Of a DNA stretch of 53,647 nucleotides, positions 1-53,647 are shown one piece after another. This DNA is from Planktomarina sp. (GTDB taxonomy: Bacteria; Pseudomonadota; Alphaproteobacteria; Rhodobacterales; Rhodobacteraceae): positions 21,177 through 74,823 of the forward strand of contig JAHDDS010000003.1 of assembly GCA_020629235.1 (NCBI GenBank), in the 5' to 3' direction. Position numbers and translations under genes: made by a program. The notes beneath the pieces were generated by a model that did not search any database, was not told the origin of the DNA, and saw nothing but the letters and a program-made list of their open reading frames with translations. Each line of letters starts with the position of its first letter. Positions within the stretch are counted from its first letter, which is position 1.

Positions 1-210
1 GTCGGCGGCATCGGCGCTTTGGCCCGCACCTGTGGTGTCATCCAGATCGGATTGTCCGTCTTGGGCTGTGATTTCAGGGGTTTGCCCGTCAAAATCGCCC
101 CCAGGCCCAACCCAAGGCCCATACCAAACAGCCGCACCGCCCCCAAACGCCAACAAAAGCAGCACCAGGAATTTGCGTCTGCGCTTCTTTTTGTCACCTT
201 CTTCCGCCAT
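1..210 (-). CDS. N-terminal part of an unidentified membrane-anchored protein
   Basis: An open frame of 70 codons starts with ATG at 210 on the minus strand and runs off the window edge. The first 13 residues are strongly basic (a KKKRRRK run), followed by a hydrophobic stretch of about residues 14-30 (FLVLLLLAFGGGAAVW) and then an acidic, Gly/Asp/Gln-rich linker. This is the layout of a type II membrane anchor or an uncleaved signal with a low-complexity periplasmic linker. The functional domain must lie outside the window, so I do not name it. It is divergent from the LOG-family gene, with a 79-base spacer that should hold both promoters. Confidence 0.6.
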   Translation of the reverse strand, partial: MAEEGDKKKRRRKFLVLLLLAFGGGAAVWYGPWVGPGGDFDGQTPEITAQDGQSDLDDTTGAGQSADAAD

Positions 211-289
211 GGGGCAGCCTCAGCATTTCAAACATCCCAAGGCCATGGTAGCCACGCCTTGTATTTCAGCAAGAACCAAGTGGGGCCCC

Positions 290-847
290 ATGACCAAACC
301 GTTTTCCGTCTGTGTCTTTTGCGGCGCGCGGCCTGGGGCCGACCCGGCCTTCATGAAGGCTGCCCAAGATTTGGGCACGGGCCTTGGCCAGAACGATTGG
401 CGCTTGGTTTTTGGGGCCGGCGACATCGGGATGATGGGTGCCGTGGCCCGGGCCGCAACGGACGCGGGCGGCCCCACCTTGGGGGTGATCCCAGAACACC
501 TGGTGGGGTTTGAAGCAAAGAACCAAAACATCGGCGACGCCATTGTGACCGATGACATGCACAGTCGCAAAAAGCTGATGTTTGTGAACTCGGACGCGGT
601 GGTGGTTTTACCCGGCGGGGCCGGATCGCTGGACGAATTTTTTGAGGTGCTGACCTGGGCCCAGATCGGTCTGCACAATCGCCCGATTTTGCTGCTGAAC
701 ATCCAAGGGTATTGGGACCCGCTGATCCAATTGATCGATCACGTCATCGCGCAGGGTTTTGCAAGCCCCACCCTGCGCGGGCATTTCCAAGTTGCTGATA
801 CTGTGGCGGACGCTTTGGCGGTGTTGGCGGACAATATCCCCGGCTGA
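290..847 (+). CDS. LOG family protein (TIGR00730, lysine decarboxylase-like fold)
   Basis: A 185-aa protein of the LOG/TIGR00730 family. Characterised members are cytokinin-riboside 5'-monophosphate phosphoribohydrolases or nucleotide 5'-monophosphate nucleosidases. The N-terminus has the typical VCVFCGARPG strand-loop, and a Rossmann-like GAGDIGMMGAVA follows. The signature appears as LPGGAGSLDEFFE, a PGGxGTxxE motif with Ser for Thr. The ATG at 290 is chosen because homologues begin just before the VCVFCG strand; upstream in-frame sequence looks like intergenic DNA. The substrate cannot be told from sequence, and the old label of lysine decarboxylase is probably wrong. Confidence 0.9.
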   Translation: MTKPFSVCVFCGARPGADPAFMKAAQDLGTGLGQNDWRLVFGAGDIGMMGAVARAATDAGGPTLGVIPEHLVGFEAKNQNIGDAIVTDDMHSRKKLMFVNSDAVVVLPGGAGSLDEFFEVLTWAQIGLHNRPILLLNIQGYWDPLIQLIDHVIAQGFASPTLRGHFQVADTVADALAVLADNIPG

Positions 848-877
848 CACTGGGCGTTGACTTGCGCGCACCAAACG

Positions 878-903
878 AAAAAGGGCGCCCCACTGGGACG
901 CCC
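878..903 (-). terminator. Rho-independent terminator of sodB
   Basis: On the minus strand, 883-903 folds into a 9-bp stem (one G-T pair) with a three-base AGT loop. It is followed by five T at 882-878. It lies 24 bases beyond the sodB stop codon and lies between convergent sodB and the LOG-family gene. Confidence 0.75.
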
Positions 904-926
904 CTGAACCACAATCGCCGCGCGGA

Positions 927-1526
927 TTACATCCGGCTGGCCACGTTTTCCCAGTTCACCAGGTTGTCCAGGAAGTTGGTCAGATACGCCGGGCGTTTGT
1001 TGCGGAAATCGATGTAGTATGAATGTTCCCACACATCGCACCCCAGCAAGGCTGTCTGGCCAAAGCACAATGGGTTCACACCATTTTCCGTCTTTGTGAC
1101 CGCCAACGACCCGTCGCCGTTTTTCACCAACCAGCACCAGCCGGACCCAAATTGGCCCGCACCAGCGGCTGAAAATGCAGATTTGAAATCATCCACGGAC
1201 CCGAAGCTTTCCACCAGGGCTTTTTCCAGATCGCCCGGCATTTTGCTGTCGCCCGGCCCCATCATTTCCCAGAACTGGTTGTGGTTCCAAAGTTGGCTGA
1301 TGTTGTTGAAGATCCCGTTTTGCGCCACGGCGGACTTGTCATAGGTACCGACGATAATTTCTTCCATCGACTTACCGGCCCATTCTGTGCCCTCAATCGC
1401 CTTGTTGCCGTTGGTGACATAGGCGTTGTGGTGCAGATCGTGGTGGTATTCCAATGTCTCAGCGCTCATGCCTTTGGCGGCCAGCGCGTCGTGGGCGTAA
1501 GGAAGATCGGGAAGTTCGAATGCCAT
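927..1526 (-). CDS. sodB: Superoxide dismutase [Fe/Mn]
   Basis: A 199-aa cytoplasmic superoxide dismutase that converts superoxide to H2O2 and O2. The N-terminus MAFELPDLPYAHDALAAKG is typical. The four metal ligands are recognisable: His in EYHHDLHHNAYV (about residue 27), His in LWNHNQFWE, and Asp and His in DVWEHSYYIDFRN near the C-terminus. Length equals that of bacterial Fe-SODs. Fe, Mn or cambialistic use cannot be settled by eye. It sits 85 bases downstream of soxG on the same strand, so it may partly share the sarcosine oxidase transcript, but it has its own AAAGGA ribosome site and a strong terminator. Confidence 0.95.
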   Translation of the reverse strand: MAFELPDLPYAHDALAAKGMSAETLEYHHDLHHNAYVTNGNKAIEGTEWAGKSMEEIIVGTYDKSAVAQNGIFNNISQLWNHNQFWEMMGPGDSKMPGDLEKALVESFGSVDDFKSAFSAAGAGQFGSGWCWLVKNGDGSLAVTKTENGVNPLCFGQTALLGCDVWEHSYYIDFRNKRPAYLTNFLDNLVNWENVASRM

Positions 1527-1611
1527 GGAAGCGTCCTTTCAGTGTTGCTGACCCGTAGGTAGCTTGCCCCCTGCCCGGGGACAATAGCCGCGCTTCATTT
1601 GCCACCGCCCG

Positions 1612-2154
1612 TCAGGCGAAAACCTCGCTTCCTTGGGTGGCTGATGCGCACAAGATGCCCCAGGCATAGTCGCCCACCGACCGAAAGCACACCAAACCGA
1701 TGTCTGTGTCATTGGCCATGTAAACGGCCCCCGCAATTTGGCCAATCCGGGTGCGCCGAAAATCCCCGACCGCAAAACTGGCGGCGGATGTGTCAAAAGG
1801 TGCAAGCTTTGCCAAAACCTCGCGCGCGGCGGGGCCCTTTACGGTGAAAGCGGCGCGGGCGTCGGACACGTCCACCACCAAAGCGTGCAAGCGGGCCAAC
1901 GCGGACTTTAAGTCTGCCGTAATGGTTCCTGCATCTGCGGCGGGGCAAAACACCATGGCTTCGTCCGGTGACATCCACGCCAAAACGCGCATGCCGTCTT
2001 CGGTGGCTTTGCCAGTTTCGGGCACGGCCAGGCCGGTGGCTTTCTTGAATGCAGCGGCCACTTTGGGGTCGGCCAAGTCCGCGCGTACGGTGATCATGCC
2101 CTGCCCGTCGATTTGTTCGACGGTGGCGTATCCTTGAAAGCTGCGGTCAGACAT
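1612..2154 (-). CDS. soxG: Sarcosine oxidase gamma subunit
   Basis: The 180-aa gamma subunit of heterotetrameric sarcosine oxidase, which oxidises N-methylglycine to glycine, producing H2O2 and 5,10-methylenetetrahydrofolate (or formaldehyde). The protein resembles a small T-protein-like fold; stretches such as VRVLAWMSPDEAMVFC-type sequence and AFTVKGPAAREVLAKLAPFD match the family. I choose the ATG at 2154 (MSDRSFQGYATVEQ). It overlaps the soxA stop by 8 bases (ATGTCTGA), which indicates translational coupling. An upstream in-frame start at 2178 would lie deep in soxA and is less likely. Identification rests mainly on position after soxA and general resemblance. Confidence 0.9.
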   Translation of the reverse strand: MSDRSFQGYATVEQIDGQGMITVRADLADPKVAAAFKKATGLAVPETGKATEDGMRVLAWMSPDEAMVFCPAADAGTITADLKSALARLHALVVDVSDARAAFTVKGPAAREVLAKLAPFDTSAASFAVGDFRRTRIGQIAGAVYMANDTDIGLVCFRSVGDYAWGILCASATQGSEVFA

Positions 2155-5100
2155 TTTGCTTCTCTCCGTCGGGGTCATAAAACACCGGGCTTACGATCTT
2201 GGCTTTCTTGTTGCCCCGTTCAACCCCTGTAAATTCAATGACTTCGCCCATGCGGTTGGGTCCGTTGTGCACCAGCCCCATAGCGATCCCATGCCCCAAT
2301 GTTGGCGAATGATAGGTGGATGTAACGCGCCCTTGGGTGTTGCGCTGCCCATTGGCGTTGTCGCCGTCTGCGATGGCATAAGCCCCGTCTTCCAGCACCG
2401 ATCCGTCCAGGGTTTGCAAGCCCACCAACTGCCACCGGTCAGGATTGTCCATGAACGACCGTTCTTGGGCGCGCTTGCCAAGATAGTCGTCCTTCTTCTT
2501 GGAAATCGCCCAGCCCAGGCCCAAATCTTGGGGAATGACGGTGCCGTCGGTTTCGTCCCCGATCATGATAAAGCCCTTTTCGGCCCGCAGGATGTGCAAG
2601 CATTCGGTGCCATATGGCATCACGTCGAACGCTTGGCCCGCGTCCATCAGCATGTCCCAGAACGCTTGGCCTTGGTGGGCCGGCACAGCGATTTCATAGG
2701 ACAATTCGCCCGAAAAACTGATGCGATAGGCCCGGCAATCGATGCCGCCCAAGGTGCCATCGGCCCAAGCCATGAACGGCAACGCGTCTTTGGACACATC
2801 CATGCCACCCAATTTTTCCAATACTTTCCGTGCGTTAGGGCCCACAACTGCAACTTGGGCGTATTGTTCGGTGGCGTTCACCACCCAGACTTTCCAGTCC
2901 CACCATTCGGTTTGCAGCCATTCTTCCATGTGGGCGTGGATGCGGTCTGCACCGCCCGATGTGGTGTGGCACAGCCAGGTGTCGTCGTCGATGCGCGCCA
3001 CCACGCCGTCGTCAGAAAGGAACCCGTTTTCCGAACACATCAGCCCGTACCGGCAGCGCCCCGGTTTCAGATTGGACATCATGTTGGTGTACATCATGTC
3101 CAAAAACTTGCCCGCGTCTGGCCCTTTGACGATGATTTTGCCCAGTGTCGACGCATCCAGCAGGCCCAAGTTGGTGCGGGTGTTCATCACCTCGCGCGCC
3201 ACAGCGGCCGCTGTCTCTTCCCCCTTACGCTTATAACAATAAGGCCGCCGCCACTGGCCCACCGGTTCCCAAAACGCGCCGTTGGCATCGTGCCAGGCGT
3301 GCATCGGTGTTTTGCGCAGCGGTTGGAAATGATCTTTGGTGGCTTCGCCCGCCAAAGACGACATGGAAATCGGGTGATACGGTGGGCGGAACGTGGTGGT
3401 GCCCACGTCCGGAATATCTGCATTCAAAGCTTTAGAAAGTATCGCCAGACCGTTGATATTGCTCAACTTTCCCTGATCAGTCGCCATGCCCAAGGTGGTA
3501 TACCGCTTGGCGTGTTCGACGCTTTCGAACCCTTCTTGGGCCGCCAGTTGCACGTCGCTGACTTTCACGTCGTTTTGGAAATCCAACCAGGCTTTGGACC
3601 GCAACGCATACCCCGCCCCTTGGGGCATCAGCCAGACAGGTTCCAGCGCGTTTTCGGTGGCGTCAAAGGCCGTGGGCGCTTTGGTGTCCAGGGCGGCATG
3701 GCCGGTGGCCGCCGCTGCCGCCTGGCCCGCTTTGTGGCCGTCATGCAAAATTTGCCCCGTTGCCAAATGCCCATTTGCAGCGCCCGCAGCGATAACCATT
3801 CCTTCACCATTGGCCCCCAAAGGTGGCCGCGTGCCATCTGGCCGAAACATCGCAGCGGCGTCATCCCAGGTCAATTTACCGCCGCAGTGAGACCACAGAT
3901 GCACCACGGGCGACCAACCGCCGGACATGGCAACCGCGTCGCAGGCGAGTTCTTCGAGGACTGCGCCACCACCCGCTTGCGCACAAAGCGCAATTCCGGT
4001 TACGCGTTTGCCCCCTTTGACCTTGGCAACCGCTTTTCCGGTCAAAACCCGTATACCCAATTCTTGCGCCCGAATGGCCAACGCATCGCCCCCTTTGGCG
4101 CGCGCATCGACGATGGCGGGCACGTCCAGCCCCGCCTCTTTCAGCACGATGGCGGTGCGATATGCGTCGTCGTTGTTGGTGACCACCACCGTACGATCGC
4201 CCACGGCGACCCCGTGGTTCACAACGTAGTCGCGCACCGCACTGGCCAACATGACCCCGGGAATATCATTGCCCGCAAACGACAGCGGGCGTTCAATGGC
4301 CCCTGTGGCGGTGATGATCTGGGGCACGCGCACCCGCCACAATCTGTGGCGCGGGCGTCCGTCGCCGGGGGTGTGATCGGCCACCCGTTCATACCCCAAA
4401 GCGTACCCGTGGTCATAGACCCCGGCCCCCATGGTGCGGGTCCGCAGGGTGACATTTTCCATGCCTTCAAGCGTGGCCACAGTGGCGTCGATCCAGTCCT
4501 GCGCAGGCTGGCCTTCGATCTGCACACCGTCCACGGGCGCGCGCCCACCCCAGTGGGCGGTCTGTTCCACCAACAGCACTTTTGCACCTGATTGTCCTGC
4601 CGCCAGGGCCGCTTGCAGCCCCGCGACACCGCCACCCACCACCATCACATCGCAGAAGTGATAGAAGTGTTCATACCGATCTGCGTCCACCGCTTTGGGC
4701 GCTTTGCCCAGCCCGGCAGATTTGCGGATGAACGGTTCATAGACGTGCTTCCACAGGGGGCGGGGGTGGATGAACATCTTGTAATAAAAGCCCGCCGGCA
4801 AAAACCGCGACAGTTTGGCATTGATCGCGCCCACATCGAATTCGAGCGACGGAAAATGGTTCTGCGACCCGGCCACCAAACCGTTGAACACTTCAGTGGT
4901 GGTGGCACGCGCGTTGGGTTCAAACCGCCCTTCCGCGCCCAGGTTCATCAGCGCATTGGGTTCTTCGGCACCCGACGCCACAACGCCGCGCGGGCGGTGG
5001 TATTTGAACGACCGCCCCATCAGCATCTGATCATTGGCCAGCAAGGCCGAGGCCAGGGTGTCGCCTTCAAACCCGGCGAAGTTTTTGCCGTTGAACTTGA

Positions 5101-5158
5101 ACTTAACGGCGCGGCTGCGGTTCAAGAACCGGCCGCCATTGGACAGTCGCGTGCTCAT
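2147..5158 (-). CDS. soxA: Sarcosine oxidase alpha subunit
   Basis: A 1003-aa alpha subunit, full length for the family. The order is: an N-terminal ferredoxin-like fold (about residues 16-110); a Rossmann domain with VMVVGGGVAGLQAALAA at about 171-186 that binds NAD; a disulfide-oxidoreductase-like region with GNDIPGVMLASAVRDYV; and a C-terminal glycine-cleavage T-like domain (about 610-990) that binds tetrahydrofolate, with YMTNMMSN-like and GEKGFIMIGDETDG-type sequence near 880. The non-covalent FAD, covalent FMN and folate sites span the alpha/beta complex. It lies between soxD (58-base gap) and soxG (8-base overlap). The large open frame on the opposite strand is a codon-bias shadow. Confidence 0.97.
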   Translation of the reverse strand: MSTRLSNGGRFLNRSRAVKFKFNGKNFAGFEGDTLASALLANDQMLMGRSFKYHRPRGVVASGAEEPNALMNLGAEGRFEPNARATTTEVFNGLVAGSQNHFPSLEFDVGAINAKLSRFLPAGFYYKMFIHPRPLWKHVYEPFIRKSAGLGKAPKAVDADRYEHFYHFCDVMVVGGGVAGLQAALAAGQSGAKVLLVEQTAHWGGRAPVDGVQIEGQPAQDWIDATVATLEGMENVTLRTRTMGAGVYDHGYALGYERVADHTPGDGRPRHRLWRVRVPQIITATGAIERPLSFAGNDIPGVMLASAVRDYVVNHGVAVGDRTVVVTNNDDAYRTAIVLKEAGLDVPAIVDARAKGGDALAIRAQELGIRVLTGKAVAKVKGGKRVTGIALCAQAGGGAVLEELACDAVAMSGGWSPVVHLWSHCGGKLTWDDAAAMFRPDGTRPPLGANGEGMVIAAGAANGHLATGQILHDGHKAGQAAAAATGHAALDTKAPTAFDATENALEPVWLMPQGAGYALRSKAWLDFQNDVKVSDVQLAAQEGFESVEHAKRYTTLGMATDQGKLSNINGLAILSKALNADIPDVGTTTFRPPYHPISMSSLAGEATKDHFQPLRKTPMHAWHDANGAFWEPVGQWRRPYCYKRKGEETAAAVAREVMNTRTNLGLLDASTLGKIIVKGPDAGKFLDMMYTNMMSNLKPGRCRYGLMCSENGFLSDDGVVARIDDDTWLCHTTSGGADRIHAHMEEWLQTEWWDWKVWVVNATEQYAQVAVVGPNARKVLEKLGGMDVSKDALPFMAWADGTLGGIDCRAYRISFSGELSYEIAVPAHQGQAFWDMLMDAGQAFDVMPYGTECLHILRAEKGFIMIGDETDGTVIPQDLGLGWAISKKKDDYLGKRAQERSFMDNPDRWQLVGLQTLDGSVLEDGAYAIADGDNANGQRNTQGRVTSTYHSPTLGHGIAMGLVHNGPNRMGEVIEFTGVERGNKKAKIVSPVFYDPDGEKQNV

Positions 5159-5192
5159 GCCAAAGTCCCTTTCGCGTGGCGGGAACGGAGTT

Positions 5193-5214
5193 GAGTATTT
5201 TTAAACAAAAGAAG
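5193..5214 (+). repeat. Dispersed intergenic repeat, copy 1
   Basis: The 22 bases read GAGTATTT, three variable bases, then AACAAAAGAAG, and match 24323-24344 (minus strand) at 19 of 22 positions. This copy lies in the 58-base gap between soxD and soxA. I recall similar GAGTATTT...AGAAGAAG strings between genes in many Rhodobacterales genomes; that is from memory, not searched. Confidence 0.6.
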
Positions 5215-5216
5215 GA

Positions 5217-5546
5217 TCACGAGAACGCCCCCCATGCCCAACCAGGGCGCTTTTTGGTGATGGCATCGGTGATGTGTTTGGGTGGTTCAAAAGTCTGGGC
5301 AGAATACGTGCCGAACACTTCCATGCTGGCGGTGCAGCGCGCGGCGTGAAACCACTTGCCGCAGCCAGACGCGCAGCGCCAGCGTTCGAAATGCACGCCC
5401 TTGGGGTTCACGCGGTTGAACAGATAGTCTTCGAAATCCTGATCATTGGACCCAGGCCCGAAGCGTTTGAGATGCGCTTGCCCGCCGTATCCCAATTCGG
5501 TTTCGTCTTTGTCTTGGCCGCAATACGGGCAGTTTAGGGTCAACAT
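5217..5546 (-). CDS. soxD: Sarcosine oxidase delta subunit (zinc-binding)
   Basis: The 109-aa delta subunit, the smallest polypeptide of heterotetrameric sarcosine oxidase. It starts with MLTLNCPYCGQDKDETELGY, and a second cysteine cluster (RCASGCGKWFHAARC) follows. In known structures the N-terminal Cys and His residues bind zinc and have no catalytic role. Length matches the family at about 100 aa. The ribosome site is a run of eight G (AAGGGGGGGG) just before the ATG at 5546, below a GC hairpin at 5566-5582. It lies 39 bases after the small membrane ORF and 58 bases before soxA. Confidence 0.95.
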   Translation of the reverse strand: MLTLNCPYCGQDKDETELGYGGQAHLKRFGPGSNDQDFEDYLFNRVNPKGVHFERWRCASGCGKWFHAARCTASMEVFGTYSAQTFEPPKHITDAITKKRPGWAWGAFS

Positions 5547-5565
5547 GGCATGGCCCCCCCCTTGG

Positions 5566-5582
5566 CGGGGCGCTGCGCCCCG
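5566..5582 (-). other. GC-rich hairpin upstream of soxD
   Basis: A perfect inverted repeat (CGGGGCGC, one base, GCGCCCCG) lies between the stop of the 51-aa ORF and the soxD ribosome site. There is no T-tract, so it is not an evident terminator. It could protect a processed mRNA end. Confidence 0.4.
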
Positions 5583-5585
5583 GAT

Positions 5586-5741
5586 TTAGAAGAAGTAGAC
5601 TTGTTCCGCCACAGGCCTTGGGTCGCCCCAGCCGGTGCCGTTGGCCAAAACTTCGCCCATGGTCCAAAGCACCGTGGCGCTGAAAAACCCCACGATAAGA
5701 CCCGCGATCTTGGCTTTGTGACGAGAGAAGAAGCTTTGCAT
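5586..5741 (-). CDS. Small single-pass membrane protein inside the sox operon
   Basis: A 51-aa frame starting at ATG 5741 (MQSFFSRHKAKIAGLIVGFF) with an AAAGGA ribosome site about 10 bases upstream. Residues 10-28 form one transmembrane helix, followed by a short polar tail ending in EQVYFF. It lies 124 bases after soxB and 39 bases before soxD, same strand, so it is probably co-transcribed. I do not recognise the family. The basic N-terminus suggests the C-terminus faces the periplasm. It may be a membrane tether or an incidental small protein; no function is assigned. Confidence 0.6.
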   Translation of the reverse strand: MQSFFSRHKAKIAGLIVGFFSATVLWTMGEVLANGTGWGDPRPVAEQVYFF

Positions 5742-5865
5742 TGCGTCGCGTCCTTTGAGTTCCAGTGTGCGCAGACGGCCCAAGGGGCCGGTACCTTCGA
5801 AAAGGTAAATCGCACAGCACGCGGATCAATGGGTCTGACGCTGCGAATTTCACAAAGGGCCGTCA

Positions 5866-7110
5866 TCAATGCGCCACCCCCGCAGCCACGGATTCATCAA
5901 TGAACCGCCCTTCGCGGAACCGATCCAGGCCGAATTCTGCCGTCAGGGGCGAATGGCCCTTGGCCATCAGCTCTGCAAAGCCCCAGCCTGATCCGGGAAT
6001 GGCTTTGAAGCCCCCCGTGCCCCAGCCGGAGTTGATGAAGCAATTGCCCAAAGGTGTTTTGGACAAAATGGGGGAACGGTCGCCGGTCACATCCACGATC
6101 CCGCCCCAGTGGCGCAGCATTTTCAGGCGCGCGATCATGGGGAAGGTCTCGATAAGGGCGCGCACGGTTTCTTCCAAGTGATGGAAGCTGCCGCGTTGGT
6201 GGTATCCGTTGAAGCTGTCGGTGCCGCCGCCGATGACCATTTCGCCCTTGTCAGACTGCGACATGTAGCCGTGGACGGTGTTGGCCATCACCACGATGTC
6301 CATGCAGGGCTTGATCGGTTCTGACACAAGCGCTTGCAGGGGCACCGATTCAATGGGCAACCGGAAGCCCGCCATATCCGCCACCACGCCGGAATGGCCT
6401 GCCACCACGATGCCCAGTTTTTTGCACCCAATATGGCCGCGCGTGGTGTCGACGCCGGTGACGGTGCCGCCGTCTTGGGTCACGCCGGTGACTTCGGTTT
6501 TCTGAAGAATATGCATGCCCATGTCCGAACAGGCCCGCGCATAGCCCCAGGCCACGGCGTCGTGGCGCGCTGTGCCGCCGCGTGCCTGCCACAGGCCGCC
6601 CAACACAGGATATCGCGGCCCGTCGATGTTCATGATGGGGCAGATTTTCTTGACCTGCTGCGGTCCAATGAATTCCGTCGTCACGCCCTGCAAACTGTTG
6701 GCTTGCGCCGTGCGTTTATACCCGCGCACTTCATGTTCTGTCTGGGCCAGCATCAACACGCCACGTGGGCTGAACATGATGTTGTAATTCAGATCTTGGC
6801 TGAGCGTTTCGTAAAGGCTGCGCGCCTTTTCATAGATGGCCGCCGATGGGTCCTGCAGATAGTTGCTGCGGATGATGGTGGTGTTGCGGCCCGTGTTGCC
6901 GCCCCCCAGCCAGCCTTTTTCGATGATCGCCACATTGGTGATGCCGAAATTTTTGCCCAGGTAATACGCCGTGGCCAGCCCGTGGCCGCCCGCGCCGATG
7001 ATCACCACCTCATAGTCTTTCTTGGGTTCGGGGCTGGCCCAAGCCCGGTCCCAGCCCTTGTGTTGGCGGAACGCTTCGCGGGCAATGGCAAAGGCAGAAT
7101 ATCGCTTCAT
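5866..7110 (-). CDS. soxB: Sarcosine oxidase beta subunit
   Basis: A 414-aa beta subunit, a DAO-family flavoprotein that carries the sarcosine oxidation site. The FAD-binding fold is YEVVIIGAGGHGLATAYYLG at residues 33-52, followed by IIEKGWLGGGNTGRNTT. The sequence RHDAVAWGYA (His 183) corresponds to the region where the family covalently attaches FMN to histidine. GWGTGGFKAIPGSG near the C-terminus is a typical FAD contact. The ATG at 7110 (MKRYSAFAIAREAFRQHKGW) matches family N-termini, and upstream in-frame codons are promoter DNA. It heads the soxB-orf-soxD-soxA-soxG operon, divergent from ccmI across a region with an inverted repeat at 7179-7202. Confidence 0.97.
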   Translation of the reverse strand: MKRYSAFAIAREAFRQHKGWDRAWASPEPKKDYEVVIIGAGGHGLATAYYLGKNFGITNVAIIEKGWLGGGNTGRNTTIIRSNYLQDPSAAIYEKARSLYETLSQDLNYNIMFSPRGVLMLAQTEHEVRGYKRTAQANSLQGVTTEFIGPQQVKKICPIMNIDGPRYPVLGGLWQARGGTARHDAVAWGYARACSDMGMHILQKTEVTGVTQDGGTVTGVDTTRGHIGCKKLGIVVAGHSGVVADMAGFRLPIESVPLQALVSEPIKPCMDIVVMANTVHGYMSQSDKGEMVIGGGTDSFNGYHQRGSFHHLEETVRALIETFPMIARLKMLRHWGGIVDVTGDRSPILSKTPLGNCFINSGWGTGGFKAIPGSGWGFAELMAKGHSPLTAEFGLDRFREGRFIDESVAAGVAH

Positions 7111-7178
7111 CGTCGAATCCCTCTGACGGTGGTGATACGGGTATGGGGCCACACCGATTTTTGAGGAAGACTGCCCGC

Positions 7179-7202
7179 GTCGCAAGTGGACTTTATTGCG
7201 AC
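7179..7202. promoter_or_regulatory. Inverted repeat between soxB and ccmI, candidate operator
   Basis: GTCGCAA, ten bases, TTGCGAC: a perfect 7-bp dyad with a 10-base centre. It sits 69 bases upstream of the soxB start and 45 bases upstream of ccmI. The centre-to-centre half-site distance of 17 bases suits a dimeric regulator that contacts nearly successive helical turns. I cannot name the regulator. Confidence 0.5.
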
Positions 7203-7246
7203 ATATAGCCTATGACCCGCCCAGGTTGACGGGTGCGAGGGCGGGC

Positions 7247-8449
7247 ATGACAGCGCAATTTGTGGCATTTGCAGCGGGCTTGGTGGCGGCCACCGCCTTG
7301 GTGTGCGCCCTGGCCTTGGTCTGGATGCGCCGCCGCAGCGCAAGCGGGAACGCCAGCGTAGACGTGTACAAAGACCAGCTGCGCAGTTTGGACAAAGACT
7401 TGGCGCGCGGCGTGGTGTCGGCAGAAGACTTCGACAGCCTGCGCGCCGAAATTGGCCGCCGCGCCCTGGCCGCCCACAAAGGGGAACGGGCCGACCCTAC
7501 CCAAGGCCACCCCTGGCGCGTCACCCTGGGGGTCGGTGCCCTGGCGGTGGCGGGTGCCATCGCGGTCTATCCCAGTTTGGGCGCCCCCGGGGCCAGCGAC
7601 GCGCCCTTGGCCAAACGCGTGGCCCAGTCACAAGACATCCGGCTGAACCGCATATCCCAAGCCGCCGCAGAAGCGCAAATCACCCGGCCCGCCGCCCAGG
7701 CCGACCCGCAGGATGTGCAACTGTTGGACGAGTTGCGCACCGCCCTGAAGACCCGCCCCACATCGGTGCGCGGCTTTGCGTTGTTGGCGGACACCGAAGC
7801 GCGGTTGGGCAACCCCGTGGCCGCGCACGAAGCCCAAGCCCGGGTTTTGGCCCTGCGCGGGGCCAACGCCACTGCCGCCGATCACCAAAGATACGCCGAA
7901 TTTTTGATCGTGGCGGCCAACGGATATGTGTCCCCCGAAGCGGAAGCGGCCCTGCGCGAAACCTTGCGCCGCGATCCCAGTGCCCCCCTGGCCCGGTTCC
8001 GTTTGGGCACGCTTTACGGCCAAATCGGGCGCAGTGATTTGCAGTTTCGCACCTGGGACCGGCTGGTGCGCGAAGATGACCCTGCCCTGCCCTTCATGGA
8101 ATTTGTGCGCCAGCAGTTGCCCGCCCTGGCCGAACGCGCGGGCGTGCAACGCTATGCCCTGCCCGCAGGGCCAGGGCCAAGTGCTGACGACATCGCTGCC
8201 GCGCAAGACCTGTCAGATGCCGACCGCCAAGCGATGATCGAAGGCATGGTGGGCAACTTGGCCCAACGTTTGGCAGACAGCGGCGGCCCGCCTGCTGATT
8301 GGGCGCGCCTAATCACATCCCTTGGCGTTTTGGGGCGGCGCGATCAGGCCGCTGCGGTCTGGGCCGAAGCCCAGCAAACATTCGCAGACGCGCCCGCCGC
8401 CTTGGACCTGCTGGCACAAGCCGCGCAAACGGCGGGGCTGACCCCTTGA
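7247..8449 (+). CDS. ccmI: Cytochrome c maturation protein CcmI
   Basis: A 400-aa protein of the cytochrome c maturation system; CcmI binds apocytochrome c and hands it to the haem ligation complex CcmFH. It has a first transmembrane helix (about residues 5-26), a cytoplasmic coiled-coil-like loop (DQLRSLDKDLARGVVSAEDFD, residues about 43-63), a second helix (about 88-107), and a long Ala-rich periplasmic part with TPR-type helices. The loop KDQLRSLDKDLARG is the family hallmark. The ATG at 7247 places the first helix at the N-terminus as in homologues. Its stop overlaps the proposed TTG start of ruvX. The rest of ccm is not in the window. Confidence 0.92.
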   Translation: MTAQFVAFAAGLVAATALVCALALVWMRRRSASGNASVDVYKDQLRSLDKDLARGVVSAEDFDSLRAEIGRRALAAHKGERADPTQGHPWRVTLGVGALAVAGAIAVYPSLGAPGASDAPLAKRVAQSQDIRLNRISQAAAEAQITRPAAQADPQDVQLLDELRTALKTRPTSVRGFALLADTEARLGNPVAAHEAQARVLALRGANATAADHQRYAEFLIVAANGYVSPEAEAALRETLRRDPSAPLARFRLGTLYGQIGRSDLQFRTWDRLVREDDPALPFMEFVRQQLPALAERAGVQRYALPAGPGPSADDIAAAQDLSDADRQAMIEGMVGNLAQRLADSGGPPADWARLITSLGVLGRRDQAAAVWAEAQQTFADAPAALDLLAQAAQTAGLTP

Positions 8450-8919
8450 TTTTCGACGATTTCGCCGACTTCAACGCCGCCACCGCCCCCATGGCCCCCT
8501 GGCTGGGGTTGGATTTTGGCACCAAGACCATCGGCGTGGCGCTGTCGGACCGACTGTTGCAAACCGCCACCCCGCTGGAAACGGTGAAGCGCAAGAAGTT
8601 CACCGCCGATCTGGCCGCGCTGCAGGCCATAGCAGCCGACCGCGATGTGGGGGGGATTGTTTTGGGATTGCCGCTGAACATGGACGGCACCGAAGGCCCG
8701 CGCTGCCAATCCACCCGGGCCTTTGCGCGCAATTTGGACGCACCTTTGGGGCTGCCCATTGCGTTTTGGGACGAACGCCTGTCCACTGTTGCAGCGGAAC
8801 GCGCATTGTTAGAGGCGGATACCTCTCGCAAACGTCGCGCCCAGGTGATTGATCATGTGGCGGCGGCCTATATCTTGCAAGGCGCGCTGGACCGGCGCAG
8901 ACATTTGGTGGAAGGGTAG
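8446..8919 (+). CDS. ruvX: Holliday junction resolvase-like protein RuvX (YqgF)
   Basis: A 157-aa YqgF/RuvX protein with an RNase H-like fold, implicated in pre-16S rRNA 5' processing and annotated as a putative Holliday junction resolvase. Core motifs are GLDFGTKTIGVALSD (first Asp), LGLPLNMDGTEGPR and FWDERLSTVAAERALL, with the C-terminal IDHVAAAYILQGALD. The proposed start is TTG at 8446, overlapping the ccmI stop (TTGA), giving an N-terminus MIFDDFADFNAATAPM. Rhodobacterales homologues I remember begin with a similar I-x-D-D/E-x-A-D-F segment before the GLDxGTKT strand. The next start, ATG 8491, would delete it. The catalytic fold is intact either way. Confidence 0.9.
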   Translation: MIFDDFADFNAATAPMAPWLGLDFGTKTIGVALSDRLLQTATPLETVKRKKFTADLAALQAIAADRDVGGIVLGLPLNMDGTEGPRCQSTRAFARNLDAPLGLPIAFWDERLSTVAAERALLEADTSRKRRAQVIDHVAAAYILQGALDRRRHLVEG

Positions 8920-8922
8920 GAC

Positions 8923-9159
8923 ATGGCAGGCAAGGACGATCAGGTCTGGTCCCGGGCAGAGGTGGAAAGCCCCTGCATCAAACTGTGTTCCATCCACCCA
9001 GAAGCGCGGATTTGCGTGGGCTGTTTTCGGTCCATGGACGAAATCGGTGCGTGGTCGCGTCTCAGCCCCGAAGACCGGCGCGCGATAATGGCCGATCTGC
9101 CCAACCGCGCCCCCAAACTGCGCAAACGCCGCGGCGGACGGGCCGCGCGCCAAAGCTGA
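8923..9159 (+). CDS. DUF1289 domain-containing protein
   Basis: A 78-aa cysteine-containing protein of the DUF1289 family: VESPCIKLCSIHPEARICVGCFRSMDEIGAWSRLS. The four cysteines (P-C-IKL-C, then I-C-VG-C) suggest a metal-binding knuckle. The C-terminus is strongly basic (KLRKRRGGRAAR). The start at 8923 is 3 bases after the ruvX stop, so it is probably translated from the same message. The family function is not established. Confidence 0.85.
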   Translation: MAGKDDQVWSRAEVESPCIKLCSIHPEARICVGCFRSMDEIGAWSRLSPEDRRAIMADLPNRAPKLRKRRGGRAARQS

Positions 9160-9205
9160 CGGGCGCGATTCAAGGCATTATTTGACGGCAGAATTGCGGG
9201 CTTCT

Positions 9206-9997
9206 TCAGGGGGCGCTTAACCAGCGGGCCATCCCGCCGGGCATGTCGGGGCGAAAATACAGGATCACCCGCCCGTCGTCTGGGGCCGTCGCGCGCGGAC
9301 CCCAAGGTGCCACCCCGTGCAATGCCATGCGGTGGACCAGGTACGCCTGGCCTGGGCGCGCCGCCACAATCACGCGGCGGCAGGTGTCAAAGCACTGCTT
9401 GCGGGCTGCGGCGTAAATCTCGGTCACGTCCACTTGATCCCATGTGTCGGGGGCACGGTCGGCGAAAGCTGCTTGGAACGCGCGGCGCATGACCGTGTGG
9501 CTGCCGTCCCAAACCACCATGGGGCTGGCATCGGCGCTGCAGTCTGTCACCGGCAGACCCAGAACAAAGCCGTGGGGTTCCTTCAAAAACCGCCGCTTGT
9601 TGGGCCCCACGGGCAGCAATCCGTCCACATGGGCCGCATCGCGGGTCTGGCGGAACCTGTGTGCGGCGTCACTTTCGTCGGGGTCTTGGCGGGGGTATCC
9701 TGGATACACAGCCGAAATCTGCGCCCGGTCCCAAGTCACTGGCCCGTACATCTGGCTTAATGCGTCCACCGTTGCCCCGCGCAAAGGTCCCGCCCCCGCC
9801 ACAGCACCGGCGCCGTCGTTGGGCAACGCATTCACCCCCGCGTACCAGGTGCCGCCGTGGCGCAACCAGGCTGCGCGCTGGCCCGGATCGTGCGCGGTTT
9901 GCAGCGCCGTGGCGGTGGCGGCCTTGGCCCATTGGGCCAGGTCTGCATCTTCGAACGGGCCGGCCCACCCCCGGGTTGTCAGGTCGGTCAGGTCCAT
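9206..9997 (-). CDS. Phytanoyl-CoA dioxygenase-like Fe(II)/2-oxoglutarate oxygenase
   Basis: A 263-aa protein that fits the PhyH-like Fe(II)/2-oxoglutarate-dependent oxygenase layout. The iron triad is probably HVDGL (HxD, near residue 130) and the His in VHRMALHGVAPWG, with the 2-oxoglutarate Arg in DGRVILYFRP near the C-terminus. The substrate is unknown; PhyH-like proteins act on diverse small molecules. ATG 9997 overlaps the stop of the upstream TauE/SafE gene by 10 bases, so the two are translationally coupled. The in-frame extension upstream is antisense-like Gly/His-rich sequence inside that gene and is not real. Family assignment is by eye and moderate. Confidence 0.75.
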   Translation of the reverse strand: MDLTDLTTRGWAGPFEDADLAQWAKAATATALQTAHDPGQRAAWLRHGGTWYAGVNALPNDGAGAVAGAGPLRGATVDALSQMYGPVTWDRAQISAVYPGYPRQDPDESDAAHRFRQTRDAAHVDGLLPVGPNKRRFLKEPHGFVLGLPVTDCSADASPMVVWDGSHTVMRRAFQAAFADRAPDTWDQVDVTEIYAAARKQCFDTCRRVIVAARPGQAYLVHRMALHGVAPWGPRATAPDDGRVILYFRPDMPGGMARWLSAP

Positions 9998-10800
9998 ATC
10001 GCCTCGCGCAGCATGTTCAGGGCCACCAACAACAAGAATACGCCAAAGGTGCGCTTCAGCGGCCCAGGATCCATTCTGTGGGCCACCTTGGCCCCCACCG
10101 GCGCCATCAGAAACGTCAGCGGAATGATGATCGCAAAGGCAGGCACGCTGATGGCCCCAATGCTGTAGGGCAGCTGCGGATCGTCCACCGCCACCAGCGC
10201 CCACGCCAGCGTCGACGGCACCGCGATGGCCAGCCCAAACCCCGTGGCCGTGCCCACCGCGCGGTGGATGGCCACGCCCTGCAGGGTCATGGTGGGCACG
10301 CCCAAAGACCCGCCGCCAATGCCCAGCAACACTGACAACAGCCCCAGCACCGTGCTTTGCCCCCAAGCCCACCCGCGCAGGGGCAGGCTTTGGGCCACCA
10401 CCCAAGATTTTTTGCCAAACGCCATATACAGCCCAATGCCGCCGCCCAAGACGCCAAAAACAACTTGCAGCGCTGTGGACGACAGCCGCGACGCCACCAA
10501 AACCCCCAAGATGGCCCCGCAGGCAATCCCCGGGGCCCAGGCGCGCAAAATCGCGAAATCAACGCTGCCTTTGGCGTGGTGGGACTGCATGGATCGCGCC
10601 GTGGTCACGACGATGGTGGCAAGCGATGTGGCCAGGCAAATTTGCATCACCCCTGGTCCATCAAAGCCCAGGGCCGTGAAGGCATAGAAAAACGCGGGCA
10701 CCAACACGATGCCGCCCCCCACCCCCAACAGCCCGGCCAGGAACCCAGCCAACAGGCCGATACCAACCAAAAGGACCAGCACGGGGGCAAAAATTTCCAT
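9988..10800 (-). CDS. TauE/SafE family sulfite/organosulfonate exporter-like permease
   Basis: A 270-aa integral membrane protein with about eight hydrophobic segments and the repeated family signature: GFLAGLLGVGGGIVLVPAFF near residue 18 and LLSVLLGIGGGSLGVPTMTL near residue 155. TauE/SafE proteins export sulfite, sulfoacetate or similar anions; the substrate here is unknown. ATG 10800 (MEIFAPVLVLLVGIG) starts 10 bases after the dusA stop, and the gene overlaps the PhyH-like gene by 10 bases. A coupled exporter plus oxygenase could mean oxidation of an organosulfur compound and release of the anion, but that is only inference. Confidence 0.88.
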   Translation of the reverse strand: MEIFAPVLVLLVGIGLLAGFLAGLLGVGGGIVLVPAFFYAFTALGFDGPGVMQICLATSLATIVVTTARSMQSHHAKGSVDFAILRAWAPGIACGAILGVLVASRLSSTALQVVFGVLGGGIGLYMAFGKKSWVVAQSLPLRGWAWGQSTVLGLLSVLLGIGGGSLGVPTMTLQGVAIHRAVGTATGFGLAIAVPSTLAWALVAVDDPQLPYSIGAISVPAFAIIIPLTFLMAPVGAKVAHRMDPGPLKRTFGVFLLLVALNMLREAIWT

Positions 10801-10810
10801 TGCCACGGCG

Positions 10811-11845
10811 CTATGCGCTTTCGGCCACGGGGGCGGCAATGTCGTGCATTTGCGCCACCAAAGTTTCATAGTCGCGGACCGTGGCGTCGTCTTGCGCGCC
10901 CAATTCCGACAAGCTGCGCCGCCAGTGGCGTGCGCCGGGCTGGCCTGCAAACAGGCCCAGCATGTGGCGGGTCACATGGTGCAGCCTGCCGCCGCCCGCG
11001 ATGTGCGCCGCGATATAGTCCACCATTGACTGGGCCACGGTGATGCGGTCGACCTGCGGCGCTGTGCTGCCATAAACATCAGAGTCCACCCGCGCCAGAA
11101 TGCCGTACGGATCATGATAGGCCGCCCGCCCGATCATCACGCCAGAACACGGCCCATCCAAATGGGCCAAGGCCGCATCCAGCGACGCAACCCCGCCATT
11201 CAAACTGACGTGCAACGCCGGAAAAGCGCGCGCCATGGCGGTCACCAAAGCGTAATCAAGCGGCGGAATATCGCGGTTTTCCTTGGGGCTGAGGCCTTGC
11301 AACCACGCCATGCGCCCGTGGATTGTCACCCGTGACACGCCAGCGGCTTCGATCTGCGCCAAAAAGTCTGGCAAAATATCCTGTGGGGTTTGATCGTCCA
11401 CCCCGATCCGGCATTTCACGGTGATCACAGCACCATCCACCTGCCCCATCGCATCTACACAGCGGGCCACCAGGTCGGGCGTTTTCATCAACACCGCCCC
11501 AAAAGCCCCGGACTGCACCCGATCGGACGGGCAGCCGCAGTTTAAATTCACCTCTGCAAAGCCCTGATCCACCGCGATTTTTGTGGCCTGTTGCAACAGA
11601 TCGGGATCGCTGCCCCCCAGTTGCAATGCCAGCGGGTGTTCCGCTGCACTGTGCCCCAAAAGCCGGTCCAAGTCGCCATGCACAACCGCAGCAGCGGTCA
11701 CCATTTCCGTGTAAAGCAACGCCCGCGCACTGATCTGACGGTGGAACATGCGGCAATGGCGATCGGTCCATGCCATCATGGGGGCCACAGACAGCCGGGC
11801 GGCTGCCGCCAATGGATCACTGAAACTGCGTTTGGGCCCCGTCAT
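10811..11845 (-). CDS. dusA: tRNA-dihydrouridine(20/20a) synthase
   Basis: A 344-aa FMN enzyme that reduces uridine at tRNA D-loop positions 20/20a. It shows the N-terminal SVAPMMAWTDRHCRMFHR (FMN/TIM-barrel start), the catalytic cysteine in LNCGCPSDRVQSGAFGA (about residue 100), and HGRMAWLQGLSPKENRDIPPL, which is characteristic of the DusA subgroup. LNGGVASLDAALAHLDG and GVMIGRAAYHDPY complete the FMN site. It leads a compact unit with the TauE/SafE and PhyH-like genes. The gap of about 80 bases to the upstream adaptor gene, same strand, shows no clear terminator. Confidence 0.95.
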   Translation of the reverse strand: MTGPKRSFSDPLAAAARLSVAPMMAWTDRHCRMFHRQISARALLYTEMVTAAAVVHGDLDRLLGHSAAEHPLALQLGGSDPDLLQQATKIAVDQGFAEVNLNCGCPSDRVQSGAFGAVLMKTPDLVARCVDAMGQVDGAVITVKCRIGVDDQTPQDILPDFLAQIEAAGVSRVTIHGRMAWLQGLSPKENRDIPPLDYALVTAMARAFPALHVSLNGGVASLDAALAHLDGPCSGVMIGRAAYHDPYGILARVDSDVYGSTAPQVDRITVAQSMVDYIAAHIAGGGRLHHVTRHMLGLFAGQPGARHWRRSLSELGAQDDATVRDYETLVAQMHDIAAPVAESA

Positions 11846-11926
11846 GGGCCCGGTGTCGCAAACTTTTGGGCGCGTGCCAAGGGGGGCAAAGTTGCTGTCA
11901 GCCCACCGCCAAAACAGCAGGCCAAG

Positions 11927-13153
11927 TCAAAGCCCGAAGCCAAACCCCTGAAGCGTCCGCTTGATGGTGGCCCGCATGGATTTCAAAAGGGGCTGATGGT
12001 CCATGGCCACCACCACCTGCGCTTGCATCGACTGGTGTGACAGCGCCATCGACCTGTCCAGTTTGGCCAAAGCATCCAGTGCGGCGGGCGTGGGGCTGAT
12101 CTGAAGGGCGACAAAACCGGGTCTTTGTCCCGCGCCGCCGATGGCATCCGGCCCCAAAGTGCCGCGCAACGCCGCCCCTGCCCCAGGTGCGCCCAAGACG
12201 GAAAAACGAACGGTCGCCTGTGGCCCCATTTGGGCTGCGTCTTGCGGCGTGACCCAAGTGAAAAGCTGATATTCTTTGGGATGGTCACTGGCGATTTGGG
12301 CAATGATTTCAGCCCGCGCCCTGGGCCTGTCGCCTTGGGGCGCGCGCAGACGGATCACCCGTCCAGACTGGCTGGCTGTGATCCTTGGGGCGGACACCAA
12401 TTGCGCCAAAGCCGCGATATCGCGTTCCAAATCCGCGATCTGATGCGTCTGTGCGCGTGCTTGGGCGACGGCGGCTTTGCGGGCGTCCAATCGGGCGGCG
12501 TCGCGGTCTGACACCGCGCGGTTCAAGGCGCTTTGCAAGCTGGATTTTGCCAGAAGCGTGTCCACCAGTCGGCGCACGGCCAGGTGATTTGCGCCGCCAT
12601 CGGTATCCGCTTGGCCCAATTGAAGGCGTTTTGACACCAAGGTCAGCCGTTGCGACAGGTTGGCAACCGTCGATTGGTGGTTTTGAAGCCCCAAGCGACG
12701 GTGTTGATGGTCCAAAGCGCAGTCTTCGGCTGCGATGCGCAGTTGCGCCTTCACCTCTATGCCTGCGCCGCTGGCCCAGCGGTCCACCTGGGCCGCAGTC
12801 TTGGGGTCCAACAGGCATTCGCGGGCGAATTGCATCACCAAAAGCTGTCGGCGCAGGGTCTCCAGGCCCATGGCCATGGCGGCTTTGTCCAGCACCGCAA
12901 GGGTTTGTCCTGCGCTGACCTGTTGCCCGTCTTTCACCAAGATCGATTCCAACTGCGCATGTTGGGGAAGCACAACTTCAGCGGGGGACTGGCCCAACCG
13001 GATTTCCCCGTCAAAGCTGCGCAAATCTGCGATGGACACCTTGCGCAATTGGTGGGCGGTCAGCCCCCAACCGATCCAAAAGATGGCCAGGGTCAGGCCC
13101 AGCCAGAATGCGGCCCGAAGGTGCGGAACGGCCCTTGGTCTGGTGCGATCCAT
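11927..13153 (-). CDS. HlyD-type periplasmic adaptor of a divergent ABC export system
   Basis: A 408-aa membrane fusion protein. It has one N-terminal transmembrane helix (about residues 14-33), a first lipoyl half (VVLPQHAQLESILVKDGQQV, about 60-79), a long alpha-helical hairpin (about 90-250, rich in Gln, Leu, Ala, Arg), the second lipoyl half (SAPRITASQSGRVIRL, near 253), then beta-barrel and membrane-proximal regions. Such adaptors bridge a type I secretion-like ABC protein and an outer-membrane channel. It begins 3 bases after the ABC gene stop (TGA CCC ATG), so the two are coupled. No outer-membrane channel gene is nearby. The substrate is unknown. Confidence 0.85.
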   Translation of the reverse strand: MDRTRPRAVPHLRAAFWLGLTLAIFWIGWGLTAHQLRKVSIADLRSFDGEIRLGQSPAEVVLPQHAQLESILVKDGQQVSAGQTLAVLDKAAMAMGLETLRRQLLVMQFARECLLDPKTAAQVDRWASGAGIEVKAQLRIAAEDCALDHQHRRLGLQNHQSTVANLSQRLTLVSKRLQLGQADTDGGANHLAVRRLVDTLLAKSSLQSALNRAVSDRDAARLDARKAAVAQARAQTHQIADLERDIAALAQLVSAPRITASQSGRVIRLRAPQGDRPRARAEIIAQIASDHPKEYQLFTWVTPQDAAQMGPQATVRFSVLGAPGAGAALRGTLGPDAIGGAGQRPGFVALQISPTPAALDALAKLDRSMALSHQSMQAQVVVAMDHQPLLKSMRATIKRTLQGFGFGL

Positions 13154-13156
13154 GGG

Positions 13157-15124
13157 TCAGACCTTTGCTGGGGCTGCGGGCGCGTCCGCGGCTTTTCGCG
13201 GATCGTCCGATTGAATTTTCAACGTCAAAGTTCGCCGCCCATCCTGCGTCGCCTGTTCAAAATCAAGCACCCCTGCCAACACCAAGGCCAGCGGGCTGCG
13301 GTTGGATTTTTCGGGGGCATGGGCGTCTTGGGTGGCCCTTTGAATTTGACCAGAGCTGAACAGCGGCCCGTCGTCTGTCAGACGCAGGACGCAGTGGCCC
13401 ACAAAGTGTTTGAAGTCGAAGGCCAAGGTCGCGTCGCGGTGATCACCGTGCTGACATGCCAGGGCCAACAGTTCAGCGCCCAAGGTACACAGCCGGCGGC
13501 GGTTGGCTTCATCACCCTTGCGGCGAAACCGGGTGCGCAGCCAGCTTTCCAACGCTTCTTCCGCGTCCAAAACCGCGTCGCAAGTGAACCGTTGCCACCC
13601 GGATCCGCGCCGGGCCGACACTTCGCCCGCGGGGCCGATATCAACCCGTCGGCCGTTTTCCATAACCATGAAGACGTCGCACATGTCGCGCAACGCGCGG
13701 TTTTCCGTGATCAAAATCACCGCCCTGCCCGCGCGCTTTTCTTGCGCAAGCCGTTGGGCAAAATGCTCCATGACGTCCGCTGAACAGTGATCTTCGGGCC
13801 GATCAAAGATATACAGCGCGGGCGATAAAAAGAAGCTGCGCGCGAATTCAACAGTTTTTTGATCGGTGCGCGACAACGTGGTGGCATCTTCTGCGGCCAA
13901 TATTCGGTCCAGTGTTTCGCTGGACGGGGTCAAGGTTTCCAACACCTGGCGCACACGCACAGCGTCGCGCTGGCCATTGAAACTGCACAGGTTTTCCAAG
14001 GCCGATGCTTGGATCAAAGCGGGGTTTTCGCCCACATGGACGGCTTGAACCGGACCGCGCATCAAAGACCTGTCCCACAGCGATTGCCCATTGTGTTGCA
14101 CGCACCCTGTGACGGTCATTGCGTCCATGCCAAAGGGGTCCATTATGGCTTGGGCCAAGACAGATTTGCCCTGGGACGTGCCGCCCAGAAGACCAAGAAT
14201 TTGCCCGGGCTTCACCTCAAAATCCACAGCTGCCAGAAGTTTGCGCCCGTGCGGGTCGACAACGGACAGCGCGTCCACCACCAAGCCATTGTGATCCAGA
14301 CTGGTCTGCCTTTGCGGGGGCAATGGCGTTTCGCGCACGTTTGTTGTGGCGTCAAATTCGGAGGTCCGCGTCAATGACGCAGCCATTTGGCGGGCCACAG
14401 CAAAAGACGCCCAAGCGCTGCACAAGACCACGGCGGGCACGGCGGCGGCGGCCACAACTTGGGACGCGGCCAACCAGCTGGCCAATCCGCACGACACCAA
14501 GACGGACACCCAAACGGCCATTTCTGTAAAGGACCCCATCAGCGGGTTGGGGCCTGCAGATTTTTGCGCCAATGCCAGGCCCTTGCGGTCACGGCCCGAC
14601 AGAAAGCCCACAGCTTCTGCCCCATCAAAATCCCAAGCGGGTTCGACAGGTGCAAGACGCTGCGTCACCACCATGCCCAAACCCGCCAAAGCGGCAGCAA
14701 TGGGGATGCCCAGCCCCACCAATGGGTTCAGCGCGCTGAGGGCAATGAAAACCAATACGCCCACCACCGCGTCTGTCAAAACCTTGGACTGTTTACGTGC
14801 AAACCGGAAGCCGCCCAGGGCTTTGGACGCGCCAAAGCCCACCACCACAAGACCGATGACGGGCACAGCACCCACCGCCAGCAAAGCCATCAGCCCGTAA
14901 CTGTCGCTGCGCGCCACGATCAAATCCTGCAAAAACACCGTAACTGTGGCCAGGCCCAGCACACAAATCCCAGTCAACACCGAAAACAGCAGGCTGATGT
15001 ACCCGCCCCAAACGGGCAATCCGCGATCGCGCAGCTGCATTTGGCCCTGCCCTTCAGCGGGCATTTGCGCGCCCCCAGACGTTTGCGTGTGCGTGCCTTT
15101 CAAACGACGTGCCCATCGTACCAT
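13157..15124 (-). CDS. ABC transporter-like membrane/ATPase fusion with degenerate nucleotide-binding domain
   Basis: A 655-aa protein: hydrophobic segments over about residues 35-250, a nucleotide-binding domain at about 280-505, and an unrecognised 145-residue C-terminal extension. Walker A is intact (GGTSQGKS, 314-321). The other motifs diverge: the Q-loop position reads VGENPAL (Glu for Gln, about 366), the signature LSGGQ reads LSRTD (about 417-421), Walker B ends FDRPED (Arg replaces catalytic Glu, about 442), and the switch His reads LITENRA (Glu, about 474). It may bind but hardly hydrolyse ATP. I choose ATG 15124, behind an AAGGGG site, over a TTG at 15304. It is coupled to the HlyD-type gene and divergent from the DUF3131 gene. 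Confidence 0.82.
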   Translation of the reverse strand: MVRWARRLKGTHTQTSGGAQMPAEGQGQMQLRDRGLPVWGGYISLLFSVLTGICVLGLATVTVFLQDLIVARSDSYGLMALLAVGAVPVIGLVVVGFGASKALGGFRFARKQSKVLTDAVVGVLVFIALSALNPLVGLGIPIAAALAGLGMVVTQRLAPVEPAWDFDGAEAVGFLSGRDRKGLALAQKSAGPNPLMGSFTEMAVWVSVLVSCGLASWLAASQVVAAAAVPAVVLCSAWASFAVARQMAASLTRTSEFDATTNVRETPLPPQRQTSLDHNGLVVDALSVVDPHGRKLLAAVDFEVKPGQILGLLGGTSQGKSVLAQAIMDPFGMDAMTVTGCVQHNGQSLWDRSLMRGPVQAVHVGENPALIQASALENLCSFNGQRDAVRVRQVLETLTPSSETLDRILAAEDATTLSRTDQKTVEFARSFFLSPALYIFDRPEDHCSADVMEHFAQRLAQEKRAGRAVILITENRALRDMCDVFMVMENGRRVDIGPAGEVSARRGSGWQRFTCDAVLDAEEALESWLRTRFRRKGDEANRRRLCTLGAELLALACQHGDHRDATLAFDFKHFVGHCVLRLTDDGPLFSSGQIQRATQDAHAPEKSNRSPLALVLAGVLDFEQATQDGRRTLTLKIQSDDPRKAADAPAAPAKV

Positions 15125-15316
15125 AGCCCCGGCCCCTTTTATAAACGTACCGGGACGTGTGTAGGCCACGGCCGTTAACAATCCCCTGTCGCGGCCCAAA
15201 CTCATTGCAAAGATTTTGAGATAACTCGTGCCCAGTTTTTGGGTGCGCTGTGGCGGGTTTGTTAACGGGTTCAGCGATAGATGTTCGGCTGAGTTTCGTT
15301 GCAATCGGGTGGTTTG

Positions 15317-17005
15317 ATGAAAAGCAATCGCGGGACATCTAAGACGTCATGGCGCTTTGGTGCGGCGGTCTTTTTGACAGTGGGCATCGTCTTGGCCGGC
15401 GCGGCCTGGAGTGTCAGTTCAACAGCGCGCGACGTGTTTTTATTCCGCGAGGCGGAGGAAATTCCCATCATCGCTGGCGGCAATTTGGACAAAATCCCCG
15501 CATTGATGCGGGGCAACCGTCCTGCCGCCACGTCCAGCCTGATCGAAGGTGTTGCGGCCCGCCAAAAGCCGCCGCGCATGTGCGAAATGCCCGAAGACTA
15601 TTTCGAAACACTGGACCTGACGCCAGGCCGGGACCCAGGCTATGACAAGCGCAATGCTTATGTGCGCAAGTTTCGCGATCGGCGGGGGTTTTTAACTGCG
15701 CGCGAAATGGCCGCGGCCCGGGTGGCGTGGAAGTATTTTGAGCTTTACACCCAAGAAGACACCGGGCTGGCCAATGCTGTGGGGAACTTTCCGTCCACCA
15801 CGCTGTGGGACACCGCGTCCTATATCGCTGGGATGGTGTCGGCCTATGAACTTTGCATCATTGAAAAGCCTGAATTTGACCGGCGGATCATGAAACTTCT
15901 GACCACGGTCAAGGGGTTGGATCTGTTCCGCAAAGAAATGCCCAACAAAGTGTATCACACCAAAACCGGGGCCAAGGTGGATTACACCAACAAACCGGGT
16001 GAAATCGGATTTTCCGCCTTGGACATCGGACGGTATTTGGTGTGGATGCGGATCTTGAAAAACCGCTATCCCTATCTGGGCAACACCATCGACAGCACAT
16101 TGTTGAAATGGAATTATTCCAACATCATGGACAGCGAAGGCGTGATGTTCGGCGCGTTTGTCCACAAAGAAACTGGCGAAACAGTCTATGCCCAAGAAGG
16201 CCGACTGGGGTATGAAGAATACGCCGCGAAAGGGTTTGCGCTGTGGGGGTTCCAGCCGCGCTTGGCCCACCGGGCGGAACCGTTTTTGACGGCAAGTATC
16301 TTCGGCGTTCAAGTCCCCTATGACGGGCGTGACCCGCGCGTGTTCCATTCCCAAAACTATGTTGTGACGGAATCTTACCTGCAAGACGGGTTGGAACTGG
16401 GCTGGGACCTGCCCCACGACGACAGCAGCCCAGAATGGCTGCACACAGACGGTTGGCGCGCGGAATTTGCCGATCGAATTTACCAAGTGCAGGAAAATCG
16501 CTGGCGGCAGACCGGGTTCATGACGGCCCGGTCCGAACACAACGTCAAAGGCCCGCCGTACTTCACTTATGACACGATCTTTTCTGACGGCTATCCTTGG
16601 AACACCGTCACCCCGCGTGGCGATTATGTGCCGGACCACGCGGCGGTATCCGCCAAGGCCGCCATTGGATTGTGGGCCATGTGGGACACTGAATACACCG
16701 ACACGCTGTTTGACGCGATCATCGAACTTTATGACCCAGAACGCGGCATGTTCGAAGGGCTGTATGAACGCGGACAAGGACGGGTGGAAATTTTCACGGC
16801 CAACAACAACGGCATCATCCTGACATCGCTTTTGCACAAGGTTCAAGGCACCATCCTGACCGCGTTCAAGGGCGAAACCGAGGTGTGGTTCACCGCGTTT
16901 CGCGATCAAGACATTCGCCAAAAACGCAATATGCCAGACCCCCCCACCAAAAAGGACTGGCTGCCCGCTTTGCGCCATTCCGTTCAAGTAGAGGCTGAAT
17001 TCTGA
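15317..17005 (+). CDS. DUF3131 domain protein, membrane-anchored, glycoside-hydrolase-like
   Basis: A 562-aa protein with a basic N-terminus and one transmembrane segment (about residues 14-33), then a large periplasmic domain. TTLWDTASYIAGMVSAYEL near residue 160 and EIGFSALDIGRYLVWMRIL near 230 match the DUF3131 pattern (WD...S and SA.DIGR). Acidic and aromatic residues abound, as in alpha/alpha-toroid carbohydrate-active enzymes. That fold and any glycan role are inference. ATG 15317 follows a GGTGG site. Its stop overlaps the next ATG (TGATG), so the next gene is co-translated. It is divergent from the degenerate ABC gene, with 192 bases between starts. Confidence 0.85.
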   Translation: MKSNRGTSKTSWRFGAAVFLTVGIVLAGAAWSVSSTARDVFLFREAEEIPIIAGGNLDKIPALMRGNRPAATSSLIEGVAARQKPPRMCEMPEDYFETLDLTPGRDPGYDKRNAYVRKFRDRRGFLTAREMAAARVAWKYFELYTQEDTGLANAVGNFPSTTLWDTASYIAGMVSAYELCIIEKPEFDRRIMKLLTTVKGLDLFRKEMPNKVYHTKTGAKVDYTNKPGEIGFSALDIGRYLVWMRILKNRYPYLGNTIDSTLLKWNYSNIMDSEGVMFGAFVHKETGETVYAQEGRLGYEEYAAKGFALWGFQPRLAHRAEPFLTASIFGVQVPYDGRDPRVFHSQNYVVTESYLQDGLELGWDLPHDDSSPEWLHTDGWRAEFADRIYQVQENRWRQTGFMTARSEHNVKGPPYFTYDTIFSDGYPWNTVTPRGDYVPDHAAVSAKAAIGLWAMWDTEYTDTLFDAIIELYDPERGMFEGLYERGQGRVEIFTANNNGIILTSLLHKVQGTILTAFKGETEVWFTAFRDQDIRQKRNMPDPPTKKDWLPALRHSVQVEAEF

Positions 17006-18567
17006 TGAAACCACTTTCCTTTGCCACTGCGGCCCTGACGGCCGCACTTTTGGCCAGCCCAGCCTGGACCCAAACAGAAACCGCCGCGTCCTTCACATCG
17101 GAAAACGCGATCCTGGACACGGGCATTGCCTTTGCCATCGGCGCCCGCGAAGCACAGCAGAACTTGCGCGGATCCTTTGGCTGGTCCACCTTCCAAGAAG
17201 GATTGGTGGAAGGGGTCTATTTCCGGTTCGATCCGGACGGATACGCCCGTTTTTCGCCGTCGCCTCGATTGGACACGGACGTGTTCGAAGTGATCTGCCG
17301 GCCCCGCACCTATACCTGCATGGCGCGCAAAGACGCGTTGTCGATCATTCCTTTGCCCAATGGCAAAGTGCAGTTGAAATTAGAAGACGTGCGCCCCGGT
17401 GATGGATTGTATCTGTCTGATTCCAAATCAGAATTGCAACTTCCCGACCGAATTTTGCAACCCTTAGAATTGCAATTTGAAACGCTTCTCAGCGCCGGTG
17501 GGGAATTGATCGTCCGGCGCGGCGAAAAAGAAATTCTGAAAACATCGCTCAGCGGATTTGGGGCGGTTGTGCCCTATCTTCGGTGGATATCAGCGCGCCA
17601 AGACTACACCGTTTTGCCGCGCACCTGGCCCGTGCCCAATGCCCAAGGCAGCGCAGATGGGTCCATCACCAACGCGGTGGGCTGGGCGTCGCCCATGCCG
17701 CAGCCCCAGGCGATCCAGCAAGTGGGCCCGGGCGCGCAATATGTGAATTCGGTGCAAGCGGACCCCGGCGAACAGGTCACGGTCGATTTGCAAGAATTGC
17801 GCACCCTTTTGGCCGAACGGTCCAACGCGGGTGAGCCAAGCAATCCGCCCGCCGCAGCCCCTGTGGCTGAAGACAGGACCGCAAAATTGGAACGCACTGT
17901 GGCCGAACTGATGGCGGAAATCCGGTTGCTGCGCACTGCAGGACGCGCCGACGACGTGCCCGCCCCCCAAAGTGCCGCGGCCCCATCGCCACTGTGGACT
18001 GACCCTGTCGCACAGGTGGCCCCCATGCAGCCGCAAGCTGTTGCCGATCCCGCGCCGGATTTGACAGCCCGGCCAATGGCAGCCCAAGCGCTGCCCACGG
18101 AAGTGGATCATTTGGATTATCTGGTGAACAAAATGGGCTTGGCCCCCAAAACAGCCATGATCTTGTTGCAAATTGTGGGCACCGGCACTGAACAAGGACC
18201 GCAAAGCGATGCGATGGAACGCAGTTATCACGACAGCTTGGCGGTGACGATCTTGAATGAATTGGAACGCGACCTGGCCCGCGCCGATGCCAGTGATTTG
18301 GCAACGGCATCAGGCGATCTGACGGACACCAAAAAGCAAATGGATCCAGGACAATTGGACCCGTTGCAATCCAGCGCAACAGTCGAAAGTGATGGCCCGC
18401 TGCTGGCCGATCTGGTCGACGTTGACAGTGCAGTCGACGGTGTTTCCACGGACACGGGTGTGACAAACGAAAACCCAATGTCCAAGCCCGCGCGGCTGGA
18501 TCTGTCTCAGTCAGAATATCAACCGCTGACGGCCTATTTCAAATCAGTGATCCAGGCTGATCCATAA
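17005..18567 (+). CDS. Secreted protein with coiled coil, partner of the DUF3131 protein
   Basis: A 520-aa protein I do not recognise. A signal peptide is clear (MKPLSFATAALTAALLASPA, cleavage near residue 20-23). Residues about 25-205 look like a folded beta-rich domain with two cysteines at 98 and 105 (a possible disulfide). A proline/glutamine-rich linker follows (about 205-285), then a short coiled coil (about 288-312, AKLERTVAELMAEIRLLR), another Pro/Ala linker, a helical segment (about 365-400), and an acidic C-terminal tail. It overlaps the DUF3131 stop by one base. It probably acts in the periplasm or on the surface together with that protein. Confidence 0.85.
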   Translation: MKPLSFATAALTAALLASPAWTQTETAASFTSENAILDTGIAFAIGAREAQQNLRGSFGWSTFQEGLVEGVYFRFDPDGYARFSPSPRLDTDVFEVICRPRTYTCMARKDALSIIPLPNGKVQLKLEDVRPGDGLYLSDSKSELQLPDRILQPLELQFETLLSAGGELIVRRGEKEILKTSLSGFGAVVPYLRWISARQDYTVLPRTWPVPNAQGSADGSITNAVGWASPMPQPQAIQQVGPGAQYVNSVQADPGEQVTVDLQELRTLLAERSNAGEPSNPPAAAPVAEDRTAKLERTVAELMAEIRLLRTAGRADDVPAPQSAAAPSPLWTDPVAQVAPMQPQAVADPAPDLTARPMAAQALPTEVDHLDYLVNKMGLAPKTAMILLQIVGTGTEQGPQSDAMERSYHDSLAVTILNELERDLARADASDLATASGDLTDTKKQMDPGQLDPLQSSATVESDGPLLADLVDVDSAVDGVSTDTGVTNENPMSKPARLDLSQSEYQPLTAYFKSVIQADP

Positions 18568-18629
18568 GGCCCGCGCCAACACAGTTTGCGGTGCGGGGGC
18601 CAAACCCGTGCACTGTCAAGCGCCATCCG

Positions 18630-18983
18630 TTATGACCCGCGATAGGTGGAATATCCAAACGGGCTGAACAACAGCGGCACGTGATAGTGTGCGTGTTCGG
18701 CCATGGCAAAGCGCAGCGGAATATCTTCCAAAAACAACGGATCGGGCAACGCGCTGCCCTGGGTGCGCAAATATTCGCCCGTATGAAACACCAACTCGTA
18801 GCGGCCCGTTGCGAATTCGGCTTCTGGCAAGATCGGGGCGTCCGTGCGACCGTCAGCGTTCGTGGTGGCCTGGGCAATTTGATCCCAGCCTGCCCCAGTT
18901 TGCCGCGACAAAGTGATGGCAATGCCCTGCCCCGGAATGCCCAAAGCGGTGTCCAAAACATGGGTTGTCAAAAATCCAGCCAT
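18630..18983 (-). CDS. uraH: 5-hydroxyisourate hydrolase
   Basis: A 117-aa transthyretin-like protein that hydrolyses 5-hydroxyisourate to OHCU in urate degradation. It has the N-terminal LTTHVLDTALGIPG with the catalytic His, and the diagnostic C-terminal tetrapeptide YRGS. ATG 18983 (MAGFLTTHVLDT) gives the standard length. It is divergent from puuE-uraD, whose UraD part uses its product; the 66-base spacer carries an inverted repeat at 19009-19030. The 62 bases to the convergent secreted-protein gene hold only a weak GC-rich stem. Confidence 0.95.
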   Translation of the reverse strand: MAGFLTTHVLDTALGIPGQGIAITLSRQTGAGWDQIAQATTNADGRTDAPILPEAEFATGRYELVFHTGEYLRTQGSALPDPLFLEDIPLRFAMAEHAHYHVPLLFSPFGYSTYRGS

Positions 18984-19008
18984 TGGCAAATCCCTTGCGC
19001 TGCGTAAT

Positions 19009-19030
19009 GCTTGGTTCACAAACCCCAAGC
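19009..19030. promoter_or_regulatory. Inverted repeat between uraH and puuE-uraD, candidate operator
   Basis: GCTTGG, ten bases, CCAAGC, with an inner GGTT-CACA-AACC dyad, so 10 bp on each side can pair with small slips. It is centred between the divergent starts at 18983 and 19050 and would suit a ureide- or purine-responsive regulator. No regulator gene is adjacent. Confidence 0.4.
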
Positions 19031-19049
19031 CCGCGCGAAAGGCAAGCAA

Positions 19050-20450
19050 ATGAACCGGTACCCCCGCGATATGTCAGGCCACGGCCCAACGCCCGTGAAC
19101 GCGCAATGGCCCCAGAATGCGCGCATCGCCATCCAAATCGTGGTGAACTATGAAGAAGGCGGCGAAAACAATGTTTTGCACGGCGATCCCGCGTCCGAGG
19201 CATTTTTGTCCGAAATCGTTGGCGCCGCCCCTTGGCCCGGCCAGCGCCACTGGAACATGGAAAGCATCTATGAATACGGTGCGCGCGCCGGATTTTGGCG
19301 ACTTTACCGGATGCTGCAAGACCTGCCGGTTACCGTTTTTGGCGTGGCCACTGCGCTGGCGCGCGGGCCCGAACAAGTGGCCGCCATGGCACAAGCGGAT
19401 TGGGAAATCGCCAGCCACGGATTGAAATGGATCGACTACAAAGACGCCACCCCCGACGCGGAACGCGCAGATATGTTGGCTGCAATCGACCTGCACACCA
19501 ACGTGGTGGGCCACCCGCCCCGGGGATGGTACACGGGGCGCTGTTCGGAAAACACAGTGCGCCTGGCAGCAGAAACCGGAATTTTTGACTATGTCGCCGA
19601 CAGTTATGCCGACGATCTTCCATTCTGGACGGAAATGGGCGACCGCGCCCAATTGATTGTCCCGTATACACTTGATGCCAACGACATGCGCTTCGCCACG
19701 GCCCAAGGCTTTAACGCCGGGGACCAATTTTTCACGTACCTGAAAGACAGCTTCGATGTTCTGTATGCCGAAGGTGGGCGCATGATGTCGGTGGGTTTGC
19801 ATTGTCGGTTGGCGGGCCGGCCTGGGCGGGCGGCGGCGCTGCAGCGGTTTTTGGAATACGTTCAGAGCCATGACGACGTCTGGTTTGCCACCCGCGCGCA
19901 GATCGCCGATCATTGGTCAAACACCCACCCCCACGTGCGGTGGGACCGCCCCAGTGCCATGGACCGCGACACCTTCGTGGCAGCATATGGTGGCATTTTC
20001 GAACACTCGCCCTGGGTGGCGGACCATGCCCACCGGCTGGAACTGGGCCCCCACCACGACTGTGCCGTGGGTCTGCACAACGCCCTGTGTCGCGCATTTC
20101 GGGCGGGCGGCGACGGGCGCCGGCTGGCCGTACTGCAAGCCCACCCAGATTTGGCCGGAAAACTGGCGGCGGCCAAACGCCTGACCCGCGACAGCACCGC
20201 CGAACAGGCCAGCGCCGGGCTGGATGCGCTGACCGACGGCGAACGCGCCACATTTGAAAAGATGAACGCGGATTACACCGAAAAGTTCGGCTTTCCCTTC
20301 ATCATTGCTGTGCGTGATCACACCAAAGCCAGCATCCTGGCTGCCTTCAAGCAGCGTCTGACCCAAGACCGCGACACCGAATTGGCCGAAGCATGTTACC
20401 AAGTCGAACGCATCGCGCTGCACCGTTTGAAAGACACCCTGCCCCGGTGA
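19050..20450 (+). CDS. Bifunctional allantoinase (PuuE type) / OHCU decarboxylase (UraD) fusion
   Basis: A 466-aa fusion. Residues about 1-305 are a polysaccharide-deacetylase-like allantoinase of the PuuE type (IAIQIVVNYEEGGENNVLHG, GAAPWPGQRHWNMESIYEYG, SHGLKWIDY), which opens allantoin to allantoate. Residues about 310-466 are a UraD domain with AHPDLAGKLA (catalytic His), STAEQASAGLD and YTEKFGFPFIIAVRD, which decarboxylates OHCU to S-allantoin. The two steps are consecutive: UraD makes allantoin and PuuE consumes it. ATG 19050 follows AAAGGCAAGCAA. The stop abuts the allE stop on the other strand with no gap. Fusions of this kind occur in alphaproteobacteria. Confidence 0.93.
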   Translation: MNRYPRDMSGHGPTPVNAQWPQNARIAIQIVVNYEEGGENNVLHGDPASEAFLSEIVGAAPWPGQRHWNMESIYEYGARAGFWRLYRMLQDLPVTVFGVATALARGPEQVAAMAQADWEIASHGLKWIDYKDATPDAERADMLAAIDLHTNVVGHPPRGWYTGRCSENTVRLAAETGIFDYVADSYADDLPFWTEMGDRAQLIVPYTLDANDMRFATAQGFNAGDQFFTYLKDSFDVLYAEGGRMMSVGLHCRLAGRPGRAAALQRFLEYVQSHDDVWFATRAQIADHWSNTHPHVRWDRPSAMDRDTFVAAYGGIFEHSPWVADHAHRLELGPHHDCAVGLHNALCRAFRAGGDGRRLAVLQAHPDLAGKLAAAKRLTRDSTAEQASAGLDALTDGERATFEKMNADYTEKFGFPFIIAVRDHTKASILAAFKQRLTQDRDTELAEACYQVERIALHRLKDTLPR

Positions 20451-21269
20451 TTAAAGCCGCAAAGCCGGGTGCCGATTGACGTCCTTGTAAAGCAGGTATT
20501 TGAACGGTTCTGCCCCCGTGGCGTAACACCCCTGCGGGCAGAAGGCGCGCAGCCACAAAAAGTCGCCGGCGTCCACCTCCATCCAGTCTTGGTTCAACAG
20601 ATAAATCCCACTTCCCTGCAAAACATAGATCCCGTGTTCCATCACATGGGTTTCTTCAAACGGGATCGACGCACCGGGCCGCAACGTCACGATGTTGACG
20701 TGCATATCGTGGCGCAAATCGTCCGGGTCCACAAAGCGCGTCGTGGCCCAGGCGCCATCGGTTCCGGGCATTTGAACCGCGGCGGCGTCATCTTCGTGGG
20801 TCACAAAACTGGTGGGGCTGTCCAGACCGTCTGCGGCCACAAAGGCTTTGCGCACCCACTGAAATCTGCAGGCCGCGTCCGACGCATTGGCGAAAGCCCA
20901 CGCGGCCCCGGCGGCAAGATAGGCATAGCTGCCCGCCACCACCGCGTGATCCACCCCGTCCACGGTCAAAGTCCCGGTCCCGTCGGTGACAAAAATCACG
21001 CCCTGGGCGGTCTTATCGGGTTCGGGCGCTCTACTTCCGCCGCCTGGGGCCACTTCCACTGCGTATTGCGCAAAAGTTTCGGCAAATCCCGACAGCGGGC
21101 GGGCCAAAATCCAAGCCCGGGTGTCTGTCCAATGGGGCAAAAAGCTGGCGGTGATGTCGCTTAAAACCTCGCCCGGGACCACGGCATAGCTTTCTGTGAA
21201 AACCGCCCGGCCTTTGGTGCGCTGGCGTTGCGGCGGCAAACCGCCTTTGGGAAATGCGTATTGGGTCAT
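20451..21269 (-). CDS. allE: (S)-ureidoglycine aminohydrolase
   Basis: A 272-aa bicupin enzyme that removes ammonia from S-ureidoglycine to give S-ureidoglycolate, downstream of allantoate. Two cupin domains are seen: TAQGVIFVTDGTGTLTVDG (about residues 87-105) and the C-terminal one with the metal-site segment FEETHVMEHGIYVLQGSGIY (about 205-224: E, H, H), followed by GDFLWLRAFCPQG. The start is MTQYAFPKGGLPPQRQRTKG. It is convergent with puuE-uraD, with directly abutting stops. The connecting enzyme, allantoate amidohydrolase, is not in the window. Confidence 0.93.
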   Translation of the reverse strand: MTQYAFPKGGLPPQRQRTKGRAVFTESYAVVPGEVLSDITASFLPHWTDTRAWILARPLSGFAETFAQYAVEVAPGGGSRAPEPDKTAQGVIFVTDGTGTLTVDGVDHAVVAGSYAYLAAGAAWAFANASDAACRFQWVRKAFVAADGLDSPTSFVTHEDDAAAVQMPGTDGAWATTRFVDPDDLRHDMHVNIVTLRPGASIPFEETHVMEHGIYVLQGSGIYLLNQDWMEVDAGDFLWLRAFCPQGCYATGAEPFKYLLYKDVNRHPALRL

Positions 21270-21315
21270 GGGCGCACCTTGGCAAAATCGGCAGCATCAA
21301 TCCAGAACAATGACG

Positions 21316-22308
21316 TTATGAATACCGTTCGGGTCCATGCCATTGGGCATCGGAATACCGGTCCCCGCTGACCCACCCCATGGGCAACAAATCTTCGATC
21401 TTGTCGACTTCAGCATGGGTCAGTCGCCGCGCAGCCCCTTGCGCCAAATCGCGCAGCCGATCCACAGACCGCGTGCCTGGAATGGGCAAAACATGGGCAC
21501 CCTTGGCCAGGGTCCACGCCACCGCAAGCCCTGCAGCCGTCAAGCCCAGATCAGCAGCCAAGGCCCGAAACGACGCCGTGACCGCGATATTCGCCGACAG
21601 GTTTGGTTCCATAAAGCGCGGATTGTTCTTCAAAAACGGCATGGTTTCGGCCCGGCTGCGCGGGTGGGGATCGTCGGTCAGAAGGCTGCGCCCCACTGGC
21701 GAAAACGCCACCAGCGTTGTGTCGGTGTCCGCGCAAAATTGCGTCACCCCAAGTTCTGGCAGGCGTGTTTGCAAGGAATATTCCGACTGCACAGCGGCCA
21801 TGGGCGATTGGGCGTGAATGGCGCGCAACGTGGTGGGGGACACTTCTGAAAAGCCGAAGGATTTGATTTTGCCAGCTTGGCGAAACCCATCCAAAGTCCC
21901 CACCACATCCGCCAGGGGCACTGAACGGTCGCGGCGGTGGATGTAGTACAGATCAACCGCGTCCACCCCCAGACGCGTCAAGGACGCATCAAGCGCGCGG
22001 GCCAGATACGCGGGTGTGTTGTCAAATGGTGTGTCCGCCGATCGGTCCAGGGATATGCCGCCTTTGGTGGCCAAGAAGAACTGATCGCGCGCGCCGGGGG
22101 TGGCTTTGAAAAACGCGCCGATTTCGCGTTCCGACCGTCCGTTGCCGTAAACATCTGCCGTGTCGATGTGGGCAATGCCCAGGTCCAGAAGATTGTCCAG
22201 AATGGCGCGAATTTGCGCGTCTTCCACGGGCCCGTAGAAGTCTGAAAATGACATGGCCCCAAAGCCCATGCGCAGCATTCCGTTTTGGCCAAGGTCGGAC
22301 AACTTCAT
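21316..22308 (-). CDS. Aldo/keto reductase
   Basis: A 330-aa NADPH-dependent (beta/alpha)8 oxidoreductase. The catalytic tetrad is visible: Asp and Tyr in [11 protein letters not shown] (about residues 48-58), Lys in FLATKGG, and His in [12 protein letters not shown]. The C-terminal cofactor loop [14 protein letters not shown] is typical. The closest groups are the general-purpose AKR proteins whose substrate cannot be read from sequence. Its ATG overlaps the cmk stop (ATGA), so it is the third gene of aroA-cmk-AKR. Confidence 0.92.
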
Positions 22309-22916
22309 CGGCGTTTCGCTTTCTCTATCACCGCGATGGCTTGGGCCACGGCCGCGTCGATCGTCAGGGCGCTGGTGTCGATGCGCACGGCATCGACTGC
22401 GGCCACCAATGGGGCTGTCGCGCGGCTGCTGTCGCGATCATCGCGGGCTTTGACATCGGCCAAAACCCCGGCGCGGGTGACGTCCATCCCCTTGCCCGCC
22501 AATTCCAGATACCGCCGTTCCGCGCGCACTTCGGCGCTGGCGGTGACAAACAGTTTCACCTGCGCGTCGGGCAAAATCACCGTGCCGATATCACGCCCGT
22601 CCAAGACAGCACCCCCGTCTTGGGCGGCAAAATTGCGTTGAAAGTCCAGCAAGGCCGTGCGCACATCGGCCATAGTGGCGACCCGGCTGGCGGCCTGGGC
22701 CACCTGTGGCGTGCGCAGCGCGGCTTCGTCAAATTGTTTGGGGTCCAAAGACTGCGCCACTGACACTGGATCATCGCCGCGCAACACCCCTTGCCCCACG
22801 GCCCGGTACAACAGGCCCGTGTCCAGATGCGCAAAGCCAAAATGGCGGGCCACGGCTTTGGACACAGTGCCCTTTCCAGCGGCGGCAGGGCCATCTATGG
22901 CGACGGCAAACTTCAT
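22305..22916 (-). CDS. cmk: Cytidylate kinase
   Basis: A 203-aa kinase that phosphorylates (d)CMP with ATP. The P-loop is [14 protein letters not shown] at residues 7-20, followed by the YRAVG CMP-site segment ([14 protein letters not shown]) and the [17 protein letters not shown] motif. Length is slightly shorter than the E. coli enzyme, as usual in this order. It overlaps both neighbours by 4 bases (ATGA), so it is translationally coupled to aroA upstream and the aldo/keto reductase downstream. Confidence 0.96.
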
Positions 22917-24262
22917 GTCGCGGGGCGTTCAAAGCGGGCCCCCAACCCGCCCATCAGGTCTTCGAAAATCGGGAAAGACGTGGCGATGGGTCCGGCATCG
23001 TCCACGCTGACGGGCGCATCAGCGGCCATGCCAAGGATCAAGAACGACATGGCGATGCGGTGGTCCAAATGGCTTTCACATGTGGCGCCCCCTGGCACAG
23101 ACCCGCCCCGTCCGTGCACGTGCCACCAGTCTTCGCCGTCGTCCACGGTGACCCCTGCGGCGCGCAGCCCGACGGCCATGGCGTCGATCCGGTCGCTTTC
23201 CTTGACCCGCAGTTCTTTGACCCCGTGCATGCGCGTCACCCCTTCGGCGAAGGCGGCCACGACAGACAAAATCGGATATTCATCAATCATGGATGCGGCG
23301 CGTTCTGGCGGCACATCTATGCCCTTCAGGTTGGGGGAATATTTCGCCCGCAGATCGGCCATGGGTTCGCCGCCTTCGTCGCGCATGTTTTCAAAGGTCA
23401 AGTCAGCGCCCATATCCTGCAAGGTGTAAAACAGACCCGCGCGGGTGGGGTTCAATCCAATGCCCGGCACCACCACGTCTGACCCTTCAACGATCAACGC
23501 CGCGCACACCGGAAACGCGGCAGACGATGGATCGCGCGGCACGGTGATGGTCTGTGGCTTCAATTCGGGCTGGCCAGTCAGGGTGATGACGCGGCCTTCG
23601 TCCGTCACCTCGGTGCTGATTTTGGCCCCGAAGCCCGCCAACATCCGTTCGGAATGATCGCGCGTCGCCTCTTTTTCGATCACCACGGTTTCGCCAGGGG
23701 CATTCAAGCCCGCCAGCAAAACGGCAGATTTGACCTGGGCAGAAGGCACCGGGCTTTCATAGCGCACCGGCACGGCGTCTTTGGCCCCCACGATCGTCAA
23801 CGGCAAGCGCCCCATGGACCGGCCATAAGCCTGCGCCCCAAACAACGACAGCGGTTCTGTCACCCGCCCCATGGGGCGTTTGTTCAAGCTTGCGTCGCCC
23901 GTGAATGTTGCGGCAATGGGGCTGGTGGCCATGGTGCCCATAATCAAGCGCACGCCAGTGCCGGAATTGCCGCAATCAATCACCTGTTCGGGTTCGGCAA
24001 ACCCGCCGACCCCAACACCGTGCACCGACCAAGCCCCGCCCCCAAGACGCACCACGTCAGCGCCGAAGGCCGCCATGGCTTTGCCAGTGTCCAGCACATC
24101 TTGGCCTTCCAACAAGCCTTCGATCTTGGTTTCGCCCACCGCCATCGCCCCCAAAATCAAGGACCTGTGGGAAATGGATTTGTCGCCTGGCACCTCTGCC
24201 GTACCCGAAAGCGGGCCGCAGGGATGGGCGGTCAAGGGGGTTGGTTCGCCGTGCGCTGACAT
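22913..24262 (-). CDS. aroA: 3-phosphoshikimate 1-carboxyvinyltransferase (EPSP synthase)
   Basis: A 449-aa shikimate-pathway enzyme joining phosphoenolpyruvate to shikimate-3-phosphate. Motifs: [93 protein letters not shown]. The scaffold resembles class II enzymes ([19 protein letters not shown]), but the residue that is Ala in the tolerant CP4 enzyme (N-A-A-T) is Gly here (N-S-G-T). It begins 121 bases after the trmB stop and is coupled to cmk by a 4-base overlap. Confidence 0.96.
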
Positions 24263-24322
24263 TGCTGTCCCTTTCAGAATTCATCTGGGGATAAACCCGG
24301 CCTCAAGAAAGGTCCACAGGAA

Positions 24323-24344
24323 CTTCTTTTGTTCCCAAATACTC
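24323..24344 (-). repeat. Dispersed intergenic repeat, copy 2, with hairpin beyond trmB
   Basis: Minus-strand GAGTATTT, three variable bases, AACAAAAGAAG matches copy 1 at 5193-5214 at 19 of 22 positions. Directly upstream on the minus strand, CTCCGGCGGGAG forms a small stem that runs into GAGTATTT, so this copy could act as a weak terminator of trmB. It lies in the 121-base gap before aroA. Confidence 0.55.
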
Positions 24345-24383
24345 CCGCCGGAGGCAAGGTTGCCCCACGGGCGCGGCCCACCC

Positions 24384-25076
24384 TCACGGGCGGCGGATGA
24401 ACGTCAGATAGTGGGGCGTGCGCCCTTCGCGCAGGGCCTTTTGTTCGTATCGTGTCGACAACCAATCGTCCCACGGGGCGCGCCAATCGCCTGGGCCTTG
24501 CGCCGTCCAGTCAAACCCCGCTTTGGGCACTTCTTGCAAGGCTTGGCGGACATAGTCTTCGATGTCGGTGGCAATGCGTAAGGACGCCCCCGCCTGCATC
24601 ACCCCATGCAACGGCACCAGGTGGTCCTGCGTGACAAAGCGGCGGCGGTGGTGGCGGGCTTTGGGCCAAGGGTCAGGGTACAACAAAAACGCTTTGGCCA
24701 CGGATTGCGCGGGCAGCACATCCATCAAATCGCGCGCGTCCCCCAGGTGCAGCCGGATGTTGGTCAGGCCCGCGCGGCGAATTTTGCCCAGAAGCATCGC
24801 CATGCCGTTCACGTACGGCTCTACCCCGACAAACGTCACGTCTGGGTTCGCGGCGGCTTGATGGACCAGGTGTTCCCCACCCCCAAAGCCGATTTCCAGC
24901 CAAAGGGGCTGCCCCTTTGTCAGCGCGGCCATATCCAACGGTGATCGGTCCGGATTGTCTGCGCGGGACACAGCAGGCACGGCAAGGTCCGGCAACAGGT
25001 GGTCCAGGTCACGCTTCTGGGCCGGCTTCAGCGCCTTACCCTTCAGGCGGCCATAGAAATTTCTGTGTTCATCCAT
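24384..25076 (-). CDS. trmB: tRNA (guanine-N7)-methyltransferase
   Basis: A 230-aa SAM-dependent enzyme that makes m7G46 in tRNA. It has LEIGFGGGEHLVHQA (SAM motif I, about residue 60), VEPYVNGMAMLLGKI, LLYPDPWPKARHHRRRFV (the family's catalytic/RNA region), and the C-terminal STRYEQKALREGRTPHYL. The N-terminus MDEHRNFYGRLKGKALKPAQ is the usual alphaproteobacterial form. It is next to metK, which makes its cofactor, but a terminator separates them. Confidence 0.96.
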   Translation of the reverse strand: MDEHRNFYGRLKGKALKPAQKRDLDHLLPDLAVPAVSRADNPDRSPLDMAALTKGQPLWLEIGFGGGEHLVHQAAANPDVTFVGVEPYVNGMAMLLGKIRRAGLTNIRLHLGDARDLMDVLPAQSVAKAFLLYPDPWPKARHHRRRFVTQDHLVPLHGVMQAGASLRIATDIEDYVRQALQEVPKAGFDWTAQGPGDWRAPWDDWLSTRYEQKALREGRTPHYLTFIRRP

Positions 25077-25079
25077 GGG

Positions 25080-25102
25080 AAAAAGGCGCCCCGAAAGGCG
25101 CC
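25080..25102 (-). terminator. Rho-independent terminator of metK
   Basis: On the minus strand GGCGCC, six bases, GGCGCC followed by five T (25084-25080). It lies 25 bases beyond the metK stop and just 3 bases before the trmB ATG, so trmB needs readthrough or its own promoter inside the hairpin region. Confidence 0.65.
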
Positions 25103-25127
25103 CTCCTTTGCTTGGTTGATCCAGGCT

Positions 25128-26309
25128 TTAGACCGCCTTTTTCAGCGCGTCCACCAGATCGGTGCGTTCCCAGCTGAACCCGCCGTCGTCGCTGGCGGCC
25201 CGGCCGAAGTGGCCGTACGCCGCTGTGCGGGCATAGATCGGGCGGTTCATGCCCAAGTGTTCGCGGATGCCGCGCGGGGTCAGGTCCATGCACTGGTCCA
25301 CCGCTTTTTCAATCGCCGCGTCTGCCACTTGCCCTGTGCCGTGGGTGTCGACGTAAATCGACAGGGGTTTGGACACGCCAATGGCATAGGACAATTGCAA
25401 GGTGCAGCGTTCCGCCATGCCAGCGGCCACGACGTTTTTCGCCAAATACCGCGCGGCATAGGCCGCCGATCGGTCCACCTTGGTGGGATCTTTGCCAGAA
25501 AACGCGCCGCCGCCGTGGGGGGCAGCACCGCCGTATGTGTCCACAATGATTTTGCGCCCCGTCAAACCGGCGTCCCCGTCTGGGCCGCCGATGACAAAGG
25601 TGCCGGTGGGGTTGATCCACCATTCCGTGTTGGCAGTGATCCATTCTGCGGGCAGCACCTCGCGGATATAGGGTTCCACCACGCCGCGGATATAGGCGCT
25701 GTCTTGATCTTCACCGCTGTGCTGGGTGGACAAGACGATGGATGTGACTTCCACCGGTTTGCCGTTTTCATACCGCAGCGACACTTGGCTTTTGGCGTCA
25801 GGGCGCAGATCAGGTTCGGACCCGTCTTTGCGCACCTCTGCCAATCGGCGCAAAATGGCATGGGAATATTGGATCGGTGCGGGCATCAATTCGGGGGTTT
25901 CTGTCGTGGCGTATCCGAACATGATGCCCTGATCCCCGGCCCCTTCGTCTTTGTCTTCACCGGCGTCCACACCTTGGGCGATGTGCGCAGATTGTTCGTG
26001 CAGCAGGTTTGTCACTTCCACGGTTTCCCAATGGAATTTGTCCTGTTCATAGCCGATGTCTTTGATGCAATCGCGGGCAATGGCGTCGATACGCCCCAGG
26101 TAGTCTTTCAGTTTGTCTTGATCCGACAGCCCCACTTCGCCACCGATGACGACACGATTGGTGGTGGCAAAGGTTTCGCACGCCACCCGGGCGAACGGTT
26201 CTTCTGTCAAAAAAGCGTCAAGCACTGCGTCAGAAATGCGGTCGCACACTTTGTCAGGGTGCCCTTCGGAAACGGATTCCGACGTAAAAGTATAATTCGA
26301 TCGTGCCAT
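25128..26309 (-). CDS. metK: S-adenosylmethionine synthetase
   Basis: A 393-aa enzyme forming SAM from methionine and ATP. The N-terminus carries [20 protein letters not shown] with the ATP-binding HPDK. The methionine-loop and phosphate-binding regions appear as [20 protein letters not shown] and [20 protein letters not shown] (near residue 260). The C-terminus has AYGHFGR. An SAM/SAH riboswitch directly overlaps its ribosome site (26316-26358), so translation should fall when SAM is plentiful. It is the first gene after lnt on the minus strand. Confidence 0.98.
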
Positions 26310-26315
26310 TGGAGG

Positions 26316-26358
26316 TGCTCCATTAAAGGTTATTGCGACGCCAGGAAGCCGTTGTCGC
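26316..26358 (-). promoter_or_regulatory. SAM/SAH riboswitch controlling metK translation
   Basis: Minus-strand RNA: stem 5' half GCGAC (26358-26354), loop AACGGCUUCCUGGC, stem 3' half GUCGC (26339-26335), an A/U-rich linker, then UGGAGCA (26322-26316). The sequences ACAACGGCUUCCUGGCGU and UGGAGCA are the conserved core of the SAM/SAH riboswitch, which is known from Rhodobacterales upstream of metK. In the family, UGGAGCA pairs with the loop as a pseudoknot upon SAM binding; here it also precedes the metK ATG by 6 bases, so binding would hide the ribosome site. Confidence 0.92.
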
Positions 26359-26400
26359 GCCCTTGGCCATAGTGGCTGGCACAGAACGCGTCAAGCAACG

Positions 26401-27867
26401 TTAACTTGTCCGCCGCCGCACGGTTGCGGCACCCAAGGCCAGCATCACGATCACCAAGATCGGCACATCGCCAATTATCGCATACATCGTGGGTGCCAGC
26501 GCGGGCGGCAATGGCGTGTCCAGGGCACCCGTTTGTCCAAAATCCACGTAATCCAGCACTTGGCCGCGCCCGTCGATCATGGCGCTGATGCCGCGATTGG
26601 CAGACCGCACGATGGGCAATCCCTGTTCGATGGCCCGGGCCTGGGCTTGGGCAAGATGTTGCGCGGGCCCGCCCCGGGTTCCGAACCACCCATCGTTGGT
26701 CATCAAGACAATCGCCCTGGGCCGCTGGGGGATGCGCCGCACAAAATGCGGGAATATCCCTTCATAGCAGATCAACACTTGAACGTCGCCGATCCCGCGC
26801 ACGGTCACGGTGTGCGGATCAGGACCCGCCGTAAATCCGATGCCCGCACGATCGGCCAGCCCGGTTAAGCCCAAACGCCGGGCCAACGGCGTCAGCGGGA
26901 TATATTCACCGAAGGGCACCAGTTTGGATTTGAGGTAGATTTGATCACCGCGCGCCGGACCTTGCGGATCCAGCAGACTGGCGGCGTTGTAAAATCGGTC
27001 CATGTCCGGGCTGTGCTGATGCCCCACCAAGACTGGGGCACCGTTGGCGGCTTGCAAAATCTCTTCCCGCGTGGCCGAAAGTGGCAAGGTCAGCGCGGAT
27101 TCCGGCCACACCACAAGATCGACGTCACCGGCCCCAGCGGTCAAGGCCACGTGACGCTGGTACATCGCTTCGCGCGTTTGCGGGGCCCATTTATCCGCTT
27201 GCATCACATTGGGGCTGAGGATGCGCACCCGTGGCCCGTCAGCCGCCGCCCCCGTCCAGGCCAGCGGTGGCACCATCACTGCTGCGGCCAAAACGGCCGC
27301 AGCCCCAACGCGCAAAGGCACCGCGCGCGCCACCAAGGCCGCTGCCCCCAACAGTGTCAGCGCGCTGACCCCATGGGGGCCGACATACCGCGCCAGTTGG
27401 AACGCCTGACTTTCAATCCAAATATATCCCACCAACCCCCAGGGCAGCCCTGACAGGACATAGGATCGCGCCACTTCCGCCAACGCAACAGCCAAGGCCA
27501 AGGACCACAGATCGCGCGACACCCGGCCCGCCAAACCCCAGAACAGCGCCAAACCGCCTGCCATGGCAAACAAGGCCGGTGCCGCCATCCACCCGTGACG
27601 CGCAACGTCCACCAAGAACGGTTCCACGATCCAGACCATAACGTGCCCAAAATACCCCAGACCCAGGGCCCAAGCCGCCCAGAACCGCCCTGCCCCAGCA
27701 CGGCTGTTGGCCAGCCAAAACCCGCCCGCCAGGGCAAGCACGGTGACAATAGTGAAATAATGGGGCGCATGCCCAAATCCCGCCGCAGCGCCCAAGGCAG
27801 TTTGAACCAGGCAAACCGTCCAAAGGGGCCAGTGGGCGGGACTAAGCTTCGGTCTGGGCGACCACAT
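26401..27867 (-). CDS. lnt: Apolipoprotein N-acyltransferase
   Basis: A 488-aa inner-membrane enzyme that adds the third acyl chain to lipoproteins. Six to seven N-terminal hydrophobic helices (about residues 20-215) precede a nitrilase-like periplasmic domain. The catalytic triad is visible as Glu in VVWPESALTLP, Lys in LKSKLVPFGEYIP and Cys in LICYEGIFPHFVR, followed by LMTNDGWFG. A C-terminal hydrophobic helix ends the protein. I choose ATG 27867, giving a 26-base overlap with corC; a longer reading would begin deep inside corC. It is the last gene of phoH-ybeY-corC-lnt. Confidence 0.95.
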   Translation of the reverse strand: MWSPRPKLSPAHWPLWTVCLVQTALGAAAGFGHAPHYFTIVTVLALAGGFWLANSRAGAGRFWAAWALGLGYFGHVMVWIVEPFLVDVARHGWMAAPALFAMAGGLALFWGLAGRVSRDLWSLALAVALAEVARSYVLSGLPWGLVGYIWIESQAFQLARYVGPHGVSALTLLGAAALVARAVPLRVGAAAVLAAAVMVPPLAWTGAAADGPRVRILSPNVMQADKWAPQTREAMYQRHVALTAGAGDVDLVVWPESALTLPLSATREEILQAANGAPVLVGHQHSPDMDRFYNAASLLDPQGPARGDQIYLKSKLVPFGEYIPLTPLARRLGLTGLADRAGIGFTAGPDPHTVTVRGIGDVQVLICYEGIFPHFVRRIPQRPRAIVLMTNDGWFGTRGGPAQHLAQAQARAIEQGLPIVRSANRGISAMIDGRGQVLDYVDFGQTGALDTPLPPALAPTMYAIIGDVPILVIVMLALGAATVRRRTS

Positions 27868-28732
27868 GGGCCCGCAGGCGTTTGATGTGGCGCGAATCCG
27901 CGTCGACGATTTCAAACTCGACCCCGGCAGGGTGCTGAACAACTTCCCCACGCGCGGGCACGCGGCCCGACAGCATGAAGACCAGCCCGCCCAGGGTGTC
28001 CACCTCTTCTGGGTCGACATCTTCGGCTTGGGTCAAATCCATGTTAATTTCCGCTTGGAATTCATCCAGCGGTGTTTTCGCAGCCGCCAGATAGCACCCG
28101 GGCTTTTCCAAATTCCAATACTGACCTTCAGCGACGTCGTGTTCGTCTTCGATTTCGCCCACCACCTGTTCGATCAAGTCTTCGATGGTCACCAGACCGT
28201 CAGTGCCGCCGTATTCATCGATCACCAAGGCCATGTGCTTGCGATCGGCCTGCATTTTGGCCAGCAAGACGCCAATAGGCATCGACGCGGGCACATACAG
28301 CAAGGGGCGCAGCATCTTGCGCAGTTGCAACCGGCCGCCATTGCCATTGAACCCGTGGCGCAACGCCAAGTCCTTAAGATGCACAAATCCCATGGGGGTG
28401 TCCAAGGTGCCGTTGTACACAGGCAGCCGGGTCAATCCGCTGTCCCGGAAGGTACGCACCAAGTCGTCCTTGGTGATGGTGACGGGCACCGACACGATGT
28501 CCGCCGACGGTACGGCCACGTCTTCCACGCGCAAATCGCGCAGGTTGGCAATGCTGGGGGTCGTCTCGAACGGGTTTGCGGTGGGCTGGGCATCTTCGGC
28601 CTGGGGCAAGTCGCCGCCCCGAACGGCCCACTTCAGCCGGGCCCACAGGCCAGGTTGGGTCGCGGGACTTGAGGGGTCTTCGCCGGGTTCATCGCCCGTA
28701 GGGGAAGGATGGGTCGTTGCCATGATACTCAT
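27842..28732 (-). CDS. corC: CorC/HlyC family CBS-domain protein
   Basis: A 296-aa cytoplasmic protein with a CBS pair (about residues 68-195), including VEDVAVPSADIVSVPVTI, GLTRLPVYNGTLDTPMGFVH and VIDEYGGTDGLVTIEDLIEQ, and a C-terminal CorC/HlyC transporter-associated domain (about 205-290) with YLAAAKTPLDEF and VDTLGGLVFMLSGRVP. Family members affect Mg/Co efflux or envelope function and lack the membrane domain seen in longer paralogues. It starts at ATG 28732, overlapping the ybeY stop (ATGA). Confidence 0.93.
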   Translation of the reverse strand: MSIMATTHPSPTGDEPGEDPSSPATQPGLWARLKWAVRGGDLPQAEDAQPTANPFETTPSIANLRDLRVEDVAVPSADIVSVPVTITKDDLVRTFRDSGLTRLPVYNGTLDTPMGFVHLKDLALRHGFNGNGGRLQLRKMLRPLLYVPASMPIGVLLAKMQADRKHMALVIDEYGGTDGLVTIEDLIEQVVGEIEDEHDVAEGQYWNLEKPGCYLAAAKTPLDEFQAEINMDLTQAEDVDPEEVDTLGGLVFMLSGRVPARGEVVQHPAGVEFEIVDADSRHIKRLRAHVVAQTEA

Positions 28733-29229
28733 ACCGTCAATTGCCCCTCATATGGGTTGGGAATGCCCAAAGTTTCAAGCAAATTGATCTCTATTTCTTC
28801 CATAAGGTCGGCATCGGCATCTGTCTGATGGTCGTATCCCAAAAGATGCAACAATCCGTGCAGGACCAAATGGGTGACATGGGCATCAAAGCTTTTGCCC
28901 TGGGAAATCGCTTCTTGGTGGCAGGTGTCAAAGGCCAGGGCCAAATCCCCCAACTCTGCCGTGGTGGGGGTTTCTGGCGGTTGACCAGGGGTTGCGGCGG
29001 CCCGGTCTTCGCTGGGCCACGACAAGACATTGGTGGGCACCGCCTTGCCCCGAAACGCCGCGTTCAATTCCGCAATCCTTGCGTCGTCACAGGCCATAAT
29101 CACCGCCGCCACCCCTTGGGGAAGATCCAACTGCGATTGTAAACTGCCCAGCAACCTGGCCCCCAAGGCAGCCAAGTCGATCTGATCCCATCGCGCATCT
29201 TCCACCACCACGTCGACCTGTGGCGTCAT
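28729..29229 (-). CDS. ybeY: Endoribonuclease YbeY, rRNA maturation factor
   Basis: A 166-aa zinc-dependent RNase involved in 16S rRNA 3'-end maturation and ribosome quality control. The metal-binding signature is HLVLHGLLHLLGYDH (His-x3-His-x5-His pattern, about residues 121-135). The ELNAAFRGKAVPTNVLSWPS segment is the conserved family core. It overlaps phoH upstream and corC downstream by 4 bases each. Confidence 0.96.
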   Translation of the reverse strand: MTPQVDVVVEDARWDQIDLAALGARLLGSLQSQLDLPQGVAAVIMACDDARIAELNAAFRGKAVPTNVLSWPSEDRAAATPGQPPETPTTAELGDLALAFDTCHQEAISQGKSFDAHVTHLVLHGLLHLLGYDHQTDADADLMEEIEINLLETLGIPNPYEGQLTV

Positions 29230-30215
29230 GGGGCATCTTGGTCATATGCTTCGATGATTGCGGCCACCAAGGGGTGACGCACCACGTCCTTGGCGGTGAA
29301 ATAGCTGAAGGAAATGCGGTCGATGGTCTTCAGCAAGCGTTCCGCATCCGCCAAGCCCGACTGCACGCCGCGCGGCAAATCAACCTGGGTCCGGTCGCCC
29401 GTGATCACCATGCGCGACCCTTCGCCCAAACGGGTCAAAAACATCTTCATCTGCATAGTGGTTGCGTTCTGGGCCTCGTCGAGGACCACAAAAGCGTTGG
29501 ACAGCGTGCGCCCGCGCATGAAAGCCAATGGGGCAATTTCAATGCGCTTCTCTTCTATCAGTTTTGCGGCCTGTTTGGCGGGCAGAAAATCGTTCAGCGC
29601 ATCGTAAAGCGGCTGCATGTAAGGATCGACTTTGTCCTTCATGTCCCCAGGCAGATATCCCAGCTTTTCGCCCGCTTCCACAGCGGGGCGCGACAGGATG
29701 ATCCGGTCCACCAAACCGTTGATGTACATGTTCACACCAACGGCCACCGCAAGGTATGTCTTGCCCGTGCCCGCCGGACCGATCCCAAAGGAAAGATCGT
29801 TTTCAAACAACGCCTTAACGTACGCTTTTTGCGCGTCTGTGCGCGGTTCGACGGTCTTCTTCCGCGTGCGAACTTCCACCGTGGTTCCGCCAAACATATC
29901 CCGTTGTTTGGGGGGCTGGGTGGCGTCAGGGGCCATGCGCAACGCGGCGTCCAGATCTGCATTGGTGACGGACTTGCCCTGTTCCAATCGGGAATACAGG
30001 TGCTGCAAAATGCGCGTGGCATCGTCGCGGGCCGCTTTGTCCCCCACCAAAACAAGCTGGTTGCCCCGCCGGACAATCTGCAGGCCCAGTTTGGTTTCAA
30101 TGTGGCTTAGATTGCGGTCGAATTCACCGCACAGGTCAACCATCAAGCGGTTGTCAGGAAATTCCAAAAATGTCTCTTCCAGATCGGGCGCGAACCCAAC
30201 GGCAGCATCAGCCAA
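29226..30215 (-). CDS. phoH: PhoH-like ATPase
   Basis: A 329-aa PhoH-family P-loop ATPase, part of the widespread phoH-ybeY RNA-processing unit. Walker A is FGIGPAGTGKTYLAVAVG (about residues 142-159), Walker B is AFVVLDEAQNATTMQMKMFL, and the sensor region is VITGDRTQVDLPRG. An N-terminal nucleic-acid-binding-like region (about 15-100) precedes it. The start is TTG 30215, seven bases after AAGGGG; there is no better start upstream, and the first in-frame ATG would lose the EETFLEFPDN segment conserved in relatives. A terminator at 30266-30307 lies just upstream, so it should have its own promoter or depend on readthrough. Confidence 0.94.
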   Translation of the reverse strand: MADAAVGFAPDLEETFLEFPDNRLMVDLCGEFDRNLSHIETKLGLQIVRRGNQLVLVGDKAARDDATRILQHLYSRLEQGKSVTNADLDAALRMAPDATQPPKQRDMFGGTTVEVRTRKKTVEPRTDAQKAYVKALFENDLSFGIGPAGTGKTYLAVAVGVNMYINGLVDRIILSRPAVEAGEKLGYLPGDMKDKVDPYMQPLYDALNDFLPAKQAAKLIEEKRIEIAPLAFMRGRTLSNAFVVLDEAQNATTMQMKMFLTRLGEGSRMVITGDRTQVDLPRGVQSGLADAERLLKTIDRISFSYFTAKDVVRHPLVAAIIEAYDQDAP

Positions 30216-30265
30216 ACGCGTTTCCCCTTACGTTTTTGCTTTTCAAAAAGACTAGGCGGTAAATC

Positions 30266-30307
30266 CAAAAAGACCAAGGGCCGCGCTGATTTTTCGCAGC
30301 GCGGCCC
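30266..30307 (-). terminator. Rho-independent terminator after the lipoprotein gene
   Basis: An 11-bp perfect stem (GGGCCGCGCTG at 30278-30288 with CAGCGCGGCCC at 30297-30307, eight-base loop), followed on the minus strand by TTGGTCTTTTT. It sits 22 bases past the lipoprotein stop and insulates phoH from the OmpA/lipoprotein pair. Confidence 0.8.
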
Positions 30308-30329
30308 CGGATGTTTGTTGCAGCACAGA

Positions 30330-30692
30330 TCAATTGATCGGTGTGATTTCCGATGGGTTCTGGATGTAGTCCCGTTCGGTGCGGCGGTTCACGTCGCGCG
30401 ATCCTTCGCGGAATGGGCCGTACACAACGGTTTCTGCGCCGTGGCCGGTACATACAGGTTTACCCTGTGGGTCCAAACGGGCCGACAGATATCCTTCGAT
30501 GCCGTCGTCGATGATCCAGTGATCACACCCGTTCGGGTCGATCCAGATACCAGCGACAAGCTGGCTCAGGTCTTTGCCATCACGGCTGCCGTCTTTGGAT
30601 TTGTCGATGCCGCCGTTGTCGGTCTCGAAGCCGCCACAAGCGGTCAAAGCCAGACCAGCCACCAAAGCTGCGGAGATTGTAGAGAATTTCAT
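30330..30692 (-). CDS. Small lipoprotein with a GC-x-HW-x2-DDG module
   Basis: A 120-aa predicted lipoprotein: a short signal ending LALTACGG (lipobox, Cys 19). Asp/Gly/Lys-rich residues 25-42 follow, then a 33-residue module (49-81) that starts IWIDPNGCDHW and ends with Cys 81. The same module occurs in the neighbouring OmpA-like protein at 57-89, with 19 of 33 residues identical, both cysteines included. The C-terminal tail is RRTERDYIQNPSEITPIN. It starts 15 bases after the OmpA-like stop and ends before a strong terminator, so the two form a small operon. The function is unknown; an outer-membrane or peptidoglycan role is likely. Confidence 0.85.
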   Translation of the reverse strand: MKFSTISAALVAGLALTACGGFETDNGGIDKSKDGSRDGKDLSQLVAGIWIDPNGCDHWIIDDGIEGYLSARLDPQGKPVCTGHGAETVVYGPFREGSRDVNRRTERDYIQNPSEITPIN

Positions 30693-30706
30693 TGTTCGAT
30701 GCTCCC

Positions 30707-31318
30707 TCAGTTCACGCAGACGATTTCAACGCGACGGTTTTTGGACATGTTGTGGGCCGAAGTGTTCGGCACCAAAGGCTGACGTTCGCCATAGCCTTCT
30801 ACGCCAGCAATCCGTGCGCCCGACATTTGTGCCACGCGCGCCACCGAGTTCGCCCGGTTTTGCGACAGGCGCATGTTGTATGCGTCAGATGCGCGGCTGT
30901 CGGTGTGGCCCCGAATGATATAGGCTGCCGAAGGGTTGGACCGGAAGAAGTTCATCAAACGGTGCTTGGCGTTGCGCGACAGGTGATAGCTGTCGGTCGC
31001 GAACAATGTGTCTGAATCCAGGTTGCCACAGACGTTTGCTGTGCGACCACGACATGTCGGAATGCCTTGACGGTTCAGCTTCGGGGTCATGTACCCTTCC
31101 CAGCCGTCGTCCATAACCCAGTGTTCACACCCATCGGGATCAACCCAAATGGTGGGAACGAAACGCTGCCCAACCACGCGGCGCTGTTCGCCGTGGACGT
31201 GGGGGAATGGTTCCCCAACAGTTTGGTGCGCCATTGATGACGTGGCGCCGGTCACCAAGACCGCCGCACCCAACAACGTTGCAGCGATGGATGCCAGTTT
31301 GCTTTTCTTGTGTGCCAC
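30707..31318 (-). CDS. OmpA-like peptidoglycan-binding protein with GC-x-HW-x2-DDG module
   Basis: A 203-aa exported protein: signal peptide (about residues 1-30, cleavage after SSMA), His-rich linker, the 33-residue Cys module (57-89: IWVDPDGCEHW ... TC), and an OmpA C-terminal domain (about 100-203) with YIIRGHTDSRASDAYNMRLS, QNRANSVARV and NMSKNRRVEIV. The Asp and Arg that bind diaminopimelate in peptidoglycan are present. There is no eight-strand barrel, so it is a soluble or lipid-free peptidoglycan binder. The start is GTG 31318 behind AAAGGGGG. It lies between miaB and phoH, which are usually neighbours. Confidence 0.9.
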   Translation of the reverse strand: MAHKKSKLASIAATLLGAAVLVTGATSSMAHQTVGEPFPHVHGEQRRVVGQRFVPTIWVDPDGCEHWVMDDGWEGYMTPKLNRQGIPTCRGRTANVCGNLDSDTLFATDSYHLSRNAKHRLMNFFRSNPSAAYIIRGHTDSRASDAYNMRLSQNRANSVARVAQMSGARIAGVEGYGERQPLVPNTSAHNMSKNRRVEIVCVN

Positions 31319-31524
31319 GAAAACCCCCTTTAGCGTTTATGTATACACGTTATGGTGCGCCCACTGCCCGGGCACACTTGATGTTGCGAGAGATACCATA
31401 TTTTCGTTTTTTTCAAAACAAATTCACTACGATACCTACTGCCGTGCGGTATTTTTGCCCAGCATTGTGGTGAAAGCAGGGCCAAATCGGCGGAAGTCCG
31501 CGCTTTGTTGAACAAAATCAGGGA
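31319..31524 (-). promoter_or_regulatory. AT-rich upstream region of the OmpA/lipoprotein operon
   Basis: This 206-base gap is clearly more AT-rich than its surroundings, with A-tracts (TTTTGAAAAAAACGAAAATA on the minus strand near 31400-31419). It must hold the promoter for the OmpA-like gene; TTGAAA and TATGGT-like hexamers are present but at poor spacing, so I do not mark exact boxes. No terminator for miaB is obvious here. Confidence 0.4.
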
Positions 31525-32844
31525 CTAGCCGACCTTTTCTAAGAATTCGCCCTGCAGGGAATTGGAAGACGCTTGGGTGATTCTCACCTTCACCAAGTCA
31601 CCTTTGCCAGCTTGGCTGGTCAAAACGTGAACGGCTTGCAAGTGTTCGGATTTGCCGACCCACTGCCCCGCTTCGCGCCCCGGCTTTTCAAACAGCACCG
31701 TCGTCTCGCGCCCCACCATGGCATTTTGCGCGGCGGTTTGTTGTTCAGACAGCAGCGCTTGTAACCGGTGCAAACGGTCGGTGGCGGTGGCGTCGTCCAC
31801 TGTGGCTTTTTCAGCGGCGGGTGTACCGGGGCGGGCTGAATACTTGAAGGAATACGCCTGGCCGTACCCGACGCTGCGCACCAAAGACAGCGTATCTTGG
31901 AAGTCCGCTTCGGTTTCGCCGGGGAACCCCACAATGAAATCGCCCGACAGCAACAGATCAGGGCGCACCGCGCGCAGCCGATCAATGATTTTCAGATATT
32001 GGCTGGCGGTGTGTTTGCGCGCCATGGCTTTCAGGATTTTGTCCGACCCAGACTGAACCGGCAGATGCAGGTAGGGCATCAACTTGTCGCACTGCCCGTG
32101 GGCGTCTATCAGCGCATCGTCCATATCGTTGGGGTGCGATGTCGTAAAACGGATGCGCGCCAACCCGTCGATGTCCGCCAGTTCCCAGATCAGCCCCGCC
32201 AAACCGCCTTTGTGCCCGTGATAGGCATTGACGTTCTGACCCAACAGCGTGATTTCGCGCACGCCTTGGTCCACCAGTTGTCGGGCTTCGTCCAAGACCC
32301 GCGCGCTTGGGCGGCTGACTTCGGCGCCCCTGGTATAGGGCACAACGCAGAACGCGCAGAATTTGTCGCAGCCTTCTTGCACTGTCAAAAATGCCGCCGG
32401 CGCGCGTTTGGCCTTGGCGCGCGCGGACAGGTGATCGAACTTATCTTCCAGCGGAAAATCGGTGTCGATGGCGCGCGCCCCGCCGTCCAGCGCTTTGGCC
32501 ATGGCGGGCAATTTGTGATAGCTTTGCGGCCCCACCACCAGGTCCACCATGGGTTGGCGCTTGACGATTTCCGCGCCTTCGGCCTGGGCCACGCAGCCCG
32601 CCACCGCAAATTTCAGGTCGGGCTTGGCGGCCTTCAACCCTTTGTATCGGCCCAATTCGGAATAGATTTTTTCCGCCGCTTTTTCGCGGATGTGGCAGGT
32701 GTTCAGCAAAATCATATCTGCATCTTCTGGCGCGGCGGTGGGCTCATACCCCTGCCCGCCCAGCGCTTCTTGCATACGTTCACTGTCGTACACATTCATT
32801 TGACAACCATATGTCTTTACAAAAAGTTTCTTCTTGCCTGCCAT
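31525..32844 (-). CDS. miaB: tRNA-2-methylthio-N6-dimethylallyladenosine synthase
   Basis: A 439-aa radical-SAM methylthiotransferase that adds the 2-methylthio group to i6A37 of tRNA. The N-terminal UPF0004 domain has three [4Fe-4S] cysteines ([39 protein letters not shown]); the radical-SAM motif is [19 protein letters not shown]; the TRAM domain is at the C-terminus. ATG 32844 ([15 protein letters not shown]) is chosen since the longer reading carries non-conserved residues. In many relatives it directly precedes phoH; here two envelope genes intervene. Confidence 0.97.
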
Positions 32845-32949
32845 AGGATGCCACCAAAGTTGCGCGTTTGGGGCCAGATATCCAATGCGCCCTTCACTTG
32901 CAATCATCCAACCGCTAGGGTCGGGCCAAACAAATCAGGTGCGTCAGCT

Positions 32950-33807
32950 GTGAATTTTTCCTCTTTTTCCCTGTTTTTGCATTGGGCTGCCGAAAATCTC
33001 GGCAAAGGCCCCCACGCGATTGTTCTGTGTGAAGACGACGCAGAAATCCCGTCCACCGTGGAACACACGTTCAAGTGTGGATTTCGCAAAGTCATCGTGA
33101 TCGGGGAAAACCTGCCGAATTTGGGCGACAATCCGAAGGTGGTGTCGGTCAACCACCGCTTTTCCAATCAGGCCGAAGCGGTGGACCTGGTCAACCAGAT
33201 CATTCCCTTGGCGGCTGGTCAGTGGCTGTATTACTGCTTTAATGCCGAATACCTGTTCTTTCCCTTTTCTGAATCGCGCAGCATTGGGGAATTGCTGGTC
33301 TTTTGCACCGAAGAACGCCGCGAAAGCGTGCTGACGTTCACTGTGGATCTCTATGCGCGGTATCTGTGGGACAGCCCCAATGCCATCGACCGGGGTGACG
33401 CGTATTTCGACCGGTCCGGATATTTTGCCACCAGCCGCAAAGACGAATGGGGCAATGATTTGGACAGACAATTGGATTTCTTCGGCGGGCTGCGGTCGCG
33501 GTTTGAAGAACATGTGTCACAAGCGCGGCGCAAGATCGACCGCGTCGGCATCTTCAAGGCCAAGAAGGGCCTGACCTTGGCAGCCGATCACACGCTGTCA
33601 GACCCAGAGATGAACACCTTCGCCTGCCCCTGGCACAACAGCCCGACAGCTTCGATCGCGTCTTTCCGCACAGCCAAGGCACTGAAGCGCAACCCATCCA
33701 GCACGTTCGAAATCGACAGCTTTTATTGGCACGGATCGGCCCAATTCAATTGGAAAAGCCAGCAGTTGATGGAAGCGGGATTGATGGAACCCGGGCAGTG
33801 GTACTGA
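32950..33807 (+). CDS. Conserved Rhodobacterales protein, possibly glycosyltransferase family 2-like
   Basis: A 285-aa cytoplasmic protein without signal or membrane segments. The region GQWLYYCFNAEYLFFPFSES (about 95-114) is reminiscent of the DxD-lacking motif of GT2_4-type family 2 proteins. RQLDFFGGLRSRFEEHVSQA (about 175-194) and NTFACPWHNSPTASIASFRT (about 221-240) are further blocks, and the C-terminus ends LMEAGLMEPGQWY. These blocks resemble a group I remember from Roseobacter genomes annotated as glycosyl transferase family 2; the activity is unproven. GTG 32950 is the likely start, since the frame upstream is antisense to miaB. It is convergent with irr. Confidence 0.75.
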   Translation: MNFSSFSLFLHWAAENLGKGPHAIVLCEDDAEIPSTVEHTFKCGFRKVIVIGENLPNLGDNPKVVSVNHRFSNQAEAVDLVNQIIPLAAGQWLYYCFNAEYLFFPFSESRSIGELLVFCTEERRESVLTFTVDLYARYLWDSPNAIDRGDAYFDRSGYFATSRKDEWGNDLDRQLDFFGGLRSRFEEHVSQARRKIDRVGIFKAKKGLTLAADHTLSDPEMNTFACPWHNSPTASIASFRTAKALKRNPSSTFEIDSFYWHGSAQFNWKSQQLMEAGLMEPGQWY

Positions 33808-33855
33808 CACGGTAATGTAAGTCGGATCGCGCTGATGTGGCGATTTGTCGGGGCG

Positions 33856-34284
33856 TCAGGTGCGGCGCAAGCGGATCACCACATCCACCTTTGAAATTTC
33901 GGACCCTTCGGGCGCATCGGGCAGGCTTTTGATTTCAAGCTGGGCGGAAGGGGCATCGGTCAAGGTCGCGCTGTCTTCCCAAAAGAAGTGTGGGTGGTCA
34001 GACATATTCGTGTCGAAGTAACTTTTTGCCCCGTCCACCGTGATTTCGCGCATCAACCCGGCGTCGCAAAACGCCCGCAAGGTGTTGTACACCGTGGCCA
34101 AAGACACCTTATCGCCCGACGTCGCGCTGGCTTCAAACAGGCTTTCGGCAGTGACGTGACGGTCCATCCCGTCCCCCACCAACAGTTCCGCCAGGGACGC
34201 ACGCTGTTTGGTGGGCCGAAGCCCGCCCTTTTCCAACCAAGACAGGCTGCGCGCGCGTGGGGTTATGGTGGTTTGGTGTCCCAT
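33856..34284 (-). CDS. irr: Fur-family iron response regulator Irr
   Basis: A 142-aa Fur-superfamily repressor/activator that in Rhizobiales and Rhodobacterales responds to haem or iron status. The winged-helix core is [14 protein letters not shown] with recognition helix [18 protein letters not shown]. The region [16 protein letters not shown] holds the His residues (97 and 99) linked to haem/iron sensing; the N-terminal haem regulatory Cys-Pro is absent. ATG 34284 is preferred because AGGTG lies 6 bases before it; ATG 34290 is possible. It is divergent from fabA across 155 bases. Confidence 0.88.
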
Positions 34285-34358
34285 ACTCATCACCTATGCC
34301 CGATAAGCGCCCAATTCAATGCAAAAAGACCGATCAAGCTGACGCAGCGTCGCGCCGC

Positions 34359-34390
34359 AGGGTTGTGTTCAAACCCTGTGGGGTTATAGA
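34359..34390 (+). promoter_or_regulatory. Candidate fabA promoter with overlapping inverted repeat
   Basis: TTGTGT (34363-34368) and TATAGA (34385-34390), 16 bases apart, form a plausible sigma-70-type promoter 50 bases upstream of the fabA ATG. An inverted repeat AGGGTT, seven bases, AACCCT (34359-34377) overlaps the -35 box and could bind a fatty-acid regulator. Confidence 0.4.
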
Positions 34391-34439
34391 CCAGCGCAAC
34401 GCAGTCAAAGCCCCAGCGGCACAAAACGAAAGCCCACGC

Positions 34440-34955
34440 ATGTCCGACCTGTATCCCCGCAGCTTCGATAAAGACGACCTGCTGAAATGCGCCCGCGGCG
34501 AATTGTTCGGGCCAGGAAACGCGCAGCTGCCCGCCCCGCCCATGTTGATGATGGACCGCATCACGGACATCAGCGGCGATGGTGGCCTGCACGGCAAAGG
34601 GCACGTTGTGGCAGAATTCGACATCACGCCGGACCTGTGGTTTTTCGACTGCCATTTTCCGGGCAACCCCATCATGCCCGGCTGCCTGGGTTTGGACGGT
34701 CTGTGGCAGCTGACCGGCTTCAATTTGGGCTGGCGCGGCTGGGAAGGCCGCGGGATGGCCTTGGGCGTGGGCGAAGTGAAGCTGACCGGCATGGTCCGCC
34801 CCGACCGAAAAATGCTGACCTATCACGTGGATTTCACTCGCGTGATTGACCGCCGCTTGAAGATGGGCGTGGCCGACGGGCGCGTGACAGCGGACGGAGA
34901 CGAAATTTACGTGGTCAAGGACATGAAAGTCGGTCTGTCCACGCAAGACGCATAG
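34440..34955 (+). CDS. fabA: 3-hydroxydecanoyl-ACP dehydratase/isomerase
   Basis: A 171-aa dehydratase-isomerase that introduces the cis double bond in type II fatty acid synthesis. Catalytic His 72 and Asp 86 are in [20 protein letters not shown], aligned with His 70 and Asp 84 of E. coli. Length matches the E. coli enzyme. ATG 34440 ([20 protein letters not shown]) is at the conserved N-terminus. It is first of the fabA-fabB-fabI-RDD operon, with a 11-base gap to fabB. Confidence 0.98.
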
Positions 34956-34966
34956 AAGGGATCACC

Positions 34967-36196
34967 ATGCGCCGTGTCGTCATCACCGGAATGGGCATTG
35001 TATCGCCCATCGGCAACAACACTTCGGAAGTGTTGGACAGCTTGAAGTCTGGGCGGTCCGGTATATCGGCCGAACCCATCTATAAAGAAAGCGGGTTCCG
35101 GTCCCAAGTCGCGGGCATCCCCAACATCGATGTCAAAGAATTGGTGGACAAGCGCGCGCTGCGGTTCATGGGACCCGGCATGGCGTACAACTATATCGCC
35201 ATGGAACAGGCCATCGCCGACGCAGGCCTGGAAGAAAACGAAGTGTCGAACGTGCGCACTGGGCTGATCATGGGATCAGGCGGGCCGTCCACGTCCAACT
35301 TTTATCATGCCCACAACACGGTGATTACCAAAGGTGGGCCGAAACGCATGGGCCCCTTCATGGTGACCCGCTGCATGAGTTCGGGTCATTCCGCCACCCT
35401 GGCGACCCCGTTCAAAATTAAGGGCGTGAACTATTCCATCACATCGGCCTGTGCCACATCCGCCCACTGCATCGGCAACGCCATGGAACAGATCCAATTG
35501 GGCAAGCAAGACATCGTCTTTGCCGGCGGCGGGGAAGAAGTGGATTGGACCCTGTCGTGTCTGTTCGACGCCATGAACGCCATGTCGTCCAAATACAATG
35601 ATACGCCCGAAACAGCATCGCGCCCCTATGACGCGAACCGCGACGGGTTTGTGATCGCAGGCGGCGCGGGTGTCTTCGTCCTGGAAGAACTGGAACACGC
35701 CAAAGCGCGCGGGGCCAAAATCATCGCCGAATTGACCGGATACGGCGCCACATCCGACGGGGCAGATATGGTGGCCCCATCGGGCGAAGGCGGCGAACGG
35801 TCCATGCGCCAAGCGCTGGCGATGCTGCCCGAAGACCGCAAGATCGACTACATCAACGCCCACGGCACATCGACGCCCGCAGGCGACGTGGTAGAGGTGG
35901 AAGCCATCCGCAACATCTTCGGCCAAGGCAATACCCCGCCCATCAGTTCCACCAAATCGCTGACCGGGCATTCCCTGGGGGCGACATCGGTGCATGAAGC
36001 GATTTACTCCTTGCTGATGATGCACAACAATTTCATCTCAGCCTCGGCCAACGTCACGGACCTGGACCCTGCCCTTGATCCTTCTGAAATCGTGACCGAA
36101 CGGCGCGACGACGTTGAATTGGACACGATTTTGTCCAACAGCTTTGGCTTTGGGGGCACCAACGCTACACTCATCCTCAGCAAATTTCACGGATAA
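34967..36196 (+). CDS. fabB: 3-oxoacyl-ACP synthase I
   Basis: A 409-aa condensing enzyme that extends unsaturated acyl chains. The active-site Cys lies in [20 protein letters not shown], and the two catalytic His are in [15 protein letters not shown] and [35 protein letters not shown] is the standard start, with AAGGGAT before the ATG. The pairing with fabA marks the FabA/FabB anaerobic pathway for unsaturated fatty acids. Confidence 0.98.
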
Positions 36197-36201
36197 GAAC
36201 C

Positions 36202-36990
36202 ATGTCAGACCTGCTGCGCGGCAAACGCGGATTGATCACCGGGATCGCCAACAACCGATCCCTCGCCTATGGCATTGCCGAAACCTTCATGGCCGAAGGC
36301 GCGGAAGTGGCCATCGGCTGCCAAATGGACGTGTTCGGCGAAAAAGTGACAGCGCTGGCGGACACCATGGGCGTGGATACGGTCGTGGATTATGACGTGC
36401 TGAACGATGCATCCACCCAAGCGGCGTTCGACACGTTGGGCGACAAATGGGGCACCATCGATTTCGCCATCCACGCCATCGCCTATTCTGACAAATCGGA
36501 ATTGACGGGCCGGTTCACCAACACCACCCGGGACAATTTCAAGAATTCCATGGATATTTCCGTCTATTCCTTCATCGATATGGCCAAGAAAGCGGCCCCG
36601 TTGATGACAAACGGCGGCAGCCTGACCACGCTGACTTTCCAAGGCAGCCACAAAGCAACCCCGTGGTACAACGTCATGGGTGTCGCCAAGGCTGCGTTGG
36701 AATCGTCTGTTCTCTATCTGGCCAACGACTTGGGCCCCGAAGGCATACGCGTCAACGCGGTGTCCCCCGGCCCCATGAAAACCCTGTCGGGTGCTGCCAT
36801 CGGCGGCGCGCGCAAAACATTCCGCTGGACCGAAGCCAACACACCGCTGCGCACAAATGCCAGCCAGGGCACCGTCGGGGGCACCGCCGCGTATCTTGCG
36901 TCAGATTATGCCGCCCACACCACGGGCGAGGTAATCATGGTGGACGGCGGCCTTCACATCATCGGCATGCCGCAACCTGACAACTTCTGA
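36202..36990 (+). CDS. fabI: Enoyl-ACP reductase (NADH)
   Basis: A 262-aa SDR-type reductase completing each elongation cycle. It has the N-terminal GKRGLITGIANNRSLAYGIA (NADH site), the Tyr-x6-Lys pair in YNVMGVAKAALESS, and the FabI-type SAVNAVSPGPMKTLSGAAIG-like loop (RVNAVSPGPMKTLSG). It begins 5 bases after the fabB stop. Its stop overlaps the next ATG (TGATG). Confidence 0.97.
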   Translation: MSDLLRGKRGLITGIANNRSLAYGIAETFMAEGAEVAIGCQMDVFGEKVTALADTMGVDTVVDYDVLNDASTQAAFDTLGDKWGTIDFAIHAIAYSDKSELTGRFTNTTRDNFKNSMDISVYSFIDMAKKAAPLMTNGGSLTTLTFQGSHKATPWYNVMGVAKAALESSVLYLANDLGPEGIRVNAVSPGPMKTLSGAAIGGARKTFRWTEANTPLRTNASQGTVGGTAAYLASDYAAHTTGEVIMVDGGLHIIGMPQPDNF

Positions 36991-37454
36991 TGGGGGCACG
37001 CCGCGTGGCGGCAGGGCTGCTCGATATGGCCCTGTTGGTGCTGCCTGGCCTTCTGCTTGCCGTCTTTTCTGAAACGGCAGCCTTCATTTACATCGCGCTT
37101 TTCACCTTCACCGCGACGCTGTATTTTGCCACCTTCCATGTCTTGCGCGCCCAAACGCCAGGAAAGCGCCTGTTTCACCTGCGCGTGACCGGTACGGGCT
37201 GCATTTTGTGCCGCGAGCTGCGCAAATGCGCCGTTCTGTTTCTTCCCATGATCGCCACAGCCGCGCACCTGGTGTTCACCCGCGCGCCCCTGACGCCGTG
37301 GGATTTTTGGTGGCTTCGGGTCACCCAAAGCGGTCTGCTTGTCCTGGCTATTTGCTTCGTGCTTTTCCCAATCATCACGCTTTTGTTCAACAAATCCCCC
37401 CATTGGGACCGCGCCACTGGCTTCACCGTCGTGCCCAATCCCCCTTCACTTTGA
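36990..37454 (+). CDS. RDD family membrane protein
   Basis: A 154-aa protein with three hydrophobic segments. It fits the RDD family: Arg and Asp in [17 protein letters not shown], the loop [13 protein letters not shown], and the late aspartate in [11 protein letters not shown]. It starts in the fabI stop (TGATG), so it is the last gene of the fab operon. RDD proteins are poorly understood; some act in ion transport. Any link to lipid synthesis rests on position only. Confidence 0.8.
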
Positions 37455-37473
37455 GGGCAAATACCTCGGGGGT

Positions 37474-37492
37474 TTGGGGGCAGCACCCCCAA
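37474..37492 (+). other. G/C hairpin after the RDD gene
   Basis: TTGGGGG, CAGCA, CCCCCAA: a 7-bp perfect stem 20 bases past the RDD stop, without a clean T-tract. Similar GGGGGTTTGGGGGCAGC strings are common between Rhodobacterales genes from memory. It may slow or end the fab operon transcript before gcdH. The remainder of 37455-37620 shows no gene. Confidence 0.45.
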
Positions 37493-37620
37493 GGCCCGCG
37501 TGGCCCGAACGCAAAAACATCACGCGCGGCCCCGCCGGGCCGCACCGCGTCAAAACACCCCCCTTGCGCAGCACTTTCGCACCGCGATACCCTGCCCCCG
37601 ACCCAACAGGAGATCGCCCC

Positions 37621-38838
37621 ATGAACGCCCCCCACCCCGTGCGCCATTCCGGCCCCAGCTTGGCCCCGTTCAAATGGGACGACCCGTTTTTGTTGGACGC
37701 ACAACTTGGGGAAGACGAACGCATGCTGCGGGACGCAGCGGCCACCTTCGCCCAAAACGAATTGCAACCCCGCGTGGTGGATGCCTTTCGCGAAGAAACC
37801 GTGGCACCGGACCTGTTCCCGTTGATGGGGCAAGCCGGTTTGTTGGGGACGACAATTGCGGAAGAATACGGCGGCTTGGGGGCGTCTTACACCGCTTATG
37901 GCTTGATCGCGCGCGAAATTGAACGCGTGGACAGCGGTTATCGGTCCATGATGTCCGTGCAATCGTCCCTGGTGATCTATCCCATCAACGCCTACGGCAG
38001 CGAAGATCAAAAGAAGAAATATCTGCCGGGCCTGTGCGCCGGGGACCTGATCGGCTGCTTTGGTCTGACCGAACCAGACGCGGGATCTGACCCAGCCGGC
38101 ATGAAAACCCGCGCGGAAAAAACCGCCAGCGGGTACAAGCTGACCGGATCCAAGATGTGGATTTCCAACGCCCCCATTGCTGACGTGTTCGTGGTGTGGG
38201 CCAAATCAGACGCGCATGACGGCAAAATTCGCGGTTTCGTGCTGGAAAAAGGCATGAAGGGCCTCAGCGCGCCGAAAATCGGCGGCAAACTGTCATTGCG
38301 CGCTTCGGTCACCGGGGAAATCGTGATGGACGGGGTGGCCGTGGGCGAAGACGCGCTTCTTCCCGGCGTGGAAGGATTGAAAGGCCCGTTCGGATGTTTG
38401 AACCGCGCGCGGTACGGCATTTCTTGGGGCGTTATGGGGGCTGCTGAATTTTGCTGGACTGCCGCGTTGCAATACGGGCTGGACCGCAAACAGTTTGGCA
38501 AGCCCTTGGCTGGCACACAGCTGTTTCAGAAAAAGCTGGCCGATATGCAAACTGACATTTCCCTTGGCTTGCAAGGGGCGTTGCGGCTGGGGCAAATGAT
38601 GGATGACGGCACTGCCGCGCCAGAGCTGATCAGCCTGATGAAGCGCAACAACTGCGGCAAAGCCTTGGACATTGCCCGCCAGTCGCGCGACATGCACGGC
38701 GGCAACGGCATCCAAGAAGACTACCAAATCATGCGCCATGCGATGAATTTGGAAACCGTGAACACCTATGAAGGCACCCACGACGTGCACGCCCTGATCT
38801 TGGGGCGGGCACAAACGGGCGTCCAGGCGTTCTTCTGA
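37621..38838 (+). CDS. gcdH: Glutaryl-CoA dehydrogenase
   Basis: A 405-aa acyl-CoA dehydrogenase that converts glutaryl-CoA to crotonyl-CoA in lysine and tryptophan catabolism. FAD and substrate motifs: [60 protein letters not shown]. The catalytic Glu sits in [17 protein letters not shown] near residue 384, and the ending [13 protein letters not shown] is the glutaryl-CoA dehydrogenase form. ATG 37621 follows AGGAGATCGCCCC. Confidence 0.95.
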
Positions 38839-38862
38839 ACGCCTGCTGCCCTGTTCGTGGCG

Positions 38863-39084
38863 TTACACGAAAATGCGGTCGCCGAATACGTGATGCACGA
38901 TGTCTTCGCGGCGCAGGCCCATTTTGGCCAGGTCTTCGTCAGACTTGTCCAGCAGGTCCATGATGCGGTCCCGGCGCGACTGCGCTTCAGCGAAAACAGC
39001 GACCATGTTGCCCAGTCGGCTGCCGATGCTGTGCAATACGGCTGCAGGATTGAAGGCGTTAGATACATTTGAAACGAGTGCCAT
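38863..39084 (-). CDS. DUF1127 domain small protein
   Basis: A 73-aa protein with the YjiS/DUF1127 pattern: RRDRIMDLLDKSDEDLAKMG, then LRREDIVHHVFGDRIFV. In Rhodobacter, related Arg-rich small proteins bind RNA and affect sRNA turnover and stress; whether this one does is unknown. It is convergent with gcdH (24 bases apart). The 189 bases upstream carry an inverted repeat and a terminator of the neighbouring gene. Confidence 0.85.
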   Translation of the reverse strand: MALVSNVSNAFNPAAVLHSIGSRLGNMVAVFAEAQSRRDRIMDLLDKSDEDLAKMGLRREDIVHHVFGDRIFV

Positions 39085-39147
39085 GAGGTTCTCTCCATTT
39101 GCTGATGCCCATGATATGGGAACCCTTCGTCAAAAGAGGAGACCAAA

Positions 39148-39178
39148 ATGCTGCAATGCCGCTATGCACCTGCAGCAT
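39148..39178. other. 8-bp inverted repeat upstream of the DUF1127 gene
   Basis: ATGCTGCA, 15 bases, TGCAGCAT: a perfect dyad 64 bases upstream of the DUF1127 start. It could be an operator or the base of a small RNA hairpin. The rest of 39085-39220 shows no gene. Confidence 0.4.
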
Positions 39179-39220
39179 AGGGTGTCTGCCTAAATTTTCA
39201 GCATACCCACGCGCACAAAA

Positions 39221-39242
39221 AAGCCTGGCACAGGCCAGGCTT
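39221..39242 (-). terminator. Rho-independent terminator of the 104-aa membrane protein gene
   Basis: AAGCCTGGC, four-base loop, GCCAGGCTT forms a perfect 9-bp stem. On the minus strand it runs into a T-rich tract (the A-run at 39217-39222). It also has TTTCTT on the plus side, so it could stop both strands. Confidence 0.75.
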
Positions 39243-39273
39243 TCTTAAGTTTATCAAAGCTTTACGCGGCTGA

Positions 39274-39588
39274 TCAGTCTTCAGCGACAGCTTCTGCTGG
39301 GGCGTCGTCGGTTTTCTTTTTGGACGCCATACCTTTGACGGCTGCGATGATGCGCATGGCGAACAGGCCCAAGATGCCACCGATCAGCAGCCAGAATGCG
39401 TTGGCGGATACGCCGGTGATGTTGGCCAAAACGGCAACACCCAACAGCAAAATTGCAAACGTCAAAGCCCGGTTTTCACCCGCTTCGATTTGGATGTCTT
39501 TGGTTTGCAGCTTCTGCAAAAATCCGCTGACCGTGCCTTCCACCATGGGTGTGACGAACCCTGCGATGATTGCCAGAATAAAACTCAT
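39274..39588 (-). CDS. Unidentified two-helix membrane protein
   Basis: A 104-aa protein, ATG 39588 (MSFILAIIAGFVTPMVEGTV). It has an N-terminal hydrophobic stretch (about residues 2-15), a polar Lys/Gln/Glu segment (22-40: FLQKLQTKDIQIEAGENRA), two tight helices (about 41-58 and 61-82), and a Lys then acidic tail (KKKTDDAPAEAVAED). I do not recognise a family. It forms a monocistronic unit ending at the 39221-39242 terminator. Confidence 0.8.
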   Translation of the reverse strand: MSFILAIIAGFVTPMVEGTVSGFLQKLQTKDIQIEAGENRALTFAILLLGVAVLANITGVSANAFWLLIGGILGLFAMRIIAAVKGMASKKKTDDAPAEAVAED

Positions 39589-39751
39589 GTTACTTTCCCC
39601 TTTCAAAGACGGCATTTGCCCGTCATTTTGAAATCTATCTGTCCGGATGCCCCGGATTCCTCAAGGGGGCAAAACGCGTTGGACTTCCCCCCGTGGCACA
39701 GATGCGCCATTTGCCCTGGAAGGGTCATGCGCGCCAGGGTATGCACAGAAT

Positions 39752-40792
39752 ATGACCGACATTTTGACGATCCCCCGCCCCGACGATTGGCACCTTCACC
39801 TGCGTGACGGCGCGATGTTGCAAGGCATTTTGCCGGAAACCAGCCGCCATTTCGCGCGGGCCATAATCATGCCCAACTTGGTGCCGCCCGTGGTCACAGC
39901 TGCCGACGCAGCCGCATACCGTGATCGGATCTTGGCAGCGCGTCCCAAGGGCAGCGGGTTCGAACCGTTGATGACGCTTTATTTGACCGAAGACACCGAC
40001 CCAGACGATGTGCGCGCGGCCCACGCCAGTGGCCTTGTGACAGCGGCCAAGCTGTATCCAGCCGGGGCCACCACCAATTCCGCCAGCGGCGTGCGGAATT
40101 TTGACAAGGTCCTGCCCGTGTTGGAAGCCATGGCTGACATCGGCATGCCCATGTGCGTGCACGGGGAAGTGACGGATGCAGACATCGACATTTTCGACCG
40201 CGAAGCCGTGTTCATCGACCGTGTGTTGGACCCGTTGCGCCGCCGGGTGCCGGACCTGAGGGTGGTAATGGAACACATCACCACCCGCGACGGGGTGGAC
40301 TATGCCGCCAGCGCACCGGGCAAACTGGCGGCCACCATCACCACGCATCACCTGATCATCAACCGCAACCACCTGTTGGTGGGGGGGGTTAAGCCGCACT
40401 ATTACTGTCTGCCCGTGGCCAAACGCGAAGACCACCGGCTGGCGCTGGTGGCGGCGGCCACATCGGGCAACCCGTCCTATTTCCTGGGCACGGACAGCGC
40501 GCCCCACATCGACCCGCTGAAAGAAAACGCCTGCGGGTGCGCGGGCGTGTTTTCCGCCACCAACACCATGGCCTGCTTGGCTGAAGTGTTCGATGCAGAA
40601 GGTGCCCTGGACAAACTGGAAGGCTTTGCCAGCCGCCATGGCCCAAAATTCTATGGCTTGCCCGTGAATGAAGCCACCTTGACGCTGACCAAAGGCGACC
40701 CTGTCACCTATCCCGACAAGATCATCACCGGGGACGGACCTGTGACGGTGTTTGATCCCGGCTTCCCGCTGCATTGGCACGTCAGCGATTGA
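39752..40792 (+). CDS. pyrC: Dihydroorotase (class II)
   Basis: A 346-aa zinc amidohydrolase of the pyrimidine pathway (carbamoyl aspartate to dihydroorotate). Metal ligands: [10 protein letters not shown] near the N-terminus, [12 protein letters not shown] with the carboxylated Lys, [22 protein letters not shown], and FLGTDSAPH with the Asp. [20 protein letters not shown] is the E. coli-like type, not the long class I form. The frame runs further upstream, but ATG 39752 fits homologues. The next gene, pyrE, comes 55 bases later. Confidence 0.97.
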
Positions 40793-40847
40793 TCCTGGCT
40801 GCGCCCCTGTCTAAGGACAGCGCAGCCACCAGCAAAGGAACCCCGCC

Positions 40848-41525
40848 ATGATCCCCACCGCCTTTCCTGCCAAAGAAGAAATGGCCCGCCTGACTGCGCG
40901 GATGTTGCTGGAAATCAAAGCGGTGCACTTCAATGCCGACGAACCGTTTACCCTGGCATCGGGCAAACCGTCGCCCACGTATATCGATTGCCGCAAGCTG
41001 ATTTCGTACCCGCGCATCCGGTCCACGTTGATGGATTTTTTGACCGTCACCGTTATGCGCGACGCGGGGTTTGAGGCGTTTGACAACATCGCTGGCGGTG
41101 AAACCGCGGGCATCCCATTCGCAGCACTTGTGGCCGAACGCATGGGGCTGCCCATGACCTATGTCCGCAAAAAGCCCAAAGGATACGGGCGCAACGCGCG
41201 CATCGAAGGGGCCATGACCGAAGGCGAACGTGTGTTGTTGGTGGAAGACCTGACCACAGACGGCGGCAGTAAGCTGTCGTTTGTGGACGCCATCCGCGAA
41301 ACCGGGGCCACCTGTGGGCACACGGCGGTGATTTTCTACTACGGGATTTTCCCACAAACGGAAAAAACCTTGGGCGATCACGGTGTGGCCTTGCACCATT
41401 TGTGCACGTGGTGGGATGTTCTGGCAGAAGCCAAGGCCCAAAAGGCGTTTGATGCCAATACCTTGGCCGAAGTGGAGGCGTTTTTGAATGCCCCCGAGGA
41501 CTGGCAAAACGCCCGTATGGGATAA
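40848..41525 (+). CDS. pyrE: Orotate phosphoribosyltransferase
   Basis: A 225-aa phosphoribosyltransferase joining PRPP and orotate. The PRPP loop is [20 protein letters not shown] (about residues 128-147), and the N-terminal [20 protein letters not shown] is the orotate site. [20 protein letters not shown] is the flexible catalytic loop. It follows pyrC. No terminator is evident in the 225 bases before dnaB, where the promoter elements of dnaB probably lie. Confidence 0.96.
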
Positions 41526-41676
41526 GTTTTTTGAAAAACGCCCTGTGAATTGGTGGGGATAAGTGCCCCGATTCTTTTCGATTTGGGGTTAGATTTTGCG
41601 GCTTTGCTTTGCTAACCTACTACATACAGTGGTTGCTGCGCGGACGGACCCCACGGGCGACATCCAGCCCACAGGC

Positions 41677-41685
41677 TTGTCCACA
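41677..41685 (+). promoter_or_regulatory. DnaA-box-like 9-mer upstream of dnaB
   Basis: TTGTCCACA differs from the consensus TTATNCACA at one base. The same 9-mer occurs reversed at 48657-48665. A single site may be chance, but here it is in front of the replicative helicase gene, next to TTAA motifs. Confidence 0.35.
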
Positions 41686-41709
41686 GACCTGTTCAACGGT
41701 GCGGCTGCG

Positions 41710-41734
41710 TTAACCCTGTGTTAATCCCCCTTAA
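41710..41734 (+). promoter_or_regulatory. Candidate CtrA site TTAA-N7-TTAA before dnaB
   Basis: TTAACCCTGTGTTAA (41710-41724) is an exact TTAA-N7-TTAA, the CtrA half-site spacing known in alphaproteobacteria, followed after six bases by a third TTAA (41731-41734). It ends 16 bases before the dnaB ATG, so it may overlap the leader. The CtrA assignment is by motif only. Confidence 0.45.
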
Positions 41735-41750
41735 CGGGGAGGGAGCAGCA

Positions 41751-43244
41751 ATGAACGACATTTCAAACATCCAATCGGCCCAAGTGGACGGTGAAGTCAC
41801 CCCCGGCCTGCCCCATTCCATTGAAGCTGAACAGCAGCTGTTGGGGGCGATCCTGACGAACAATGACTTGTTCGACCGCATTTCATCCACCGTGCGGGCC
41901 GACCATTTCTTTGATCCTGTCCATGCCCGTATCTTCGACACAATTGCCGCGCGGATTTCGAAAAACACCCTGGCCAGCCCCGTCACTTTGAAGTCATTCC
42001 TGGAAGATGATCCCGGCTTGGCCGAACTCGGCGGGCCGGCTTATCTGGTGCGCTTGGCGGGATCCGCCATATCGTCCTTTGCCGTCAAAGATTATGCCAC
42101 CATGATCTATGATCTGGCGGTGCGGCGCGAATTGATCGGTGTGGGCAATGAAATCGCCGACAAAGCCGCGCGCGTGGATGTGGACAGCGAACCCAAAGAA
42201 CAAATCGTGGAAGCCGAACAGCGCCTTTACGCCCTGGCCGAACAGGGGCAGACCGAAAGCGGGTTCCAATCCTTCCTGAAAGCCGTAACCGACGCCGTGA
42301 AAGTGGCCAATGCCGCATATCAACGCGACGGCGGTTTGGCGGGCGTGTCCACGGGGCTGACAGACATGGACAAAAAGCTGGGCGGGTTGCACAAATCCGA
42401 CCTGTTGATCCTGGCCGGGCGTCCGTCCATGGGCAAAACGTCCTTGGCCACCAACATCGCCTTCAACATCGCCAAAGCGTATAAAAAGGGTCTGACCGCC
42501 GACGGCCAAGAAGGGGCTGTGGACGGCGGGGTCGTGGGGTTTTTCAGCCTGGAAATGTCAGCAGAACAATTGGCCGCGCGGATTTTGTCCGAAGTGGCGG
42601 AAATTCCATCGGACCAAATCCGGCGCGGGGATTTTACCGAAGGCGAATTCCGCCGCATTGTGGACGCCGCCAAGGATTTGGAATCCGCACCGCTGTATAT
42701 CGACGACACCCCTGCCCTGCCCATCAGCCAGTTGGCCGCCCGCGCCCGCCGCTTGAAGCGGACCCACGGGCTGGACTGCATCATCGTGGACTACTTGCAG
42801 CTGCTGCGCCCCGCCACCGCCAAAGACAGCCGCGTGAACGAAGTGTCGGAAATCACCCAGGGCCTGAAAGCCGTGGCCAAGGAATTAGACATTCCCGTCA
42901 TTGCCCTGTCCCAATTGTCACGTCAGGTGGAAAATCGCGAAGACAAACGACCGCAATTGTCGGACCTGCGCGAATCCGGGTCGATCGAGCAAGACGCCGA
43001 CGTGGTGATGTTTGTGTACCGCGAAGAATATTACAAAGAGCGTGAAAAGCCGAGCGATTCAGATTTGGAAGCCATGGCAAAATGGCAAGACGATATGGAA
43101 CGTGTCCACGCAAAGGCGGAAGTGATCATCGGCAAACAGCGGCACGGCCCAATCGGCACCGTGGAACTGGCGTTTGAAGGCCGCTTTACGCGGTTCGGCA
43201 ACCTGGCCAAGCCGTGGCAGCAGGGTCAAGTGGACCAGTTTTAA
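41751..43244 (+). CDS. dnaB: Replicative DNA helicase DnaB
   Basis: A 497-aa hexameric 5'-3' helicase of the replication fork. The N-terminal domain begins with PHSIEAEQQLLGAILTNNDL; the RecA-like core has Walker A ILAGRPSMGKTSLATNIA (about residues 220-237), GFFSLEMSAEQLAARILSE, and DCIIVDYLQLLRP with the Walker B Asp. IALSQLSRQVENREDKRPQL and SGSIEQDADVVMFVYREEYY follow. No intein is present. ATG 41751 is 7 bases after GGGAGGG. Related genomes usually have alr next, but here three other genes intervene. Confidence 0.98.
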   Translation: MNDISNIQSAQVDGEVTPGLPHSIEAEQQLLGAILTNNDLFDRISSTVRADHFFDPVHARIFDTIAARISKNTLASPVTLKSFLEDDPGLAELGGPAYLVRLAGSAISSFAVKDYATMIYDLAVRRELIGVGNEIADKAARVDVDSEPKEQIVEAEQRLYALAEQGQTESGFQSFLKAVTDAVKVANAAYQRDGGLAGVSTGLTDMDKKLGGLHKSDLLILAGRPSMGKTSLATNIAFNIAKAYKKGLTADGQEGAVDGGVVGFFSLEMSAEQLAARILSEVAEIPSDQIRRGDFTEGEFRRIVDAAKDLESAPLYIDDTPALPISQLAARARRLKRTHGLDCIIVDYLQLLRPATAKDSRVNEVSEITQGLKAVAKELDIPVIALSQLSRQVENREDKRPQLSDLRESGSIEQDADVVMFVYREEYYKEREKPSDSDLEAMAKWQDDMERVHAKAEVIIGKQRHGPIGTVELAFEGRFTRFGNLAKPWQQGQVDQF

Positions 43245-43311
43245 TGGGGTACTTACCGCCTTCCGGGGACAGAATTCACATTATCTTTTGGCCGTAAGCC
43301 ATTGAAATAAA

Positions 43312-44454
43312 TCACTCTCCCGGCGTAATTTTCTTTTTCTGGAACGGATAAATGAACTGACGCCAATACCCGCGCGGTACGTCTTCGCCTGCTACGCCGT
43401 ATTTGTCCGGCCACTTGTTTTCCGGCAAATGGTATGTGCCGAACAGCCAATCAAACAGCGGGAAATGCACGGCGTAATTGATGTCAATCGCTTCCCGTTC
43501 ACTCCCATGATGCCAATGGTGGAACCGCGGCGTCACCAGCCAGCGTTCGACGAATTTCAAATTCCAGCCGACGTTGGAATGCACAAAACTGGAATAGAAA
43601 TATACCACCAGCAGATACGCCTGGATCGCTTCAGCCTTGAACCCAAGGGTGAACATGGGCACGGCGGTCAAACCCCGCAGGATCGCGATTTCCAGGAAAT
43701 GCATGCGGGCCCCTGCCAGCCAATCCAAGCGTTTTGTGGAATGGTGAATGGAATGGAACCGCCACAGGAACGGCACCGTGTGAAAAATGCGGTGGACCCA
43801 GTACTGCACCAAATCGGTGGCGAACATGATAATGATCACCTGCACCACAAACGGCAGCCCGCCGATATAGGTGCGGATGTCCGTCAAATCGAATGATGTG
43901 TTCACGAAATTTGCAGGCGCCAGGGTCAAGAACGACAAGATTTGCACCAACATTGAAGAAACGAGGTAGTAAAACAGATCCTCTTCCCATTCCGGGCGGA
44001 ACACAGTCTGATCACCCTTGTGCGGGAAGAACCGTTCCAAGGGGATGAACAGAAAGCCGATGACGATCACGTTGATCACGAAATAGTCCAGTCCAAAATA
44101 CAGCGACTGGCGGCTGATCCCGATGGCTTCTGCGTCCACCGACGACAAAAGCGCGCCGATCACAGCCAAGGCAAGGCCGAAAAACCCCAGCACTTTGCGC
44201 CGATCCAACAGCAACGACAAAAGCGCCAGCCCGTATCCAATGGCCAGGACGACCCGCAAGGCAATGGTGGAATAATCCTTGGCATGTACGCCCGCAAATT
44301 CGGGCATGGTAAAGGTTTCCGGGAATGCGCGGATGGCGATCAGACAGAACGCGGTGATGCCTGCCAGAATGGACAGAGTCCCCGAAATCCAACCGCTGCC
44401 AAACGGGCGTTTGTCGCGCGGGCGTTCCAGTTCTTTAACAAGCAGTTTCCACAT
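43312..44454 (-). CDS. Fatty acid hydroxylase / sterol desaturase superfamily protein
   Basis: A 380-aa integral membrane di-iron enzyme with about seven or eight hydrophobic segments. The His clusters are YWVHRIFHTVPFLWRFHSIHH (given in two parts: VHRIFH and FHSIHH) and FHHWHHGSEREAIDINYAVH, with the spacing of the superfamily. Substrates of relatives include fatty acids, sterols and carotenoids, so no specific reaction is claimed. ATG 44454 (MWKLLVKELERP) follows AGGGATCGTGAC. It is the only minus-strand gene in the pyrC-purF stretch and is convergent with dnaB. Confidence 0.88.
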   Translation of the reverse strand: MWKLLVKELERPRDKRPFGSGWISGTLSILAGITAFCLIAIRAFPETFTMPEFAGVHAKDYSTIALRVVLAIGYGLALLSLLLDRRKVLGFFGLALAVIGALLSSVDAEAIGISRQSLYFGLDYFVINVIVIGFLFIPLERFFPHKGDQTVFRPEWEEDLFYYLVSSMLVQILSFLTLAPANFVNTSFDLTDIRTYIGGLPFVVQVIIIMFATDLVQYWVHRIFHTVPFLWRFHSIHHSTKRLDWLAGARMHFLEIAILRGLTAVPMFTLGFKAEAIQAYLLVVYFYSSFVHSNVGWNLKFVERWLVTPRFHHWHHGSEREAIDINYAVHFPLFDWLFGTYHLPENKWPDKYGVAGEDVPRGYWRQFIYPFQKKKITPGE

Positions 44455-44523
44455 GTCACGATCCCTGTTTATACTTGATTTCACGAATATGAACGCCGCT
44501 CATGAATTGCAAGGGTTTTCTGA

Positions 44524-45573
44524 ATGATGACACGACGCGGGTTTGGTCTGGGGGCTGTGGCCATGGCAGGCACACCTGCCTGGGCGGCGGCATCAGATTT
44601 CTTTGTGCCGCCCGAAGAAGCCCCCCATCAGGCCACTTTCATGCAGTGGCCCAACGATCCATCCGTATACCCGGATCGTCATTTTCTGCGAATGGTGCAG
44701 GATAACATCCTTGATATCGCCAATTCCATTGCACAATTCGAACATGTCATCCTTTTGGCCGCCCAAAGACACCACGCGGTGATTTCACCCCGTGTCGGCG
44801 ACCGTGTCACCTTGTGGGACATCCCAACAGAAGACCTTTGGGCCCGGGATTCTGGGCCCTTGTTCGCAGTAAACGCCCACGGGCAGCAGCGCGTGGTGTC
44901 GTTGAACTTCAACGGCTGGGGCGGAAAACAAATCCACCGTCGTGATGGCCAAGTCGCCCGGCGCGTGGCAGCCAAGGTCCAATCGCCATTGATCGACAGC
45001 GGCCTGGTGGGCGAACCCGGCGGCCTGGACCACGACGGACACGGGACCTTGATCGCCCACGAAAGCAGCTGGGTCATAGGCAACCGCAATCCTGGTCTGT
45101 CGCGCACCGAAATTGAACGCCGGTTGGTGGCGGCTTACGGCGCGGACCGAATGGTGTGGGCCCCAGGGATAAAGAACGAAGATATCACAGATTTCCACAT
45201 CGACAGTCTGGCCCGCTTTACGGCCAAGGACCGCGTGCTTATCCAGTTGCCAGAAACGATAGAAGATCATTGGGACCAAGCGATGTGGGACACCCACGAT
45301 ATTTTGGCCGATGCGGGGCTGGGTTTGGACATTATCCCAACGCCCACGCGGCCACGGGTGCGCCACGCGGATTTTGTGGCGTCTTATGCCAATTACTATG
45401 TCTGTAACGGCGCGGTCATCTGCGCCCAATTCGGCGATGCCCGGACAGATGAAATCGCGGTGGACGCCCTGCAGCGCCATTATCCAGGTCGTGACATCAT
45501 CGCACTGAACGTGGATGCTTTGGGCGAATTGGGGGGCGGCATTCACTGCGCGACCCAGCAGTGGCCCGCATGA
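44524..45573 (+). CDS. aguA: Exported agmatine deiminase family protein
   Basis: A 349-aa Porphyromonas-type PAD family enzyme that hydrolyses agmatine to N-carbamoylputrescine. Active-site features: DLWARDSGPLF (near 105-114), GEPGGLDHDGHGTLIAHE (163-180), His 225 in ITDFHIDSLARF, and nucleophile Cys 342 in GGGIHCATQQ. It begins with MMTRRGFGLGAVAMAGTPAWAA, a twin-Arg-like leader (TRRGFG plus hydrophobic core and AWA cleavage), so it should be exported, unlike the usual cytoplasmic enzyme. The substrate could be another guanidine. It overlaps the next gene by ATGA. Confidence 0.88.
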   Translation: MMTRRGFGLGAVAMAGTPAWAAASDFFVPPEEAPHQATFMQWPNDPSVYPDRHFLRMVQDNILDIANSIAQFEHVILLAAQRHHAVISPRVGDRVTLWDIPTEDLWARDSGPLFAVNAHGQQRVVSLNFNGWGGKQIHRRDGQVARRVAAKVQSPLIDSGLVGEPGGLDHDGHGTLIAHESSWVIGNRNPGLSRTEIERRLVAAYGADRMVWAPGIKNEDITDFHIDSLARFTAKDRVLIQLPETIEDHWDQAMWDTHDILADAGLGLDIIPTPTRPRVRHADFVASYANYYVCNGAVICAQFGDARTDEIAVDALQRHYPGRDIIALNVDALGELGGGIHCATQQWPA

Positions 45574-46028
45574 TGAATTGGTTGCGCGCGAATGGCGAAG
45601 CGTTGCAGGGCATCGGCAGCATTTTGACGGCGTTCCTGGCGCTGTTGGCCTTGGTGGGGGTCAAAATCCAAGTGGACGCCCAGGCGAAGGTTGCGTCGGC
45701 CCAGGCGGCACGGGAAATCTATCGCGAGTTTTTGACCCTGTCGGTGGCGCACCCAGACCTGGCAGACCCAGGCGATTGCCCCGCGTTTTCAGACAAGGGC
45801 GCCGTTGAATACGCCTTTTACTTCGAACACATGCTGTACACGGCAGAAGAAGTGATTGCCGCCGACGCCACTTGGTCGGAAAGCTTCGACCATATTTTTG
45901 AAAACCACGGCGCTAATCTGTGCGAAACCAAGGACTGGGCGGGATATACCCCCGCCGTCCAAGCCCTGATCGCGCGCGTGTCGTTGGACATTTGCCCCAG
46001 GCGCGAAGCTTGTCCGGACGATGAATAA
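45570..46028 (+). CDS. Unidentified single-pass membrane protein
   Basis: A 152-aa protein starting at ATG 45570, overlapping the aguA stop (ATGA). One hydrophobic helix covers about residues 11-35, followed by a polar helical region ([20 protein letters not shown]) and a soluble domain with four Cys (in [30 protein letters not shown]). No family is recognised. Its coupling to the deiminase gene suggests joint expression. Confidence 0.75.
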
Positions 46029-46066
46029 GGCTTGACCCCGCTGACCGTGGTGCGAAAACGCCCCCC

Positions 46067-47110
46067 ATGGCTGGTGGAACCCTGACAATTGACTTGAACG
46101 CTGTGCGGCAGAATTGGCGCGCGCTGGATGCCTTGTCTGCGGACACGGTGGCGACAGCGGCGGTGGTCAAAGCCGACGGGTATGGGCTGTCATCCGCCAA
46201 AGTGGCCGCCACCTTGGCCGATGCGGGGGCCACTTGGTTTTTCGTGGCCATCGCGGAAGAAGGCCCCGCCGTGCGGGCCGCCGTTCCGCAAGACGCCAAG
46301 GTGTGCATATTCGGCGGTCATATGGCCGGTGACACGGATGTGCTGCGTGCCCATGATCTGACGCCGATGCTGAATTCCGTCGAACAGATCGACCGCCATT
46401 TGACGGCGTTGCCAGGCCACGCCTTTGGCATTCAGTTGGACACCGGCATGAACCGCCTGGGGCTGGAGGCCGACGATTGGGCCCAGCACCGTGACCGAAT
46501 TTTGGCCCAATCCCCCGTTCTGGTGATGAGCCATCTGGCCTGCGCCGATGAACCCGACCACGCCATGAACGCCATGCAATTGGCCAATTTTCACGCCATG
46601 ACGGACGGGATCCCCGTGCGCCGGTCCCTGGCGGCCACCGGCGGCACGCTGATGGGCCCAGACTTTCATTTTGATCTGACCCGTCCGGGTGTGGGGCTTT
46701 ATGGCGGGTTCCCGTTCGAAGATGCGGTGGCGGTTGTGCACTTGGACCTGCCCGTCATTCAAACGCGGGCCGTCGCAGTGGGCGAAACGGTGGGATACGC
46801 CGCCGGATGGACCGCACAGCAACCGTCGGTCATTGCCACGGTGTCATCGGGATACGCCGACGGCCTGATCCGCGCACAGTCTGGGCGGGGTACGCTTTAC
46901 GCTGGAGATGTGCCCTGCCCCATCGTGGGTCGCGTGTCGATGGATTTGATCGGGGTGGATGTCACCCATTTGGACCATGTGCCCGATGCCCTGACCATCT
47001 TGGGGCCGCATCAAGGCGTTGATGCCGTGGCCGATGCTGCGGGCACCATCGGGTATGAAATTCTAACCTCGCTGGGGCATCGCTATGCCCGGCGGTACGT
47101 GCCCGGATGA
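46067..47110 (+). CDS. alr: Alanine racemase
   Basis: A 347-aa PLP enzyme providing D-Ala for peptidoglycan. PLP Lys 35 is in [11 protein letters not shown]; the catalytic Tyr is in [23 protein letters not shown] and [10 protein letters not shown] plus [12 protein letters not shown] are the other conserved blocks. It is slightly shorter than E. coli Alr. It overlaps mlaE by 4 bases. The ribosome site before ATG 46067 is weak. Confidence 0.96.
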
Positions 47111-47883
47111 TCGGGTTTCTGGCCTCTGTCGGTGCCACCACACTTGCGCTGCTGGCGGGGTTGGGACGCCTGATGATCTTTGCCGCCAGCAGTTTGGCCG
47201 CCATCGTCCGCCCGCCCTTCTATGGGCGCGAAGTGGCCTTGGCGCTTTTGAACGTTGGCTATCTGACGTTGCCGGTGGTGGGGCTGACGGCGGTGTTCAC
47301 GGGGGCGGCGTTGGCGCTGCAAATCTATGCCGGGGGCGCGCGCTTTAACGCCGAAGCCGTGGTGCCGCAGATCGTGGCCATCGGTATGGTGCGCGAATTG
47401 GGGCCGGTGCTGGTGGGTTTGATGATTGCCGCGCGCGTCACGTCGTCGGTTGCCGCAGAAGTGGCCACCATGAAGGTCACAGAACAGATCGACGCCTTGG
47501 TGACCCTGTCCACTGACCCCCTGCGGTATCTGGTGGCCCCGCGCGTTTTGGCGGGCCTGGTCAGCGGGCCGGTCTTGGTGGCGGTGGCCGATGCATTGGG
47601 GATCTTCGGGGGGTTCTTGGTGGGCACCCAGGCGCTGGACTTCAACCCCACCACCTACCTGCGCAACACCGTGGATTTTTTGACCCTGCCCGATGTGACG
47701 TCATCATTGGTCAAGGGCGTGGCCTTTGGCGGCATCGCCACATTGATGGGCTGTTATTTCGGATTGAATGCTGGGCGCGGTGCCCAGGGCGTGGGGGCCG
47801 CCACCAAATCGTCAGTGGTGGCCGCAGCAGTGCTTATCTTGGCGGCAAACTTTGCCCTGACAGCGGTGTTCTTTACAGCATGA
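47107..47883 (+). CDS. mlaE: MlaE-type ABC transporter permease
   Basis: A 258-aa membrane permease with about five hydrophobic segments. The family motifs are [17 protein letters not shown] (near 57-73), [20 protein letters not shown], and [20 protein letters not shown] (about 118-137). MlaE/MlaF move phospholipids between inner and outer membrane (usually with MlaD and MlaB). It overlaps alr and mlaF by 4 bases each. No MlaD-type gene follows. Confidence 0.94.
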
Positions 47884-48626
47884 TCGATCTGCGCGGCGTT
47901 CATAAATCCTTTGGCCCCAACCAAGTGCTGCGCGGCGTGGACCTGCATGTGCCCAAAGGCCAGTCCATGGTGATCATCGGCGGGTCTGGGACGGGAAAAT
48001 CGGTTCTTTTGAAATGCGTCTTGGGCTTGGTAACACCCGATGCCGGCACCATCACGGTGGATGGCACGGACGTCACCCGGTCGGACCGGGATGCGTTTTT
48101 GGCCCGCTTTGGAATGCTGTTCCAAGGGGCAGCATTGTTTGACAGTTTGCCGGTCTGGCAAAACGTAGCATTCCGTCTTTTGCGCGGCTCCCTTAAGCGC
48201 CCCAAGGGCCAGGCCCGCGCCATCGCCATAGACAAGCTGCAACGCGTGGGCCTTGGCCCCGAAGTGGCGGACAGGTTCCCCGCCGAACTTTCAGGGGGCA
48301 TGCAAAAACGCGTCGGGCTGGCCCGGGCGATTGCCACCGACCCCGAGATCATATTTTTCGATGAACCCACCACCGGGCTGGACCCCATCATGGCGGGCGT
48401 CATCAACGACCTTATCCGCGAAATTGTAGTGGACATGGGCGCCACAACCATGACGATCACCCACGACATGACGTCTGTGCGCAGTATCGCCGATCAAGTG
48501 GCCATGCTGCACGGCGGGCAAATCCGGTGGGTCGGTGCAAAGGACGCGGTTTTCGATTCGGCAGACCCTTACGTCACCCAGTTCGTGAACGGCCTTGCGG
48601 ACGGCCCGATAGAGACCTTGCGCTGA
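47880..48626 (+). CDS. mlaF: MlaF-type ABC transporter ATP-binding protein
   Basis: A 248-aa ATPase with fully canonical motifs: Walker A GGSGTGKSVLLK (residues about 38-49), Q-loop FQGAALFDSLP, signature LSGGMQKRVGLARAI, Walker B IIFFDEPTTGLDP and switch TITHDM. It is the energising partner of the preceding permease and contrasts with the degenerate ABC domain at 13157-15124. The next gene begins after a 209-base gap. Confidence 0.95.
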   Translation: MIDLRGVHKSFGPNQVLRGVDLHVPKGQSMVIIGGSGTGKSVLLKCVLGLVTPDAGTITVDGTDVTRSDRDAFLARFGMLFQGAALFDSLPVWQNVAFRLLRGSLKRPKGQARAIAIDKLQRVGLGPEVADRFPAELSGGMQKRVGLARAIATDPEIIFFDEPTTGLDPIMAGVINDLIREIVVDMGATTMTITHDMTSVRSIADQVAMLHGGQIRWVGAKDAVFDSADPYVTQFVNGLADGPIETLR

Positions 48627-48656
48627 AAATCTAATTCCCTCGAATTGTTTCGCACC

Positions 48657-48665
48657 TGTGGACAA
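48657..48665 (-). promoter_or_regulatory. DnaA-box-like 9-mer after mlaF, with nearby TTAA pair
   Basis: Reverse complement TTGTCCACA, identical to 41677-41685. Eight bases further on, GATTAACCAACATTAACAG carries two TTAA with 6 bases between. It sits in the 209-base gap before the 277-aa gene, probably its promoter region. Confidence 0.3.
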
Positions 48666-48751
48666 CCTTCGATTAACCAACATTAACAGTGGGTTACGGA
48701 AATACGGGCTGTGATGCAAAGAACACAGTCTGCCTTGGCCCGCCTGCTTGG

Positions 48752-48774
48752 GGGAACCGCTGGGCGGTTTTCCC
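48752..48774 (+). terminator. Possible terminator after mlaF
   Basis: GGGAACCGC, TGG loop, GCGGTTTTCCC: a stem with a two-T bulge. No clean T-run follows. It may end the alr-mlaE-mlaF message. Confidence 0.35.
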
Positions 48775-48835
48775 GTTAAGCAGAACCTGCGCCATCTGTA
48801 AAACAGTGACTGAGCAGTACCTCGGGGGGGACCGA

Positions 48836-49669
48836 ATGACTTATGCGATCAAAAAGCGGCGTCCGTTTTTGACTTTTATTAACACGGTGTCCGCACTGTA
48901 TTTCTTGGCATTCGCTATTTTCGCCATTGCATTGACCGTTGCGTCGTTCATGGGGTTCCTGCCCTGGCTGAAGCTTGAGATTATGACCGTGACTGGGTCG
49001 GTCGACCTGGGCCCCGCCCTGCAAGTGGGGCTGACTGTTCTGGCCGTGCTGTTTCTGGGCCTGATCCCATCGTCGTTCCGCGTTATGTCGCTGGAAAATT
49101 CCCACCGCGATTTCATGATCACCATGGAAGACGTGCACAAAGCGTATCTGCTGGCCCACGCGGAAGACCGCGCTGGCGTGTTCAACATGGCATCCGAATT
49201 TGACAGCGTCCGCGAACGCATCGACTTCATGCGCAACCACCCCGACCTGGACAAACTGGAACCAGAGGTGCTGGAAGTGGCATCCCAGATGAGCCATATT
49301 TCCCGCGACCTGGCGGATGTTTATTCGGACGAAAAAGTTCAACGGGCCCGCGCAGTGCTGCGTCAACGCCAGGTGGAGTTGGAACAGTTCAACGACCAGT
49401 TGTTCAATGCCCGCAAACGGTCGGATGAAATCAAGCGCTGGTCTGACCAGTTGGAAGCTGAAACCAACATTTCGCGCCAGCAGTTGGCAGTGTTGAAATC
49501 CGATCTCGGCGAATTGTTGCCTGCTTTGGGCCTGCAATTGACAGCCGCTTCCCCTGAAACCGCAGACATGGCAGAAAATGATCAGTTTGCAGTGGGGACA
49601 TTGGACGACGACCCCACAAACGTCGTGGCAATGGCAGGGAAACCTGCGGGCTCCACTGCAGCGGAATAA
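48836..49669 (+). CDS. Membrane protein with two helices and coiled coil
   Basis: A 277-aa protein (ATG 48836, behind GGGGGGGACC). Two transmembrane helices (about 14-37 and 60-81) sandwich a short periplasmic loop. A long cytoplasmic helical region follows, with heptad-like stretches (about 140-250: EVASQMSHISRDLADVYSDE and RQRQVELEQFNDQLFNARKR), then an acidic, low-complexity tail. Relatives in Rhodobacterales are often labelled DNA repair protein without visible basis in this sequence. I leave the function open. It ends before a strong terminator. Confidence 0.82.
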   Translation: MTYAIKKRRPFLTFINTVSALYFLAFAIFAIALTVASFMGFLPWLKLEIMTVTGSVDLGPALQVGLTVLAVLFLGLIPSSFRVMSLENSHRDFMITMEDVHKAYLLAHAEDRAGVFNMASEFDSVRERIDFMRNHPDLDKLEPEVLEVASQMSHISRDLADVYSDEKVQRARAVLRQRQVELEQFNDQLFNARKRSDEIKRWSDQLEAETNISRQQLAVLKSDLGELLPALGLQLTAASPETADMAENDQFAVGTLDDDPTNVVAMAGKPAGSTAAE

Positions 49670-49700
49670 CGCGCCCCTCTCCAAACTGGGCGTCGCATCG

Positions 49701-49735
49701 CACCCCGCGCCGGTCAGCGCGGGGTGTTTGTTTTT
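49701..49735 (+). terminator. Rho-independent terminator after the 277-aa membrane protein
   Basis: CACCCCGCGC (49701-49710), six-base loop, GCGCGGGGTG (49717-49726), then TTTGTTTTT: a 10-bp perfect stem with T-run. It separates this gene from pqiA-radA-cvpA. Confidence 0.85.
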
Positions 49736-49768
49736 GCCAACCCCAAAACATTGCGATAGTTCGGGTCC

Positions 49769-50203
49769 ATGGCGGTGAAATATCTCAATCTTGTGCTGTT
49801 GATCGTGTTCCCGATCTCTTGGTTTGCGCCCTTGTTAAAGGCTGGGCTGCTGCCGCTGTTCGGACTGTCCGAAATCTCAGTCATTTCTGGCCTGCAGGCG
49901 CTGTGGGAAACAGACGTTCTGCTGGCCTTGCTGGTCACCGCCTTTGCGCTGTTTGCACCCATGCTGAAGACCATTGGCCTGGCGCTGGTGCACTTCGGTC
50001 TGGCGCGGCGCAGTTTGACCCCGGCCTTGGGGTGGTTGGGCAAGCTGGCCATGGCTGACGTGTTTTTAATCGCGCTTTATATCGTGGTGGTGAAGGGCAT
50101 CGGCGTCGGCAAAGTGGAAACGGCGTGGGGCCTGTACCTGTTCACGGCCTGCATCCTGACCAGCATTGTCGTGTCCGGCCTGACAATGAAGAAAGCTGGG
50201 TAA
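49769..50203 (+). CDS. PqiA-like membrane protein (paraquat-inducible protein A family)
   Basis: A 144-aa protein with four hydrophobic segments that matches the second half of PqiA: FALFAPMLKTIGLALVHFGL (about 71-90) and LGKLAMADVFLIALYIVVVK (about 90-110), with KVETAWGLYLFTACIL. The zinc-ribbon cysteines of full-length PqiA are absent, so it is a short form. PqiA works with MCE protein PqiB in lipid transport; no MCE gene is here. It ends 1 base before radA. Confidence 0.8.
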   Translation: MAVKYLNLVLLIVFPISWFAPLLKAGLLPLFGLSEISVISGLQALWETDVLLALLVTAFALFAPMLKTIGLALVHFGLARRSLTPALGWLGKLAMADVFLIALYIVVVKGIGVGKVETAWGLYLFTACILTSIVVSGLTMKKAG

Positions 50204-50204
50204 G

Positions 50205-51581
50205 ATGGCAAAAGCCAGCAGCAAAGCGGGCTTCACCTGCGCGTCGTGCAACGCGACCCATGCCAAATGGGCCGGCCAATGCGACGCGTGTGGGGCCTGG
50301 AACACCCTGGTGGAATCTGGGCCCTTGTCGGCGGGCCCGTCGAAAACCCTGGGCGGCAAGCGCGGCAACCTGATTGACCTGGGCGATTTGGCCACCCAAG
50401 ACCCCGCCCCGCCCCGCACCGTCAGCGGTGTGGCAGAATTGGACCGCGTGCTGGGGGGTGGCCTTGTGGCTGCGTCTGCACTGCTGGTGGGGGGTGATCC
50501 GGGCATCGGGAAATCCACATTGTTGCTGCAAGCGGCAGCCCGCTTTGCCCGGGGCGGATTGAAAGTCATCTATGTCAGCGGCGAAGAAGCCCGCGCCCAA
50601 GTGCGCCTGCGCGCCGACCGTCTGGGCCTGACCGAAAGCCCTGTACTGTTGGCGTCTGAAACCAATTTGCGCGATATCTTGACGACCCTGGACCAGGAAA
50701 AACCGGACCTGGTGGTGATCGATTCCATCCAAACCATGTGGGCCGATCACATCGACGCGGCCCCGGGATCCGTCAGCCAGGTGCGCGCCACAGCCCACGA
50801 GTTGACCAATTTCGCCAAACGCCGCAACGTGGCCATGGTCATGGTGGGCCACGTCACCAAAGACGGCCAGATCGCTGGCCCCCGCGTTGTGGAACACATG
50901 GTGGACACGGTGCTGTACTTCGAAGGCGAACGCGGCCACCAATTCCGCCTTCTGCGGGCCGTGAAGAACCGCTTTGGCCCCGCCGACGAAATCGGCGTGT
51001 TCGAAATGACGGGCAAAGGTTTGGTAGAGGTCAAGAACCCCTCTGCCCTGTTTTTGTCCGAACGGGGGGCCGCCACGCCGGGATCGGTCGTGTTTTCCGG
51101 CATCGAAGGCACGCGGCCTGTCTTGTGCGAATTTCAGGCCCTTGTGGCCCCGTCGCCCCACGCCCAGGCCCGGCGCAGTGTGGTGGGCTGGGACGGCAGC
51201 CGCCTGGCCATGATCTTGGCGGTCTTGGAATCGCGCTGCGGCGTCCCGTTTTCTGGCCTGGATGTGTATTTAAACGTGGCGGGCGGCATGCGTGTCAGCG
51301 AACCTGCGGCCGATTTGGCGGTGGCCGCCGCCCTGTTGTCGGCCCGCGCGGACAAGCCCCTGCCCCAAGACGGGGTACTGTTTGGGGAAATTTCCCTCTC
51401 TGGTGCGTTGCGGCCCGTGTCACAAGCGGATAATCGGTTGAAAGAGGCCCAGAAGCTTGGGTTCTCCACCGCGATTGTCCCGACGGCAAAGGCCAAGGCA
51501 ACGCCAGACGGAATTGCGATAAGCCAGTACGACACACTGGCAGAATTTGTCAGCACCACATTCGGTGCATTTGACGCCTGA
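50205..51581 (+). CDS. radA: DNA repair protein RadA (Sms)
   Basis: A 458-aa branch-migration ATPase. It has an N-terminal zinc ribbon (FTCASCNATHAKWAGQCDAC), a RecA core with Walker A LLVGGDPGIGKSTLLLQAAA (about residues 87-106), the RadA-specific VKNRFGPADEIGVFEM, and a C-terminal Lon-protease-like domain. ATG 50205 is 1 base after the pqiA-like stop, so the genes are coupled. Confidence 0.96.
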   Translation: MAKASSKAGFTCASCNATHAKWAGQCDACGAWNTLVESGPLSAGPSKTLGGKRGNLIDLGDLATQDPAPPRTVSGVAELDRVLGGGLVAASALLVGGDPGIGKSTLLLQAAARFARGGLKVIYVSGEEARAQVRLRADRLGLTESPVLLASETNLRDILTTLDQEKPDLVVIDSIQTMWADHIDAAPGSVSQVRATAHELTNFAKRRNVAMVMVGHVTKDGQIAGPRVVEHMVDTVLYFEGERGHQFRLLRAVKNRFGPADEIGVFEMTGKGLVEVKNPSALFLSERGAATPGSVVFSGIEGTRPVLCEFQALVAPSPHAQARRSVVGWDGSRLAMILAVLESRCGVPFSGLDVYLNVAGGMRVSEPAADLAVAAALLSARADKPLPQDGVLFGEISLSGALRPVSQADNRLKEAQKLGFSTAIVPTAKAKATPDGIAISQYDTLAEFVSTTFGAFDA

Positions 51582-51595
51582 AGGGGGGCATCGAA

Positions 51596-52150
51596 GTGGA
51601 AGGTTTCACAATCGTCGACGGCGTGGTGGCTGTTGTTATCGTTATGTCGGCGCTGCTGGCGTATTCGCGTGGTTTGGTGCGTGAAGCCATGGCCATTGCA
51701 GGCTGGATCGTCGCTGTTTTGTTGGCCTTTGTCTTTGCCGACCGCGCCCAACCCTTGGTGAAACAAATCCCCGTGGTGGGCGACTTCTTGGGCAGCAGCT
51801 GCGAAATGCTGATCATTGTGTCGTTTGCGGTGGTCTTTGCCATCGCTTTGTTGGTGTCGTCGCTGTTCACGCCGCTTTTTTCCAGTTTGATCCAAAATTC
51901 AATCCTGGGGCCCGCGGACCAAATCCTGGGCTTTATCTTTGGCGTTGCGCGCGGCGTGCTGTTGGTGGCTGTGGCGTTCTTTGTCTATTCCACCATGCTG
52001 CCCAACCAAGACATCCAAGCCGTCGATGGGTCGCGGTCCGCGGCGATCTTCGGGCAGTATGTCGACGACATCGAAGCGCAAGATCCTGAAGCCGCCATGG
52101 GCTGGATCCAACAGCAATACGTGCAACTGACTGCAGCCTGCAGCGAATAA
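51596..52150 (+). CDS. cvpA: CvpA family membrane protein
   Basis: A 184-aa protein with four predicted helices and family pattern: FTIVDGVVAVVIVMSALLAYSR at the start, then GLVREAMAIAGWIVAVLLAF and GPADQILGFIFGVARGVLLV. The start is GTG 51596, behind AAGGGGGG. CvpA is linked to colicin V production and membrane biogenesis, and it commonly precedes purF, as here. Confidence 0.92.
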   Translation: MEGFTIVDGVVAVVIVMSALLAYSRGLVREAMAIAGWIVAVLLAFVFADRAQPLVKQIPVVGDFLGSSCEMLIIVSFAVVFAIALLVSSLFTPLFSSLIQNSILGPADQILGFIFGVARGVLLVAVAFFVYSTMLPNQDIQAVDGSRSAAIFGQYVDDIEAQDPEAAMGWIQQQYVQLTAACSE

Positions 52151-52182
52151 TTCGGGTCAAGGACCATCGCGTTCGTGACAGC

Positions 52183-52210
52183 TGCCCCGCAATGGCGTAC
52201 ACGCGGGGCA
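52183..52210 (+). other. Hairpin in the cvpA-purF gap
   Basis: TGCCCCGC (52183-52190), twelve-base loop, GCGGGGCA (52203-52210): a perfect 8-bp stem with no T-run. It lies between cvpA and purF and may influence purF expression. Confidence 0.45.
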
Positions 52211-52250
52211 CATTCCGATTCCAAGACCAGACAGACGGAGCTGCCACCCC

Positions 52251-53647
52251 GTGCCTGACCTGCCCCGCCACCCGTTCGACGACGATAAATTGCGCGAAGA
52301 ATGCGGGGTGTTCGGGGTCATCGGCACCGCCGACGCAGCCAACTTCACAGCCCTTGGCCTGCACGCCCTGCAACACCGCGGGCAAGAAGCGGGCGGCATC
52401 GTGGCCCATCACCCTGAAACAGGGTTCAATTCTGCCCGCCGGTTTGGGTATGTGCGCGATAATTTCACATCCCAAAAAGTCATGGACACCCTGCCTGGCG
52501 ATCTGGCCATCGGCCATGTGCGCTATTCCACCGCTGGGTCCAAAGGGGCCACGGCCATCCGCGACGTGCAGCCGTTCTTCGGCGAATTTGCCATGGGCGG
52601 GGCCGCCATCGCCCACAACGGCAACATCACCAACGCCGACGCGCTGCGCAAAGAACTGATCGAACGCGGGTCCATCTTTCAAAGCTCATCCGACAGCGAA
52701 TGCATCATCCACCTGATGGCGCGATCCCTGCAACGCAACATCCCCGAACGCATGGAAGACGCCCTGCGCCGGGTCGAAGGCGCATTTTCCGTTGTGGCCA
52801 TGACACGCACCAAGCTGATCGGTGTGCGCGATGCCCTGGGCGTGCGCCCGCTGATGCTGGGCAAGATCGGCGACGGGTATGCCCTGGCGTCTGAAACCTG
52901 CGCATTGGACATCATCGGCGCGGACTTTGTCCGCGAAATTGAACCCGGCGAAATGGTGGTGATCACCAAAGACGGCATCGAAAGCCGCCGCCCGTTCCGC
53001 CAAGCAAAACCCCGCTTTTGCATTTTCGAACACGTCTATTTCAGCCGCCCCGACAGTATTTTGGGCGGCCAATCGGTCTATGAAACGCGCGAGGCCATTG
53101 GCCGCGAACTGGCCAAGGAAAGCCCGGTGGACGCAGACCTGGTCTGCCCGGTCCCAGACAGCGGCACCCCGGCGGCCATCGGGTTCTCGCTTCAAAGTGG
53201 CATACCCTACGGCATGGGGATCATCCGCAACCAATACATGGGCCGCACCTTTATTGAGCCCAGCGAACAAATTCGCAACATGGGGGTCCGGCTGAAGCTG
53301 AACGTCAACCGCGCCTTGATCCAGGGCAAACGCATCATCCTTGTGGACGACAGCGTGGTACGCGGCACCACCAGCCGTAAAATCAAGGAAATGATCCTGG
53401 ATGCCGGTGCCGCCGAAGTGCACTTCCGAATTGCGTCCCCCCCCACCGCTTGGCCCTGCTTTTACGGTGTCGACACGCCCGAAAAAGAAAAACTGCTGGC
53501 CGCCACCATGTCCGAAGACGAAATGCGCCACCACTTGGCTGTGGACAGCCTGAAGTTCATTTCCCTGCAGGGCCTTTATCGCGCTGTGGGCCGGATCGAA
53601 CGCGACGACGCCGCACCACAGTACTGCGACGCCTGCTTTTCCGGCGA
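52251..53647 (+). CDS. purF: Amidophosphoribosyltransferase, C-terminus beyond the window
   Basis: The first enzyme of purine synthesis, moving glutamine nitrogen to PRPP. 465 codons are seen. GTG 52251 gives MPDLPRHPFDDDKLREECGV, a 17-residue propeptide before catalytic Cys 18. The glutamine amidotransferase domain has LQHRGQEAGGI and RYSTAGSKGA; the phosphoribosyl site is IILVDDSVVRGTTSRK (near 362). SPPTAWPCFYGVDTP and YCDACFSG at the right edge match the B. subtilis-type iron-sulfur enzyme. The stop lies outside the window. Confidence 0.97.
   Translation, partial: MPDLPRHPFDDDKLREECGVFGVIGTADAANFTALGLHALQHRGQEAGGIVAHHPETGFNSARRFGYVRDNFTSQKVMDTLPGDLAIGHVRYSTAGSKGATAIRDVQPFFGEFAMGGAAIAHNGNITNADALRKELIERGSIFQSSSDSECIIHLMARSLQRNIPERMEDALRRVEGAFSVVAMTRTKLIGVRDALGVRPLMLGKIGDGYALASETCALDIIGADFVREIEPGEMVVITKDGIESRRPFRQAKPRFCIFEHVYFSRPDSILGGQSVYETREAIGRELAKESPVDADLVCPVPDSGTPAAIGFSLQSGIPYGMGIIRNQYMGRTFIEPSEQIRNMGVRLKLNVNRALIQGKRIILVDDSVVRGTTSRKIKEMILDAGAAEVHFRIASPPTAWPCFYGVDTPEKEKLLAATMSEDEMRHHLAVDSLKFISLQGLYRAVGRIERDDAAPQYCDACFSG

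Follow-up and report, generated by a model that had tools for sequence, protein, structure and literature searches.

Several described systems bear on the locus reported here. The osmoregulated periplasmic glucan system combines an inner-membrane GT2 glycosyltransferase, a periplasmic glycan enzyme, and an acyltransferase. The locus follows the same logic as OpgG/OpgH/OpgC, but its glycosyltransferase is BcsA-like and its enzyme is a DUF3131 protein, not OpgG. The mixed-linkage glucan operon of Sinorhizobium, bgsBA, encodes a GT2 synthase and an adaptor-like protein; the locus resembles it in that pairing and differs in having a DUF3131 protein, an ABC protein, and a partner switch, none of which, to our knowledge, is found in bgsBA. 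In the SpoIIAB/RsbW-SpoIIAA/RsbV, SypE-SypA, and SiaB-SiaC partner switches, as here, a kinase fold (Z scores of 12.7 to 14.5) and a STAS partner are encoded in one cluster. Here, however, the kinase fold forms part of an ABC membrane protein, STAS is joined to a nucleotidyltransferase, and in the group of loci to which the window belongs each of them has lost key catalytic or phospho-acceptor residues. A type I secretion system (T1SS) ABC protein (PrtD) with its HlyD partner has the same order of transmembrane and nucleotide-binding domains (NBD) with HlyD adjoining, but in our case the catalytic Glu and H-loop His are lost, an extra C-terminal domain is present, and no listed T1SS model reached its cut-off.

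Block 3b of Klebsiella pneumoniae, described only as genes linked to a main axis of genome variation, includes a cellulose synthase, three DUF3131 proteins, OpgC, a hybrid kinase, and an anti-sigma factor with its antagonist, according to the passages available (PMC12974863). As described, its gene content fits the layout of the type B loci and of locus L186 (see below); the same passages do not mention an ABC protein, HlyD, the secreted protein, or a STAS-nucleotidyltransferase fusion. None of the literature passages found states a function for DUF3131, and the main text of a paper on the β-1,2-glucanase clan (PMC12102758) contains no word starting with “DUF.”

Composition and conservation of the locus

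The window, i.e., the whole 53,647-nucleotide stretch of Planktomarina sp. DNA that was analyzed, carries two divergent gene pairs:

11927 to 13153, minus strand: HlyD-type periplasmic adaptor, 408 amino acids (HlyD_3); adjoins the ABC gene, 3 bases downstream
13157 to 15124, minus strand: ABC fusion protein, 655 amino acids, ATG at 15124 (ABC_tran, 42.7 bits)
15125 to 15316: divergent intergenic region, 192 bases
15317 to 17005, plus strand: DUF3131 protein “a” (D3131a), 562 amino acids (PF11329, 389.9 bits; gathering cut-off, 20.3)
17005 to 18567, plus strand: secreted protein (SEC), 520 amino acids, apparent signal peptide, no Pfam family

Both the four genes and the way they are arranged proved real and conserved. 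An earlier note had described a divergent four-gene locus in which the genes of each pair overlap or nearly abut, and it had proposed that the two pairs belong together. All four open reading frames were found, with 192 bases between the two start codons, a gap of 3 bases in the first pair, and an overlap of 1 base in the second. A scan of named loci retained 80 of 351, the window's own record being outside that set; we refer to loci with a close D3131a homologue as type A (n = 63) and to sister loci as type B (n = 17). Among the 63, the HlyD and ABC genes were both found in 49 loci, side by side in every one, and the SEC gene was found in 60, of which 58 have it directly next to the DUF3131 gene. 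The pairs did not occur independently of each other, which supports the proposal: the ABC gene was present in 55 of the 63 type A loci and in none of the 17 type B loci. Several of the eight loci lacking it are short or cut contigs; L118, L130, L131, L147, and L148 apparently lack the gene. Six of the 63 loci have the secreted protein but no ABC protein, in some cases because the contig is short. Across 394 family genomes, the secreted protein was present in all 24 with a DUF3131 homologue of at least 70% identity (in G099 as a weak match of 45 positions), in none of the 10 with a homologue of 57 to 61% identity, and in 1 of the remaining 360, as a fragment of 41 positions (24/24 versus 1/370; Fisher P = 1.6e-37).

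The adaptor scored 23.0 bits with HlyD_3, just over the cut-off of 22.2, 29.0 bits with Biotin_lipoyl_2, under the cut-off of 29.8, and 42.2 bits with TIGR03794, far below its cut-off. In an alignment of the secreted protein from the window with 30 of 60 others, a conserved N-terminal domain (about residues 36 to 210) is followed by a variable P/Q-rich and coiled-coil tail, and an N-terminal Sec-type leader was recognized by eye in the 31 aligned members. Pfam assigned the 520-residue protein to no family, and an IalB-like identity was dropped for want of a Pfam match.

The four window genes make up one half of a larger glucan locus, whose other half is split off in their own genome, lies on a separate contig (C18, locus L013), and encodes a BcsA-like GT2 synthase (GT), a second DUF3131 protein (D3131b), a nucleotidyltransferase-like protein (NTPT), and an acyltransferase. 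The halves are contiguous in many relatives; 26 of the 63 fetched type A loci have all seven partner genes (ABC, HlyD, SEC, GT, D3131b, acyltransferase, and NTPT) in ~21 kb. Hence, the statement in the earlier note that no glycosyltransferase lies nearby holds within the window, where the GT profile had no match, but not for the whole system (L013, L016, and L017), since contig C18 encodes a glycosyltransferase, as do relatives in contiguous form. The GT motifs DDG, DxD, ED, and QxxKY are intact in 52 of 52 sequences. The L013 synthase scored 176.6 bits against TIGR03030 (BcsA), short of the cut-off of 699.1, and Pfam detected no PilZ domain in the two GTs scanned. The acyltransferase of the locus belongs to the Acyl_transf_3 family. 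OpgG (PF04349) was not found in the window's genome, which is 87% complete, so that its absence is not final. An anticorrelation between OpgG and D3131a was considered and rejected as not significant (OpgG in 10 of 34 genomes with D3131a versus 169 of 360; P = 0.07).

Fold and candidate residues of the DUF3131 protein

D3131a has an N-terminal hydrophobic helix (residues 12 to 41), taken as transmembrane, followed by an (α/α)6-type domain of the β-1,2-glucan enzyme kind. The model (pLDDT, 88.4) gave a VIA Z score of 29.5 with the GH189 structure 8wy1 (365 aligned; rmsd, 3.1). Scores were 23.1 to 26.7 for GH144-type, Cgs, and related β-1,2-glucan enzymes, 20.9 for a GH162 β-1,2-glucanase, and at most 20.2 for the rest. 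As modeled, D3131a has the (α/α)6 fold of the GH189 cyclic glucan synthase transglycosylase. A wider DUF3131 profile matched 8wy1 (E = 5e-6), and profile comparison of DUF3131 with GH189 gave a probability of 83% (E = 8.5e-6). PDB sequence searches with a single DUF3131 protein or the type A profile returned nothing, and the Glycoamylase model PF10091 had no match in D3131a at E values up to 1. GH144 was rejected as the nearest family, with a profile comparison probability of 1.1% (E = 0.046; frame of L167 uncertain) against the values for GH189.

The likeness to GH189 (TiCGS and NdvB/Cgs) may extend to E-x-R-L and S-E motifs, which are plausibly spaced. In an alignment of the window protein with 33 of 80 D3131a and 22 of 50 D3131b proteins, three candidate residues are invariant:

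16196 to 16198, plus strand: E294, proposed acid/base (QEGRL; SEARL/E1356 in GH189), 56 of 56; mapping based on motif and spacing rather than superposition
16370 to 16372, plus strand: E352, proposed counterpart of GH189 E1400, 56 of 56; the weakest of the three mappings
16535 to 16537, plus strand: E407, proposed nucleophile (ARSEH; ISES/E1442 in GH189), 56 of 56; mapped along a low-confidence hhalign path

DUF3131 differs from GH189 in that His1536/1537 is seemingly Asn, in being missed by PF10091, and in having an N-terminal hydrophobic helix or leader; the DUF3131 proteins are predicted to be periplasmic, stand-alone, and paired.

Residues lost from the ABC fusion and its partner proteins

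The ABC fusion begins with hydrophobic segments (by eye, about six), followed by a degenerate NBD and a C-terminal SpoIIAB-like domain (the C-domain):

13616 to 14245, minus strand: NBD, residues 294 to 503 (56-row residue tally)
13160 to 13597, minus strand: SpoIIAB/RsbW-like (GHKL) pseudo-kinase domain, residues 510 to 655 (AlphaFold2, Foldseek, VIA)

We tallied residues in the window NBD and 55 relatives, one of which is cut before Walker B. The Walker A (GxxxxGK[ST]) Lys is present in 56 of 56 and the Walker B Asp in 55 of 55. The catalytic Glu after Walker B is present in none of the 55 NBDs with that column, the window's included, the H-loop His in 1 of 55, and the LSGGQ motif in 0 of 56. 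The window NBD retains the Walker A Lys; at Walker B it reads D-R-P-E instead of D-E, and Glu replaces the H-loop His. D-x-P-E, with Glu at Walker B Asp +2, is invariant (55/55); among control ABC ATPases encoded in these loci, 25 of 26 have D-E. Because the catalytic Glu is missing from 55 of 55 NBDs and the H-loop His from 54 of 55, an energized export complex is unsupported. The earlier note had offered two readings, an export complex for a glycan trimmed or anchored by the DUF3131 enzyme and a mechanosensing or regulatory envelope complex; a glycan-type enzyme is borne out by fold, energized export is not, and the regulatory reading is plausible.

The AlphaFold2 model of the window C-domain (pLDDT, 93.8) had SpoIIAB as its top Foldseek matches. 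VIA Z scores were 14.5 for SpoIIAB, 14.1 for RsbW, 12.7 for SiaB, and 12.0 for LvrC, and at most 8.4 for histidine kinases and other GHKL proteins. The modeled domain, formed by about the last 130 residues, has the GHKL fold of the anti-sigma-kinase type. This assignment rests on structure, since profile-profile comparison with type B HATPases found nothing (probability, 8%) and Pfam matches to HATPase_c_2 were absent from the window C-domain and weak in 3 of 50 relatives (best E value, 0.026); an attempt to prove the domain from sequence failed where structure comparison succeeded. Aligning the window protein with 49 of the 55 relatives (cut, near-duplicate, and N-containing ones dropped) gave 50 rows, every one with the C-domain. 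The N-box Asn (Mg-ATP) is found in 0 of 50 C-domains; 16 of 16 type B HATPases have it, 12 as recognized by pattern and another 4 by eye.

The likely partner of the C-domain is the STAS domain fused to NTPT. Pfam detected STAS in 17 of 23 NTPT proteins (22 of 32 core proteins and that of the window's genome); the latter had no STAS match at E values up to 0.1 and was assigned by homology to its relatives. The phospho-Ser of the D-S-S-G loop is present in 0 of 33 NTPT STAS domains versus 15 of 15 from type B loci and 12 of 12 of the Amylibacter type. In type B loci, STAS and HATPase are separate genes with phospho-Ser and N-box Asn intact. In L186, a locus of a different class within the phylum, RR-SpoIIE, STAS, NTP transferase, HATPase, GT, and three DUF3131 proteins are encoded by separate adjacent genes, and this layout is the unfused form of STAS-NTPT. 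Amylibacter-type loci have STAS beside ABC in 12 of 12 cases at 40 bits and a HATPase open reading frame in 12 of 12 (7 over 40 bits, 12 by motif), both missed at thresholds of 80 for STAS and 60 for HATPase. Since these loci keep STAS and HATPase beside ABC, the C-domain is not simply a relocated kinase, and strict mutual exclusion of ABC and separate STAS/HATPase genes is ruled out. Exclusion holds only for 49 core loci, in which no STAS or HATPase match over 40 bits was found in the examined stretch, with a STAS profile built from one sequence. Two core loci, L130 and L131, have an RR-PP2C match and no ABC.

Proposed role of the locus and alternatives

The anatomy of the locus is well supported; its function we infer. 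The four genes would form one half, periplasmic and regulatory, of a synthase-dependent glucan locus, in which the BcsA-like GT2 makes and extrudes a β-glucan, both DUF3131 proteins act as periplasmic GH189-like transglycosylases that cyclize, branch, or trim it, and the acyltransferase decorates it. The ABC protein, which seems to have lost its motor and gained a regulatory docking domain, is probably not a pump but a controller of, or scaffold for, sugar synthesis. The ABC-HlyD pair may bind nucleotide without normal hydrolysis or ATP-driven export and form a stable trans-envelope scaffold or gate, with the SpoIIAB-like pseudo-kinase domain docking the STAS of STAS-NTPT on the cytoplasmic side and HlyD contacting the DUF3131 and secreted proteins on the periplasmic side. 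In Amylibacter-type loci, where a functional-looking STAS and kinase sit next to ABC, STAS would switch to the ABC domain as its effector; in the core group, which includes the window, the phospho-Ser is lost and the dock may be constitutive. We give roughly an even chance to the overall proposal, in which a pseudo-ABC/HlyD scaffold or gate coupled to a degenerate partner switch exerts control over a glucan remodeled in the periplasm.

NdvA/ChvA is an ABC exporter of cyclic β-1,2-glucan, and the resemblance of DUF3131 to an enzyme of that pathway raises the alternative that ABC-HlyD is a working exporter of glucan, or of lipid or peptide, regulated by its C-domain. The retained Walker A Lys and Walker B Asp and the adjacency of HlyD in all 49 loci with both genes agree with this. 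Hydrolysis might rely on the invariant Glu of D-x-P-E, or the degenerate subunit could pair with an active partner subunit; degenerate sites are frequent in non-homodimeric exporters according to passages of a review that also states that changing the catalytic Glu of a canonical site blocks transport (PMC7756269). The latter point, like the loss of the catalytic Glu, H-loop His, and LSGGQ, speaks against an exporter. Moreover, other ABC ATPases lie near some loci only, with no constant member, and type B loci manage without the ABC protein (0/17). We consider a working exporter unlikely. Type I secretion of a protein cargo, possibly the 520-residue protein, is very improbable: PrtD was the best NCBIfam ABC model and the adaptor is HlyD-like, but the T1SS models listed (for ABC, among the best 25 of 124) scored far under their cut-offs (PrtD, 66.5 bits versus 510.15; LssB, 55 versus 693.1; type_I_hlyD, 15 versus 208.65), and the ABC catalytic residues are lost. 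T1SS substrates are not known to carry an N-terminal Sec-type leader of the kind seen in the 520-residue protein. Judging by the residue tallies, classical type I export and plain export are both disfavored.

The ABC, HlyD, and secreted proteins might instead form an accessory outer layer, for example, one anchoring or sensing the finished glucan, that plays no part in controlling synthesis, with the SpoIIAB-like domain a vestigial dimerization module. Type B loci lack all three proteins (0/17) yet mostly have the GT (16), both DUF3131 proteins (17), and the acyltransferase (17), and the N-box Asn is gone from every aligned C-domain (0/50). The persistence of that domain in all aligned rows, its confidently predicted fold in the window, and the presence of STAS, the usual partner fold, in many of the same clusters count against such a layer, which strikes us as distinctly doubtful. 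A further reading, which we hold only tentatively, is a new type of envelope regulator, in which an ABC exporter scaffold that no longer hydrolyzes ATP and bears a SpoIIAB-like pseudo-kinase would signal across the membrane to the periplasmic glucan-remodeling machine, setting the time of its action through a nucleotide-locked ABC-HlyD conformation and STAS docking. Equally tentatively, this could be a transporter recycled as a transmembrane signaling switch within a partner-switch pathway; no title among the matches listed describes a bacterial case of such an ABC protein.

DUF3131 gains a testable enzyme type, that of a GH189-like glucan transglycosylase, and a glucan locus has kept its ABC, kinase, and STAS modules without the residues most important for their catalysis. 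For direct comparison there are isolate strains and sister loci in which the switch is intact. If our reading is correct, the job of the ABC protein would be signaling or scaffolding, and the partner switch would have a membrane complex, not a sigma factor, as its target.

Extent and conservation of the locus

The four open reading frames that the earlier note had described as a divergent envelope locus are all present, as follows.

Genes of the locus in the window
11927-13153, minus strand, HlyD-type adaptor (Pfam HlyD_3, marginal at 23.0 bits against a cut-off of 22.2)
13157-15124, minus strand, ABC fusion (Pfam ABC_tran, 42.7 bits)
15317-17005, plus strand, DUF3131 protein, DUF3131a (Pfam DUF3131, 389.9 bits)
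17005-18567, plus strand, 520-aa secreted-looking protein (without a Pfam family)

The divergent ATGs of the ABC fusion and DUF3131a are 192 bases apart, and 31 scanned relatives of the 520-aa protein had no consistent Pfam family. Directly beside the locus (18630-21269) lie purine (urate/allantoin) breakdown-like genes, encoding an HIUase (Transthyretin family), a deacetylase-like protein fused to OHCU decarboxylase, and a double cupin.

We surveyed 394 genomes of the family for DUF3131a. Close homologues (type A, at least 70% identity) were found in 24 genomes and more distant sister loci (type B, 57 to 61%) in 10; 1 genome had broken pieces and 18 had a distant match only. The secreted protein was found in all 24 type A genomes (in G099 as a weak partial match only), in 0 of 10 type B genomes, and in 1 of 360 others; at the level of the class, it was found in only 2 of 190 genomes, both from the same family as the window. 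The 18 genomes with a distant match only have long DUF3131-domain frames (831 to 1959 aa; divergent domain, 26 to 41% identity over parts), as at L189 (G097:C1, 6521-9094), where the frame adjoins a 1142-aa ORF with a weak glycosyltransferase-profile match. These proteins probably belong to a different glycan system.

The window's genome is a MAG (2.59 Mb, 87% complete, 0.25% contamination), and of the 20 members of its genus that were examined (G000 to G019), just 3 carry a DUF3131 gene. A second DUF3131 protein (DUF3131b, 37% identity) is encoded on contig C18 of the same MAG, beside a BcsA-like GT2, a nucleotidyltransferase-LbH-type protein (NTPT), an acyltransferase, and a small OmpA protein. 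In G011, all of these second-half genes and the four window genes lie in a single cluster that, like the window, has a Dus gene at its flank; G020 carries both halves as one operon-like series. The halves are separated in G019, of the window's genus, as in the window's genome. They are also separated in isolates of Actibacterium pelagium, Pseudaestuariivita atlantica, and Shimia ponticola (in the last, by ~210 kb on a single contig), so binning alone does not account for the separation. The locus is real and conserved, and it extends further than the earlier note could see in the window.

We then scored gene content with local profiles in the best 80 of 351 loci from a scan of named genomes (63 type A, 67 to 93%; 17 type B, 58 to 62%). 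Type A loci had the secreted protein (60), ABC (55), HlyD (49), acyltransferase (44), GT (35), NTPT (34), and DUF3131b (33), with all seven partners within ~21 kb in 26 of 63. HlyD adjoined the ABC gene in 49 of 49 loci and the secreted gene adjoined DUF3131a in 58 of 60; ABC and DUF3131a were on opposite strands in 39 loci and co-directional in 16. Type B loci had the acyltransferase (17), DUF3131b (17), and GT (16), and none had a profile match for ABC, HlyD, the secreted protein, or NTPT. Some gene absences reflect short or cut contigs (L102, L106, L111, L117, and L144); the absence of ABC looks real in the stretch examined at L118, L130, L131, L147, and L148. ABC occurs without a recognisable HlyD at L112, L119, and L125, and HlyD scored below threshold at L136.

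Several loci differed in composition. At L130 and L131, from Albidovulum MAGs, neither ABC nor HlyD accompanies the secreted protein and DUF3131a, and an RR-PP2C match (182 to 188 bits) lies nearby; these loci are a possible intermediate form. L084 (G165:C1, 7916-11884) has fragments of both DUF3131 genes in otherwise type B surroundings, with no profile match for GT or acyltransferase. Outside Alphaproteobacteria, Azotobacter beijerinckii has a type B-like locus (L162; DUF3131a 59% identical) that may reflect horizontal transfer. In another family of the phylum, L187 and L188 have paired DUF3131 genes with a GT, a STAS-like gene, and a PAP2 gene (L188 also a GH2-like protein); ABC and HlyD were not found there by profile.

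Partner-switch genes

Many loci encode components of a partner switch (background in PMC8256260). Type B loci (n = 17) had STAS (15), HATPase (16), and RR-SpoIIE (15) genes, with the phospho-Ser present in 15 of 15 STAS proteins and the N-box Asn in 16 of 16 HATPases (12 by pattern, 4 by eye). Amylibacter-type loci (n = 12, type A) all had STAS with a DSSG motif, HATPase, and ABC. Among the core loci, the window's own group (n = 49), 43 had ABC and 32 had NTPT in the stretch examined, and none had a separate STAS or HATPase gene above 40 bits.

In the core group, STAS is fused to NTPT. Pfam detected it in 17 of 23 NTPT proteins scanned, and did not detect it in that of the window's genome. The phospho-Ser is lost in 33 of 33 fused STAS domains. 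Of these 33 proteins, 22 retain an intact NTPT motif; in both Planktomarina members of the set it is broken. The GT motifs are unbroken in all 52 proteins, which means that the synthase is not in decay. STAS and NTP transferase are separate adjoining genes at L148. At L186 (G655:C2:1238000-1257999, 8755-17975), from another class of the phylum, RR-SpoIIE, STAS, NTP transferase, HATPase, GT, and three tandem DUF3131 genes follow one another and are all unfused; this locus is a natural outgroup for the fused STAS-NTPT version.

The DUF3131 protein and the ABC fusion

Foldseek with the DUF3131a model returned the beta-1,2-glucan enzyme group, with GH144-type structures ranked first. The GH189 structure 8wy1 scored Z 29.5, and structures outside that group at most 20.2. 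A sequence profile built from 56 DUF3131 proteins matched 8wy1 (E 5e-6) and NdvB/Cgs (E 0.011); narrower queries matched neither. Two fetched Cgs domains have SEARL, FEY, ISES, and HH at exactly the spacing of E1356, E1400, E1442, and H1536, the GH189 positions given in PMC10834661. The DUF3131 candidates are QEGRL (E294), TES (E352), and RSEH (E407), with each Glu kept in 56 of 56; their tentative pairing with the GH189 sites draws on the motifs, on their spacing, and on an alignment of low confidence. Since PF10091 does not detect the DUF3131 protein, we call it GH189-like rather than GH189. The main text of the beta-1,2-glucanase clan paper (PMC12102758) mentions no DUF.

The C-terminal 146 residues of the ABC fusion have a predicted fold (pLDDT 93.8) closest to SpoIIAB (Z 14.5), UsfX (14.3), RsbW (14.1), SiaB (12.7), Rv1364c (12.6), and LvrC (12.0), all well clear of the scores for histidine kinases and the remaining GHKL proteins (at most 8.4). 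Sequence methods alone did not reveal this likeness, and the N-box Asn is missing in 50 of 50. The earlier note had offered a regulatory complex at the envelope as one reading, which gains a specific structural footing.

Its other reading, glycan export, is disfavoured by the nucleotide-binding domain. We aligned 56 ABC proteins (the window's and 55 relatives), of which 55 include the Walker B column. All 56 retain the Walker A Lys, and all 55 the Walker B Asp. The residue after that Asp is Glu in 0 of 55 (R in 40, Q and S in 4 each, M and T in 2 each, and G, V, and A in 1 each); as a control, other ABC ATPases from these loci have D-E in 25 of 26. One protein of 55 retains the H-loop His, four have a His one residue further on, and LSGGQ occurs in none of the 56. 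PMC7756269 reports that replacing the catalytic Glu of a canonical site blocks transport and that such losses often accompany H-loop changes, but also that exporters other than homodimers commonly have one degenerate site. An invariant Glu two residues past the Walker B Asp (55 of 55) counts against a non-hydrolysing protein.

A proposed glucan mechanism

We propose a mechanism in which the gene composition and the residue losses are observed, and the interactions, the polymer, and the direction of control are our inference. The GT2 would synthesise a glucan, which the two periplasmic DUF3131 enzymes would remodel and the acyltransferase would decorate. The ABC-HlyD pair would serve as a scaffold or gate across the envelope without hydrolysing ATP, and STAS would address it from the cytoplasmic side via the SpoIIAB-like domain. 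The switch could remain phospho-controlled in Amylibacter; in the core group it would be constitutive, or else driven by ligand binding to NTPT. Among open-licence papers, where absence is weak evidence, we found none joining an ABC transporter, SpoIIAB, a STAS domain, and exopolysaccharide. We regard the locus as a variant within a known class, the synthase-dependent, partner-switched glucan loci, in which one component may be new, namely an ABC protein reused as a scaffold or as a receiver of signals.
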